Shown here piece after piece: positions 1 through 64,000 of a DNA stretch of 64,000 nt. The position numbers and the translations under genes are program-made. The notes beneath the pieces were generated by a model. That model saw only the letters and a list, made by a program, of their open reading frames with translations, was not told where the DNA came from and ran no database searches. Source of the stretch: Phycomyces blakesleeanus NRRL 1555(-) (lineage: Eukaryota > Mucoromycota > Mucoromycetes > Mucorales > Phycomycetaceae); the NCBI RefSeq assembly GCF_001638985.1, contig NW_017265159.1, forward strand, positions 1 to 64,000, in the 5' to 3' direction. Numbering within the stretch: position 1 is the stretch's first letter; each line of letters opens with the position of its first letter.

Positions 1-545
1 GGGCATTTTTTTCTTTTTTTGGGTTAAATACCTGGTCTTCAAAATGTATAAGTGTACTGTATAAATCCCAGTCTTTCTTTATATAAAGACGCACACACCA
101 GCTTGTCTGCCAATACCTTGGCTGTGCCATAATAAAATATAGAGTATAAGGTGGTTTGCTTTGTATGTCTTCTTGTAGACTGTGTAGATACTCACTAATA
201 AATTAGAGTCTACGGCTTACAAAAGTCTTTTTGTAGACTGACATTATCAATTTGTGGTGCAAACAGCCTATGTGTACCCATAAGAGAAAGAAACATAGCA
301 GGCTAATCCACAGTGACACTACCACCCATACAAAGGTTGAAATACTGTCTAGTGTTCAGTCAATACTGTTTGGAGAGGACTGTCTATCAGAAATAACCTT
401 AACAGAGCCGCAACAGAAACAAAAAAAATTTTTTTTTTTTTTTTTAGCAATGTCTTGAATCTTCTTTTTACATACCTCATTCATTTCGGGAATCCTCAGT
501 CAAACCTCCATGCATACATTGACTTTACAAATCTACTGGAATCGG

Positions 546-690
546 CACCAACTTCAGAATGCTATCAAAACTAACACCAGCAACCATAACATATCGCTTT
601 TTTTTTTGACACTACTAACATCAACTTCAAAATACTATCAGAATTGACACCAACAACCATAACATATCTTTTTTTTTATTACCACTACAA
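546..690. repeat. Two-copy tandem repeat, about 72 bp
   Basis: Two imperfect copies of a unit of about 72 bp lie head to tail. Each has a segment like ATCAACTTC, then ACACCA and CAACCATAACATATC, and ends in a poly-T run. No gene is implied. Confidence 0.6.
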
Positions 691-1879
691 GATACAGCTC
701 AAAATCATAGCCATATAAAAAAAAATTGACACTCCAAAACCATACATTATATTCCTCTAAGTCTAAGGTTTCATATATCACCATTCTCAGGCATGGCTTT
801 CAACTTTCGCTCACACACAATATTCATATGCTTATATTTCCAGCCTCTTCTTCGATCCCAATGATCACATCCCATCAGACACAACTTTCAAAGCTTCCAA
901 CTTCTAGTATATCTTTAAATATAATCACTCACATTATTCTTCTGTCTTTTACTTCAATCGAATCAAATCTCTCCTGTCTCACCATACTCACTTATCATAT
1001 CTATCTTAGTGTGTTTTTACTCAATTAAACTATGATATTATTCGGATTAACTTTATTTTTTTTTTCTTTGGCCCAATCATGGTAACACTTATGCAAGCTA
1101 AACTTTAATGAGCTCCACATGTTTGATATAAGGTTTTGTGATTTAAAAATTATCAGGTCATTAATATTATTAGGAAGTACAAAAGTCAATATGTTGTGAA
1201 ACAATGCTGGGTACATCATGGGTGTCGGTCTAAGCCTATATCATCTTAATGTAACAGTCGGACCAACTGTAATTTGTAACCTGTACATTCAAAAAGTTTA
1301 AATAAATACCAATTATAAAATTCCAGAAAGTGTTCCCAAATGTAATATATACTGTAAGCACACATATACATGTGTATGTGATATGAATGCTACTGCTATG
1401 TAGTCCGCACAGGGCATACAGACAGTTCGGCGAGCCCTGGAATGATGACCAGTGGAAACTACATCTTTAATACTCAAGTTACATTGTATTATGACAGACA
1501 CCATTAACAAAAGAATTCAATATCACATTCCAAATAAACGTCTCTCTTTTTCATGTAAATTTTAAACATGGAGCCGAGGACAGTGATCCCTTAGGTCCAT
1601 AACAATAGTCGGAATAAAAGTAGATCAATCCCGCTTTATTACCCATTGAACAATGCCTGTAGCCCTTTCTACCCTTCCCTTTATCACTACATTTCCAAAC
1701 CTGTGCGTGTTGGTCATCCTCATCTCCGACAATATATCACCACATTGCCATTAAAGTTAAAGAGCCTCAAACCCCGCGGCATTATGTACTACTTTAAAGT
1801 AAATCTTAATATAGAAAAAAGTATACAAAATATATAGTTTAAGTACAACTTCAATAAGGGACTTCTCAAGCACTGGCTA

Positions 1880-2104
1880 AGGGGCTTCTCAAGCGTCCGA
1901 CAAGACCCAAAAGTTTGTCCAGGATTTCCTTATACGGATTGGTCAGAGTTTCCAAAATTAGTAATCTTTGGACAAAACTTTGGATTTCACTTTTCGCCTA
2001 GACAAAACTTTGTCCATGATTACTAAGTATGGAAACTCCGTCCAATCTGTATAAGGAAATCCTGGACAAACTTTTGGGTCTTGTCGGGCGCTTGAGAAGC
2101 CCCT
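1880..2104. mobile_element. 225-bp MITE with long inverted repeats, TA target duplication
   Basis: The two halves are near-perfect inverted repeats. The left arm starts AGGGGCTTCTCAAGCG and the right arm ends CGCTTGAGAAGCCCCT. Pairing continues inward for roughly 100 bp per arm and leaves a short central spacer. A TA dinucleotide flanks both ends (1878-1879 and 2105-2106), the target-site signature of Tc1/mariner-superfamily elements. There is no coding capacity, so it would be a non-autonomous copy. A partial extra copy of the end (ACTTCTCAAG) lies just left, at about 1861. Confidence 0.85.
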
Positions 2105-4159
2105 TATGTATATTACTTTTATGAGAGAGTCACTGTCAGATTTATTAATAATTTTATACTTCTTTTAAAATGAAAACATATAAAATTGAATTTATAAATA
2201 AATAAAAAATAAATTCATGAATAACTTATGTTAAAGGCTGTATACTCTTTTTCGTTTTCTTTTATTTATCATCTATCATTTAACTGGTCTTTATTATAAA
2301 CATTACAATTTTTCTTTAAATATATACAGCTATAAAGACACTTGTAACATATCAATATTTAATGTTTATTTTGTACTTATCCATAATAATTTTATTAACT
2401 TTCTCAACCAAAGAGCATATATCTCAAATTGACATTTCATACCAAATCCGTGCCCGATAAAATGGTGTATGTCCTGCCTTTCAATACTACTCAAATGGAG
2501 ACTGAAAACATCACTTTCCCACTGCAGGAGTGAGTGTCGGATTTCCATTTTCGAGCTACTTCCAACTCCGAAAATTCGATTTATTTAAAAGCCCGCCGCA
2601 TCTCTTAGCCCACTCGGTTTTTATCGTCTCTAGCTCTTTAACGCACTTGTTTTCAGCAAAAACGAATTACTAGAACGCAAGATAATCAAACATTTGGTTG
2701 AATTACATAAAGCACAAAGGTATAAATTTGTGTTAATTTAAACTGAGGTTATAACTTCTTTTTTTTTTGGACTTTGTGATACAATTTATTAACTTTAAGA
2801 AAACAGTACATGTGCACTGAGTTGTATTCGAGGTTGTAGAAGGATAAGCATGCTAAAATCTGAAACTTTGATTAGAGTATCTTCAGCAGTTCACTTTATT
2901 TTCACTTTTATGTTCAATTTAATAAGATAAAAAGTACACTTTAATTTTTATTTAAAATAAAACAAATCGAACTGTTGAGCTGAGTAACATTTTTTTAGCT
3001 AAAGTGGTAGTATTTGGCTTTAGATAAATTAAAAGGTGTCTCACTGCTGAAGATGTTCAGAAAGTCTAAGTCAAAGGGGAAATGTGTAACAATTTTTGTA
3101 TGTGGAGTTTGCTACCACTTTAAGCAGTGGAAGTTTGTGAAGATTTTACTAGTAAAAATGTAAAAAAGCTAGGCGCGTGACTTTTCTCTTTTCTCTTCAT
3201 AGCACTGCAGAAAATATAAACCAGTGATCACTAAATATTAAACGCCTGTGCAGACTTAGACTTTAAGTCTATGTCTGGTGGTTTTATAACCCTCATCTCT
3301 TTTGTGATCCTCATCTATATACTATCACAGCTAAAATTCGACAGAAAGGGACGCAATACAAAAATAGAGCATTCTATTTTAAACAAATACAAAAAAAAAC
3401 TGCTTTGTTTTTTCTACAAATGTTCCATGTACATGCAACCCCAGTCAAAACTAAATCATCCGTCAAATAAAACTAAATCATCAGTCGAATCTCCATGTTT
3501 CCAGTGACTTCATATAACTACTATAATCGACACTAAAAACCACGGAATCCCACTCTTTTTTTTCTCCTATTAACACCAACACAAAGCTATTCCAAATTGC
3601 ACGGAAAATGGAACTAGCTATCCTATTTTTTGTAATGTGTATTGGAGGTAATGTATTTAAAAATGAGGAAGCTAGAGAACAACTAAAGCTAATTCAGCTT
3701 CGAATCTTTTAGTGTGTAGCGTAGATTAAGCGTATGTATTATCTATTAGGTTAAATAAATGGCGAATAAGGTGTCTAGTTCAGGAAATATTTCCTGGGTG
3801 GCAACGAGGGTGACGAAGATAGTTTGGTGAGTAGCCATATACATATACATAGCTGACCTTCAACTTTTAATATGCTATTGATTTAGATACTAGAGCTTGA
3901 GTGGGATCAGTTTCATGGCTCATATTAGCATGAGGAGGATACTGAGAGAATATACCCAGAGGTCTGCGATATACAATACAGTGGATAATCTAGTGGCTGA
4001 ATTAAACACACATGGAACTAAAAAATAAGCTAAAGTATGCCCAGCTACTATTGTTGTTAATTGGGACAGATGAGGAGCAGTGATAACGTTATGTCAGTGT
4101 TATGTGATTCATTACAGTCACCGCATAAGTAACACATGTGAGTACGGTAAGGCCAAGTT

Positions 4160-7100
4160 GTAGTTAAAAGAGGGAGTAAGTAAGTGCCTAGAGAGTCTTG
4201 TTCATCTCTATCCTATGAGGAAAAATGGAGCCCTGATCCTTGTCTTGACAGTGAGTACTAGACAAAAACAAATTAGGTTATTTAAATTTTCAAATAGCAC
4301 TGTATACGTGTAGTCTATAATGGAGGCAAAAACTTGATCCTTTAAATCAATTGGAAATACACTACTGAAATGAAAACATTAATAAGAGAAAAAAATTAAA
4401 AAATACTTGTATACCTTTAAACAATGACGGGGAGCATAAATTTGTTACTTGATCCTTGATATCAAATACATAAAAAGGATATGGGTGTCGGTGAATTTCT
4501 CAAAAGCCTTTTATATCTTTAACCAGCTCAAGTTATTTTAAATGATAATTATTTGGTTTCAACTACACATATACTTCTTATATAAAACAATAGTACTGAG
4601 TGGTCAAAGATTGTTGTATACCTAGAATCCATACCTAAAACTAAAGTTTTAATGTTTACCATCAAATATGACTGTAAGGTCCTATAGAAACAGCATAAAG
4701 TAGTTATTGAAACAAATACATATGCAGGTATATGATACTCGAGCCCGAAATCTTGATCGTTGGGCTTGTCTGTTTAAAATAATATATAAAAGTAATTTGC
4801 AGTAATATATTCAAAGAAACTGGTATACATGTAACCCTTAATAGAGATTGAGTTTTTTAGCATTGGATTTTGCTGTCGAAATAGTAAAAAAAGACAAATA
4901 TAGCTGTGGCCCACAATAGAGAGTAGAATACTGATACCTGGTATCGGCTGTAAAAAAAATTAGTAAATACAATTTTCAGTGAGAAAATTTTAAAACTCCT
5001 CCTATGTCTTTAATCCTTAATAAAGAATAGAACAATGATAATTGACCTAAACTACGAAGAGAAAAAAAAATAAGCAAATACAAGCATCATTCAAAGAAAA
5101 AATGGGCAACTAAACAATGTATACCTGTAACATATGAATAAGAGTTAAACAATGATCTTTGACACCAACTGTGAAATTATAAGTATTTATAACCATCAGT
5201 GAATAGATTCACAAAGAGACTTGTATACCTACGGCCCATGATGTAGAGCAGAGCCATAAATTTTGGACTTGGCGATTAAAAGACTAGACAAATAAAAGCG
5301 ACAGGTATTAACTGCTTAAAGAGTCATGTATACATATAGCCCAAAATGGGCAGCGGAATATTGATCGTTCGCCCTGGTGATAAATAGACTAAAAAAAGAA
5401 AGCCAACAATAAGTATATGTTCAAAAAGAAATATATACCTGTGATCATGAATAAATACTCAAAACTTGATCGTTGGCTTAAAATATAAAAAAAAAGCTAG
5501 ACAAAATAATAGTTGATAGCTAAATACTAAACGAGACATGTGTATCTCATACCCTGGATGTATGGTGAAACCTTAATCGTTGGTTTTGACTATGTCAAGA
5601 TAACTAAAAACAACAACCAGTAAGTAGATGCTCAATATATATATATATATATATATACTGGAGAACTTGGACGGGCAACAGAGGCTTTATAGTTTGGCTT
5701 TGACTGTGTAAACACTAGAATAATCTAATTGATAGTAAGAAAATATTTAAAGAGCTTTGTATACCTGATGATTTTTATGGAGAGTGAAACCTTGATCGCT
5801 GGTCTTTGCCGTAAAAAGTATGGGAATATACAGCTTAAAGTAACTAAAGGCTCAAAGAGACTTGTATGTCTATGACTGTAGGAAAATGTCGGAATATTAA
5901 TCGTTGGTCTTTACTATGAAAACACTAGAAAAATACACCTAATAGTAAGTAAATTCTCGGAAATATATATATACCTATGGTTGGAGATGTAGGTCAAAAC
6001 CGTGACTGTTGACATGAGCTGTGAAGATTCTGGACATATAAAACAGGCTGTAAGTAAATGGTGTAATAAAGATGTATGCCTGTAGCCCTGGATGGAAATC
6101 GGACGCCTAATCGTTGGTATGAACTGTGAAATTACTAGAAAAATTAAAACTGATAGTAAGAATATATTCCAATAAAAAAAACCTTGTATGTCTATAAGCC
6201 TTGATGGAGACTAGAGCCGTGAGGGCTAGCATAGAATGTAAAAAAGAAAAAGAAAAAAAAAGATTAAATAGATAGAATCAGTAGTAAAGTAATATTTAAA
6301 TACACTTATATATCTAAGACGTTGAATTAATAGCAGGATCTTGATCGTTGACCAGGACTCTAAAAACGCTTGATAAATGACATTGGCTGTAAAAAAGTAA
6401 TCTAAGAATCTTATATACCTTTACCCAATAATGTTGAGTGGAAACTTGATAATGACCAAAGACTTGATCAATGGACTTAAATGTGCAAACGCCAGAGAAA
6501 TTCAGTCGATATTAAAAAAAATCAAAGATACATGGATATCTTCAACCCTTCCCGGAAAGCTGAAGCTTGATCGTTGGACTCGGATTTAAAATACTAATCA
6601 AATGTAATCGATAATAAATAAATGTTCAAAATAAACGGTGATACCTATGGCTCATGGTTGAGAGTAGGAAATTCATCCCTTGACCTATATATTAAAAGCA
6701 ATAGGCAATAGCAGCCGACAGTTCTAAAAGGGCAATTATACTTGAATGTCTGTGAACCTGGGTGGAGACTAAAATCTTGAACCTTGGTGTGGACTATGGT
6801 ATGACTAGATAAATATGATGGATGACAGAAAGATATTCAAAGGAGGGTGTACGCCTGTTACCTCGACGAATAGCAGAAACTTGATCATCAGCGTTGACTG
6901 TAAAATTATTAGATAATTTCAACAAGCAATGATTAACTATTAAAAAAAAAAGCATATATACCTTTTACCCCAGATGAGCAGCGGAATCTCAATTAGTAGC
7001 CTTGACTATGAAAAGACTAGACAAATATAGCAGACACCAAGCAAATGCTCAAAGAGGTATATATACCAGTAACCCTGCATGAACTATGGAATCTTGAGTG

Positions 7101-10100
7101 TTGGCCTCAATTGTGAAAAGACTACCAAACTAAAGCTGGTAATAGGTAAATGCCCAAAGATACTGGTATACCTAACATCCAAGAAGGAGAGTGGCATCTT
7201 GATTGTTGGCCTTTTCTGCGAGTAGACTAAATAAACACAATTGGCAGTAAGTAAATACTAAAAAGTGGCAGTATATCAGTGATTTTTGACGGGGGTTTGA
7301 ACCTTGACTGTTGAATTGAACTGTAAAAAGACTGCTTCAAACAGCTAGCAATATGTTAATGGGTAAAGAAAGCCACTTGTATCCCTGTAAATCTATGCGG
7401 AAATCGGGCTCTTGATCTTTTGTCTCGACTGTATAAAGTCTGAATAAAGCAACTAGTAGTAAGTAAATGCTTAAAAAGGCATGTATACCTTAACCCTATT
7501 TTTTGAAGTGCAACCTTGATTCTTGGCATGGACTGTAATAGATTAAAAAGATTCAACCAGTGAAGAATAAATGCTAAAATGTGAGTGTGTACCTAGAACC
7601 TTGAATGGATAGAAAGAACATGATCATTTCGCCTTGACTATGTAAACGCTAGGAAAATCTAATTTTTAGTAAATTGCTTAAAGATTCTTGTATACCTGCG
7701 ACCTTTTATGTAGAGCTGAGCATTGAACGCTTGCTACGGAGAAGAAAGGGCTAGAACAAAACAACTGATAGTACCTAAAAAGTCAAAGAGACTTTTATAC
7801 CTGTGAGCCCAAAAAAAATATCAAAGCTTTGATCGCTGGCTTCGGCTGTAAAAACATTATGCAAATATATAGTAAGTAGATTTTTTGGCAGATTTGTATA
7901 CCTGTCCCCCCCGGATAGACAACTTATATTAATTGTGGGCCTTTCCTGTAAAAAGACTAGAAAATATAATAGCTAGTAAGTAAAGGTTCACATAGTCATG
8001 TATACCTTTAATCCTTAATGGAGATTAAAACCCCGATTGCTGGCTTAAACTATAAAAAAGCTAGACAGAATAATAAGTGATACGTGAGTACTAAATGAGA
8101 CCTGTATACCTCAGGCACTAGGTAGATAGTAAAACTTTGGTAATTCAGTTTGAATAAATAAAAATTACTCGAAACAACAAGCAGTAAGTAAACGATCAGG
8201 TATGTACGTATACTTGTTACCCTAGAGGACAGTAAACCTGGATCGATTGGCCTTGGCTGTGTAAAATTAAAAAAATAATAATTAATTAATTAATAAATAG
8301 TAAAATAATACTTAAAAATATTTTTTAAACCTATGGCCTTAGATGGAGAGTAGATGCTTATTATTTAGCATAGACATTAATGAAATTAGAAAAATCAAAC
8401 AAGCGTTATGCAAAGGCTAAAAGAGAATTGTATACCTGTAACCGTGGATGAAGAAGAAATCCTTGTTCTTCGACCTGGGCGGTGAAAACACTAGACAAAA
8501 AAAACAAGCGATAAGTAGAATCCCAAAGAGAAGTGTATACCTGTAACACTGGACGGATATAGGATCCATGATGGCTGGCTTGAACTGTGAAGCCAGTAGA
8601 GAAATAAAGCCAACAGTAACTAAAGGCCGAACTAGATGTATATACCTGTCGCACTGGAAGGAAAACAAATTTTTCATTGTGTAGCCGGATCGTAAACACA
8701 CTAGGCCAATACGAAAGAAAGCATGTAAAGACAGAGAGAAAAGTGTGTACCCGTAACCTTGATTTGAAATCAGATCTTTGATATTTGAACTTTAAGGAAA
8801 AAAACACTAGAAATATATAAATGACAGTAAGTAAAAGCTCAAGAAGACTTGTTTACCTGTAGCCCAAATTTGAGTTTTGATCCTTGCTGTTTGGCCTGGA
8901 GAGTAAAAAAAATAGTCATATATACTTCTAGGTTAGTAATGGCCAAGAACGACTTGTATACCTTCCATAATGGATGTATATTTGATCATCGTTCTTTGCC
9001 ATCAAAAGAAAGTATAAATAAAGAGTATAGTTTGTTTTAAGTAAAGGTTTAAAGGAAACTTGGTTAGCTATAACAATTCATGAAAATCGGATCCTGATAA
9101 TTGCCGTGGATGAGTAGACACTAAAAAAAATTAAAATCCAATGAGTAATTGCTCATCGAGTTTTTGTATACCTATAGCCACGGACTGAATCCGGATCCGT
9201 GAAGCATGATCTTGGTGGATTCAACACTAGAAATAAATAAAGCCGAGTGTGATTGCTCATCGATTTTTGTTATACCTATAACCATATAACGGGAGATCAG
9301 CACCTTGAAGCTCGACCTGGATGACCGGAGACTAGAACTAGATTAAAATAATGAGTATATGCCCATAATGCTTTTTATACCTATACCCATGACCGGGAGA
9401 TCGGAACCTTGATGCTTGATATGGATGGCTGGAGACTAGAAACAGATAAAAGCTAGTAAGTATATGCCGAGAACGCTTTTTATACCTATAACCATGGACG
9501 GGCGATCGGAACCTTGATGCTCGACCTGGATGGCCCAACACTAGAGATATATTAAAACTAGTGAATATATGCCCATAACATTTTGTTATACCTGTCACCA
9601 TTGACGGGCGAGTAGAACCTTGATGCTTGACCTGGATGGCTGGAGACTAGAACTAGATAAAAAACAGTGAGTATACGCCCATAATGTTGTTTTATACCTT
9701 TAACCATGGATTGGCGATCAGAACCTAGATGCTTGACCTGGATGACTGAACACTAGACATATATTAACGCTAGTGAGTATATGTCCCTAATGTTTTTTAC
9801 ATCTATAACCATGGCAGGGAGATGGGAACCTGGACGCTTGACATGATTGGCGGAACACTAGAAATATATTTAAAATAGTGAGTATATTACCATAACATTT
9901 TGTTATACCTATAACCATGGACGGGAGATCAGAATCCTGTTGATTGACCTGGATGACTGAACACTAAAAACATATTAAGACCAGTGAGTATATTTCCACA
10001 ATGTTTTGTTATACCTATAACCTTGGTTGGAAGATCGCAACCTTGACGCCTGATATCGATGGCTGAACACTATAAATATATTATAACTAGTGAGTATATT

Positions 10101-12780
10101 CCCACAACGTTTTGTTATACCTATACCCATGGCCGGGCGATCGGGTCCTTGACACTTGACCTGGATGGCTGAACACTAGTACTAGATAGAAGCTACAGTG
10201 GTCCCTCGATAATTTCAAGGCCAAGGCGGGAACTAAGTACCTTGAAATTATCGAGGGACCACTGTAGTGAGTAAATGCGCATAACGTTCTGTTATACCTA
10301 TAACCATAGCTTGTAGATCGGAACCTTGATGCTTGTCCTGGATGGCTGGAGACTTGAACTATAATAAAGCTAGTGAGTAAATGCGCATAATGTATTGTTA
10401 TACCTATAACCATAGCTGGGAGATCGAAACCGTGATGTTTGTCCTGGATAACTGGAGACTAGAGATAGATAAAAGCTAGTGTGTATATGTCCCTAATGGT
10501 TTTTTTTACCTATAACCATTGACGGGCGATCGGGTCCTTGCCGCTTCACATTGATGACTGGAGACTAGAAATAGATAAAAGCTAGTAAGTATTTGCCCAT
10601 AATGTTTTTATACCTATAACCATGGACGGGGGATCGGGTTCTTGACGCTTGGCACGGATGGCTGGAGTTCACAAATAAATATAAAAACTAGTCAGTATAT
10701 GCCCATAATGTTTTTTTATACCTTTAACCATGGGCGGGCAATCGGAACCTTGACACTTGACCTAGATGGCTGAACACTAGTAATAGATAAAATCTTGTGA
10801 GTAAATGCGCATAACGTTTTGTTATACCTATAACCATGGTTGGGAGATTGGAACTTGGAGGCTTGACATGATTGGCGGAACACTAGAAATATATTTAAGC
10901 TAGTGAGTATATTGCCATAACGTTTTGTTATACCTATAACCATGGACGGGAGATCAGAATCCTGTTGATTGACCTGGATGACTGAACACTAAAAACATAT
11001 TAAAACCAGTGAGTATATTTCCATATTGTTTTGATATACCTAGAACCATGGCTGGAAGATCGGAACCTTGACGCCTAACATCGATGGCTGAACATTATAA
11101 ATATATTAAAACTAGTGAGTATATTCCCAACACGTTTTGTTATACCTATAACCATGGACGGGAGATCAGATCCTGTTGATTGACCTGGATGACTGAACGC
11201 TAAAAACATATTAAAACCAGTGAGTATATTTCCATAATGTTTTGTTATACCTATAACCTTGGCTGGAAGATCGCAACCTTGACGCCTGACATCGATGGCT
11301 GAACACTATAAATATATTATAACTAGTGAGTATATTCCCACAACGATTTGTTATACCTATACCCATTGCCGGGAAATCGGGTCCTTGACACTTGACCTGG
11401 ATGGCTGACACTAGTAATAGATAAAAGCTAGTGAGTAAATGCGCATAATGTATTGTTATACCTATAACCATAGCTGGGAGATCGGAACATTGATGCTTTT
11501 CCTGGATGGATTGGATACTACAAATATACAAAAACAAATGAGTAACTGCTCATAGAGTTGTGATATACCTGATAACCGTGGACTCTGATCGGATCCTTGA
11601 TGCTTGACCTGGATGGAATGGATACTACAAATATACAAAAACAAGTGAGTAAATGCCCATCGAGTTTTGATATACCTGAAACGGTGGACCTTGACTTGAA
11701 CCTTGAAGCTTGACCTGGATGGAATGGATACTAGAAATATACAAAAACAAGTGAGTAATTGCTCATCGAGTTTTGATATACCTGAAAACCGTGGACCTTG
11801 ATCTGAAAACCGTGGGCCTTGACCTGAACCTTGAAGCTTGACCTGGACGGAATGGATACTACAAATATACAAAAACAACTGAGTAAATGCCCATCGAGTT
11901 TTGATATACCTGAAACGGTGGACCTTGACTTGAACCTTGAAGCTTGACCTGGATGGAATGGATACTAGAAATATACAAAAACAAGTGAGTAACTGCTCAT
12001 CGAGTTTTGATATACCTGAAACCGTGGACCTCGACCTGAACCCGCTGACCTTGACCTGAACCTTGAAGCTTGCCCTGGATGGAATAGATACTACAAATAT
12101 ACAAAAACAAGTGAGTAATTGCTCATCGAGTTTTGATATACCTGAAACCGTGGACTTTGACGTGGGCTTTGAAGCTTGACCTGGATGGAACAGATACTAG
12201 AAATATACAAAAACAAGTGAGTACCTGCTCATCGAGTTTTGATATACCTGAAACCGTGGACCTCGACCTGAATCCGTTGACCTTGACCTGAACCTTGAAG
12301 CTTGACCTGGATGGAATGAATACTACAAATATACAAAAACAAATGAGTAACTGCTCATAGAGTTTTGATATACTTGATAACCGTGGACCTTGACCTGAAC
12401 CTTGAAGCTTGACCTGGATGGAATGGATACTACAAATATACAAAAACAAGGGAGTAACTGCTCATAGAGTTTTGATATACCTGATAACCATGGACTCTGA
12501 TCGGATCCCTGATGCTTGACCTGGACGGAAGGCACTAGAAGCATACAAAAGACAATGAGCATATGCTCCTCGAGTCTTGGTGTACCTGTGGCCCTGGATG
12601 GAAACCTGTTCTTGATTGCTTGACTTTGCCTGAAAAGTCCCTACAGAAATATCAAAGACAGTGAATGATTAATCAACGAGCCTTTATATACCTGTAGGCC
12701 TGGATGGAGATCTTATTTTTTATCGTTGACCTTGTTTGTCAAAAGACTAGACAAATATAATCTTCACAATGTGTGTCTTT
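4160..12780. repeat. 8.6-kb tandem array of ~105-bp units
   Basis: A unit of about 104-108 bp recurs in register across the interval, roughly 80 times. The plus-strand landmarks are GTATACCT, then CTTGATCGTTGG or its derivatives, then ACTAGA, then AGTRAGTA. Three subfamilies can be seen. About 4.2-9.1 kb is the most diverged. About 9.1-11.5 kb carries ACCATGGACGGGAGATC. About 11.5-12.6 kb is the most uniform and carries GAACCTTGAAGCTTGACC. Read on the minus strand, most units contain a donor-like GTATAY, a branch-like TTACTYAC and an acceptor-like TTTSTAG. These bracket an intron-sized segment of about 51 bp and an exon-sized one of about 55 bp. Exon-sized pieces vary (54, 55, 56 and 75 nt), so no continuous reading frame is kept. 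I infer a satellite or a repetitive noncoding transcription unit, not a protein gene. Confidence 0.9.
10196..10264. mobile_element. 69-bp pogo/Tigger-type MITE inside the array
   Basis: This is a nearly complete palindrome starting CAGTGGTCCCTCGATAATTT and ending with the reverse complement of that end. TA is duplicated on both sides (10194-10195, 10265-10266). Removing it restores a normal array unit (GAAGCTAGTGAG), so it inserted after the array formed. The CAGTGGTCCCTCG terminus is typical of pogo/Tigger-like elements of the Tc1/mariner superfamily. It has no coding capacity. Confidence 0.9.
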
Positions 12781-14991
12781 GATGAATATCATATACTCCT
12801 TGAAATATAGTAAGTCCTGTCAGTTTATCTCTTGTTTCTGAGTGTGAATAGGCTTTGGATGGATTGATGGCCAAACCAGTGTTGGACCTCAGTATTTCAT
12901 TTTTGCTGTGTACTGGTTTTGACGTATTGTCTTATATCTTGCTACTGACTGTTTTACATATGATAAAATCCTGAGATTTGACTAGCAAAATGGATTTTTA
13001 TTGGTCATGATTCGTCTTTAACGTCTATGTTGATTAAAGCAGTTTGTGAGAGAGCAGTAAAGAAGAGTATAAAGTATTAATAGTATGTGGAAGAGAGTTG
13101 TTTTGACGCGTTCTGTTTGGATAGGTGTTTTTTTTTTATAAAACTCATGACGTCTCAATCATGAGTTGCTGTTCTTTTTTATTATTTTTATTATGATAGT
13201 TTGATAATATATTATAAAATTCGGTTTTTTTCTTATTCCTTTTTCGGTTTTCTTTTATCTTTTAGCCTTGACAGCATGTATATATTATTACTATTTTACT
13301 TCTTTATTTAATATCTATGCTTAAAATATGGGTTTTGGGTTTTAAAGAAGTATCACTTATATTCTGAAGGACGTGCTGTGCAGGCACTTGTTTTACTTTT
13401 TGTTTTTTTCTTTTGCCTCTTTTTTTGTTTTAGTTCTTTTTATGTCACATAAGGTCCGTGCTGTCCGTGCAGCATCACATGTGTCATGGGGCTTAGAGGA
13501 GCATAGTAGCAATAGTGGTCCAGACTTTACTTTAGCATGAAAACATTTAAATGATGTCTTCCGATTGGTGGACTATATGCATGTCAAATTATTCAGTTGC
13601 TATGGACCCCCATCCCCTTTTTTATTCTACTTTCTGTTGTGATTCTGTTAACAAGGCTTATGCTTTTGAACAGCCACTTGTCGAGACACTATATATGCCT
13701 CTGTGTTCATTTTAGCTGTACTACTGATATACAAAGTATTAATCGGCTAGACGTTAAACTACAATAAAGAAGTGTAAAGTTGTGTTGATTATAAAGCTTT
13801 AATTAAAGTCTTGTGTATATTTATTTGTTTGTTTTCTTGTTTGTTTGTTTCACATGCTGTGACTTTATTAGTTTAAGAAGCACCCCCGAAAAAAATTGCT
13901 GCTTATATCTTTTCTTTTCTTTCGTGTGAAAGACTTCCATTTTTCTTCTAGCTTTTTCACCAGTGTCTTGAGTTAATAAACACAAAGTGTAGGAATACTT
14001 TCTTGAAATAAAAGTACTTTCAGTGCTTCAGTATGAAGGGATTGACAGCCTGACTATTGAAAGTCGTTGGTACCTCAAGTTAAAGCATCGTTCTTAGAGT
14101 AAAATAAAAGTAAAAAGAAGAACAGGGTCTAGCCTAGTGTTTGTCAATCGACCTTGGTTTGTACTACTTTATAAACCAATCATAATCCAACTGAGAAATT
14201 AATACAGCATAACCCAACTGCCTGAAACACTTTACATTTATATGTGTTCAAATATACACCATTCTATCGATAATTATAATTATTTATATAAGTTACATTA
14301 TACACCATGAAAAAGTAGTGGTGCTTGCAATTGTGCTAGCCTGGTCACAGATAGATCAAGCTAGTAAAATGGCTATTACATATATATAAATCACCTTTTA
14401 AAGGCTCTGCTTATTTACTATTTTTTTCTGTTATTGCTCAGACTGACTGACGGCACAATATGAAAGCAAAGAGACAATCTACTGCTACTGAACGTATAGG
14501 TTTTGTTTGGTTGGGAGCAAGACGCTATCGATTACTAATTATCGATTTATAGGATCTAGTGCTTTTGATATTTTGCGCTTGTATACCAAACTCAACTGGA
14601 TGCACGAATAACCTAGAAATAATACTCTGTTGGATTAAAGGCTTTGATTTATAACTTTTGTTTTGTAATACAATATAATGCGCTACAGTACTGTATAGTA
14701 TGATTCCACTTATTACTTTGAGGTTCATAGTCTAGCTTTGGTTCGCTTGAGACTATTTTAGTTTGAAGCACGGAGCCTTTGTATAAATGAACCTTTTCTA
14801 TGGTCGATTAAATATGAGTGTACTGGAAATGATATTTTTTAAGATTTCTACAAGCATATGCAAATGCACACCAATGGGAATCATAGCTTTTCAATTATAG
14901 AAAATTAAAAATCGAATCAAATAAGCAATGTTTTTTTTTGGCTTTAAGTAACCTGGTGAGACACATTGTGATCCATCTTTTCCAAGTTATT

Positions 14992-15130
14992 TGATGTGGA
15001 CAGACTAAAAGTTCAAAAAAAGGTATAAAGAAAAAGAGCAGAATGTTAAGTCGTATCATTGGGCGAGAGTTTTAATTAATTTTGCCATTTTTTTTGCCCT
15101 TTTTTTTGTACTTTTAGTCTGTCCACACCA
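14992..15130. mobile_element. Inverted-repeat element, about 139 bp
   Basis: The left end TGATGTGGACAGACTAAAAG is matched by the reverse complement of the right end, TGGTGTGGACAGACTAAAAG. Both are followed inward by an A-rich run. The centre is unique and AT-rich. Exact ends and target duplication are unclear. It is probably a MITE of the Tc1/mariner group. Confidence 0.65.
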
Positions 15131-15329
15131 ACTTTTTTCAAGTTAATTGTAGACGAATGAAGCTTGATATGATTGGTTTTATTCAAAACATACTTATTCA
15201 TAGATTTCTCGTCTGTATACTGCTATTATGCAAAGTGTACTAGCAGTAAAGAAGCGCTACGTATAACTGCCTTTAGGACGAGGGAGGTCTCCCGATAGGA
15301 AGGGAAGCAAAGCTTCTAGTCTATTGATA

Positions 15330-15395
15330 CAGTAAAGAAAATTAGGACGGTCAACCGGTAAAATCGGTTGACCACAACTATGTGAACGCCTACTG
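15330..15395. mobile_element. 66-bp palindromic MITE, TA-flanked
   Basis: It starts CAGTA and ends TACTG, and is flanked by TA on both sides (15328-15329, 15396-15397). The centre is a perfect hairpin, GGTCAACCG and CGGTTGACC around a 7-nt loop. The arms outside the hairpin have diverged. The size and TA target site match the pogo-like miniature element at 10196-10264, but the terminal sequence belongs to a different family. Confidence 0.7.
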
Positions 15396-16099
15396 TATTT
15401 AAAATGGAACCTTATTGTTCGCCAAATGTGGCAATGTATGAAGTTGCTCCATCCCCAACTCTTTTTATTCACTTAAATACCGCCCTTTTTAACACCTTTA
15501 TGAAAAAATGACACCACCATTGTAGTATCGATATATCTGTGTTCGGTTGATTAAAGTTTAGATAGAATTTCTATGAGTTGCAGTTTGACTCTTATTTTTT
15601 GGAGAAATTTGATTCAGAAGTAAGATAAAGAGATATTTATTGGTTTTCATTGATTCGTATTATTTTAAGACAGCCACACATAAAGACACTTCTTTTTTCT
15701 GTTCGTCATTCGTATTTGATCTTACATATAATATATAGTATAAATCCCTCTCTTATAACAAGTATTAATTAATTTATTCTTAATGGTTGTAAGCCATAGT
15801 TTTCTCTTTATTGACAAGGCCTATGCGTTTCATAAGTAACGATTGTGGCCAGCGTATGTGAGAAGTTCATTACTATCTGCATTTGGGTGTGTTAAATATG
15901 ATGTTTTCCCTTTGTGTGAACCTGCCCTGAAACTTTAGACTGAGTCATCGCTACAGAATTATAATACAATATTTAGTATTATATTTAGTGGTTACATTCA
16001 AATGGAAGCCGAGAAGTTTATTTCTTACTAAAGACAGCCAAAAACAAAGATTATATTAGCCTTGCTTTTTTTTAAAAAAAAGAAAAAGAAAAAAAAGGT

Positions 16100-17090
16100 T
16101 TAATTCAAATGAAATATATTTACCTGGAATGCCCAAGTAGTCTTTTTTGGCGACGCGCGCGCGCTCTTGACGTAGAGATCGTTATCAGGAGGCAATTCCT
16201 GTTTAATAAAGTATATGGATTGGTTAAAACAGATTGTTTATAGCTAATTATGATAAAAACCTTTTTTACACAACTCGAGAGCATAGATTGGATGGATAAG
16301 CAGACCTGAGCTACTGTCTGTACTGGAGACCAGTCTTTGTAGAGAATATTAAGGCAGATGTGACCATTAGAGTAAACCTAGATTCGGATATCAGCATTAT
16401 TTATCTCAACATAGCATACATTTGTGCACTAAATGACAATAATTACACTTTAAACATAGCAAGTTAATATACAATTCAAACTATAAATTAAGAATAGAAA
16501 GAAAGAAAGGCCGAGATACTTACTGAGGATGTATGGGAATTGAGGGTTGGATAAACATAACCTCTGGAGATTCCAATGGATATGATGGTGAAAAGCGGAA
16601 CTAATCAGAGTTGCGTTATTCATGCATGCCTTTATTCTTCTTTTTAAAGTAAATAAGCTCTCACCTCAAGATCGAACTCTTCTCCCTGTAGTCAATAGAT
16701 TGATTAATAATTTCTAGAATCAATTATTGAAAGGAAGAAAGAAACCTTTGTTATACATATATTACTTGCCTCATATAATGTGTTTGGTGCCCCTTTTATC
16801 CGTAATTGCCACCTTGATTAATGGTAAATGAATATCAATGGATGCTACGTAATCTTGAGATGTGATTGATCTAACTTTATTTATTTGTTTTTACCTCTTA
16901 AAGTCATTTGCTTCTTCAATTGACACACCTTCGGGTGAGTTGGCACTGAGATCTAAGAAAGAAGTGATTGAGGTGCCTTGAGTTGACTGCTCATTGTTTA
17001 TTGGAAGGGGATTGCTTATCGTAGCATAATGTTGAATCTATTACCCCGAAGTTCTTTAGTAAGACGTTTTTTGAATAGCCCGCTTGACAT
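16100..17090 (-). CDS. Ubiquitin-conjugating enzyme E2, UBE2W type, many tiny exons
   Basis: UBE2W-family E2s take ubiquitin from E1 on a catalytic cysteine and modify protein N-termini. Minus-strand exons read from the ATG at 17090 are 17045-17090, 16895-16952, 16770-16812, 16665-16685 (21 nt), 16524-16600, a candidate 1-nt exon at 16447, 16270-16377 and 16124-16198. The product begins MSSGLFKKRLTKELR and contains YPLESPEVMF, IPIHPHVYSNGHICLNIL (active-site Cys after HI), DWSPVQTV, CLSIQSMLSS and PPDN, in UBE2W order, about 143 aa. Intron 3 is GC-AG (GAG|GCAAGT). Without the 1-nt exon the junction into the catalytic exon loses frame, so the alternatives are a pseudogene or a sequence error. 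The C-terminus is unsure. Reading on from exon 16124-16198 stops at 16100-16102. A downstream GATGACTCAGTC-stop at 15935-15949 resembles the family's HDD tail but is out of phase with the only donor. Confidence 0.8.
16447..16447 (-). other. Candidate single-nucleotide exon (T) in the UBE2W gene
   Basis: The interval 16378-16523 between the exon ending CATCCTCA and the exon starting GTTTAC is 146 bp, about twice the typical intron here. Removing it whole breaks the frame by one base. It contains TTTAAAG|T|GTAATT: an acceptor, one T and a donor. This splits it into introns of 76 bp (16448-16523) and 69 bp (16378-16446), both normal sizes. The T completes CA+T = His, giving HPHVYSNGH as in UBE2W proteins. 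An alternative T at 16428 (TTTAG|T|GCAC) would give the same codon but needs a weak GC donor. Confidence 0.55.
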
Positions 17091-18991
17091 TAGGAGCAGA
17101 AGGAAAGAGAAAACTTTGTAAAGGATAATATGAAATCTTAAACAAGACACAAACCAAACAAGAGAGAGAGAAAGAGAAAATATAGGTTAATTAATGTGTT
17201 GTGTACAATATAATATAATATAATATAATAAAATACGGGGTTTTTAGTTCTAGTCAAAGTTCTCGTTTGGGCCGAAAGAATAAATAAACCGATTTTATGA
17301 CATTCACAATTGTATTCAAATAGCCATCCAATAGTACAAGCCAAGAATATACATATATATGATATACAGATATAGAAGAATAATGAACACGAGAAAAAGA
17401 GAAAGAGGGAGCAGCCTAGATATAATCTATTACTCTTTCTTTTTAAAAATAAAAAATAAAAATAAAATGGTATTAAAGTGAAAAGCTTTCAAGTCTACAA
17501 AACTCTTCGCTTGCTTCTGTATGACTAATACATTTTAATCATCAAAGATGTATTGGTGAATACGGCTATAATATACTGGTTAATTAAGCAGAAAATGTTA
17601 ATTGTAATTGCAGACATAATGTGTATACTTACAGTAGCTGAACTAAATACTGGCTACACAATCAATGCTCTTAATGGTCGAGCAATATGCCAAACAAAAG
17701 AAGAAATAAAGAAACCGAATTTCTTTGCTAAATTGCAGTACCATGACTGAAGCCTGCAGTATTTCCCCCCAAATATTTCCTAAATAATGTAAATATTTAG
17801 CAAGAAACCTATATTAAATATATCTAAAAGGAATTATAGTGTTATTTGTTTTGTATATATATTGTGGCTGTCCAGATAAAACTATCTGGTATGCGTATAT
17901 TTTACATCTAAAATAAAAATGATAAGGAAGAGAAAGACAATGTCTATAGCAGTAAAGAGTTTTATTTACATTATAATATCACAAAAAAAGCATCATATGT
18001 AAAGCGTGTTCAGGCACAGTCTTGTTTTAAATAAAGAAAAGTCTTGGTTTTTACCACTCGAGTTCTTATTTGCTTATTTAAACCGCAATTAAGGCTGATC
18101 ACACCAAAACTTACATGTTTTTTTAACAAGAATGATAATAAGAACTGAGCCATATATTATTGATATATTGATACTTACCAGCTATCAATTAATTATATCC
18201 TAGTGCTCACTTGAAAGAAAGAAGAAGAAGAAAATGGAGAGTAAGCAAGCGAATAATCCAATTGCTTTAGGTATTCATTAGCTCAATCTGCCGTGTTCCC
18301 TTTAGATTTTACATATGCTTATTCAAAGCCAAATGTCCGTAGGTATATCCGACAGCTTGACAAGTTAAGATGGTTTCATTATTTTAACATTTGTGTCATC
18401 AAATATTGTTTTATTCGTGAATTCAAATGATACTAAAGCTAATAGACTAAGACGATATAATATGCCTTTTTTATTATTATTATTTGAAATAATCAAATAA
18501 CATGTGGCAGTACTCTAGTTAAAAGAAGACAAAAACCCGTTTACTGGAGATAGCTGTTGAGCGGTTCACCCTTATGCTTTTCAGCAGAGGTCTTCATAAT
18601 TGCCGAAACTGAAGGTTATATCTCATAATGTATGCCGGTTATCTATTCGCCATATTACATCGCAAATACATATGGGATATATATAAAGCAGTGAAAGCAA
18701 AAAGAAATAAATATATGCCAATTTCTTGAAGGAGGTATTGCTGATAACAAACACAAAAAAATATATTTTAATTGTAAGCATATTTTCATGGTTAACAGTC
18801 AATAGCCTTATTTTTGCTATGTGTACATAAAGTACTATTGATTAATAATAAAAGTGTTGAACGTCGTTTAATAGTAAAAAGTAGTTGTTCAAGCATAAAA
18901 ATTGTTGAGAATTATATACAATGTATCAAGGAATAGACAATTACAAATAGGCTGAATAAAGATCAGAAAAGAGATATATACTTGGTTGCTT
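17091..18991. other. AT-rich intergenic stretch
   Basis: I see no supportable gene. It lies between the E2 gene start and the FOL1 stop. A short minus-strand segment at 18541-18597 (18 codons from an ATG) has coding-like composition, but I could not connect it to other exons. Confidence 0.5.
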
Positions 18992-21253
18992 TCATTGACT
19001 GCGCTTCCAGACAGAATCACAGACCTGAATAACCTCCCACATGGGTCGAACATCATGTACACGTATGATGTTAGCCCCTCCTGCCACACTAGCTGCTACA
19101 GCACCAGCAGTACCAAAAGAACGCTTTTCTGCCTCCTGAACACCCGTTGCACTTCCAATGAACTTTTTGCGGCTAGGTCCCATAAGAGACGGGAATCCCT
19201 CTAAAAGAGAATCTGGTCCAGAAACAATCTCACCAAGATGGCGCAGAATCTCAAAGTCCTGCTTGGGGGTCTTGGCAAATCCTACACCAGGATCAGCAAT
19301 AATATTCCAACGGTAGACACCAGCAGAAATCGCGCGCTGAATAAGAGAATAGAGTTCGATAGACACATCTTCTACAACATCATCATTCTCATAAGTTGTG
19401 TTCTCTTTGGACATCATCGTCTTGGCATCTCCACGCATATGCATCAAACAGACAGGGACCTTGTACTTTGCCATCACACTTAGCATTGCCGGATCGCGAG
19501 AGCCACCACTGATATCATTAATCACAGATGCACCAGCCTTGACAGCAGCTTCAGCAACTGATGCTCTAAATGTATCGATGGAAATAGGGAGAGTAAAGCC
19601 GTTCTTTCTCAACTTCTCAATGACAGGGACCACGCGAGCAATCTCTTCTTCTTCTGGGAAATTATCGTCAGCACCAGGGCGTGTTGACATTCCACCAATA
19701 TCGATAATGTCCGCACCCTCCTCTTTCATGCGTTCGGCTGCAGCAACAGCCTTCTCCACATCCACGCACTTTCCACCATCAGAGAAACTGTCGGGGGTTG
19801 TGTTGAGGATACCCATGACATAAGTCTTATCCTTCCAACGCCACATTTTATTCTGAATAGGGATAACCTTGTCAATTTTCAAATTTCCTTCTTCGCTTTC
19901 GGCGGTGACCTTGAGAAGCTGGGACAAGAGCTGGCCACATGTCTTGTACAGCTTGGGATGCTCCATATCCTTGGCAATATCACACAGAGGCCACAAAACA
20001 AATTCACGCTCATGTAGGGCCAAATGGGGGATGGTGAGTTTTTCGGTATTAAGGAGAATATCGTTGTAGAATAGAATGTCAAGATCAATAGGACGAGGGC
20101 CGTTGCGAATACCCGCTGTTCTGCCCAAGTTATTCTCTACTTCTTTAAGTTTAGAAAGTAGCGCAAGGGGTTCGAGAGAGGTGACAACTTTGCATGCACC
20201 ATTCAAAAAGGCTGGCTGGTCAGTATAGTACATGGGAGGAGTTTCATAAAGAAAACTAGTGTCGAGCACAATGGAGTTACAGTTATTTTCGAGCATGTCC
20301 AGGGCTTGGTAAATATTGTTGACACGATCACCGACATTGGATCCAAGGGCAATAAAAGCGGTGTGGGCGTAAGAAGCGGGGATCTCCTTGGCAGCAGCAT
20401 CTTCCACAGAACGATGGACAAAAACCCGACCGGCCTTTTTCTCTTCCTCACGCACACGGTTCAACCACACTTGGTCACGGGTTACTTCAATTCCAGATGC
20501 ATCAGCAAACAAGATGGCACTGGGCTTCTCAATACGCACACGAATTTTGCGTACATGACACTTTTCAAGAGCAATACGGGCCACAACCACGGCGAAGGCC
20601 TCTACAGTCTTGTAGCCAGAAGATTCAATGTGACGAGTCAAAACGCGGACAATTGTTCGCAGGTTGTGAGACTTGCTTTCTTCGGACTTGTTAGAGGCCA
20701 GAGGTGAAGGATAGATAGTGAGGTTGATCACAACGACTTGCTTCTCTTCGCGCTCCCAGGGGTTGACGCCAATAATGGCATGAAGGCGGAGGTCTTTGAC
20801 AAACACCTCGTCTTCTCTGCCCAAACCAGATACATCACCTAGGGTTTCACCCTCGATACCCTCGAAATCGACCTTGGCTCGGCTCAAAATGACACCTGAT
20901 GCGGATGCATGCAATAATGCCTTAGGTTGTTCAACCTTGACCATGGTGCGGACGGCTCCAAAGTGGACGCAACACAGGCGGACGACGGCATGGGCCAAAG
21001 CTTCGAGGGATTTGAATGTACCAGTCTCAGCTAGTTTAGTTATCCCTTTTGTTACGTGGCCATAGTGGATTGAATTGGTAACAATATCGGAATCACCAGC
21101 TGCAGTAATATCAGTGTACAGCCAGACGCTGATAACAACAGGCTGAGACTTGAGGCGTTGCCATGAATCAACCCCAGTAACGTTCTTAAGAACCAGGTTC
21201 TTGATGAGAATACGGTCTAGCTGCTGTTCTTCCTTAATACTTGATTTTTCCAT
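18992..21253 (-). CDS. FOL1: Trifunctional folate synthesis protein FOL1 (DHNA aldolase / HPPK / DHPS)
   Basis: This catalyses three successive steps of tetrahydrofolate synthesis: dihydroneopterin aldolase, hydroxymethyl-dihydropterin pyrophosphokinase and dihydropteroate synthase. The frame is a single uninterrupted 753 codons, in a window where most genes are split. Two FolB-like domains lie at about 13-125 and 149-262 (the second has IIGVNPWER). HPPK is at about 298-425 (ALGSNVGDR, then RNGPRPIDLDILF). DHPS is at about 480-745 (MGILNTTPDSFSDGG, IDIGGMSTRPG, SIDTF, NDISGG, ADPGVGF, GPSRKKFIG). This order matches fungal FOL1. The DHPS loop STRPG carries the Thr and Pro found in sulfonamide-sensitive fungal enzymes. 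The gene is divergent from the threonyl-tRNA synthetase gene, 178 bp between start codons. Confidence 0.97.
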   Translation of the reverse strand: MEKSSIKEEQQLDRILIKNLVLKNVTGVDSWQRLKSQPVVISVWLYTDITAAGDSDIVTNSIHYGHVTKGITKLAETGTFKSLEALAHAVVRLCCVHFGAVRTMVKVEQPKALLHASASGVILSRAKVDFEGIEGETLGDVSGLGREDEVFVKDLRLHAIIGVNPWEREEKQVVVINLTIYPSPLASNKSEESKSHNLRTIVRVLTRHIESSGYKTVEAFAVVVARIALEKCHVRKIRVRIEKPSAILFADASGIEVTRDQVWLNRVREEEKKAGRVFVHRSVEDAAAKEIPASYAHTAFIALGSNVGDRVNNIYQALDMLENNCNSIVLDTSFLYETPPMYYTDQPAFLNGACKVVTSLEPLALLSKLKEVENNLGRTAGIRNGPRPIDLDILFYNDILLNTEKLTIPHLALHEREFVLWPLCDIAKDMEHPKLYKTCGQLLSQLLKVTAESEEGNLKIDKVIPIQNKMWRWKDKTYVMGILNTTPDSFSDGGKCVDVEKAVAAAERMKEEGADIIDIGGMSTRPGADDNFPEEEEIARVVPVIEKLRKNGFTLPISIDTFRASVAEAAVKAGASVINDISGGSRDPAMLSVMAKYKVPVCLMHMRGDAKTMMSKENTTYENDDVVEDVSIELYSLIQRAISAGVYRWNIIADPGVGFAKTPKQDFEILRHLGEIVSGPDSLLEGFPSLMGPSRKKFIGSATGVQEAEKRSFGTAGAVAASVAGGANIIRVHDVRPMWEVIQVCDSVWKRSQ

Positions 21254-21431
21254 TATTAAAGTTGTAAAGGAAAGAAGTAAAAAAAAAAGAGATGGACGCT
21301 GTACGACCCAAAGAAATAGATGTTAGAATAAATGACAGATTGATGCGTGACTGACAAAAATGCAGGGAAATGAATCTTTGATGGAAAGGACAATGTCGCG
21401 ATCCCCGGCCTACCAAATAAAATATTAGACC
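21254..21431. promoter_or_regulatory. 178-bp bidirectional promoter, FOL1 / threonyl-tRNA synthetase
   Basis: The two start codons face away from each other with only 178 bp between them, so both promoters must lie here. I see no clear TATA box. The FOL1 side has an A-rich run beside the ATG (on the plus strand near 21280). Confidence 0.6.
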
Positions 21432-23011
21432 ATGCTGGCAAGACAGGCTATACGCTCATGGAGAGCAGTGGGAAACAAGCCTCTTCTACGTAGGAAACCT
21501 TATAATTCCACCGAGCATTTCTTAACAATTACTTGCAGGCACCTTTTGTTACCCCTTGAGCTCAGTGCGCAGTATTCACAGTACCAATAGCCTCTGTGCA
21601 GAAGGTGTCACCAAAAAAACCAAACAAGTAGATGGTAAGTCTCAATTACTACTCGACAGACTGATTGAATTGTAAAACATAGATGTTTCCAAGACAAATG
21701 AACTCGATCATCGTGCAATTGGCAAGGCACAGTCACTATTTATGATTCATCAATACAGCCCTGGCTCTATTTTTATGCTTCCCCATGGTACTCGAATTGT
21801 TCACAAACTACAAGATTTTCTTAGAAAGCAATATGCTCGATATGGCTATGAAGAGGTCATGACACCGCTGATTTACAAGAAGGATTTATGGGAAACAAGT
21901 GGTCACTGGCAGAATTATATGGAAGACATGTTTATGGTTAAGAGTGGCCGCGAGAAGGAAGATAGCTGTCAGCACCACAACCATGAGGAGGGTGGCGAAG
22001 GATTATATGGCTTGAAGCCAATGAACTGCCCTGGACACTGTCTTATTTTTGACAGTACCCCAAAGTCGTACAGAGATCTTCCTATCCGTTTGGCAGATTT
22101 TAGTCCCCTACACAGGTACAAAAGAAAAAGTATAATTATGAAACCTATTTATTAATCTTGCATCTAGAAATGAAGCATCTGGAGCTCTTAGTGGGCTGAC
22201 TAGAGTTCGTCGATTTCATCAGGATGATGCTCACATTTTCTGCACTAACGAGCAGATTGCTTCTGAGATCACTTCTTGTCTTGAATTTGTGGATTACGTC
22301 TATGGTGCATTTAAGTTCCCTCACTATGACTTGACGCTTTCGACACGTCCCGAGTCTAGTTATATTGGCACTATTGAAGAGTGGGATACTGCCGAAGGTG
22401 CACTCAAGCAGGCTCTTGAGGCCACCGGTCGTCCATGGTCAATCAAGGAGGGAGATGGTGCCTTTTATGGCCCAAAAATTGATATCATGATCAAGGATTC
22501 AAGCGGAAAGTCTCATCAGACGGCAACTATTCAGCTTGATTTCCAACTTCCTCAGCGTTTTGGCCTCAAGTATATTGATGAGAACGACCAGACCCAGACA
22601 CCCGTTATTGTTCATCGTGCTATTCTTGGATCAATTGAGCGCATGATGGCTATTCTTATTGAACACACAAAAGGAAAATGGCCTTTGTGGCTCAGCCCTC
22701 GCCAGGGTGTCATCATTCCTGTTTCATCTCAATTTGCAGATTATGCAAAGACTGTAGCCAATGCTTTGTCACATGGAAATGGCTCGGAAGAGCGTTACTA
22801 CATTGATGCCGAAACTTCATCTCGCGAAAGATTGAACAAGATGATTCGACAAGCCCAAATGGATCGTTACAACTACATATTTGTTGTTGGACAAAAGGAA
22901 ATGGATGCTGGAACAGTAAATGTGCGTACGCGCGGAGGTGATATGTTGGGTACAATGAGCTTAGAAGAGGTTCGAAGAATGTTTGCTGAAAAGACAGCTT
23001 CGTTTGAATAA
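21432..23011 (+). CDS. MST1: Threonyl-tRNA synthetase, mitochondrial
   Basis: This charges tRNA-Thr with threonine, probably in mitochondria. The exons are 21432-21489, 21539-21634, 21683-22115 and 22168-23011. All junctions are GT-AG and in frame, giving 476 aa, close to yeast Mst1. The first two exons encode a basic N-terminus without acidic residues (MLARQAIRSWRAVGNK), consistent with a targeting peptide. The protein has no TGS or editing domain. The catalytic core is visible: HQYSPGSIFMLPHGTRI, ETSGHWQNY, MNCPGHC (zinc ligand Cys), LHRNEASGALSGLTRVR with RFHQDDAHIFC (motif 2), and IVHRAILGSIERM (motif 3). The C-terminal anticodon-binding domain starts near LSPRQGVIIPVS. The gene is tail to tail with the RFC gene, 140 bp between stops. 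Confidence 0.95.
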
Positions 23012-23151
23012 GACACCATGGTTTGTAGCATAGAGTATATATATATATATTTATTTATTTACGTATGTGTATATCTTTACATATGTATATTAAAAGTAAA
23101 AAAAAAAGAAGAAATAAAAGACAATAAAAAAGTACATGCTCATGATGAATC

Positions 23152-24679
23152 CTATTGTGCTACAATACTTGTGACTTGTGACATTAAATGAAGAAGTTGA
23201 AGGTGCTCATCTGCACCATGAATAAGTCGAAGATCCACTTCTCCTAACACTTGAGAGATTTGGGCCTTTTGAAGGGTCGAAAGTCTTTCGTTCTTCGTAA
23301 CTTCTTCAGATATCTGCATCAAATTACATATTTAGTTTCTCTTCTCTTACTATCCACTATTAATTTACCTGAATCACTAATTGCTCTGCCGAGAAACCGT
23401 TGTTAATGATGTATTGAACTGCATCCAGAACTTTTTGTTGATCATTTGACTCCCATGCATCGGAAAGAGTCTTCATAGTCTCTTCTGGGACAACCTGCAA
23501 AAACGCATTCTAATTAATTTATCTTGATGGTTTTTTTTTATCCTTGCTTACGCCTGCCATCTCATAGATTGTTCCTGGTGTGATTGGCTCATTGGAATGA
23601 AGATTAGATCCACTCTGGAGGAATGTGATGGCTTTTCTCAGATCGCCACTCGATGCCTTGATTAATGCCTTCATTGTCTAAATAAAATAAATTAGATCAA
23701 GGCTTCTCTTTCAGTTATACTCACTCCTTGTCCAAGTTGCACATTCTCCTTATCACATATCATGTTAATGCGGTTTACGAGATCGTCAGTTGGCAATGGC
23801 TTGAACCGAAATTTAGCGCATCGGGATGTAATTGGCTCAATGATCCTATTGTGGCAATTATAATGAGAATCTTATATAAATAAAAACGTAGTGTAGATAC
23901 GTGTCTTACCGACTGACATAGTTGCAAATGATACAGAAGCGAGTGGTTTTTGAGTATGTCTCCATAATACGACGCAGGGCGGACTGGGCATCTTTGGTCA
24001 TAAGATCTGCTTCATCGAGAATAATAATCTTATAGGGAGGACAAGGGAAATCACTAAATATTATTCACGTCAATATATTATTTTTGTGCATTTATTTTCT
24101 TGTTTGTGTTTACCTAACGGTCTGGGTTACGGTTGTTCGCGAGAAGTTCTTTACTTTCTCTCTAACGATCTGAATACCACGCTCATCAGAGGCATTCAAT
24201 TCAAGTACGCGGGACTTAATCAGCTTAGGCCTGTTAATCCTTATGAGTACACATAAACAATAGAGAGGATAAAAAGAGTATTTTATATACCCATAAAGTT
24301 GTTGCGCAAGTGCCAAGATTGTCGAGGTCTTTCCTGTTCCTGGTGGTCCATAGAAGAGCAAGTGAGGGAGCTAAGAATGCGTAAATGAGCATGGATGATC
24401 TCGATGATAAAGATAATAACAAAAAAAATTACATTGTCTGAAGTGAGAGCCTTTGTGAGAACCTTTACTGCCTGATCTTGAGACGCGATCTCGCTCATAT
24501 TCTTGGGACGACTAAGTGATTGGTTATTTATTGTTGTAAGTAAGGATCATAAATACTTACTACTTCTCTACCCATGGTTTGATTTCAGCATTTGAATCTT
24601 TCTTGTTTTTAATGCCTAGATTGGAAGTTACACCTCCATTGAAAGCAGAGGTTGGTTGAAAGAAATTTCTTGATGCCAT
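23152..24679 (-). CDS. Replication factor C small subunit (human RFC4 / yeast Rfc2 type)
   Basis: A subunit of the RFC clamp loader, which loads PCNA at primer-template junctions in S phase. The nine exons on the minus strand are 24561-24679, 24433-24511, 24291-24370, 24114-24230, 23910-24053, 23725-23845, 23552-23677, 23369-23494 and 23152-23313. They join in frame to 357 aa. Motifs in order are [24 protein letters not shown] (Walker A), [19 protein letters not shown] (Walker B, DEAD), [25 protein letters not shown] and [21 protein letters not shown] and the sequence around Walker A fit the RFC4/Rfc2 branch better than RFC2, RFC3 or RFC5. An E2F-like site lies 40 bp upstream of the ATG. Confidence 0.94.
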
Positions 24680-24719
24680 GTCAAAAAGTAAGACAATAAT
24701 GGATTGCTTGTCAGTTTAT

Positions 24720-24727
24720 GCGCCAAA
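24720..24727 (-). promoter_or_regulatory. E2F-like site upstream of the RFC gene
   Basis: Minus-strand TTTGGCGC fits the E2F/DP consensus TTTSSCGC and lies about 41 bp upstream of the RFC start codon. Replication genes are classic E2F or MBF targets, and early-diverging fungi are known to retain E2F-type regulators. It is a single site, seen by eye. Confidence 0.45.
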
Positions 24728-24762
24728 CACAATATTTGTCAATCTACAGTGCCAAAAATATT

Positions 24763-24788
24763 GGGCGGGTGCAGTCACCCACTCGCCC
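24763..24788. promoter_or_regulatory. GC-rich inverted repeat in the RFC / lipid kinase intergenic
   Basis: GGGCGGGTG and CACCCACTCGCCC form an imperfect inverted repeat around a short centre in otherwise AT-rich DNA. It lies between the divergent RFC (start 24679) and lipid kinase (start 25582) genes, close to the E2F-like site. It could be a regulatory element, with no specific factor assigned. The remaining roughly 790 bp up to the kinase gene is AT-rich, with a TTGA microsatellite near 25010 and pyrimidine and A runs just before the ATG. Confidence 0.35.
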
Positions 24789-25581
24789 ATACAGCGACAT
24801 AATATATATTTATATTAAAAAAAAATAGAAACAAACAGGCAAATATTGGAATTCGCGTATAAAATCAAGGCTAATTTTGTTATTTCTTTTGCATTCTTAT
24901 TTTTATTTTTCTTCGATTATGAGCTCTATTATCAATTATATATATATATATATATCTACAAGCCATGTGTCTTGTATAGGTCTATATCAGCAATCAGTAT
25001 ATTTGATTGATTGATTGATTGACCGATTGATTGATTGAAATTAATCTCAAGTTTCTGCCATATTATGAATAAAACTGTGTCTCCCCTGGTGTATCAAATA
25101 GAAGCCCTGAAATACAAGTTTGGCTTTTCTTCTTACACATCTTGGAATTAATTTTACTAGAAATTTGTGTAGACACAAATCTATTTGAACCTACAGTACA
25201 AGTATCTATTTCACGCCAATTTGCCTATACGCTTTCCGTTTATGTATTAAGTACGAATTCTCTTCTTATTCTTACATACAATACTTAATAGGAAATTAAG
25301 CCTTACCTTCTTTTTATTTGGCTGAAAAGCCAGTATATAAAGATGTATATTTAAAGGCGTGAGCCTATTATCCCTCAATCCTTATCAATTATCGTGCCTT
25401 GATTAAAAATAAAAATAATAGAAAAAAGGCGGAGAGTATCAATAAGTGGGTGATTTCCAAAGCGAAATTAAGCTCAGGTGACCAACGTTGCATTTTTAGA
25501 TACCAGTCCAGTCCAGTTTAATTTTTCTTTTTCTGTTTTTTTTTTAAAAAAAAAAACTTGTTTCGTCTTTTGCTCTTTACA

Positions 25582-27087
25582 ATGTCTTTTAGTACGCTTA
25601 TCCAGAGAAAAGGATCTCCACTTGTTCTATCTGTCAAGGACAATATCCTCACAGTTTTCCCTTATGAGAACACATTAATTGATACTACAAAAATCGAGAG
25701 TTATGATCTGAAGTATTTGTACGGTATTGAGTTGAAAAACACACCTCCTGTACTTGATATCCATATTTGCCATGTTAATCAACCCGCCCAAAACGAGGAC
25801 CGAAAAGAGCTATCGAGTTCAAAACACAAGGCTGCTGTGTGGGAGCGACATATTTTATCCTTCGAAGCCTTGGATACTACAATGTTCGCAGATGGTTACA
25901 AATATCTTGGACTGGATGCCTTTGTCAACCGTATTCGGGCCCAAAATTTACCCGAGTCCTCTATCATCGCGTCTACTCATATCTCAGTAATCTTAAATCG
26001 CCATTCTGGTCTACGTAATGCTTTTGATAACTGGACTGATATTGTGCAACCTATGCTTGTGATTGCTGGGTATAAACAGCACAACATAACTGTTGTTGAG
26101 ACCAAAGCAGACGGTAAAACCCGAGAAACTGCTAAAGAAATAGGCAAAGCGGTTCTGGAAAACACTGTACCTACAATCGTCATTTGTCTCGGTGGAGACG
26201 GCACCCTTCATGAGGTTGTCAATGGGTTGTCAGATGCTTACGATTTACAGCAGACAAGTGTAAAGTCTTCCCAGAATAACCACACACCACCTACTTTCCG
26301 ATTAGGTGTAGTACCTTCTGGATCTGGAAATGCATTCTCCCTCAGCCTTAATTTATCCAGCATTGAACACTCTGCATTGCAGATCATCAAAGGGAAATCC
26401 GAGAAATTTAAGCTAATGGATATTTCCTTTGGTTACTGTTCTTCCGATTCTCCCAGATGGTATGAGGATGTAACATACATGACCGATAAGCAGCCAATTC
26501 GTCTCTTGGTAGTCATGAGCTGGGGATTCCACGCCCAAGTTGTCTCCCAGGCCAGGAAACTTGATTTTTCGCTTGGAAACCAGCGTTTTGGAATGGTCGC
26601 TATGGACTTGCTGACAAATCTAAAAAACTATTCGGGCCAGGTGGCCATGATAGGCGCTCGAAAATACATCAGAGCAAACCAGAAATTTGGGAATACAGAA
26701 GAGAAACCTATACTAGTAGATGGTGTTCACGACAGGCAATTTACGTATTTTTTGGTTTCCAAGCAAGCATCACTAGAACCTGGTTTCAATATTACACCAT
26801 TCGCTTCCCATTCGAGCGAAGATATGGATGTATTAATGTTTCGTGAAGTAACAGCTGCCCAGCTCCAGGAGGCTAGTATAAAAGCATTCCAGGGAGGGCG
26901 CCATGTGACTGAGGACGAAGAAGACCTGATTGAATACTACAAAACTCCAGAGTTATTCTTACGAGTAGATGAACCCGATGAGCTGTGCCTGGATGGCGAG
27001 ATTCATGGGCTTGGGAAGGACGGTGTAGTGCATGTAAAAATAATTGGACCTGATCAAGGGGAGCCCGAATTCGAGGCATTTGTATGA
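25582..27087 (+). CDS. Sphingosine / diacylglycerol kinase family protein
   Basis: A lipid kinase of the DAGK_cat fold that phosphorylates long-chain bases or related lipids with ATP. The frame is a single exon of 501 aa. The start chosen is MSFSTLIQRKG, because the in-frame ATG eight codons earlier lies in a low-complexity leader. The nucleotide-binding core is visible: SVILNRHSG at about 142, CLGGDGTLHEVVNGL at about 207 (the GGDG signature) and LGVVPSGSGNAFS at about 248. A late LDGEIHG corresponds to the conserved DGE segment of sphingosine kinases. An N-terminal region of about 110 residues resembles the PH-like leader of long-chain base kinases. Substrate (sphingoid base versus ceramide or diacylglycerol) cannot be decided from motifs. 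I see no transmembrane segment. Confidence 0.9.
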   Translation: MSFSTLIQRKGSPLVLSVKDNILTVFPYENTLIDTTKIESYDLKYLYGIELKNTPPVLDIHICHVNQPAQNEDRKELSSSKHKAAVWERHILSFEALDTTMFADGYKYLGLDAFVNRIRAQNLPESSIIASTHISVILNRHSGLRNAFDNWTDIVQPMLVIAGYKQHNITVVETKADGKTRETAKEIGKAVLENTVPTIVICLGGDGTLHEVVNGLSDAYDLQQTSVKSSQNNHTPPTFRLGVVPSGSGNAFSLSLNLSSIEHSALQIIKGKSEKFKLMDISFGYCSSDSPRWYEDVTYMTDKQPIRLLVVMSWGFHAQVVSQARKLDFSLGNQRFGMVAMDLLTNLKNYSGQVAMIGARKYIRANQKFGNTEEKPILVDGVHDRQFTYFLVSKQASLEPGFNITPFASHSSEDMDVLMFREVTAAQLQEASIKAFQGGRHVTEDEEDLIEYYKTPELFLRVDEPDELCLDGEIHGLGKDGVVHVKIIGPDQGEPEFEAFV

Positions 27088-28824
27088 TCTAATATATACA
27101 AAGTATAATAAATAATCCTTTGGTGTCTTTTTCTTGTTAAATCTTCGATATCTTGAAGAAGAAAGGGGAATACTTAGCATACGACTTATATTTATTCTCT
27201 ATATTTTTGAAACAAGTTCATGAATTACTCATGCACATACCATATAATAGTAATAGTGTACCCAATTGAGATGAACAATATGAATAAGCAAAGTGGCAAG
27301 AAACCTTATTTAAATTAGCTTGATATTTAAAAGAGATGACTCAATGACTTTTGGAAGATGTGACCAAAGTAGTTAACTGACTAGGGTATTTCTTCATTTG
27401 AAAATAATCTAATGACATTGTCTTAACAACATGGAAATTTAAAGATTTTCTAATATCTTACTTTGTTTCTTAAATCACATCAACTAAGAAAAACATATAA
27501 TAAGCATTGAAAATTAAATTGCTATTTAAAGTTAAAAAAATAGATAAAAGTTTTGTTTTTCTGCTAAATAAAGCTTTGACTGTATCAAAAACATCAGATA
27601 ATTCAAAGAATTTAGCAGCATTGAGAACCTTGGAAACTTAAGGCACTTTAAAGACTTGGAAGATTCTAGATGCTGTAAGGGTTATAAGGGCTATTAGGGA
27701 TATTAAGGTTATCAGGGGGTTTAGACACTTTAAATACACCAGAGATGTTGAATAATTCAATGATATTAGAAAAATTCTTGTCATCATCATATAAATATAA
27801 TTATGCATATACTATATACAATGGTAATTGTCTGCCTAATTGAAACAAACAGTAGAGAAGTAAATACAGTAATAGATAAAACGACGCGCCATATAGCAAT
27901 TGAATTTGCACGAGAACTTCTGGGTATCAAAACAATTATAGAAATATGAAAGGCTTTCATAAAGTTAGATAAACGGGTAGTGTAAATGAGTATTGAATAC
28001 GTAAATTGATAATAGTTTAAAACATATAAGAAACATTAGGGAGAAGTATTATCATAAATGCTAGAAGATGAGTATACAGCATATGAAATTAAGTAAAAGA
28101 AATTAAACAACAGATGCAATTATTGCTATTTTATTTGAACCAAGGTTTTCAATTTTTGTATGAGTTACGTTTGTTTTTGCTTTAATATCAAATATTTATA
28201 AAAGCAAAATATTTAAATAAATTTGGACAAACATTCTTCTTTCTTAGAATAGTATGGTAATTACTTCTTGAACTGTTTTAATGTAAATAGCCAGTCTACC
28301 TTCTATGATATTTTAAAAAAAGATGGCTGTTATATAATGCCAAAGAGATAAAAGTACGCCAAATTGGTGTAATGTACTCATAAAATTTTGGTAGATATAT
28401 ATTTTGTAGCGTAATGCAAATTGCTCTTATGTTATAATATTGTATACGCATCGCATTTAAATGAAGTTAGGTTTGGCGGAACAGTCTCTATACAGGTTCA
28501 TACAAATAGCCATCAGATTCAATTCATACTTTACAAAATAATGTATCAATACTACATTGCACTTCTTTTTAACGCTTTTCTCATTAAAATTACATTCTAT
28601 TTCATCCGATCAACAAAAGCAAATAGAGATCAAAGGCTTTTACCAAGCGAAAGTACCTTTCACATCATCAAAAAAAACATAATTGATCGAGTTATTAGAA
28701 ATGGGTTACTTTCTGGAATTTTTCAAAATAATGGTATACATCTAAAAAGCAAGTATACATTATAATTAACAGATGGGAAGGTTCTGAAGCCTCTTTACTT
28801 AAGAAGCATAAAAAAGCGCTATTA
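27088..28824. other. AT-rich intergenic stretch
   Basis: I see no gene. A 114-codon plus-strand frame at 28421-28765 is AT-driven and has no recognisable domain. The stretch ends at the Tc1-type transposon. Confidence 0.55.
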
Positions 28825-30466
28825 TAGTAAATTCAAAAACCGGGCCAGCAAATGTAAAATTTGTACTCCGCAACTTATATCTTCTTGAGTTCTTATTCTT
28901 TCGCGATAGTTTTAATACACTCTAGGACATCTGTTAAAGAGCTACAACATACTATGCTAGTATAGATATATATATATATAGTATTAATAAAAAGTTATAT
29001 GAAAAAAAGTGGAAATTTTCAGTGGCCCGGCTTTTTAGGTAAAGGTATCTTTTTTTATTTTTCATTAATAAGATACCCTTTCTTCAAAATGCATTTATGC
29101 ATTCTGCTTTGCATGGATTCAATTAGATTCTTGCACATCTCCTCTGGGATACTATCCCACTCATTCTGGAAACGGGACCACAATTCCCTCATTGAGCTGG
29201 CTGGCTCTTCATATTGGTAGAGTTTACCCTTTGTGTACGCCCAAAGGTTTTCGATGGGATTAAGGTCAGGCGAAAACGGTGGGAAATCAATGACCTCAAT
29301 CCCTTCTGCCTTCAACCACTTTCTGGTATTGGCTGCAGTGTGTGACCGGGCGTTATCATGCAAAAACATGATATCGGACTTGATGAGATTCTGCTTCTTC
29401 AAGGTCTTCAGTAAGCCCTGCTCCAAAACTGTTACGTATTTTGGGCTTGTCATGGTTTCATTGATCTTGAGAAGCTCTCCGTGACCTCTGGACGAAAAGC
29501 ATCCCCAAACCATAACGTGTCCTCCAGCACGAACAGGGGAAGTCTTACCCTTATATTTTTTAATTGCCGACTTCTTCGGCTTCCACCTCCATCTCTTTCC
29601 ATCCGAGCCAAAGCGATTCACCTTACATTCGTCTGAGAAGACAACACACTTCCAGTCCTCCACGGCGAAGTTGATATAGTTCCTTGCGAACTCCATACGC
29701 TGCTTGCGGATAGCGGGGTTTGTTTTTACCTTCGGAGGTGGTTCCAAGGTACAGATGAACCCAGATGCTTTTAGCAAGGTGCGGATTGCTGGAGCCTTGA
29801 CAGCAAAACCTTCACCACATAGCCGTCTCTCTGCCTCTGTTGTTGTCATAAATTCCTCATTTAGGAATGCATAGATGATACGGTGGGCGAACCTTTCATC
29901 GATTTGGGCAGGTCTACCCCCAGGAACTGAGGTAGAGATGTTCAATTTTCTTCGATATCTCTTGACAGAAGTCTGCGAAACATCAACAATCTTTGCTACC
30001 TCGGCTGTAGACTTTCCATGTCTAAGTTCAACTTCAATTGAGAGTATTTTGTCGCGTGAGATGGGAGACATTTTTGTTTTAAAGTTGAGCAAAGGAACAA
30101 GGAAAACTCTGAAAAATTCAATATAATATATCTATTTTGTTTGCATGATTGTGATGAAATGACAAGACACACTCCGTATAAAAATTATCATAAAGCAGAT
30201 CTGCATTGAAAGTAAAGAAATAATGCTTTACTCTATTTTTTGGCCCATACCTAAAAAACCGGGCCACTGAAAATTTCCACTTTTTTTCATATAACTTTTT
30301 ATTAATACTATATATATATATATATCTATACTAGCATAGTATGTTGTAGCTCTTTAACAGATGTCCTAGAGTGTATTAAAACTATCGCGAAAGAATAAGA
30401 ACTCAAGAAGATATAAGTTGCGGAGTACAAAGTTTACATTTGCTGGCCCGGTTTTTGAATTTACTA
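28825..30466 (-). mobile_element. Tc1-type transposon with ~218-bp terminal inverted repeats
   Basis: Left (28825-29041) and right (30248-30466) arms are nearly identical inverted repeats. The few differences include single-base changes and the length of an AT run. TA dinucleotides sit at both outer edges. The outer ends contain AAACCGGGCCAGC. The inner ends contain CAGTGGCCCGGYTTTTTAGG, a typical Tc1/mariner terminus in inverse orientation to the outer motif. This long-arm layout recalls the IR/DR arrangement of some Tc1 elements. The arms enclose one uninterrupted transposase gene. Near-identical arms and an open frame suggest a recent insertion that may still be mobile. Confidence 0.9.
29055..30071 (-). 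CDS. Tc1-like DD34E transposase
   Basis: The transposase cuts and pastes the element by binding its inverted repeats. The frame is 338 codons from MSPISRDK; an in-frame ATG seven codons upstream (30092) is also possible. The N-terminal helix-turn-helix is visible as KSTAEVAKIVDVSQTSVKRYRRKL. The catalytic triad is complete. The first Asp is in CVVFSDECKVNRFGSDG and the second in IMFLHDNARSHTA. The Glu is in DLNPIENLW, 34 residues after the second Asp, so DD34E as in Tc1. The protein is full length for the family, with no stop or frameshift. Confidence 0.95.
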   Translation of the reverse strand: MSPISRDKILSIEVELRHGKSTAEVAKIVDVSQTSVKRYRRKLNISTSVPGGRPAQIDERFAHRIIYAFLNEEFMTTTEAERRLCGEGFAVKAPAIRTLLKASGFICTLEPPPKVKTNPAIRKQRMEFARNYINFAVEDWKCVVFSDECKVNRFGSDGKRWRWKPKKSAIKKYKGKTSPVRAGGHVMVWGCFSSRGHGELLKINETMTSPKYVTVLEQGLLKTLKKQNLIKSDIMFLHDNARSHTAANTRKWLKAEGIEVIDFPPFSPDLNPIENLWAYTKGKLYQYEEPASSMRELWSRFQNEWDSIPEEMCKNLIESMQSRMHKCILKKGYLINEK

Positions 30467-32033
30467 TAAAATCATACATTAGTGAGATCAATTATTTAAT
30501 TAATAAAATTTGGGATACTTTGAAGAAATAACTCCAGTCCCAAAAAATAATAATAAAAGCACTTAAGGAGCTGGATACTGCTATCTGTGTGGAGCACAGT
30601 GGTGCCTCGATAGTTTCAAGGCTCTAATGACCCCCCATTCTAAAAACAGGACTAAACTTTCACGATTCTCGTTAATTTCACTTTCACGATAGTTTTTGGC
30701 CTTGAATCCTTAACGAGAAAGAATATCAGCAATGAAGTTCCGATACTACTTAGCTACCGATTTCTTTTTTATTAGGGGTACTTCTAACAAAGCGTGCTTT
30801 GACACTCCCTCTATCTTCGTCAGAAAATATATAATCCGCACTCGTTAATTTTAAGGCACTTAGTCCCCCATTTGGCTTTGAAATTGCCGAGGGAATATTG
30901 TACCATGTTGTGTATATACATGGCTTAACATATAAAGTGATGTAGAGTCAATCAAGGTACAGAAGAAGATATTGATGACCGCAAAATTAGAAAAGTAAAA
31001 TTCAAAATAAAATATCCTGCGCTTTGGTGGTGTAGACACAAAGAGTCAGTCGTCGTTCCTGCTTTGTTTCTGTTAGTTGAGTGACTGATTCACATTTCTG
31101 ATCTTATTTGATGGAATAAGGGTGAGGTATAGTGTAGTCCACACTACACATTAGCTTGTTTTACATTGAATATAAATACATTAAAAATGCCAACTGCGCA
31201 GTAGGGCTTTCAACAGTTGTAATGATAGTAATATTAAAAATATTGACTGGAATTGCGATTGAAGTTATTGATGATGAGTTAGTAAAGGCTAGAGATCAAT
31301 TTATGCAGTGTCAGTAAATCACTGAGCTTGTGTGACAATGATAAATACATCTAGCCAGGCACAACAGAAAGAAAGTTAAATATGTATAGTATGTATCAAT
31401 AGACCCAATTGAATATAATTGAGGTGCATGTTTATTTATCCAATATTCTGATCAGTCTATGGGTGAATGAGGATTGGAAACTGGGTGTAATTGATCTATA
31501 ATGTGAGCAGTTGAGCGGAAGCTGTTTACATTTGGTCTCATCCATATATTAGCGCAAGTTATTCTATATGTCTGTAATAATCTTGTTTGTAGTAGAAAGT
31601 ATAGTAAAGGTAGATGTGATCGTTGTCTTAAAGTGTAGTCTGGGGTGGTATGTTTATAATACATTCTGGTATAATATGAAGAGAAGGTTCTGAAGGAATG
31701 TTAGGTTTTCGAAACGTTTGTACATAACTGCTAAGTATATGGGCTAGTGGCGATAAAATCATGCAAAATACTTTCGGTAGTGAAATCAAGTGGTTGAATA
31801 CCAAGCGGGAAAGAAGAAGATAGTAGAAAGCGGAACATGAACAGCAAATACTTTCATTTTTGCTTTTCATCTAAATAAAGCAATTATAGTAACACAAACA
31901 GTGTCTTTTACGAACGAAAAATAATTAGAGAAAATCTTGGTCTTCTTCATTGAGCTTACCGGGGCCTGAACCGGTCTTACTTATATTTGTACCCTTTCTT
32001 CAAAAAAACACATTCCTCTTCTTCTTTCGCGCA
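30467..32033. other. Intergenic stretch with one degenerate MITE
   Basis: I see no gene. It contains the pogo-type relic at 30597-30900. The last 100 bp before 32034 are pyrimidine-rich and probably the promoter and leader of the coiled-coil gene. Confidence 0.55.
30597..30900. mobile_element. Degenerate pogo/Tigger-type MITE, about 304 bp
   Basis: The left end CAGTGGTGCCTCGATAGTTT differs by a few bases from the 69-bp element at 10196. The right end is the reverse complement of a more decayed version (CAATATTCCCTCGGCAATTT), with TA following it. The interior has further degenerate matches to the terminus and no open frame. It is older than the copy in the tandem array. Confidence 0.65.
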
Positions 32034-35000
32034 ATGTCGGATTTCCGTCAGAGCGATTCTCTCACTCCACGTCCTAGAAAACCACAAATACAGAGGCGAA
32101 GATCAAAGGGGGCCATTCTACAAAAAGATACTCTCAATCAACAGGGATTCCCCACTTCTCAAGTTCCAAAACGAACCATACTAAGCCCCGGAGAAAAATC
32201 ACAAAAGATTCCTGTTAAAAACATGCCCGAAACACAGGTAAATAAAAACAGTAATACTCAGTATTTAGTTGGTTACCCTTAACTTTAAAGCTCTTTAGGA
32301 TGTTCTCAAACGACCTACTGCACAGTCTCAAGAGACATTCTCCATTGTAGTCCTCTCCGAGCACACACAAAACAGGCCTTTGATCAAGTTACCAATCCCA
32401 AAAATTACTCAACCATTGATGGATGACTCTCTGGGACGGAGCTCCAGCAGCACCGATGTGGAAGATTCGGACGATTCAGATGTCAAAGATGTTGATGAAT
32501 TAATTCTTGACCTTGCACGCGGGGTATTGTTAAATGCTTGCAGCCACAAGATTTTACTCCCTATTCATATTATTTACTCAATTGGTCTTCAAACTTTTTC
32601 TTGTGTTTTTATTATTATATATATATACACAAAAATATATAGTTGGATGACAATGAAATAATCCGACCTCGCTTATCTCAGGCACCAAAAAACTCAAAAA
32701 GACCTACGAACATTAAACTGCCAGATACTGCATTCGCTTATCCAGCAACCGAGCTCTTTTCACCTGGGGCACACTTTCTCAAATCTGCAGCTGTAGATCA
32801 GCGTGTGGGCCACGGAAAGCAACCAAATCCCTTATCAGGTACTTACAATAATACCCAGCTTACCCACGAGGTTAAAGAAAATGGCTATTTCTTTTATTAG
32901 AACAAGATCAAGATGTTCCAATCACCAATGTACGCCTTACGGGAAATACCATTATCTCCGATCCCCTTCTTTCACCCATGGTTGACCTAAACAATGATAC
33001 CAACAAAGCAAAATACAATTGGAGTACCACAAATCGTGCAAAGAACGATAAAACCCCACTCGCTACTAGTGCAGATGTCTCTCCTTTAGAGAAGGAGGCA
33101 AGGCCTCGTAGATCGACTATAGACGGTGCTCTGCCTACACTACCAAAGACGTACGAGCCATTCTCGCTTCGTCCACCTCCCCAGATTCTCAAATCTCGGC
33201 GAGCATCTAGAAATGGACCGCCGGTGGCTGAAAAAACTAATTTTAATACCACTCGCCGCGAAAGAGCAGGCAGCCGCTCGCAAGGCACAAATACCGACCC
33301 AAAGAATAACAGCAGCAGTGCTGTAAGTCCTAGATTCATGGCTCTACGTAAACTCAGTGAGGCAGGGATGGTAAGTCAAACTATTACTTTTTAAAGTTTA
33401 TGATCAAGTAAATCTTATCAGCGACCAAAATAGCTGCCTTGTCTTAGTAGCCTTGCTAAAGGAGTGCACACTTCAGAAAATTACGAAATTTTTCAGAACC
33501 AGTTACTTCAACGGATTGACGAAGCAATCGAAACCCAAGTTCAGTCCAATATTCGTCAGATTCTTTGGAAGGCTTCTGAAAGTCATATGGATGCTCGCCG
33601 GTTCTGGGAGGACCAAAAAAATGAGATGTTTGAATTTGGTGCTTCACTTGTAAAGCGACTAGAGGCACACACCAATGCCATAAAGTCCGGTCGAAGATCA
33701 TCAAAGACGGAAAATGGAGATTCCACATCAAGTCAAGAGCTCGAGATTCTGAGAAAACAACAGATTGATCTAGAAAACGAAGTGAATATATACCGGATGA
33801 AGCAAATTGGATTACAGCGCCAAATCTTTGAGATGGACTTGGTAAAGGAGCGCAATTCCGAACTCGAGAAACAATATGATTGGATTCGCGAGCGTAATGC
33901 CGAATTGGAGAGTCATCATGCTGACACTAGAATACACCTGAATCGCATTAGTGTACTAGAAGCTCAGATTGTTAGCCTCAATCAGGCACGCACGACCTTG
34001 ATTCAGATTGATGGGGACAAGAGTAAACTAGATGAAATTGTTTCGCGAAATCTTGTGCTGGAGGCTAAGGCAGCGGAACATGTAGAATCAAACAAGGTTC
34101 TAACGAATCGGATCGCTGAACTCGAAGCAGAAGCGTCCAAGAATCAGACCGAGCTCAATCGATTGAGCTCACGTAACCAACAACTGGAGACTGAACTCGA
34201 GTGTCATCAAAAGGAGCTTGAAGCCATACAGGCTCGATGCGAAAAATTCGAGAAAGATGACGGAACCTCAAAAGATGAGCATGAAAAGTTGGAGAATGGC
34301 GACAATTTCAACAAAAGAAATTCACAAGAACATACTAAATCAAAGGAGTGGGCAGATGTGATGGCATCTGAAGATGAAAGGAAGAAGAGAGAGATGTTAG
34401 AGAAGGAGATATCTGAAGAGGCGACCTTGATTTGGTTCGAAAGATACCAGGAAATTGTTACAAAATATGACGATATATATTCCCGCTATGAAAAGCTAAA
34501 GAACTCCCAGAAGGCCTCTGGAGAAAAAACACTCAAGGAAAATGGAATGGAGAAGATGAAGGGTAGACTCTTGGCTCTTGAAGACGAAAATAAAAGCTTA
34601 CGACAGATTGAGAGGGTAAACCGTATTCAGATGAACTACATGCAACAAGAGCTCGATCAATTACACCGCCGGACTGTAGAATCTCACCCAAAGCCAAGAA
34701 AGGCACCAGCCAAGACACAAGAAGAACCACAGAACCAACCGCGGAAGGATCGAACGTCAAAAATTTCTCGCCAAAAACGACAGCAAGGGGATAAATCAAG
34801 CCCTCGCTCAAGCCCTCTTCCTAATTTACAAATTCCCCAACCTGGCCCAGTTGCCACGTGCCCGGAGTTGCACGACAAAAAGGAAGATAACGGAGATCCA
34901 AAGTATGTTGCAGATGACGGGCTTTTGACATTCACCACCGAAATCAACGGCCAATTGTCCCAATACACCATCAGGCTTCCTCAGGGTACATCTCAGTCGA

Positions 35001-35068
35001 ACACAAAGAATTCATCATCAAAGCAAAGACCCAAGAGCCATACACCATTTTCCGAAATCATTCGCTAA
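32034..35068 (+). CDS. Coiled-coil protein of unknown function
   Basis: I do not recognise this gene. The exons are 32034-32237, 32299-32523, 32643-32838, 32901-33370 and 33434-35068. They join in frame to 909 aa. Residues 1-360 are polar and probably disordered, rich in Ser, Pro, Arg and Lys, with an acidic patch (DVEDSDDSDVKDVDEL) and short basic RRR/RRS segments. Residues from about 370 to 780 are heptad-rich and predicted as coiled coil (ELEKQYDWIRERNAELES, ISVLEAQIVSLNQ, IAELEAEASKNQTELNRL). The C-terminus is basic and Pro-rich, then ends in about 60 residues of mixed composition. I see no enzymatic motif, signal peptide or membrane segment. A cytoskeletal or spindle-pole scaffold is possible but is inference from shape only. 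Confidence 0.8.
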
Positions 35069-35133
35069 CTTTAGGGAAAATAAGTTGGCTGACTTTTGAA
35101 AAAGTCAGTTAGCTATTTTGCTGATTCTGTATA

Positions 35134-35173
<40 letters not shown>

Positions 35174-36160
35174 TGTATTGTTTATTGGAAGGAAGAAGAA
35201 CTTAATTATCTACTGACAAAACTAAAGACGAGCTAAAGCTAGTTCAGATTCAAGCCGTCAAGTGTGGGGGGTTGGATAGAGCGGCGATACCGTTGGGAAC
35301 AAATACAAAATCGTCAAAGATACGTCTAAACTGAGCGCTCCACAGGCACTCAGAGTGCAACCGATGATTGTGTGGATGTCTGCCATAGTATTATTCTTAT
35401 TATTCTTATTATTCTTATTGTTATTATTGTTATTATTTTGGGTACAGATGAGGTTAGATGAACAAAGTCTATTGATTCTGTACAGCCAAAATAAATAAAT
35501 AAAAGAAAAGAAAAGAAAAGAAGAAATTAAAGATGCCTACTGTTTGGTGAAGTTGAGAAAGATTGATATCACAAAACAAGATATCCCTAGTTAGAATAAA
35601 GATAAGCTACCAGGATGGATAGCTGATTATCCTAGTATGAATTTTAAATTTCTTTGGTGATTCTGGCCAATTACCCCTAGTACTTGAAGTGGCTAGTAAG
35701 TACCTCATAATAGGTAAAGAAGACGAAGAAGAAGAAGTAATTAGATCCGGTTAATTACACCATTTCTAGGCGTATTCAGTGCCCGGTTCAAAGCTTGGCT
35801 TAGTATAATAATTAAGCCGGTTCACTTCCTAGTTCAGGAAACTACCCCCTCCCCTCCAGGTTTAGACAAAATTTCACAGCAAGAGATACATTCTCTTAAC
35901 AAAGATGTGTAGACAATAGACCTTTTTTATGAGTATTTTTTTTAAAAGAAAATTCACATACTAAGTAAAAGTTGTAAGGTTAAAAAATTGAATTTTCTTT
36001 AAAGCATTTTACAGTGGTGTTAGGGGCTTGGTATGTATTTTTTTTTAACTAAATAATAAATAACAATTTCACATTTAATTTAAATATAGGATTATACCCC
36101 TCTTAAGCCCATTCAGGGTCAAACAAGCTGTCGTAATTTGACCCAACATTATACAAATAT
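35069..36160. other. Intergenic stretch with microsatellites
   Basis: This lies between the convergent coiled-coil gene and RAX2. It holds an ATT microsatellite (35134-35173), a TTATTC/TTATTG run (about 35390-35435), an AAAAG run near 35505, and an imperfect hairpin (CCGGTTAATTA near 35749, TAATTAAGCCGG near 35808). I see no gene. A segment near 35220 (AGCTAAAGCTAGTTCAG) resembles one near 3690. Confidence 0.5.
35134..35173. repeat. (ATT)n microsatellite
   Basis: About 13 tandem ATT units downstream of the coiled-coil gene. Confidence 0.9.
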
Positions 36161-39100
36161 TTATTTGTATGGGTTGACAGAAGAATCGGCGCGTTCAATA
36201 TAATTACTTGGAAACACACCTTGGGCAAGACCATCAACGCCTATAATATAATATATAAGTGTCCACAAAGATATCAATTGCTTACTTGTTGTACTTACCA
36301 CCATCTTTGTACCCAACCCACCAGATGTCGTCACTTGCATCAACTACAATTACAGGATCTCCTTTATCAAATCCAAGCTCTCCTACTTCTCGAGCATTAA
36401 AATCAAATTTGGCGTAGTACAGATGCGGGTGATTTTCTGATGGAGGTTCGCCATCTTTGTTGTTAATAATAGCCATCTCCATCACACTGCGGAAATCACT
36501 GCGATGTTTAGTCTTCTTATCTGTTGGAGGAGGCGGTGCTGGTGCAGGAATAATAGATTCACGAGTAGAAAAATACTCTTCAACCATACGCCTCGATGCA
36601 GCCCGTCCATCCAAAGCACCCATAGCAGTATGAGGTCCAGAACTTAAACTCAAGCTTGGGATAGGACTCGATACTGAACTCGCTGACCCTAAAGGACTAC
36701 CAGCCGGTACATGACTGGAACTGGATGAGCGTCCATTGGCTTCGGCAGGCAAGCGATCTACCTTGACAGGATTAATTTCAGCTCCAAATGGCTTCATAAA
36801 GTTTACAGCTGACACCATTCTAGCCTTGACGGGATTAGCAACTGCTGAAGGAGTATCACCAAATTCACTGTCACTTTCGCTATCGTATACAGGATCAGCC
36901 TGCTCGTGAACATTATGAATGTTTGCAAAAGATTCTGTCACAAGAGGGGCATGTGCAGTTTCAACAGGTGAAGCTATCTGAGCAACCTTCCATCGTAATG
37001 ACGGCGATTCTAAACTGGCTGCACTTTTAGGAGTGAGATTCTCAAATGGACTGGTAAAGTTTGTGTTGATTGGTGGAAGATCAGCAATGTTTGACCAACG
37101 AACAGAGGTACGGGCGGAATCGACCTCAAAGGCACCAGAGTTCATTATTTCATCTCCAAAGAACTTTTCTTTTGGTAAAACTTCAGCTTGCTTCATTTTT
37201 CCAAAAGGATCTTTCTTTGTGGTCGTCGTATTTTTAGGAGTACTATCATAGCTGGATGGTTGCTGAGAATTTTGCATGTATATATCGGCACTTGTTCCTG
37301 AAGCTGCCGAGACAATATTTTCTTCTTTGTCATTGGAAATTTCGTTGTTACTATCGCTGTCGCTGTCGTTGGCTGTTGAGTTTTTAAAGCCCTGGAAGTC
37401 TGAATACGAATTCTGCGAGTTTCTGAAAAGCGTGTCCAAATCTTCGCGCCACACCATAGATGTGTGATCAAGACCAGCTTGATAAGACGAGACACCAGTA
37501 GATCTCTTTTCCTTCTCTTCTCCCTCGTTCTCTTCATTGCCTACTTCAGTAGATGATTGAAGGGAGTTTTCCCCATTTTTGGAAATCTTCTTTTCATCGA
37601 TTTGTTTGGAGTGATTTGTATCGGCTGTAGAATTTGTCCATTGAATGAAATCAGGATCTGAAGCAAACCCTTCTGAAATTGAGCTTGGTAAAGGTGCAAT
37701 ATTATCCGTTGGAGGGGTATAGATAGAAAAGTCGTCAGAGTACATTGAAAAGGTTGAATGATCAATTCTTGTTGTTCCAAGAGCTCCTGTGGTAGAGTAG
37801 TTTGTCCACCGTACCGAGGAAGGCTCAACTTGTTCCGGATTTGGAGCTAAAGATAATTGACTTGCAGCTCTGGGGGCTTTAAGCCCATCATTCTCGCCAC
37901 TATCAATATTATTTTCTGCAACCACAATTGGGACCACCATAGCTACACCCATAGCGCTACTATCGGTACCGGCCTTGGTCCGGCGTACTGTTGCAGACTG
38001 AGTATCTAAATGTGACTCGCTCGATTTACCGGATGATGGTTGAAGAGATGATGCAGCTATTCCTGACAAAGTGGGGGTTGCATTGTTATACTTATTTAGA
38101 GAACCTTGGGTCTCAGATTGAGGTTTATAGGCATTTCCGACAGAAGCAGTTTTTTCTATGTCTGTGGTAGAAGAATAACCAAGTTTAGCTTTTGAGGCGC
38201 TATCCGTCGTCAGACCCTGTTTTTGTAAGCGAGGGTAATTATTCTGAGTATCTGCCGTAGCACTTCTAAGCTTATCGACATTTCCTCTTGACAATTGGTC
38301 TGATTCAACATTCGATTCTTCAACAATTTCGCGCTTCTTCTCATTGTTTTTATCTTTAGGTTTAGCTAAACCAGCTATTCCTACGCCAGTAGAAGCCGAA
38401 ATGACTGCACCAAATGTCGTTTCCTGAGCATTATCGTGGGACTAGCATAATTGGTAAGTAACATATTATGAATTTTGTAAAATAAAATCGAAATGGTTTT
38501 ACTCACGTCATAAATCATTGATGGGCTATTTTCAGTAGTTGTAATATCAGGGTTTACTGTGCCGAAAGAAGCTGTCTGGCTAGCTTCATGTGATTGAGAT
38601 AAATAATTATCTTGAACATTATTATCATTAGATGTTCGCTGATAATGATCTCCTGATACGGATGGACTGATCGTCATAGTTGCAAGAGCAGGCTTGATAG
38701 AGCTGAACATAGCTGACTGACCTATATTTTGGGAGTGGGATGGACTTGGGGTAGGCTGAATATTGTTGTAAGTGTTGATGTGTTCTTCACCGCGAGAGTT
38801 CGACGAATCTACGGGCGCAACTGCTACTAGCGGGATAATGCTTCCAAAAGATGTGTTTTCGCCGACCTCATATTTCTATTAGAAACCAACCGTTTATATG
38901 CAGACACATATTATTAAGATTTAAAAGACAATAACCAACCTTTTGTGGAGTACTGAATTCGGCGGATTCAGTAGAGGGTATAGTTGTTCCAAAGGACACG
39001 TTCGGTTCACTTTCATAAGAGTGAGGAGAATGCTGGATAGCCACACCAGACACAGAAGGGACAATGTAGTTAAACGATGTATTACGGCCAGTATCTTGTG

Positions 39101-42100
39101 CTTGAGAGGAAGAATCACTAACCACCATAGTGGCTGTAGACGGATTAATGCTTCCGAAAGAAGCTGCTTGACCGATATCTCTTGATTGAGGAGATAAGCT
39201 AACAGTTTGCGAAGTGGAAGATGGATTGACTTTCCCATAGGAAATTTCTTGGCCAATTTCTTGTGGTTGGGCAAAGGAATTTATCGCAATTTTCGCTGTT
39301 GATGGCTTGATGTTTCCATATGATACTTGTTGGCCAATATCTCGCGGCTGAGGAGATGCTTTAATCGACACGGGCATAATACCCGGTGGAACGGTACTGT
39401 ATGAAGCAGCATTCGAAGATACATAGGGCTACGCGAGATAATTAGTACATATATATATATACATTCATTATGTACGGCAAAAGTCACTATGAAGGTACTT
39501 TTTTTTGCAAAAAATAGATACATAAGAAAATGCTTACCGTTTCAGATTGAGAAGTACTCAATGCAATGGTTGATTTTATTGGAGCAACGTTTCCAAAATA
39601 GGCGGCTTGTCCAACATCTTTTGATTGAATAGGATGAGTGTCCATCGTAGCGACTGATGGGTAAATAGTGTTAAATGAAACGGATTGTCCTATATCATTA
39701 GGCTAAAAACAGATTTAGGAATTTTGTTTGATGGGTAAAATCGCACAAAGAAAATATTAATATAAAATATACCTTTCTGGGGGTTTCAGAAATACTACCA
39801 ACGATAGCCGCACTCGCGGCAGCGGGAGGAACATTACCAAAAGTTGCCACATGAATGTTAGCCTGGGGTTGGGGTAGAGGTCTAGATACAAATTTCTCTA
39901 CAGATGGCGAAGGGGTTCCATATGGTGCTTCTGTTGAAGAAACAATCACCCGTGTCGCAGTAACGGGCGCCGTGTTGTCGTACGTAACATGTTGCCCATT
40001 AAGTGGTTTCTGGGTCGTTTGCACAGCACGACCTGTAGATCCAGGAGCAATATTTCCATAGATTGCAGTATGGCCTAATCCAAATGTATCAGATTCTGGT
40101 CGGGCAGAAAAGTCAGATGTAGCTGATCCAACATTGGCGAATACAGTACCATATCCCAGTTTTTGTGCTTTAGGTTGTTGCGAAGAATTTTGTGACATGG
40201 CAATGCCTATTGTAGCTGCGGTAGCGGTAGCAGCAGCTACTTTTCCAAATACCACAGCTTGGCCTGCCATGTTTACAGGTGTCATGGCAACAGAACTGGT
40301 AGTAGGTACCAAGTTTGATAGATTCAAAGCTGAAGATGCGGGAGCAGTAGCAACAGAAGCAGGGACAGGAACAAGAGATGAAAATGAAACAGAATTACTA
40401 GTGACCTGGCTTTGGGTAGTAAATACACCTGTGTTAGGAGGCGCGATGTTTAAGAATGATGGTTGAGACGGCATGTTTGAGTTGCGAGAAACATAATCAC
40501 CACTACTTGTGGGGCCATTTGGCTTATCAGCAGTGACTGCAATACCAATTGCTGATGCACGGAAAGGATTGTAGTTATTCGGCGTAATATTTTCCATTGG
40601 CTCACCGTAGCCATTGAATGTACTATAGTCAGATATTCTGTGAAGTTCGCTCTGAGGACGAACGGATGAATCTGGCCTTATATGATTGTACTGACTAATA
40701 TTCGATATTTCCTTGATCTGAGGTGGCATTACATACGTCGATGTGGCCGAGAGACCGTCGGTAGAGCCACCAAAGGAAGTAATAGTCTGCATCATTTCTC
40801 GACCAGTCAGACCGTTCCTAGACATTGTAGAAAATCGACTGTCAAAATAAGTTCCAATGGAGCCACGCTTGGGGTCTTTATCAGATTCGAGCATATCAAT
40901 AAGTGACTGGGGACTACGCGGTGGTTTTCCGTAATAGCCCAAAGGGTTAGCAGATGGAGAGATATTATTTTCTTTAGCTCTCATCAGGAAAAGCATAGAA
41001 AGTGCAATTGCAATGATAACAAATACAATCCCAAAGCCTGCAGCAACAGAAATAAATATCACAAGCCCTTGGGAAAGATAACCTGTGTATATATGAATTC
41101 CACAAAACCAAATCAGATTATTTTCTTTTTGTAAGCCTAGAAATATGGTACTTGCGCTTCAATAGTACGGTAACTTCATAGGGGTCGAAAAACATGTTTC
41201 CAAGTGTGTTTATAGAACCATCGGCAGAAGAAGACACGATATAAGGTATCCAGGCTGTTCCATCAAAAAGAGCAAAGCTCACATTGCCATACTGGTTGAG
41301 GTTCAAGATACCTGAAACCAGTAATATTTGAGAGCTTCCATTTGCTTTATCATCAGATTCATCAGCACGGGTTTTAAGGGAACTACTTTCAGAATTGTTG
41401 CTGGAAATTTGTACAGTAGTCATCTGGCTAATTACGCTTCCTGGTCCAAGCGTGGAATCTGAGAAAGTAACAAAGCAACTCATTAACATAAATCTTCAAT
41501 ATTATACAAATTTAGAGACACTTACTAGGAATTGTAAAGAGGCTTCCGTCCCAGATTCCCAAATAAGCTGTCGAAGAATCTCTGCGGATAATTGTAAATA
41601 AGCCTTACTATTATCTTTAAGTAAATCATACTTACTTTCCCGCAATATACGTATTTTTGGTGCCGTCATCATAGGAGATAGCACTACAAGGTCCGGGTAA
41701 AACAACAGGAGAACTCCAACCACTGGTTTGGTAATTGTATTCTGCCATAGAAACTACAGCATCAGATATCTTGAGGTCTCCGGTAACAACAAGTGTTTTC
41801 TACAGCAATTTGTTTTTAATAAATAATCTTCTATTTTTCTTTATTCCCTTGTTATTTTTTAATATTGTTACTTTTATATATATATACCTCAGTGAATGTC
41901 ATGTCTTGCACTGTACCGGAAATACCATCCCCAAAACTAGTCCACAGATGATTCAATGGATTCAGAGCACAGACACCTTTGCAGGTTACATTGCCGGCAA
42001 CACTGAAATCTCCGCCAACAACAATACCAGAGGCAATCGAATTTGGACGTATCACATTTACTTTCGCCATCGTACCATCCAAAGCTGTTTTGATCAAAAT

Positions 42101-43241
42101 AAATTAGCTTCCTTTGGACACTTTTCCCAAAATTCAATATAATGAATAACCTACTATGCAGCTCAGGATATAAAACAAATGATTTGTCGACGAGATTATA
42201 TACCGCAAAGTTGCTTGCAGTAAAATCGTTCGCATCAAATTCACCGCTCATGTACAGGAAATTATCATGAACCGCCATGGAGGTAACGTTGCCCTTCCAA
42301 TTGGAACCGAGACCACTCCAGACTCCATTGTCGTAAATTGCTGTGTTATAGATTCCATTGTTCAACTCAAAATTACCCGCAACTACGGTACTCCAAGTCC
42401 CATTATTCAGAGGATTCTTCCATAATGCACCAGCATTAATTTCAACTGGTTTTGACGCATCAGGGTAGAATGGAAGTGTTGAAAGCGTTGAGCTACCGTC
42501 AATAAAAGTTAGTCCTTGGGACTGAAATTGCTGGGCATTATTGATAGAACCAATATAATAACTTGTAGGCAAATTGTTGTCGATTTGGAATGCACCATAG
42601 ATTGTGCCAGAAAGAAGAGGTGTATTGGCTGACCAGTCTGATATACTCAGGTTCCACCATGCATTTCCAGTAGATTGTCGAGCCAAAGAACTTGTGCTAC
42701 CAATCATAGATGTGAATGCTCCAGAAACAAGTATTGATTTTTCGTTATCAGTTGATTGTAAAGAAAAAACTGGTCCGTTCACTCCCTATTTTTTATACAA
42801 AGGATAAGAATGATTAGACTAAAGATCTAAAATAGCATAAGACCAACGCATGCTATGTACTTACTCCACCTAGTGCAGACCATGTGTTTGCATTTGTATT
42901 GTAGATAGCAGTATAAGAAAGAGGAGTATTTGGGCTGCCTTGCAAAGAAGTAAAGTTTCCTCCAATGTAAAGATCTATATATTCATGTCAATAATTGTTG
43001 CGAGATAATATATATATATTGTACCTGATCCAGAGCGAAGAAGAGCGTTAACAGGCCCGTTTAGTCCATTAGACTGAAGAGGCTCTAGCTTTTTTGAAAT
43101 TTGTCCAAAGCGAACCATGTTCTGATACCCAGTACCAGTCCCGATTATGGTTGTAAATGTGCCACCAATGTACAAGTCTCCGTCTGTGGCATCTAGGGCA
43201 CGAACAATAGATTTTGTAGGGAGAGTTTCTATAAAGCTACA

Positions 43242-43279
<38 letters not shown>

Positions 43280-45286
43280 GTAATTTGGATAGTGTACACA
43301 GGTTCTAAGAGTAGATATCATCGTTCAACTTACCAGTCAATGGTGCCCATGATAGTGTCTGTGCAGTGGTACCATCTAATCCTTGGTTAGGCTTGTATTC
43401 TAATATACTTGAAATGCTTGACATGGAAGCAGATTTTATCCACTGAGCAGCATTAGCGACCAAAGTTATAGTTTTTGCAGATGATGTTATTGCTGATTTT
43501 GCAACATTTAAAGTTATGTGAGGTGAAAACTGGAGAGACGTTGCAACAAAGTAGCCACTGTAAATTGGGACTGAAGCATCTGCTGTATTATTCTGATTTA
43601 AAGTGAACACAGTTGTCTTATTTGGTGCTGTATAAATTGTAAGATCAACTTGTGTGCGTTGTTGACATGCGGTATTATTTCCACATCCGGGAGTATATAA
43701 CATTACTTCATAGAAGCCCGGCTCAGGTAAGTTGGGTATGAAGTCGACTGATGCAGACGTATCACCGAGTTTATCCGCAGATATTGTTGTTGAAAGAATA
43801 TGTTGGTAAGATCCAGTAGGAACAGATGCTTCCCATGATCCAACAGTAGCAACTTTAGCTTCGAAGGCTGGACTAGAAGCTGTACATGTTGGAAAGTTGA
43901 GGTCTTGGACAGCATGCACAAATATCTCTGTACCCAAAATTAATTAGTATTTTTGATGTTCTGTACCCTCTCTGTCTCACGTTAGGGTTGTACCTGATTG
44001 ATAGATCTGAACACCTGCAAGACCTCCCCCCGAACCATACCAGGATGCGATCTCAATTCTTACACCGTAAGTAATGCTTGAATCAAGTATTATGAAGTCC
44101 TGGAATTCAAGTTTGGTGGATTGTGTAAGCTGACATTGAGTCGAGCATGTTTTGGTACGAAGCGTCAAAGGATCAATGTACGATAGATTGAAATATGTGT
44201 TTGTAGCAAGTGAGAGAACCCTAAATTTAATAAATACAGATATTAATTTAGTAAACCTTTATCTTTATATTTAATATATTGACATGGGATAGATAAACTT
44301 ACGAGAAGTTCTTTACACCGCTATCCTTTGCAAAAGTGTTGGCTAGACGAATCAACGACGGCGAAACAGAAAGAGAAAAATAAGCTTCCCATGACCCAGT
44401 CTCGCCTGTCTTCAAATGCCATGGAGCACTTTTTTCGCTGGGACACAAGACACTTTTGGGATCATTGTACACTGAGTCTGTATTTGTCGCTGATACGGTC
44501 TATGGGATTAAAAATATGCAAGCAATTAATATTAAATACCCAGTGGCCTGAACTTCTATAAGCAAGACTTACAGAGAAAGCAGCCAAGTTGATAGGCTGG
44601 CTATCAGGTTCAAATTCAGCCTGGCCGTCCTTTGTCATATCAAATTGACCACCAAACATTATTGAATTGGTCTTTGGATTCTTTGCAATTGTATACACAG
44701 GACCGTTTAGACCTTTCCAGGGCAATGCTTCCCAAGAATTATTACTCCACACAGCTACACTTCCACCATATTTTGAAAGAGAGGCCGAATAAAGAGGAGC
44801 GTCTGAAAGTGGAGCAAGAAATTCGCCACCAACGTATACGCTATTTGTTGTTTGATCGCACAGAAGGCTATATACAGGACCGTCGAGTCCTTTGGATAGT
44901 GATGTGATAGTGTTGGTGGCTAAATCTACTTGGGCAATATTTGATACCAGGGCAGATCCAAATTGTGTAAATTCCCCACCAATATAAAGCGTGTTCGATG
45001 AATTTGAAGAGAGAACACATGTTGCATACACTGATCCGTTAGTTGAAGAAGAGGCTAATAGCTTAAATGTCTGACTAGAAAAGGATAAGATCGAAGCAGT
45101 TGAGGTTGGAATTGTTGTCAATTGGAGAGTGTCGGTGTAAAAAGAAATTCCCTGATAAGATCCTGCAATTCCAAGATATCCCGGTTGTGTAAAATTGAGA
45201 TTCGGGTGAGTAACCAGAGAAGCCTGACAGGATTGGAAAAGAATCCAAGCACACCCTAGCCACGCCACAAAGTGTACAATGCTCAT
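36161..45286 (-). CDS. RAX2: RAX2-type polarity marker with giant repetitive tail and C-terminal SH3 domain
   Basis: RAX2 is a type I membrane glycoprotein that marks cortical sites of polarised growth. Seventeen exons run from 45286 down to 36161 and join in frame to 2650 aa. In order they start at 45286, 44499, 44220, 43927, 43228, 42974, 42785, 42084, 41799, 41581, 41458, 41082, 39702, 39428, 38875, 38441 and 36240. Residues 1-22 are a signal peptide. The ectodomain (to about 1135) has kelch-like repeats (LYIGGEF, VYVGGEF, NGPVYTI) and the family's Cys-rich TLRTKTCSTQCQL. One transmembrane helix lies at about 1140-1165. The cytoplasmic part, about 1485 residues, is Ser/Thr-rich. It has roughly 18 repeats of about 30 aa (about 1350-1925, motif GQ-x2-SYG-x-I-x-PSTA) and ends in an SH3 domain at about 2580-2645 (AKFDF, ELGF, WWVGYK, GVFPSNYIE). 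Yeast Rax2 is about 1220 aa with a short tail. Intron 11 (41083-41155) is GC-AG. Confidence 0.9.
43244..43279. repeat. (AAT)n microsatellite in a RAX2 intron
   Basis: A run of about 12 AAT units lies within the intron between the exons at 43334-43927 and 43025-43228. Confidence 0.85.
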
Positions 45287-46643
45287 TTTCCACAGCCAGT
45301 GATATTTATGTATAATTCACTTTCTCGGGTACTGGACGTGTAGGAGACAGGAATGAAGTTGTCGTACGATCGAGATGAAAGGAAGGAAGGGATCTGAAAT
45401 GTTAATGATGAGAACAAAAGGCGATTTAGTCGGAAAAATTATTCGCGAAGTCTTCTAAGAGTATATTACCGACGAAGAAAAAACGTTAATGACAACAGAG
45501 TACTTGAGGAGAAGTAGCGAAAGAGAGAAAGGAACGGTTTGGAGTTTGGTCAAGGTAACATACAAATCCTCAAAGTTGAAAAAGTGTTCGCGGTTACACC
45601 AACAAATATGAACTGAGTTTGTCAGAGTAGTCTTCCTTACTGTAGTTTCTATCTGGGTGCACGGTTGTGCATCCAGTAAAATGATTATACATGAGTATCA
45701 GTATAAATTATATCAGGATTTTCCTGAATTCATCAATTTACTGTTGAATTAGCTAAGTACTCTAAATATTAAACAACTGGCGCCAATTTCAGCCTCTTTG
45801 GGCTTAAAATTGGCTTGTTTAGACTTTTACCTTGTGGATACCAAGACCACTTGTAGATAAAAGCAATTTATTAAAAAATCTTGACTGAAATCTCTATACT
45901 TTCACCTTAAATGCATCCTTTGGTACTAACCATTTAGTGAATGAAGCTAACTGTCAGCTTGCCATGTGCTGTTTTTAATCCTAACAACGTTTCGCCCACC
46001 GCCTGTGGATCTTTATTTTTTTGTCATGGTAACCAGAACTCCGCCATGGTAAAAATTGGAGGAAAAGTAAATATGCAGAGTATTCAGGGGTAAAAGACGT
46101 ATTAAACTTCTTTGTCTTTTGTGCAGGAAGAGCCAAATATGATCTTATTTGTATATAAAGATGTACAATAGTTTATATAAAGTAAAATTATTCTTTTTTC
46201 GGTATATAATTTTAAATTTTATTAATATATATGGTTTAAGGTCGTAAAGATCCGTTGTTAGAGACCACTAAAGTATAGATATACTATTCTTTTGACACAG
46301 TGAACTGCATACTGCTCTCTCGTCAAATCAAGCCAAATAAGTGACCAACAAGTCCCTTGGCCCGTGACTTATTAGGTCTCATTCATAAATGTACAACCAT
46401 CGATAGTCCGACCAGACCAAGATTTCATATTTTACTCTACGTTTGTCAGGGTAGGGAAAACCAGACTTTTGTTTATTTTAAATTTAAAGTGTATGTGGTT
46501 TTAATCGCATTTTTATATAATAAACACGTCAATTATAAGCTAAACTGAATATTTTAGTGTTCTTACGAAGAATATTTTCCCGGTGTCCGCATAAGACACA
46601 ACAATTTCTATCATACAATACTCTAGCATCACACTTGAACGCC
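45287..46643. promoter_or_regulatory. Divergent intergenic region, RAX2 / biotin ligase
   Basis: 1.36 kb between the start codons of RAX2 (minus) and the biotin ligase gene (plus), with no gene of its own. It includes an imperfect inverted repeat near 45782-45811 (GCCAATTTCAGCC and GGCTTAAAATTGGC). I cannot assign specific factor sites. Confidence 0.45.
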
Positions 46644-48989
46644 ATGAACATTGTCATTTATAGTGGTAATGGAACATCACCAAATGCTGTTCACCAAACA
46701 CATCGAACTCTCAAGCTCTTACTTGGTCATGCCTATGATGTGATTAAGGTGGATGCTAAGACCTTACAAAATGAGCCATGGGAAGAAGGCTGCTCAATGA
46801 TAGTTATTCCTGGCGGTAGAGATCTACCCTACTGTGAAGATCTTGATGGCGAAGTCAACGCTCGCATGCGACGTTATGTTGCCGGTGGCGGGCGCTATCT
46901 TGGACTGTGTGCAGGTGCATATTATGCTTCTCAATCGATTGAATTTGAAAAAGGAACACCAATGGAAATTACAGGCCCAAGAGAACTTGGATTCTACCCT
47001 GGAATCTCGAGAGGTACCATGTATCCTGGATTTGTATACAACAGTGAAAAGGGTGCACGCGTTGTACCGATTGACTTGAATACAAATTCGTTGTCCGTCA
47101 AAGATTACTCTGGACTACCTGAGGGACTCAAGGTCTATTACAATGGAGGTGGATACTTTGTTAATGCCGTGGAGAAAGAGGATGTGGAAGTTTTGGCCTG
47201 GTATAGTGAAAAGGGCCACAGTCAAGAAGAAAAAACTGCAGCAGCAGTTTTGTGTCACATTGGCCAAGGAAGTGCAGCATTGATGGGTATCCACCCAGAG
47301 TACGATGTCAGTACTATGGACTTATCCGAAGCTGGAAAAGACACAAGCTTTATTCAGCAGTTGGTCATATCAGATCAAGCAAGAAAAACATTTTTGTGCG
47401 CCGTATTTTCCAAGATGGGACTGAAGACAGCAGGGTATGAAACCAAAGGCACCACACTCGAAATCAAAGAAAATACAGTACCAGCATTGACACCTATATA
47501 CTTGGCTACTCTTCGCGCTGAAGTCACCAAGTCTATAGCATGTTCGCTTCTTGAAAAAGCAGACACTACCACCCATATACTGGCTGATGTCAACGATAGA
47601 TTTCAGCTTTTGCCTATGGAAGAATCGTCTCTTTCTGCACAAATGTCCTCTCTTACACTTCAAAACAACGCCAATAATACGGACGAGGAAAAGCCATTGA
47701 CACAGATAGTCTACTCTACAAACACAGACAGTGATCCAAAGGCACCAGTATTTCCATCACGTTCTCTTACCCCTTCGTTTAATATACAAGAATATTTTGC
47801 TTCTTTGAGCGAGAAAAGAAGTCATGAATGGGGAGGAGGAGGCTGGTATAGATTTGGAAACTCCATGTTGTACTCACAAGTTATTACCAGTACTCAAACT
47901 GTGCTGGATAGGTACTTTATTGGCTTAATTATTTGTTTGATTCTTATTCTTGTATCCTACTATTTCTGTTACCTTGAATAGAAATTATACTTTCTCCCAG
48001 TCTCTACCTACAGGTCTAGTCTGTTTGGCAGCTAATCAAATTGCTGGAAGAGGCATGTTTAACTTTACATTGAGTGATTTTTTTTGGCTTGCAACTTTGT
48101 TAACTTGTTTCATTGTAGGTCGTGGTCGGAACGCATGGGTGTCTCAAGAAGGAGCTTTACAGTTTAGTCTGGTTGTTCGGCACAATCTTGGTTTGACAAA
48201 AGCTCCTGTGGTATTTATACAATATATCATTGCTCTCGCTGTTGTAGAGAGTATCAGGACTCGTGACGGCTATGAAGGTGTTCCCCTTCGTCTCAAATGG
48301 CCCAATGATATATACGTAGACCTCCCCGGACCCGAAGGAGGTCTTAAGAAGGTGGGTGGGTTGTTGGTCAACTCCAGTTTTGTTAAGGACGAGTTTCTCC
48401 TAGTGATCGGTAAGTATTGTACTTAAAGACCAGTACAAAAGTAGATTGACTCAAAGACTCTCCTTGCTCTTAGGATGTGGTATAAACCTTGCCAATCCCC
48501 ATCCAACTGTGTCTATCAACGATGTCATCCAGAACCATAATCCTTCTTTGCGCCGATTATCGCCAGAGGATACACTTTCGGGGATTATGGTTCATTTCGA
48601 AAAAATGTATCTTGAGTTTTGTGAAAAGGGTATGGGAAGCTGGTTCCTTGATAAGTACTACCAACGTTGGTTGCACAGGTAAGATAGGTGTATAATGAAT
48701 ACAGAGAAAAAAAGAGAACACCCCTTTTGTTCTTTTACGTACGATAACCGACAATTATTCTTATCCTCCCCTCCCCTGTCGATCTTGTAATTTGATTTGA
48801 TTTGTTTTTAGTAACAAGCTTGTTACTTTGACAACCCACGACGATGTACGCGCTCGAATTACTGGGATCACAAGTGATTATGGCATGCTTGAGGCAGTGA
48901 GTCTGGAAGACAGCCGTAAAAAGTTCACACTTCAACCAGACGGCAATAGTTTCGATATGCTCAAGGGGCTAATTATCAAAAAGGCATAA
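46644..48989 (+). CDS. BPL1: Biotin--protein ligase (holocarboxylase synthetase)
   Basis: Attaches biotin to carboxylases such as pyruvate carboxylase and acetyl-CoA carboxylase, through biotinyl-AMP. The exons are 46644-47911, 47982-48052, 48119-48409, 48474-48678 and 48812-48989, giving 670 aa; yeast Bpl1 is 690. The N-terminal half has the glutamine-amidotransferase-like BPL_N fold (IVIYSGNGTSP, VIPGGRDLPY, YLGLCAGAYY with the nucleophile-elbow Cys, YNGGGYF). The C-terminal half is the catalytic BPL/LplA domain (AANQIAGRGRGRNAWVSQEG, the biotin-AMP loop, then RLKWPNDIYV and CGINLANP), followed by the small C-terminal domain. The frame is open 29 codons upstream of the ATG but without another ATG. 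Intron 2 (48053-48118) has a GC donor (GAGAG|GCATGT), required to make GRGRGRN. Confidence 0.95.
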
Positions 48990-49031
48990 TATAATCCACC
49001 ATACTTTGTTCTTTATTCTCTGATTATATTA

Positions 49032-49657
49032 TTATGGCTTTCTCAGACCAAAATACCAGTAGGTAGCGGAAATCAGTAGGGAAATAACTGCCGGTAGGAG
49101 ATTAAGTTGGACAACAAAATATACCCAAATGGTAGCTAATCCCGGTGCACGCATCATCTGCCCCAGTGATGGCGAATGGTGCATAGTATAAAGAAGGAAA
49201 GATCCAACTACTACAGAACTTGTAGCCATGATAGTCTGGGTGATATTAGACGACTTGTAACGATTGGTCAAGTAGATAAATGGAATGAGAGCTGAGAGCA
49301 TGTTTTAGTCATTACAAATAGTAGGCCGTTTAAAATTATCTTCATGTTACCTGGAATTGATTTCAATGATTTTATAAGGAGACCAGAGTAAGTCCAGGGT
49401 TCAGAGAATTGAACCTTGACGGTGATGTCAAAGGTTCCGAGAAGGAAGGCAAAAGGAATACTCATAAAGATTGCTTGCCACAAATACTCGGTTGATGTCG
49501 TATGCTGTTTGGCTAGTTCTGCTTCCCTCTGCTTAACTTTTTGGAGAAGGCCAGTGGATTCAAACAAGCGCATCTTCTCAGCTTCAGGAACATTATCGTT
49601 CTGAGGGTGATGTGGGATTCGGTTAATGAGGGGTTCTGACACTTGCTTCTTAGCCAT
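49032..49657 (-). CDS. Small multi-pass membrane protein, DUF7719-like
   Basis: The two exons, 49351-49657 and 49032-49291, join in frame to 188 aa. Residues 1-50 are polar. Hydrophobic segments follow at about 54-76 (LWQAIFMSIPFAFLLGTFDI), 103-113, 125-143 (ATSSVVVGSFLLYTMHH) and 157-185 (WVYFVVQLNLLPAVISLL), suggesting three or four membrane helices. The run MMRAPGLATIWVYFVVQLNL resembles the MKRAP-x-LGT-xW-x3-V-x-LDL signature I associate with the fungal DUF7719 family, of unknown function. That assignment is from memory and moderate. The stop lies 42 bp from the biotin ligase stop, so the two 3' UTRs must overlap or abut. Confidence 0.75.
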
Positions 49658-50140
49658 ATTGTATTATATATATAAACAAGGGGTGTTGAGTTCAATAATG
49701 GACGCGTTGTATTAAAGAAGCTGTATCTCTTTTGTTTTTTTTTGTTTTTTTTTCTTTTGACTTTATGTGATAAAGAGGGGCAGGTTCAGGGGATAGGTGA
49801 CAAGGAGATAAGGGGGAAGGGCAAAAGGTTAAGCGGATGAAGATCCTTTCTCTCTTTATTTTAGGGGGTTATTATAAATTGTATATAAAGATCAGGGCGA
49901 TGAAGTTAAAGCGTGTATTTTGTTTTGGTTGGTTGGGTGCTTGTCTACAAGAACACATAATCTAATTGGGTAAAAAACACCAGGCAACAGTCCAGCTCGC
50001 AACTGAGTGATATTTTATATTTGCATTCCAGACAAGAAAGTGGACTTGTGCTTCTTTAGCTTATTCCTTTTCTGCATCCTACCTGACCTGGTTTGTTCAT
50101 CACTGCTCCCCTGACATCTCATGCTCACTTTTCTATAGTT
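49658..50140. promoter_or_regulatory. Divergent promoter region, membrane protein / coiled-coil gene
   Basis: 483 bp between two divergent start codons. It has long T runs near 49735 and a purine-rich G block near 49780. I see no clear factor site. Confidence 0.4.
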
Positions 50141-53100
50141 ATGACCGAAGGAACGACTACCACTGTCAAGCAGAGAGTGTCGTCCCTGGCAGGTGTAGGT
50201 GTCAATCCTACTTCGACTACTCGACCTACCAAGACACCTTTGAGTCGTGCCAATACCACAAACACTCCTCCGGTAACCGGGGGACGCTCACCTGCTCTGA
50301 CACGCGCTGGAACTACGACTTCAGCCGCAAGACCAACTGCAACATCGAGAGCTACCAAGACACCCCCCACTACTGCAAAACCTACGGCTACTGCAAAACC
50401 TACGGCTACTGCAAAACCTACGACTGCCCCAAAAGCAGCAACCCCAGCAGCTGCAAAACCTACCACTACCTCGAGAGCTACAAAAACTCCCGCTACTACC
50501 ACTGCTACAGCTACCGCTACTACCACTCGCCCCACAAAAACACCTGTTGCATCTGCTACTCATTCTGCTGCTCGTAACACTACTCTCAATAGCCGTGCAA
50601 GTGCAGTTCCTGGAAAGACAGCCGGAGCTGCTAGTCCCGCGGGTACCCGTCGGGCTACAGCGTCTACTGCATCTTCTGTTTCATCGTCTTCTACAGCCGC
50701 TTCTCCCACTTCATCGTCTGTCCGACGTGGCTCTATTGCTCCCACCAGTGCCCCTGCCCGGAAGCCTTCCATAGTCTCGCGCCCAGGGGCCACCGGGACT
50801 AGCCCAACTGTCCAAAACACTCAATCCGCCGAACTTGCTGCTGAAATAAAATTGCTCAAGGAAAAGGTATACACACAAATATATATACACCCACTGTCGT
50901 TTGACTTGTTATAAAAAGCCATAAATTTATTTGTTTTTATAACAATAGAATGAAGAGATTCAATTGGCTTTGGAAACAAAGGAAGCAGAGCTGACTGTAA
51001 AGGAGGCCGACCTTGTAGCACTCAAAACGCAGCTCGAGACCCTGGAAAAAGCCAAAGATACAATCCCAGAAGAGACAGAAGATGGAAAAATTTTAATCAA
51101 AGACACTACAGATGAAACACTAGAAGCTCTCGAGCAAATGGAACTACTTGAGAACGTAGTAGCTGAACATGAGTCTAGTCTTCGAGAAAAGGCGGATGAG
51201 ATCACTGCTCTTCAAAAAGAAATTGCCGACTTGAATGATAAAATAAAAAATACAGAGTCAACCAAGTCCAAGAATGAAGAGAATCTTAAAGAGGCCAAGG
51301 CTGCGTATGAAGAGGAGAAGGTATTGCTGCTACGTCGGCAGGAGGAGACAGAAGAGAAAATGCGGGAAAATATGGAGAGACTTCGTGAGAAGCTGGAAAA
51401 CGAAAAAGACCAATTAGTAGAGAGAATTCAAGATAAAGAAGATGAAATCCGAAAACTCAAGAAAGACATGGATGAAATCAGAGATAATATTCAGGACATG
51501 CATCAGTCGCATCAGAGTCGTCTCACCAGTCTCACCCAGCAAATGAATAAGCAACATGCAGATCAGATGGAGTCTATCAAATTTGATTATGAACGACAAA
51601 TCAAAGAGCTTCAAGATGCCTATCAAAAGGCCATCGAACCTGACAGTGGAACTGAAAAAGAAGCCGAAGAAATCAAGGCTGGACTTTTACTTGAAATCGA
51701 TGTAAAGAAATCATTGGAAAACAAATACGAAAATATTCTAATAAGAAATAATTTTGGAAATATGTTATATTGGTGTAGAGGCTTGTGGCAGAAACATCCG
51801 ATATCAAGCAGGCCCATGAGTTGGCACTAGCTTCCTTGAAGGAAAGATGGGAGACAGAGAAGGCAAAACTTGAAGAAGATCATAGACAAGCTCTTGAACA
51901 GGTTACTGTATCTCTTAAGGCAAGTGGAAGGATATGACACTGTCATAAATAAACAAAAGAAAAAAAACAATTTATATACTTCAAAATGAATGATATTCTT
52001 ATTTTCTTTTTTGGATACAATCTAGGAGGAAATCGTAACCCTTCAGCAAACACATGATAACAAGGTTCGGTCGCTAATTGCAGCACATGAAATTAAACTC
52101 GAAGAAGTTAAAAAAGCAACACATGAAGCAGCTGTCGAAAAAAGTAGAGCGGAAGTAGAGGTAAACGGGCTTTATATGACCTTTTTAGATTATTTTATTG
52201 ATATTTGACTATTAATCGACAGGCCGCTTGTCAAGAACGTTTTGACAAGGAGATCAAGGAAATACAGGATAAACATGATATTCTGTTGAACAAATTGAAA
52301 GAACAGCATGCTTTGGCTGAACAACAGATTTCTGAACTCAAAGCTTCCAACGAAAAAGAGCAGCAAGAGATGAAGGCTCGATATGAGCTTAAGATGGTTG
52401 AAGAATGTCAAGGTGTCAAGGTATATTTCTCGGTGTATAAACATTTAAAAAATAAATTGTTTACTCAAATTTTGAGGATGTGTTACAATAGAACCTTTTG
52501 GCCTTACAGCACGCTGAGCAAGTGACGCTTCTGGAGGCTAGACACGCAGAGTATGTTAACCAACAGACTGCATTGGCTCAACAAGAAGCCAAGTCATTGA
52601 TTGAGCAGACCCAAAAAGACCATGTTACAGCTATCGAAACCCTTAAACAGGCTCATGAGACAGCTATCAAGAGCACCCGGGGTGCAAGTGCTAACCAGAC
52701 TCGTGCAGAAACCGAACGTCAACTGCGGGCAGAATTTGAGTTGGCTATGGAACAACTCAGTTCAGGTCATGAACAGGCCATGGAGCAGCTCCAGACTCAC
52801 CACCGTGATCGCCTTGAGAAGCTCGAACAAGAACTTACGGAGGAAATCAAGCGTCAAGCTGAGCTTGCTGATAAACACAAAGCTGAAATGGACCGTCTCT
52901 CAAGTGAGAAACAGGGCGACCTCCAAGAAATCAAAGCTGAAGTAGAAGTGAGATATATAGATATATAGATATATAGATATATAAATTTATACACGTTTAT
53001 GTGATCGTTATACTAATCCTGTTGGGTGGTACAGTTGGCTTTGAAGAATGTTCACAGTGCAGAACTGGCTCGCTTAACAGCAGACCATGAGGCAAAATTG

Positions 53101-55520
53101 AATGAAGTTCTCCAACAACACGCTGCCCAGCGTGAACAAGATACCCTTAAGCTCAAAGCATCTCACCAAGAGGCTATTGAAGCACTGGAAGCCAAACACG
53201 CACTTGCACTGGCCTCTACTAATACAACCCAAGATACCCAACAAGAAAAATCACGTCTTGAATTCGAGGTGAGTAATAATGAAATAAAAATAAATAAATA
53301 TGAAATAAGAAAAAAAAATCGGATATCTGATCTGGATTTACAATATAGAAATCTTTGAAAGAACGCTACGAAAAAGACTTGGCAGGACTGGCCTTGCAAC
53401 ATGCTAATGACATTCAAGAGCTCCAGCAGGACCATGATAGCGAGATGGAGGTTATGCGAGAAGTACAAGAACACCAGAGTAAACAGATTGAGTCTTTGCG
53501 TAATTTGGAAGATACCCACGCCATTGCTTTGGCTACACTCAAGGCAAGCCACACGGCAGCCCTGTTAGAAGCTGAATCGAGATTGGGTGGCGATGCTAAA
53601 CAGGTTAAAGCTCAGTTAGAGGTAACAATTGACTGGTGACACAACCGCTATCACGTTCATCATTGATAATGAATTTTGGTTTTCTATTCTCAGGCTACCC
53701 TCCGAGTAGAGTTTGAGTCCAGAAAGGAGACACTTGACACTGAGCATAGACAAGCATTATCAGAAGTAGAATTGAAGCACACTGAAGCACTGAAATTGCT
53801 TGAGAAAGAGAGTCAGTCAAATGCAGAAAGTGCTAGTGCAGAAAGAGAGGCAAGTAACCCTCGGGTGCGCAAATGAGGGCAAAATAAAACGAAAATAACA
53901 GATAATTTCTTTTTTAGGTTTTTTTGAGAAAAGAGTATGCGATCCAATTGGAGCAACTGGAAGCTGAGCACAGTCGAGCAATAAGTGCTTTGAAAGCAGA
54001 GATTGAAGTTAAGGAGAAGGAGAAGGAGACTTTGAAGGCTGAGCATGCTCACGTCCTGATTGATAAGGAAAACGCTGAGAAGGAACGATGGGCAGCCAAT
54101 GAGGCTCGCCAGGCACGAATCGACGAGAAGATGAGAGAAGATATCGAACATTCATTTCAGGCTGATGTCGACGCGGCATGGACCCGTCTTAATGCCGAAC
54201 ATGCTGAAAAAACTAAAGAGCTCCAAGAACGCCACGGTTTAGAATTAGCTAGCCTGAGAAAGGAGCACACTGAGGCACTTGAAGCACTTGAAGCACGCCT
54301 TAATGCAGCATCCCAAGAAGCAGAAAGACAGAAAAGACAGTCTGAAGTAAGTTGCTTAGACTTTCTTTTTCAAGTTAGCGAAGAACGAATGTTTTCTTTT
54401 ATTGTTGTACTTTGTACTCACTCAAGATTTGTGTAGCGCGAAAAGGGAACGTATGAAGAGACGTTACTTCAATTGAGGACTTCGCATGCCGATGTTGTCG
54501 GACGGCTTGAACAGCAAGAACAGCAAAAGAAGCAGCAACAGCAGCAACAGCAACAACAGCAACAACAGCAACAGCAACAGGTTGTACGTGAGCACAATGA
54601 GGCTTTGAGACGTAAAGAACTTGAGTTGGAGCGATTGACTGCCGAGGTTGAGCGATTACAGAGTTCATTGGCTACGTCGACTGAAAGAGTAGAAAGAATG
54701 GCTTATAGCGATTTACCAAAGGCCAAGGAAGATGAGGCTCTTAAGACAATGCGGGATTCTTATGAAAAAATGATTGCGGATAAAAATGAGGAGATTGGAC
54801 GAGTTGAAGAGCGTCTTGAGCAGGTGTTGTCAGCCCAGACAGAGAATGGTAGCCACCATGAAGAACAGCTGAGAGTAAGTTGTGCAACTGTAAGAAATTT
54901 AACACCAGAATCCACATCCCACACTCAAAATGATGTTTGGCTTAGATCGAGACAGAAAAAAAACTTCAAACGATGGTGGGACAACACCAAAAGGAACTCA
55001 ATGTTCTTCAGAATCAATTCCAGCACCTTCTAGATCTAAAAGACAAGGAGCTGGAGGACTTTTCTTACCGCCTTAAGACAGTAACAAGTGCACAGCAAAA
55101 GGATCTTGAGAAGCTCCACCAGGCCCATAGATTAAAGGTTTCTGCACTTGAAGATGAAGGCCAAAAGAGAGAAGAAGAGTTGAAATCAAAGGCGATGGAA
55201 TTGCGCTGGATGGAGACGGACGTTGAAGGTTATGAGGTAATGATAATTAAGATTATTGTATTATTGGACTAGTTGAGGGACTAACTTGGAGTGTATAATT
55301 ACCCTATAGACAAAACTGAAGGAGCAGGACAACAAGGTTCATGCACTAGAGAGTGATAATGATCAGCTACAGCTCCAGGTCGAGCGATTGCGACAAGAAA
55401 ACGAACATATTTTGAGGTAAGATTTTTTGAATTATTTGGTATAAATTTCTGCGAGCTAATGTGATTTCCTGGACTAGTTTACTCGATCGTTTGCAGTTGG
55501 AGATGCGCCAGCAAGTATAA
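50141..55520 (+). CDS. Long coiled-coil protein with Thr/Ala/Pro/Lys-rich head
   Basis: I do not recognise a named orthologue. Fourteen exons join in frame to 1459 aa: 50141-50866, 50949-51701, 51779-51919, 52026-52160, 52223-52420, 52492-52947, 53035-53268, 53349-53621, 53694-53849, 53918-54346, 54437-54874, 54946-55236, 55310-55416 and 55478-55520. Twelve of thirteen introns are phase 0, as expected if the rod grew by exon duplication. Residues 1-230 are basic and low in complexity, with TATAKP-type repeats and TRPTKTP/TSRATKTP motifs, like microtubule- or actin-binding tails. The rest is almost continuous coiled coil with recurring segments (EHAEQ, HTEALEALEARL, LQQHA), plus a run of about 17 Gln near 54530-54578. 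Introns at 51920-52025 and 53850-53917 are GC-AG (AG|GCAAGT). A cytoskeletal or Golgi tether role is inference. Confidence 0.85.
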
Positions 55521-56512
55521 ATACATATATCTAATAAATAAATAAATAAATAAATAAATAAAACTGCCCATTGAGGCTTGATTCTGTATTCAGCGCGTGT
55601 TATTGTTTATTATATTGCCTAATATATAAAAATCGTTCATCTATACTGCTTACTGCTTACTGCTTCATAAAGCACAGTCTGGATTGAATATTTTAGATTG
55701 AAAGTTATTCCCAAAATGATACTGTAATTTTGGAGTTCTTTTTAAATATTATTATAATTATAATATAATTATAATACAGAAATTATTTGAATTGTTATTA
55801 TTTTGATCTTTAATTTTTTAAAAAGGCTTCCTGTAAATAGCTGTTTGATAATATAAGCATGTTAACCCGTAGACTAAGGAACACGAAAATAAACAGGCTT
55901 TTTTTTTATTTACAAATTAAAATATAACAATATCTACAGATTCTCCATATTTGTTCTTTAAACAAGGAAGGAAATTGAAGGTTATTATAAAATACCTCAT
56001 TAGACACCCTTCTTCTTTATATATACACAATATGATTATATAATGATTATTTCCCTTTTCTTTAATTGGTGACTAAGCTTTCAGTAAAAGTTACATTGAG
56101 CTTGACATGCTTTAACATAATTTCCTTTTTGTCCTCTTGCTATCAAAAGCGTCTTTAATATGAGTCTGATAGTCTTTGTTTCTTTATCTATCCCTCTCTT
56201 CTTTCTCTTTGTGTGTGTAGATTTGTAGGAGGTACAGGTGCTTCAATAAGACTATATATATATATATATATTTCTGTACATATAAATATCATTTGACTTT
56301 TGATGACAGAGGTAGTCCTTTTTTATTTTATTATTATTATTATATTTTATTTTTATATAACAAAAAATTGTGTGTAACATTTCCCTGGACCACAATATTT
56401 TCACCAAAAATAGAATCTTTTTAAATATTTTCATTTTAATTGCCCTTTCTGGCTTTTCCCTTTTTCTCCTCTTTCTATTTTCTGCTATAGTGTCCGCTGT
56501 GTCTCCATGTAA
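55521..56512. other. AT-rich intergenic stretch
   Basis: I see no gene. It has an AAAT microsatellite just after the stop (about 55530-55562), an AT-rich inverted stretch near 55750-55775 and an AT run near 56252-56272. It is the presumed terminator of the coiled-coil gene and the promoter of the Zn2Cys6 gene. Confidence 0.5.
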
Positions 56513-59160
56513 ATGAACAGCTTCCAACAATATACACCACATGAGCAAATGAGCCCTCCTACACCTACACCTTCACTCTTGTCACAACCACTCAAACGAA
56601 CGCGCGCTAAGCGTAGCTGTGATTTTTGCAGAAAACGTAAATCTCGATGTGATGCAGACCATTCAACACCATGCTCGAATTGCAAAGCTGTAAGCGCATC
56701 ATAAAGAAAAAGATAAAAAGAAAACGATGATCTCAAGGTAGATTTTGAGATCATCAAAAAACAAACAAACAAGCAAGCAAACAAGCAAGCAAGCAATTAT
56801 TTTCATTCTCATATTTATATATCTTTTCCTTCATTAGTGGGGATATACCTGTGAATTCCAAACTGCTCGTAAAAAGAGAGGTCCACCGAGTGTGTAAGAT
56901 TTTCAAAAAAAAAATAAAAAAATAAAAAAAGATACAGAATTTATATAATGATTATTACTATTACTATTTTGTTTATCAGAAAACAATAATTTAAATTTTG
57001 TATATTCCAGATACGTTGATAATCTTGAAAAACGCTGTAAAAAGATGGAGTCCCTGTTGGTGTCCCTGACCCGCTCCTCTATCAAGGAACTAGAACAAAT
57101 GGACTTTAGGCTGAAAACCGTTCAAGTCGAGACAAAATCACCCTCACCAGGTCCATCGGATTCATCCTCAGAAGAAGAGGAGATGGAATATGATTCGATA
57201 AAGTACACTGGTCAGTCCGCTGGATTGCAGCTACTTGATCAAGAACTATTCAAGGCCAAACCTTATGTACGCTGGCCCGGTCGCGATGACCTCGTGCTAC
57301 AGATGATGGCCCACAACGAGCTGATGGTTGTAAGAAAAGATACAAACGGCAGTCAAGAAACCCTTGACGTTGGCTTGTCTATGAGATCCTCAATATTTGA
57401 CAATCCAACCCGTAAAGACATTCCAATCACACACAGCAAAGTTTCTGCATCAGTTGCTTCCCGAATGGTGTCCTTGTAAGTGATTAGAATCTTGTGCAAC
57501 AACACAATTCCAAAAAGAAGCCAATCCTGATTCCATTTTCTACCTTTTGATATGTATAAATATACATATATATACATATTTATATATTTATACCAACAAC
57601 AACCAAAAAAGCTATTTTAGCCACCTCCATCCTTTTCTGCCAATCATAAATCGTACCCGTTTTCTCACACATGCCCACCAACCCGCAATTCTCACAAACG
57701 CAATCCTAGCCCTCTCCTTCCGTTTCGCCTCCCTATATTTCCCCAATCTCACTGAAAATTCTCAAGAACATGCCGGCACATACTTTCGAAAAGTAATGCA
57801 CCGTCTAAGAGACACTGCTCGCTCTAGATTGTGCCATGTCCAGGCCGCCATCTTAATGACTCTCTATCTAGATCTGGATGACGGAGACGTAGAGAGTATT
57901 CAATGGTGCACTCTAGGTAGTGCTATCCGAATGGCCCAAGACCTCGGTCTTCATCGCTCGGCTACTCATTGGAAATTACCACCGGCCGAAATAGAGACCC
58001 GACATCGAATCTTTTATGCCTGCTATATCCTTGACCGTTGGATGGGTGCACGTGCAGGCAAACCATTGACGATTCTTGACCGTGACTTTGATACAGCTAT
58101 GCCCTCTGCATACGAAGGCGACCAAGGTCCCATATATCAGCCCTTCATTTTATTGATCAAGTTATCCGAAATATTGGGCAGAGTCCTCAAAGCTTTATAC
58201 GCACCAAACTCTAAAAACTCCAATCGCAACGCTGGTCTTGATGACCCCACCATCCGTGTTGTATTCGACCGTCGACTAAGACTCTGGAAAGAATCACTCG
58301 AGGATGCGGTCGGGGGCGTGTATATGACTCAATCTCAGAAGACTAATCTCCAAGTATTTTACTACACTGTGGTCATGCTACTCCATCGTCCATTTGTAGT
58401 AACTCAGGAATTATTTCCTGATATGCAGTCCATCGTCGAGGAATCTCGGCATACGTGCACTGAAGCAGCCACTAATCTATCTAAACTTGTTCGTCAAAAG
58501 GCTTTACTAGTCGACGATCCAGAATCCTTTTCCTCAATGTGTCTACCCACATTTTTTGTCTATGCACTCTTCCAATCTTCACTTGTACACCTCTCTAATG
58601 CACGGCACGACCGCACCCAACCTGATCGGCTGTTTCGTCTCCATCAGGCGGTTGATCTTGTCAGAGAACACAAACATATCGGACCAGCATCCCGTGCGTT
58701 AGATATCCTTACTATGCTAATAACCTTACATGATCTTGCCCCTGGAGGCACCGTAAAAATTGAAGAAACTGAAAATCGCATTATTTCACAAAGCCAACAG
58801 TCTCATCCTCCAGCTGGTTTTTCTCAAGTAAATGAGATGCCAAAAGCCCACTGGTTCCAGAGGATGATAAACACTAGCATTGTAGGCGGAATTACACCAG
58901 ATATTCACCATGATGTTGCTACGGCTATGTTGCCAACAGACCCATACGGCTTCCCACTTTATAATCGTCCTATTGACCCTAACTATGTACCCCAGGCACC
59001 TTCTGCATTTACTGCATTTACTATCGAAAACCCAACCCTTCCACCCTCAAGTCTTAACTGGGCTGATTGGGACCTGTATCTTGACCAACAATCGCTCGGC
59101 GCCTCTGCCACTAACTCTTTAACTTCTGCCATTGGCACACACATTCACCACGCTCCCTGA
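56513..59160 (+). CDS. Zn(II)2Cys6 transcription factor with fungal-specific regulatory domain
   Basis: A nuclear DNA-binding regulator. The exons 56513-56689, 56838-56893, 57011-57475 and 57621-59160 join in frame to 745 aa. The binuclear zinc cluster is Cys-X2-Cys-X6-Cys-X7-Cys-X2-Cys-X6-Cys (CDFCRKRKSRC onward, residues about 37-65), split by intron 1. A linker and short coiled coil follow (YVDNLEKRCKKMESLL). The middle region has the Fungal_trans (PF04082-type) pattern: FHLHPFLPIINRTRF, LDDGDVESIQWCTLGSAIRMAQDLGLH, then TRHRIFYACYILDRWMGARAGKP. Many relatives control carbon or nitrogen catabolism, but the target cannot be told from sequence. The C-terminus is Pro/Ser-rich and may be the activation region. 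No metabolic cluster lies beside it. Confidence 0.93.
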
Positions 59161-59454
59161 ACATATCCATCTTTTTGTATTTTTATGAAACCAATTATTT
59201 AGTGTAGATATTAAAATGAAGGAGAGAGAAAGAAAGAGAGAGAGAGAGAGAGAGATCTGGTTATCCTCATAATTTTGGAATTAATTCCACAGCAAATATC
59301 CCTATACATATACAACTAGATACAAATACATCTACCAAATAAATATAACTCATAAGCCGCATTCCCTCTAAACTCTTTGTCCAACCATGATGTCATTATC
59401 TGCCCTAAAAGAAGATGCCAGGCGGAATACCAGTCCTCTTTAATCTCTTTCCTC
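59161..59454. repeat. Short intergenic with (GA)n tract
   Basis: 294 bp between the Zn2Cys6 stop and the VPS13 start, with a GA-rich run at about 59220-59254. It must hold the terminator of the former and the promoter of the latter. Confidence 0.6.
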
Positions 59455-62400
59455 ATGTTGGAATCTGTCGTCTCGACCCTACTCAACAAGGTTCTAGGAG
59501 CCTATGTCTCTAACCTCAATTACAACCAACTCCAGATCGGCATCTGGTCAGGTAAATCGTCTCATTAGCCATAGTCATTTGCTCACATTTCATTGTAGGC
59601 GAGGTTGTTCTCCGAAACTTACGACTCAAACGCGAAGCGCTCGATAAACTCAACTTGCCTGTAGACGTCCTTCATGGTATATACATATAAATATATATAT
59701 ACATCTATTCTTATAATATATCTATCTTGCTAACCTAGAAACACTTTGTATTGTTAGGCTATCTTGGGGAGCTTACCCTGACCATTCCATGGTCCAACTT
59801 AAAAGGGAAACCGGTGATGATCAATATCAACGATGTTTATGTGCTTGCTGTACCCCGGAATGAGTCAACCGTAAGTCCTTGGATGTATTTACTTTACATA
59901 ATCAAATTTTCAATCCAACCTTATGCAAACTCAACTCTATGGCTTCACCCCTTACTTTTAATACAAGATGACGGCAGATGAAATAAAAGCGCGCCAACAC
60001 GAAGCTAAGATGCGAAAATTGGCTGACGCTGAAATGATACATCAACCAGTAGAACACACAAATGCAGCCGAAGATGCTAAGAATGAAACCTTTGCCAACC
60101 AACTTATGCAAAAGATCCTCAATAATCTTCAGTTCTCAATTACAAATATTCATATTCGATATGAAGATGAAGTATCAGCACCTGGTCACCGGTTTGCGGC
60201 CGGAATCACTCTTAACGAACTATCGGCAATTTCCACAGATGAAAACTGGATCCCACAAACTATTGGTGATGCTGTTAATACTATTCACAAAGTAAGCTGT
60301 TAAAGTTGGCTGTTAGTTAAACGTTAAAAAAAAGACTTTATTCATTAAATGTTTTTTTTTATTAGTTGGCAACATTGGAGTCCTTGTCAGTCTATTGGAA
60401 TACGGACACATACTCGCTGTCTCATCTTAAAGATGACGAAAGTTTTACGAGGTTCAGAAGCCTAGTAAGACTAAAAAATAAATAAATAGTCTAATCCTAA
60501 TATATATATTAAAAGGAACGTTTTGATAGATTGCTACCAAGACGCATGTCCCCCCAGAACACCAGTATATTCTAAAGCCGGTTTGTGGCACAGGAAGGGT
60601 AGGTATCACACTATACGTGTTTTGTCCAACGAAAAAAAAAACTCACTATATAAATAAATAATTATAGGTAAAACTGAACAAGAAGTTTGGTGGTGAAACA
60701 CCAAAGGTCGATTCTACTCTTCTGTTCGACGAACTTTCATTTGTTATTGACGATGAACAATACAGAGATGCAATTCTCATGATAGACCTCTTCCACTCTT
60801 ATCTTAAGAAGCAAAAGGTATTATTCAGTCAAAACAAAAACAAAAACAAAACAAAACAATAGAAGCAGTAAAACTATATTTTGTTCTACTTGTCATACAT
60901 CATCCTATTGTACTCATACCCCCCCTTTTTTTTGGAACATTCGAATGTATATGTGTGTGTTACAATAGTACCAGAAACTACATCCGCCTAGTACAGTAAC
61001 ACCACGCACAGATCCGCGTGCTTACTTTCAGTTTGCTGCAAATGCTGTCCTGTCGGAAATTCATGAAAGAAACCAACGCTGGACATGGGCTCATATAAAA
61101 CAAAGACGCCAAGATAGACTGGATTATATTGACTGTTATGTTGCAGATAAACTTGGTCAACCTACCCCAGAGCAAAAACAGAAACTTGGTGAGCTTGAAC
61201 ATAAGCTGAGCTATGAGGATATTAGGCTTTATAGAGGTCGGTCCAAGGCACATCTTCGGCGCGAAAAAGAACGATTAGGTAAAGCAATATTATATCTAGC
61301 TATACATACGCATATATAATTTATCTGGTGTAAGGTACTAACAATATGTATAGCTGCCGAAGAAGAGCGAAAGCGTAAGGCAGCTGCAGCTCAAGCTGCA
61401 AATTCTAAAGGCTGGCTTGGTTCATGGTGGTCAACACCCAATACAGCCAATCAGCAAGAAGAAGACGAGGACTTGGTTATTACTGAAGAACAAAAGCAAG
61501 AATTCTATGATGCAATCGAATATGATGAAGATATGGCAGCTGTTGTAGAATCCATCGAGTTTCCGAAGGATGTATGTATATAAATTTTGTCTTGAGTAAC
61601 TACATAAAAGAATACATGTACTAACCAACTTAATTATCTAGACTATGCTCCTTTGTCTCCGTACGACTTTAAACAAGGGTTCTTTTACTTTGAAACGAGA
61701 GCCTCATGCGAACAATCCTCTCGAGCTGGTGTCACTTGTTTTTGATACAGTGATGCTAGGCGCTATTCAATATGTGGATTCTTTCAAAATTACAGCTGCT
61801 CTTGGTGACTTGATCCTTTACGATGGTGCCACAAAGAATACCCAGTATAAAAAACTAATCGGTGTAAAGCAAAAGGAACCTAAAGATCGACGAAAATCTC
61901 AATTGGACAAGCACTTAATCAAGTTTGAAAATATGAAGAATCCTTTCTTTTCGCTTGCAATCGAGCATAAACCTCTAGATGGGCGCGCTGATAACGCAAT
62001 GGCTTTAGTAATGCGAAATATTGATATTGTGTACAACCCTATTACTATCAGTGCCGTCATTGAATTCTTTAGACCTCCTGAAACGAGTGCTGATAGTGTT
62101 AATGCATTAATTGAGGTTGCTGGTGATACATTGGAGGATATCAAAAACCAGACACGCGCTAGTTTAGCATTTGCTCTCGAAAGACATACCACTTTAGATC
62201 TTCGAGTGGACATGGATGCTCCTGTAATTATCATTCCAGAAAAGTAAGTAAAATTATATCCACTATAGTTTCCAGTACAGAATCAGGGAAGTTGGTTTTA
62301 ACTGTTATACACAAAAAATATTAGTTGTTCCTTGAAGAATTGTCGAGGTATTGTTGTTGACGCTGGTCATATCAATATTGAGAGCAATTTGGCACCTGCT

Positions 62401-64000
62401 GGTGCATTCAATGAGATGAAGTCCAAGAAAAGTGCCGAATATACCACGGAAGACTATGTTCAACTTAGATCATTTATGTACGACAAGTTTACCATTCAGC
62501 TCACGCAAACGAAGATTCTTGTTGGCGATTCAGTTGACACTTGTCTCGCTCAAGTACGAGAGCCTACCAAGGAATACAATCACCTTCATCTTGTTGATCG
62601 CATAGATATGACTTTCTTGTTGGAAATGTGTATTGTTGCAAAGTCGAACGACTTGACACGTTTCAAGATGTCTGGTCATCTTCCACTATTGTCAGTCAAT
62701 TTCTCGGACACAAAGTATCGTATATTAATGCAACTTCCCCGATTGATTGAAGCTTCTGGTATTTTGGGCAATGATAAGCCGGATCATCTTGAAAGTGACG
62801 AAGAGGTGGATCAACAAGCAGCTTTGGATGCTCAACGTCGTATGAGCTTTATGAACACCCGACTATGGGAACAATCCGATGGTGACCTTTATATCGACAG
62901 TGATAGCGATAGCGATCTTAGCCAAAAGGATTCGGATGAACTGTGGTCTGTGGCAGAAACTGCAGAAACTGAAGCTACCCAATTGAAGCAAAAAACATCG
63001 AAAGAGACCCATGTAAATCAGAAAATTTTTGAACTTGATTTTAAGGTAGACAAGGTTTCTGCAAATGTGCTCATGGCAAGACGACAAAGAGAAGAAGGTT
63101 CTACATTTGAGGATCTTTTGTGTGAAGTAACTCTAGAACATCTTTCAGTTGAATACTGTATGCGCCCATTTGATATGTCGATTGGACTTTCGCTTGAATC
63201 TCTTAACGTGGTCGATCGTATGGCTCATGGAAACGAGTTCAAATACCTTGTTACTTCCGACAATATGGTTGTCCCGTCTTCAGATTCAAAGTCTAAATCT
63301 GAACCAACAGAACTCGTTCATGTGGAATATATTCGTGTAGACAAAGAAAGCCCCGAGTACCGAAATAAGTATAAAGGAATTGAGCAGACGGCCAATGTAA
63401 CCCTCTCAACCCTGAACTTCATTGTCACCCAGAGCTCAGTCTTGACCCTCTATAGCTTTGTATTGGATACATTTGTTGAGGATGAGTCGCCTACTAGAAG
63501 TTCCATTGACCCATTTGTTGCTTCATACCCCAAAGCACAGGATAGACGGGTTTCCAGGCAACAAGACAAAAGATTATCAGTCTCCAAAGACGCTGATCAA
63601 CGTCGACGGTCTTCTGCCGTGCCACCCAAAGATTCAACACCACCACAACCTAGCAATATATATGTGCACCTTTTATTGGATAGTGTGAACTTTATTCTTA
63701 ATGATGACGGTGTACGTCTTGCAACAGGTCGACTCTCGCACGGTGACATGTCTGTACTTATGATACAGAATACTGTCAAGCTCTCTGCCAAGTTTGATAA
63801 TTTCACTTTAACAGATGATCTCAACGATACGAGCGAGGGATCAAAAAATACTCATCAGACCGACCTTTTGACAATTCAGGGAGAAGAGTTGATTGATTTA
63901 CGATTCGAAAGCTTTATAGAAAACGGGCCACAAATATATCCAGGCTATGACCAACTTCTCTACCTTCGTATGGGATCTGCTCAGTTCACCTTCCTTGAAC
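59455..64000 (+). CDS. VPS13: VPS13 bridge-like lipid transfer protein, N-terminal part (cut by window end)
   Basis: VPS13 forms a long hydrophobic groove that moves phospholipids between organelles at contact sites. The exons are 59455-59551, 59599-59676, 59758-59870, 59968-60291, 60366-60464, 60530-60598, 60668-60817, 60969-61278, 61354-61571, 61642-62243 and 62325 to beyond the window. All junctions are in frame, with about 1245 aa present of a family that usually exceeds 3000. The start is the family-typical [22 protein letters not shown]. The chorein domain follows ([39 protein letters not shown]). Next comes [25 protein letters not shown], then the [30 protein letters not shown] helix region. 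The last exon stays open for 1676 bp to the edge. Residues near 63590-63640 form a Ser/Pro-rich insert. Confidence 0.95.

Follow-up and report, generated by a model that had tools for sequence, protein, structure and literature searches.

The UBE2W locus

The stretch of DNA analysed here, called the window, covers positions 1 to 64,000 of contig NW_017265159.1 of Phycomyces blakesleeanus NRRL 1555(-). Its minus strand carries, from 17090 to 15935, a gene for a ubiquitin-conjugating enzyme (E2) of the UBE2W type. The spliced model consists of nine exons and encodes a protein of 150 residues, which is complete when the single base T16447 is included. As assembled from the exons, the protein reads MSSGLFKKRLTKELRD...SIPIHPHVYSNGHICLNILYKDW...PKKTTWAFHDDSV. 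It matches PF00179 with 115.7 bits (cut-off 27) and features the two hallmarks of the UBC domain, a catalytic Cys—Cys90, within VYSNGHICLNIL—and a downstream Trp. Its best matches in the PDB are the E2 W chains 2mt6 and 8a58, which we take to be human UBE2W, followed by 3we5, presumably the Agrocybe enzyme UbcA1. The alignment with 2mt6 spans residues 6–149 and is ungapped at the codon of His82. A protein search of the whole genome, with the best candidates scored, lists 14 matches at E ≤ 1 and no second copy of UBE2W among them: five are exons of the UBE2W locus itself, and nine are other E2-like stretches with identities of 26–49%. The features of the gene are as follows.

17045..17090, minus strand: exon 1, 46 nt, with the ATG start (spliced model and spliced aligner)
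16895..16952, minus strand: exon 2, 58 nt (spliced model and spliced aligner)
16770..16812, minus strand: exon 3, 43 nt, preceded by an AAG acceptor and followed by a GC-AG intron (spliced model and spliced aligner)
16665..16685, minus strand: exon 4, 21 nt (spliced model and spliced aligner)
16524..16600, minus strand: exon 5, 77 nt, its final CCT CA| falling inside the His82 codon (sequence and spliced model)
16448..16523, minus strand: intron 5a, 76 nt, GTAAGT..TTTAAAG, phase 2, with a branch-like TTAAC 16 nt before its end (spliced model and site scoring)
16447..16447, minus strand: candidate single-nucleotide exon T, the third base of the His82 codon (CA-T) (frame, aligner and scoring)
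16378..16446, minus strand: intron 5b, 69 nt, GTAATT..ATCTAG, phase 0, with a branch-like CTGAT 13 nt before its end (spliced model and site scoring)
16261..16377, minus strand: exon 7, 117 nt, reading VYSNGHICLNIL.. and carrying the active-site Cys90 (sequence, spliced model and family comparison)
16125..16198, minus strand: exon 8, 74 nt, its final TTC CA| falling inside the His146 codon (spliced model)
15951..16124, minus strand: complex last intron, 174 nt, parsed as a predicted [D1,2] twin intron (spliced model and site scoring)
15935..15950, minus strand: exon 9, 16 nt, C GAT GAC TCA GTC TAA, that is (H)DDSV and stop (spliced model)

Reading frame between exons 5 and 7

Exon 5 ends with CCT CA|GTAAGT and exon 7 starts with AG|GTT TAC. 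Removal of the 146 nt between them as a single intron leaves the frame one base short; the assembly reads CCTCAGTAAGT at the exon-5 junction. This frame gap, pointed out in the first-pass annotation, is real. Donors were tried over a stretch reaching from 33 nt upstream to 59 nt downstream of the exon-5 end, and acceptors from 59 nt upstream to 24 nt downstream of the exon-7 start; no single GT/GC-AG intron within these limits joins the two exons in frame and stays open through NGH. As the same annotation proposed, taking T16447 as an exon of its own (AAAG|T|GTAATT) divides the gap into introns of 76 and 69 nt and restores HPHVYSNGH; the full-length protein results as well, and site, coordinates and lengths agree upon re-reading of the sequence. 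The HPH of the protein, in place of HPN, is present only with the single-nucleotide exon, and the frame is broken when T16447 is left out.

When each flanking intron is required to measure 45 nt or more, three internal exons of 0–30 nt are in frame: T16447, T16428 and one of 10 nt. Only T16447 combines HPHVYSNGH with a donor within the range of the 51 reference introns described below. T16428 (AG|T|GC), which had been named as an alternative, likewise yields His; it was rejected since none of the 51 reference donors scores as low as its GC donor (GCACAA, −2.8). The 10-nt exon, the sole remaining in-frame candidate up to 30 nt, would add three residues and scores −1.8 at its donor; it was rejected as well. 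That the extra base stems from T16428 or from a longer micro-exon has, accordingly, the slightest probability of all the explanations considered.

A spliced aligner, run with no floor on exon length and no splice-site scores, picked T16447 with all five proteins supplied (P0001, P0008, P0010, P0011 and P0019), including P0011, which itself reads HPQ. The base was kept even with a frameshift on offer at a cost of 14, the cost of an intron being 12. The case for T16447 is one built from sequence.

Splice sites and expectation by chance

As a yardstick, 51 introns were collected by aligning human E2 proteins to this genome at 15 E2 loci, 14 of which contributed; locus L008 (score 136) was excluded, and some of the others rest on weak alignments (L001 and L022). 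L022, near position 1152000 of G000:C2, is a divergent E2-like gene, aligned with UBE2D2 without most of the catalytic-Cys segment. The reference introns are 48–179 nt long with a median of 84 nt. Two of them (in L002 and L021) are of the GC-AG type, as is the UBE2W intron at 16686..16769 on the minus strand (GCAAGT).

Introns 5a and 5b both feature a usable donor, a usable acceptor and a branch-like element. Relative to the 51 introns—the same set from which the weight matrices were made—the donor of 5a lies at the 25th percentile and its acceptor at the 6th, and the donor of 5b lies at the 16th, rising to the 25th when CA stands before the T, with its acceptor at the 24th. The four sites, at the 6th to 25th percentile, are hence within the range of the reference introns, yet on its weak side. 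The donor GTAATT occurs in 1 of the 51, and a T precedes the donor in 11. The AAG acceptor, against which the first-pass annotation had cautioned, is normal locally: it closes 6 of the 51 reference introns and also intron 2 of UBE2W (ATCAAG).

The lengths of 76 and 69 nt fit the local range, as had been argued. A length of 146 nt is equally normal in this genome, with 6 of the 51 reference introns measuring at least 140 nt, so that it is no argument for two introns and was dropped as such. This leaves room for an assembly error as the main rival: a pyrimidine would be missing at the end of exon 5, the genome would read CCTCAYGTAAGT, and one phase-0 intron of 146 nt, CAY|GTAAGT..TCTAG|GTT, would be removed, with AG-T-GT in its interior as a chance match. 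Such matches do occur. Among 40,000 random 146-nt windows, 8.3% contain AG[CT]GT flanked on each side by 46 nt of intron or more. An example is L004, a UBE2N-like locus, whose second intron, 145 nt long, has AGTGT at +59 though the alignment needs no extra base there. A site of this quality is more than such a chance match: the summed donor and acceptor score of T16447 is reached by 6 of the 218 AG[CT]GT sites on both strands of the window, itself included. The chance of an equally good site is roughly 0.2% per 146-nt intron, a figure that is the product of the two preceding ones and relies on matrices from only 51 introns. A missing base would, moreover, have to coincide with exactly the base that is needed, presumably outside any homopolymer, in a gene whose remaining exons all join in frame.

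The HPH motif among homologues

In the available text of PMC4630614, HPH replaces HPN in Ube2w enzymes, and a role in stabilising the oxyanion hole is proposed for its second His. Among the best 120 of 672 homologues, 96 carry HPH, 7 carry HPQ and 17 fall outside the pattern; the latter comprise 6 with NPH, 1 with HPHDSNGH and 10 models from Mucorales or Umbelopsis that are disrupted at this place. The motif is thus not invariant in public models, contrary to the first-pass annotation, and because 7 of these 120 listed homologues have HPQ, the comparison does not strictly require a His. The seven (P0002–P0006, P0011 and P0016) are all genome models, which we take to belong to Mucorales; their HPQ active sites are either a real substitution or an intron misreading. 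Altogether, 23 listed genome models can presumably be placed, by their names, in Mucorales or Umbelopsis: six have HPH, seven have HPQ and ten are disrupted at the HPH codon.

The HPQ models lend some plausibility to a non-canonical single splice that keeps the extra G (intron GT..TA or TA..AG) and leads to HPQVYSNGH, and the ends CCTCAG and GGTTTAC permit it on paper. It would require non-canonical intron ends, and HPH is read in the models of P. blakesleeanus, P. nitens—here within a model that is otherwise poor—and Spinellus as well as in P0008, P0010 and P0015; such a splice is highly improbable. The last three, labelled "lgn", are the ORFs of that label nearest to Mucorales models; they are uninterrupted and may be cDNA.

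P0001, a public P. blakesleeanus protein, matches the present gene without a difference from residue 1 to 145, His82 included. It comes from another assembly, as its contig measures 3,478,076 bp and that of the window 722,799 bp. P0001 ends with QR, and this end is obtained from the present DNA by taking the last intron as one GT-AG intron. The identity of the 145 residues bears on the idea of a frameshift pseudogene in this strain, in which splicing of the single intron would break the frame after HP. Together with the intact state of the other exons and splice sites and the lack of a second UBE2W copy among the genome matches listed, it renders this idea very improbable.

For an assembly error, the homologues point in both directions. 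P0042 from Mucor circinelloides reads HPH-VRT, which fits read-through of CAY|GTAAGA, so that the layout with one intron after a complete His codon may exist in a relative, and the His82 of P0001 could stem from one more base (CAY|GTAAGT) in the other assembly. P0018 from Pilobolus reads HPQ-YVG, which fits read-through of CA|GTAYGT, a junction lacking the extra base. As judged by these protein letters, relatives may have their intron either behind the His codon or within it, and Phycomyces may combine both. An assembly error is, on balance, unlikely.

Proposed splicing of the candidate single-nucleotide exon

From the sequence, the frame, the splice-site scores and the family comparison, which are established, we infer that T16447 is included in the mRNA and in what order the splicing steps occur. 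T16447 is probably a true single-nucleotide exon of UBE2W, with a probability of roughly 0.77. The codon of His82, the second His of HPH, would be composed of CA from exon 5 and T16447, and GTT would open exon 7; the predicted junction in the mRNA reads CCTCA-T-GTTTACTC. Since a single base cannot hold the complexes of a 3' and a 5' splice site together, introns 5a and 5b, both ordinary GT-AG introns, would most likely be removed in succession by intron definition. If 5a were removed first, the second donor would change from AGT|GTAATT to CAT|GTAATT and rise from 5.8 to 6.9 bits, closer to the local donors. T16447 belongs to neither intron and would therefore be retained whichever goes first.

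As to origin, the scenario put forward for a Fusarium gene discussed below, in which a base is lost close to an exon boundary and a cryptic exon makes up for it, would fit UBE2W. A tandem duplication giving rise to 5a and 5b was rejected, because 18% of 1000 mononucleotide shuffles equal their similarity. Searched against its own genome as DNA at E ≤ 1, the 146-nt stretch matched itself only, with no introner-like copies. Two collections were also scanned for DNA of relatives; the pattern was matched 50 times on genome contigs and 10 times on viral contigs, and no match was confirmed as a relative.

The last intron

The last intron of UBE2W (174 nt) parses as a spliceosomal twin intron of the [D1,2] type, a prediction that restores the conserved HDDSV end. 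The layout is CA-G|GTAAAT..CTTTAG|TAAGAA..CTGTAG|C: the internal intron (16123..16028, 96 nt, GTAAAT..CTTTAG) lies between nucleotides 1 and 2 of the external donor, which it splits as G|TAAGAA, and the external intron consists of G16124 and 16027..15951 (78 nt). Compared with the 51 introns, the internal acceptor lies at the 24th percentile and the rebuilt external donor at the 41st. The 96 nt of GTAAAT..CTTTAG would leave first, rebuilding CCA|GTAAGAA, and removal of the 78 nt would then give CA-C, the codon of His146.

UBE2W-type enzymes have a C-terminal tail of the form PKKT-W-x-[FY]-HDD. Of it, PKKTTWAF is read directly in the present protein, and HDDSV only if the intron is spliced as a twin intron; a plain intron from CAG|GTAAAT to CTGTAG leads from WAF to QR and a stop. 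An HDD tail is likewise present in the E2 W chains and in many homologues. On both strands together (128 kb), the pattern AG-Y-D-(D/E)-x-(V/I/M)-stop occurs once. Within the last intron, too, a tandem duplication was rejected, the similarity of its halves being equalled by 8.4% of shuffles. A search of the own genome with the 174-nt intron gave no introner-like copies; besides the intron, it returned one match of 24 bases, located within the same stretch on the other strand.

In the 23 listed models from Mucorales and Umbelopsis, WAF is followed by H in 10 and by Q in 13, and six of the latter (P0013, P0014, P0021, P0042, P0047 and P0050) stop exactly there. Ending at WAFQ corresponds to reading CAG-TAA after the first splicing step only. 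P0010 and the Mucor lusitanicus model P0013 share 95.9% identity across 145 positions; P0010 ends with HDDTV. Judging by the public models from Mucor and Umbelopsis that end in WAFQ, the twin intron may be shared more widely.

A broader reading is tentative and rather doubtful: two His codons (CA^Y) of Mucorales UBE2W would each carry a pair of introns that meet one nucleotide ahead of the downstream donor (single-nucleotide exon, +1) or one nucleotide into it (twin intron, −1), the two being neighbours in one serial, intron-defined series. As part of this reading, the 10 of 23 listed models disrupted at the HPH codon and the 13 of 23 with WAFQ would mean that the junctions are old, widespread in the group and misannotated.

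Comparison with known systems

Nuclear single-nucleotide exons are already known from Arabidopsis APC11 and Fusarium CYP621A, and the UBE2W case is not the first in fungi; the earlier view of Arabidopsis as the only described case is outdated by the latter gene (PMC12940212). According to the available text of PMC4674806, the exon of APC11 is a single A in a gap of 422 nt, and its inclusion was proven by cDNA and reporter constructs. Both genes are nuclear, single-copy genes of the ubiquitin system with a frame-essential internal exon of one base in a gap bounded by GT and AG. They differ in that inclusion is proven for APC11, whereas the candidate exon of UBE2W is predicted from sequence, in a gap of 146 nt and with T as its base.

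In CYP621A, as described in the accessible parts of PMC12940212 (2026), the single-nucleotide exon is a G (AGGGT), present in 20 Fusarium orthologues and covered by 18 SRA reads, and its authors propose that one base disappeared close to an exon boundary and that a cryptic exon made up for it. The likeness to UBE2W is that of a fungal nuclear gene with a one-base exon in a conserved motif, found by a frame mismatch; the gap is 139 nt in F. graminearum. CYP621A is, however, an Ascomycete gene with orthologues and reads, whereas UBE2W comes from one genome of Mucoromycota, with T instead of G, as seen in DNA.

Single-nucleotide exons are also described between group II introns of fungal mitochondria (PMC12308204) and in mitochondrial cox1 of Placozoa (PMC5436844), as far as the text at hand of both papers goes. 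They share the one-base exon between adjacent introns and differ in that these introns are organellar and not spliceosomal.

The last UBE2W intron has the layout of [D1,2] stwintrons (PMC12403724; PMC9024468). The sets looked into in the available portions of these papers are from Ascomycota, in contrast to the UBE2W case, which is from Mucoromycota, unrepeated in its genome and predicted from DNA. Within the subset of stwintron papers searched for Mucor-related words, these words concern ordinary gene structure, and no stwintron in Mucoromycotina is mentioned with them. Nor was a report of a Phycomyces microexon found in the open-access literature.

If confirmed by RNA, T16447 would be a further nuclear single-nucleotide exon, outside plants and Ascomycota and in an active-site codon. 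For P. blakesleeanus, the available text of PMC11258239 reports Iso-Seq, PacBio assemblies of UBC21 and L51, and work on NRRL1555 (2024), so that the candidate sits in a fungus with reported RNA data able to test it. With a candidate single-nucleotide exon and a predicted twin intron in one gene, UBE2W would allow for a direct test of minimal intron spacing (exon lengths of +1 and −1). It would also exemplify a kind of exon that gene-finding programs may overlook.

Other features of the window

Three further coding features are found in the window.

18992..21253, minus strand: uninterrupted ORF of 753 aa with FolB, HPPK and pterin-binding domains, a trifunctional folate enzyme
25582–27084: lipid-kinase-like protein, 69% identical to its P. 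nitens counterpart, which sets the window apart from that species
29055..30092, minus strand: uninterrupted ORF of 345 aa with a DDE_3 endonuclease domain (PF13358, 62.7 bits), a transposase-like gene
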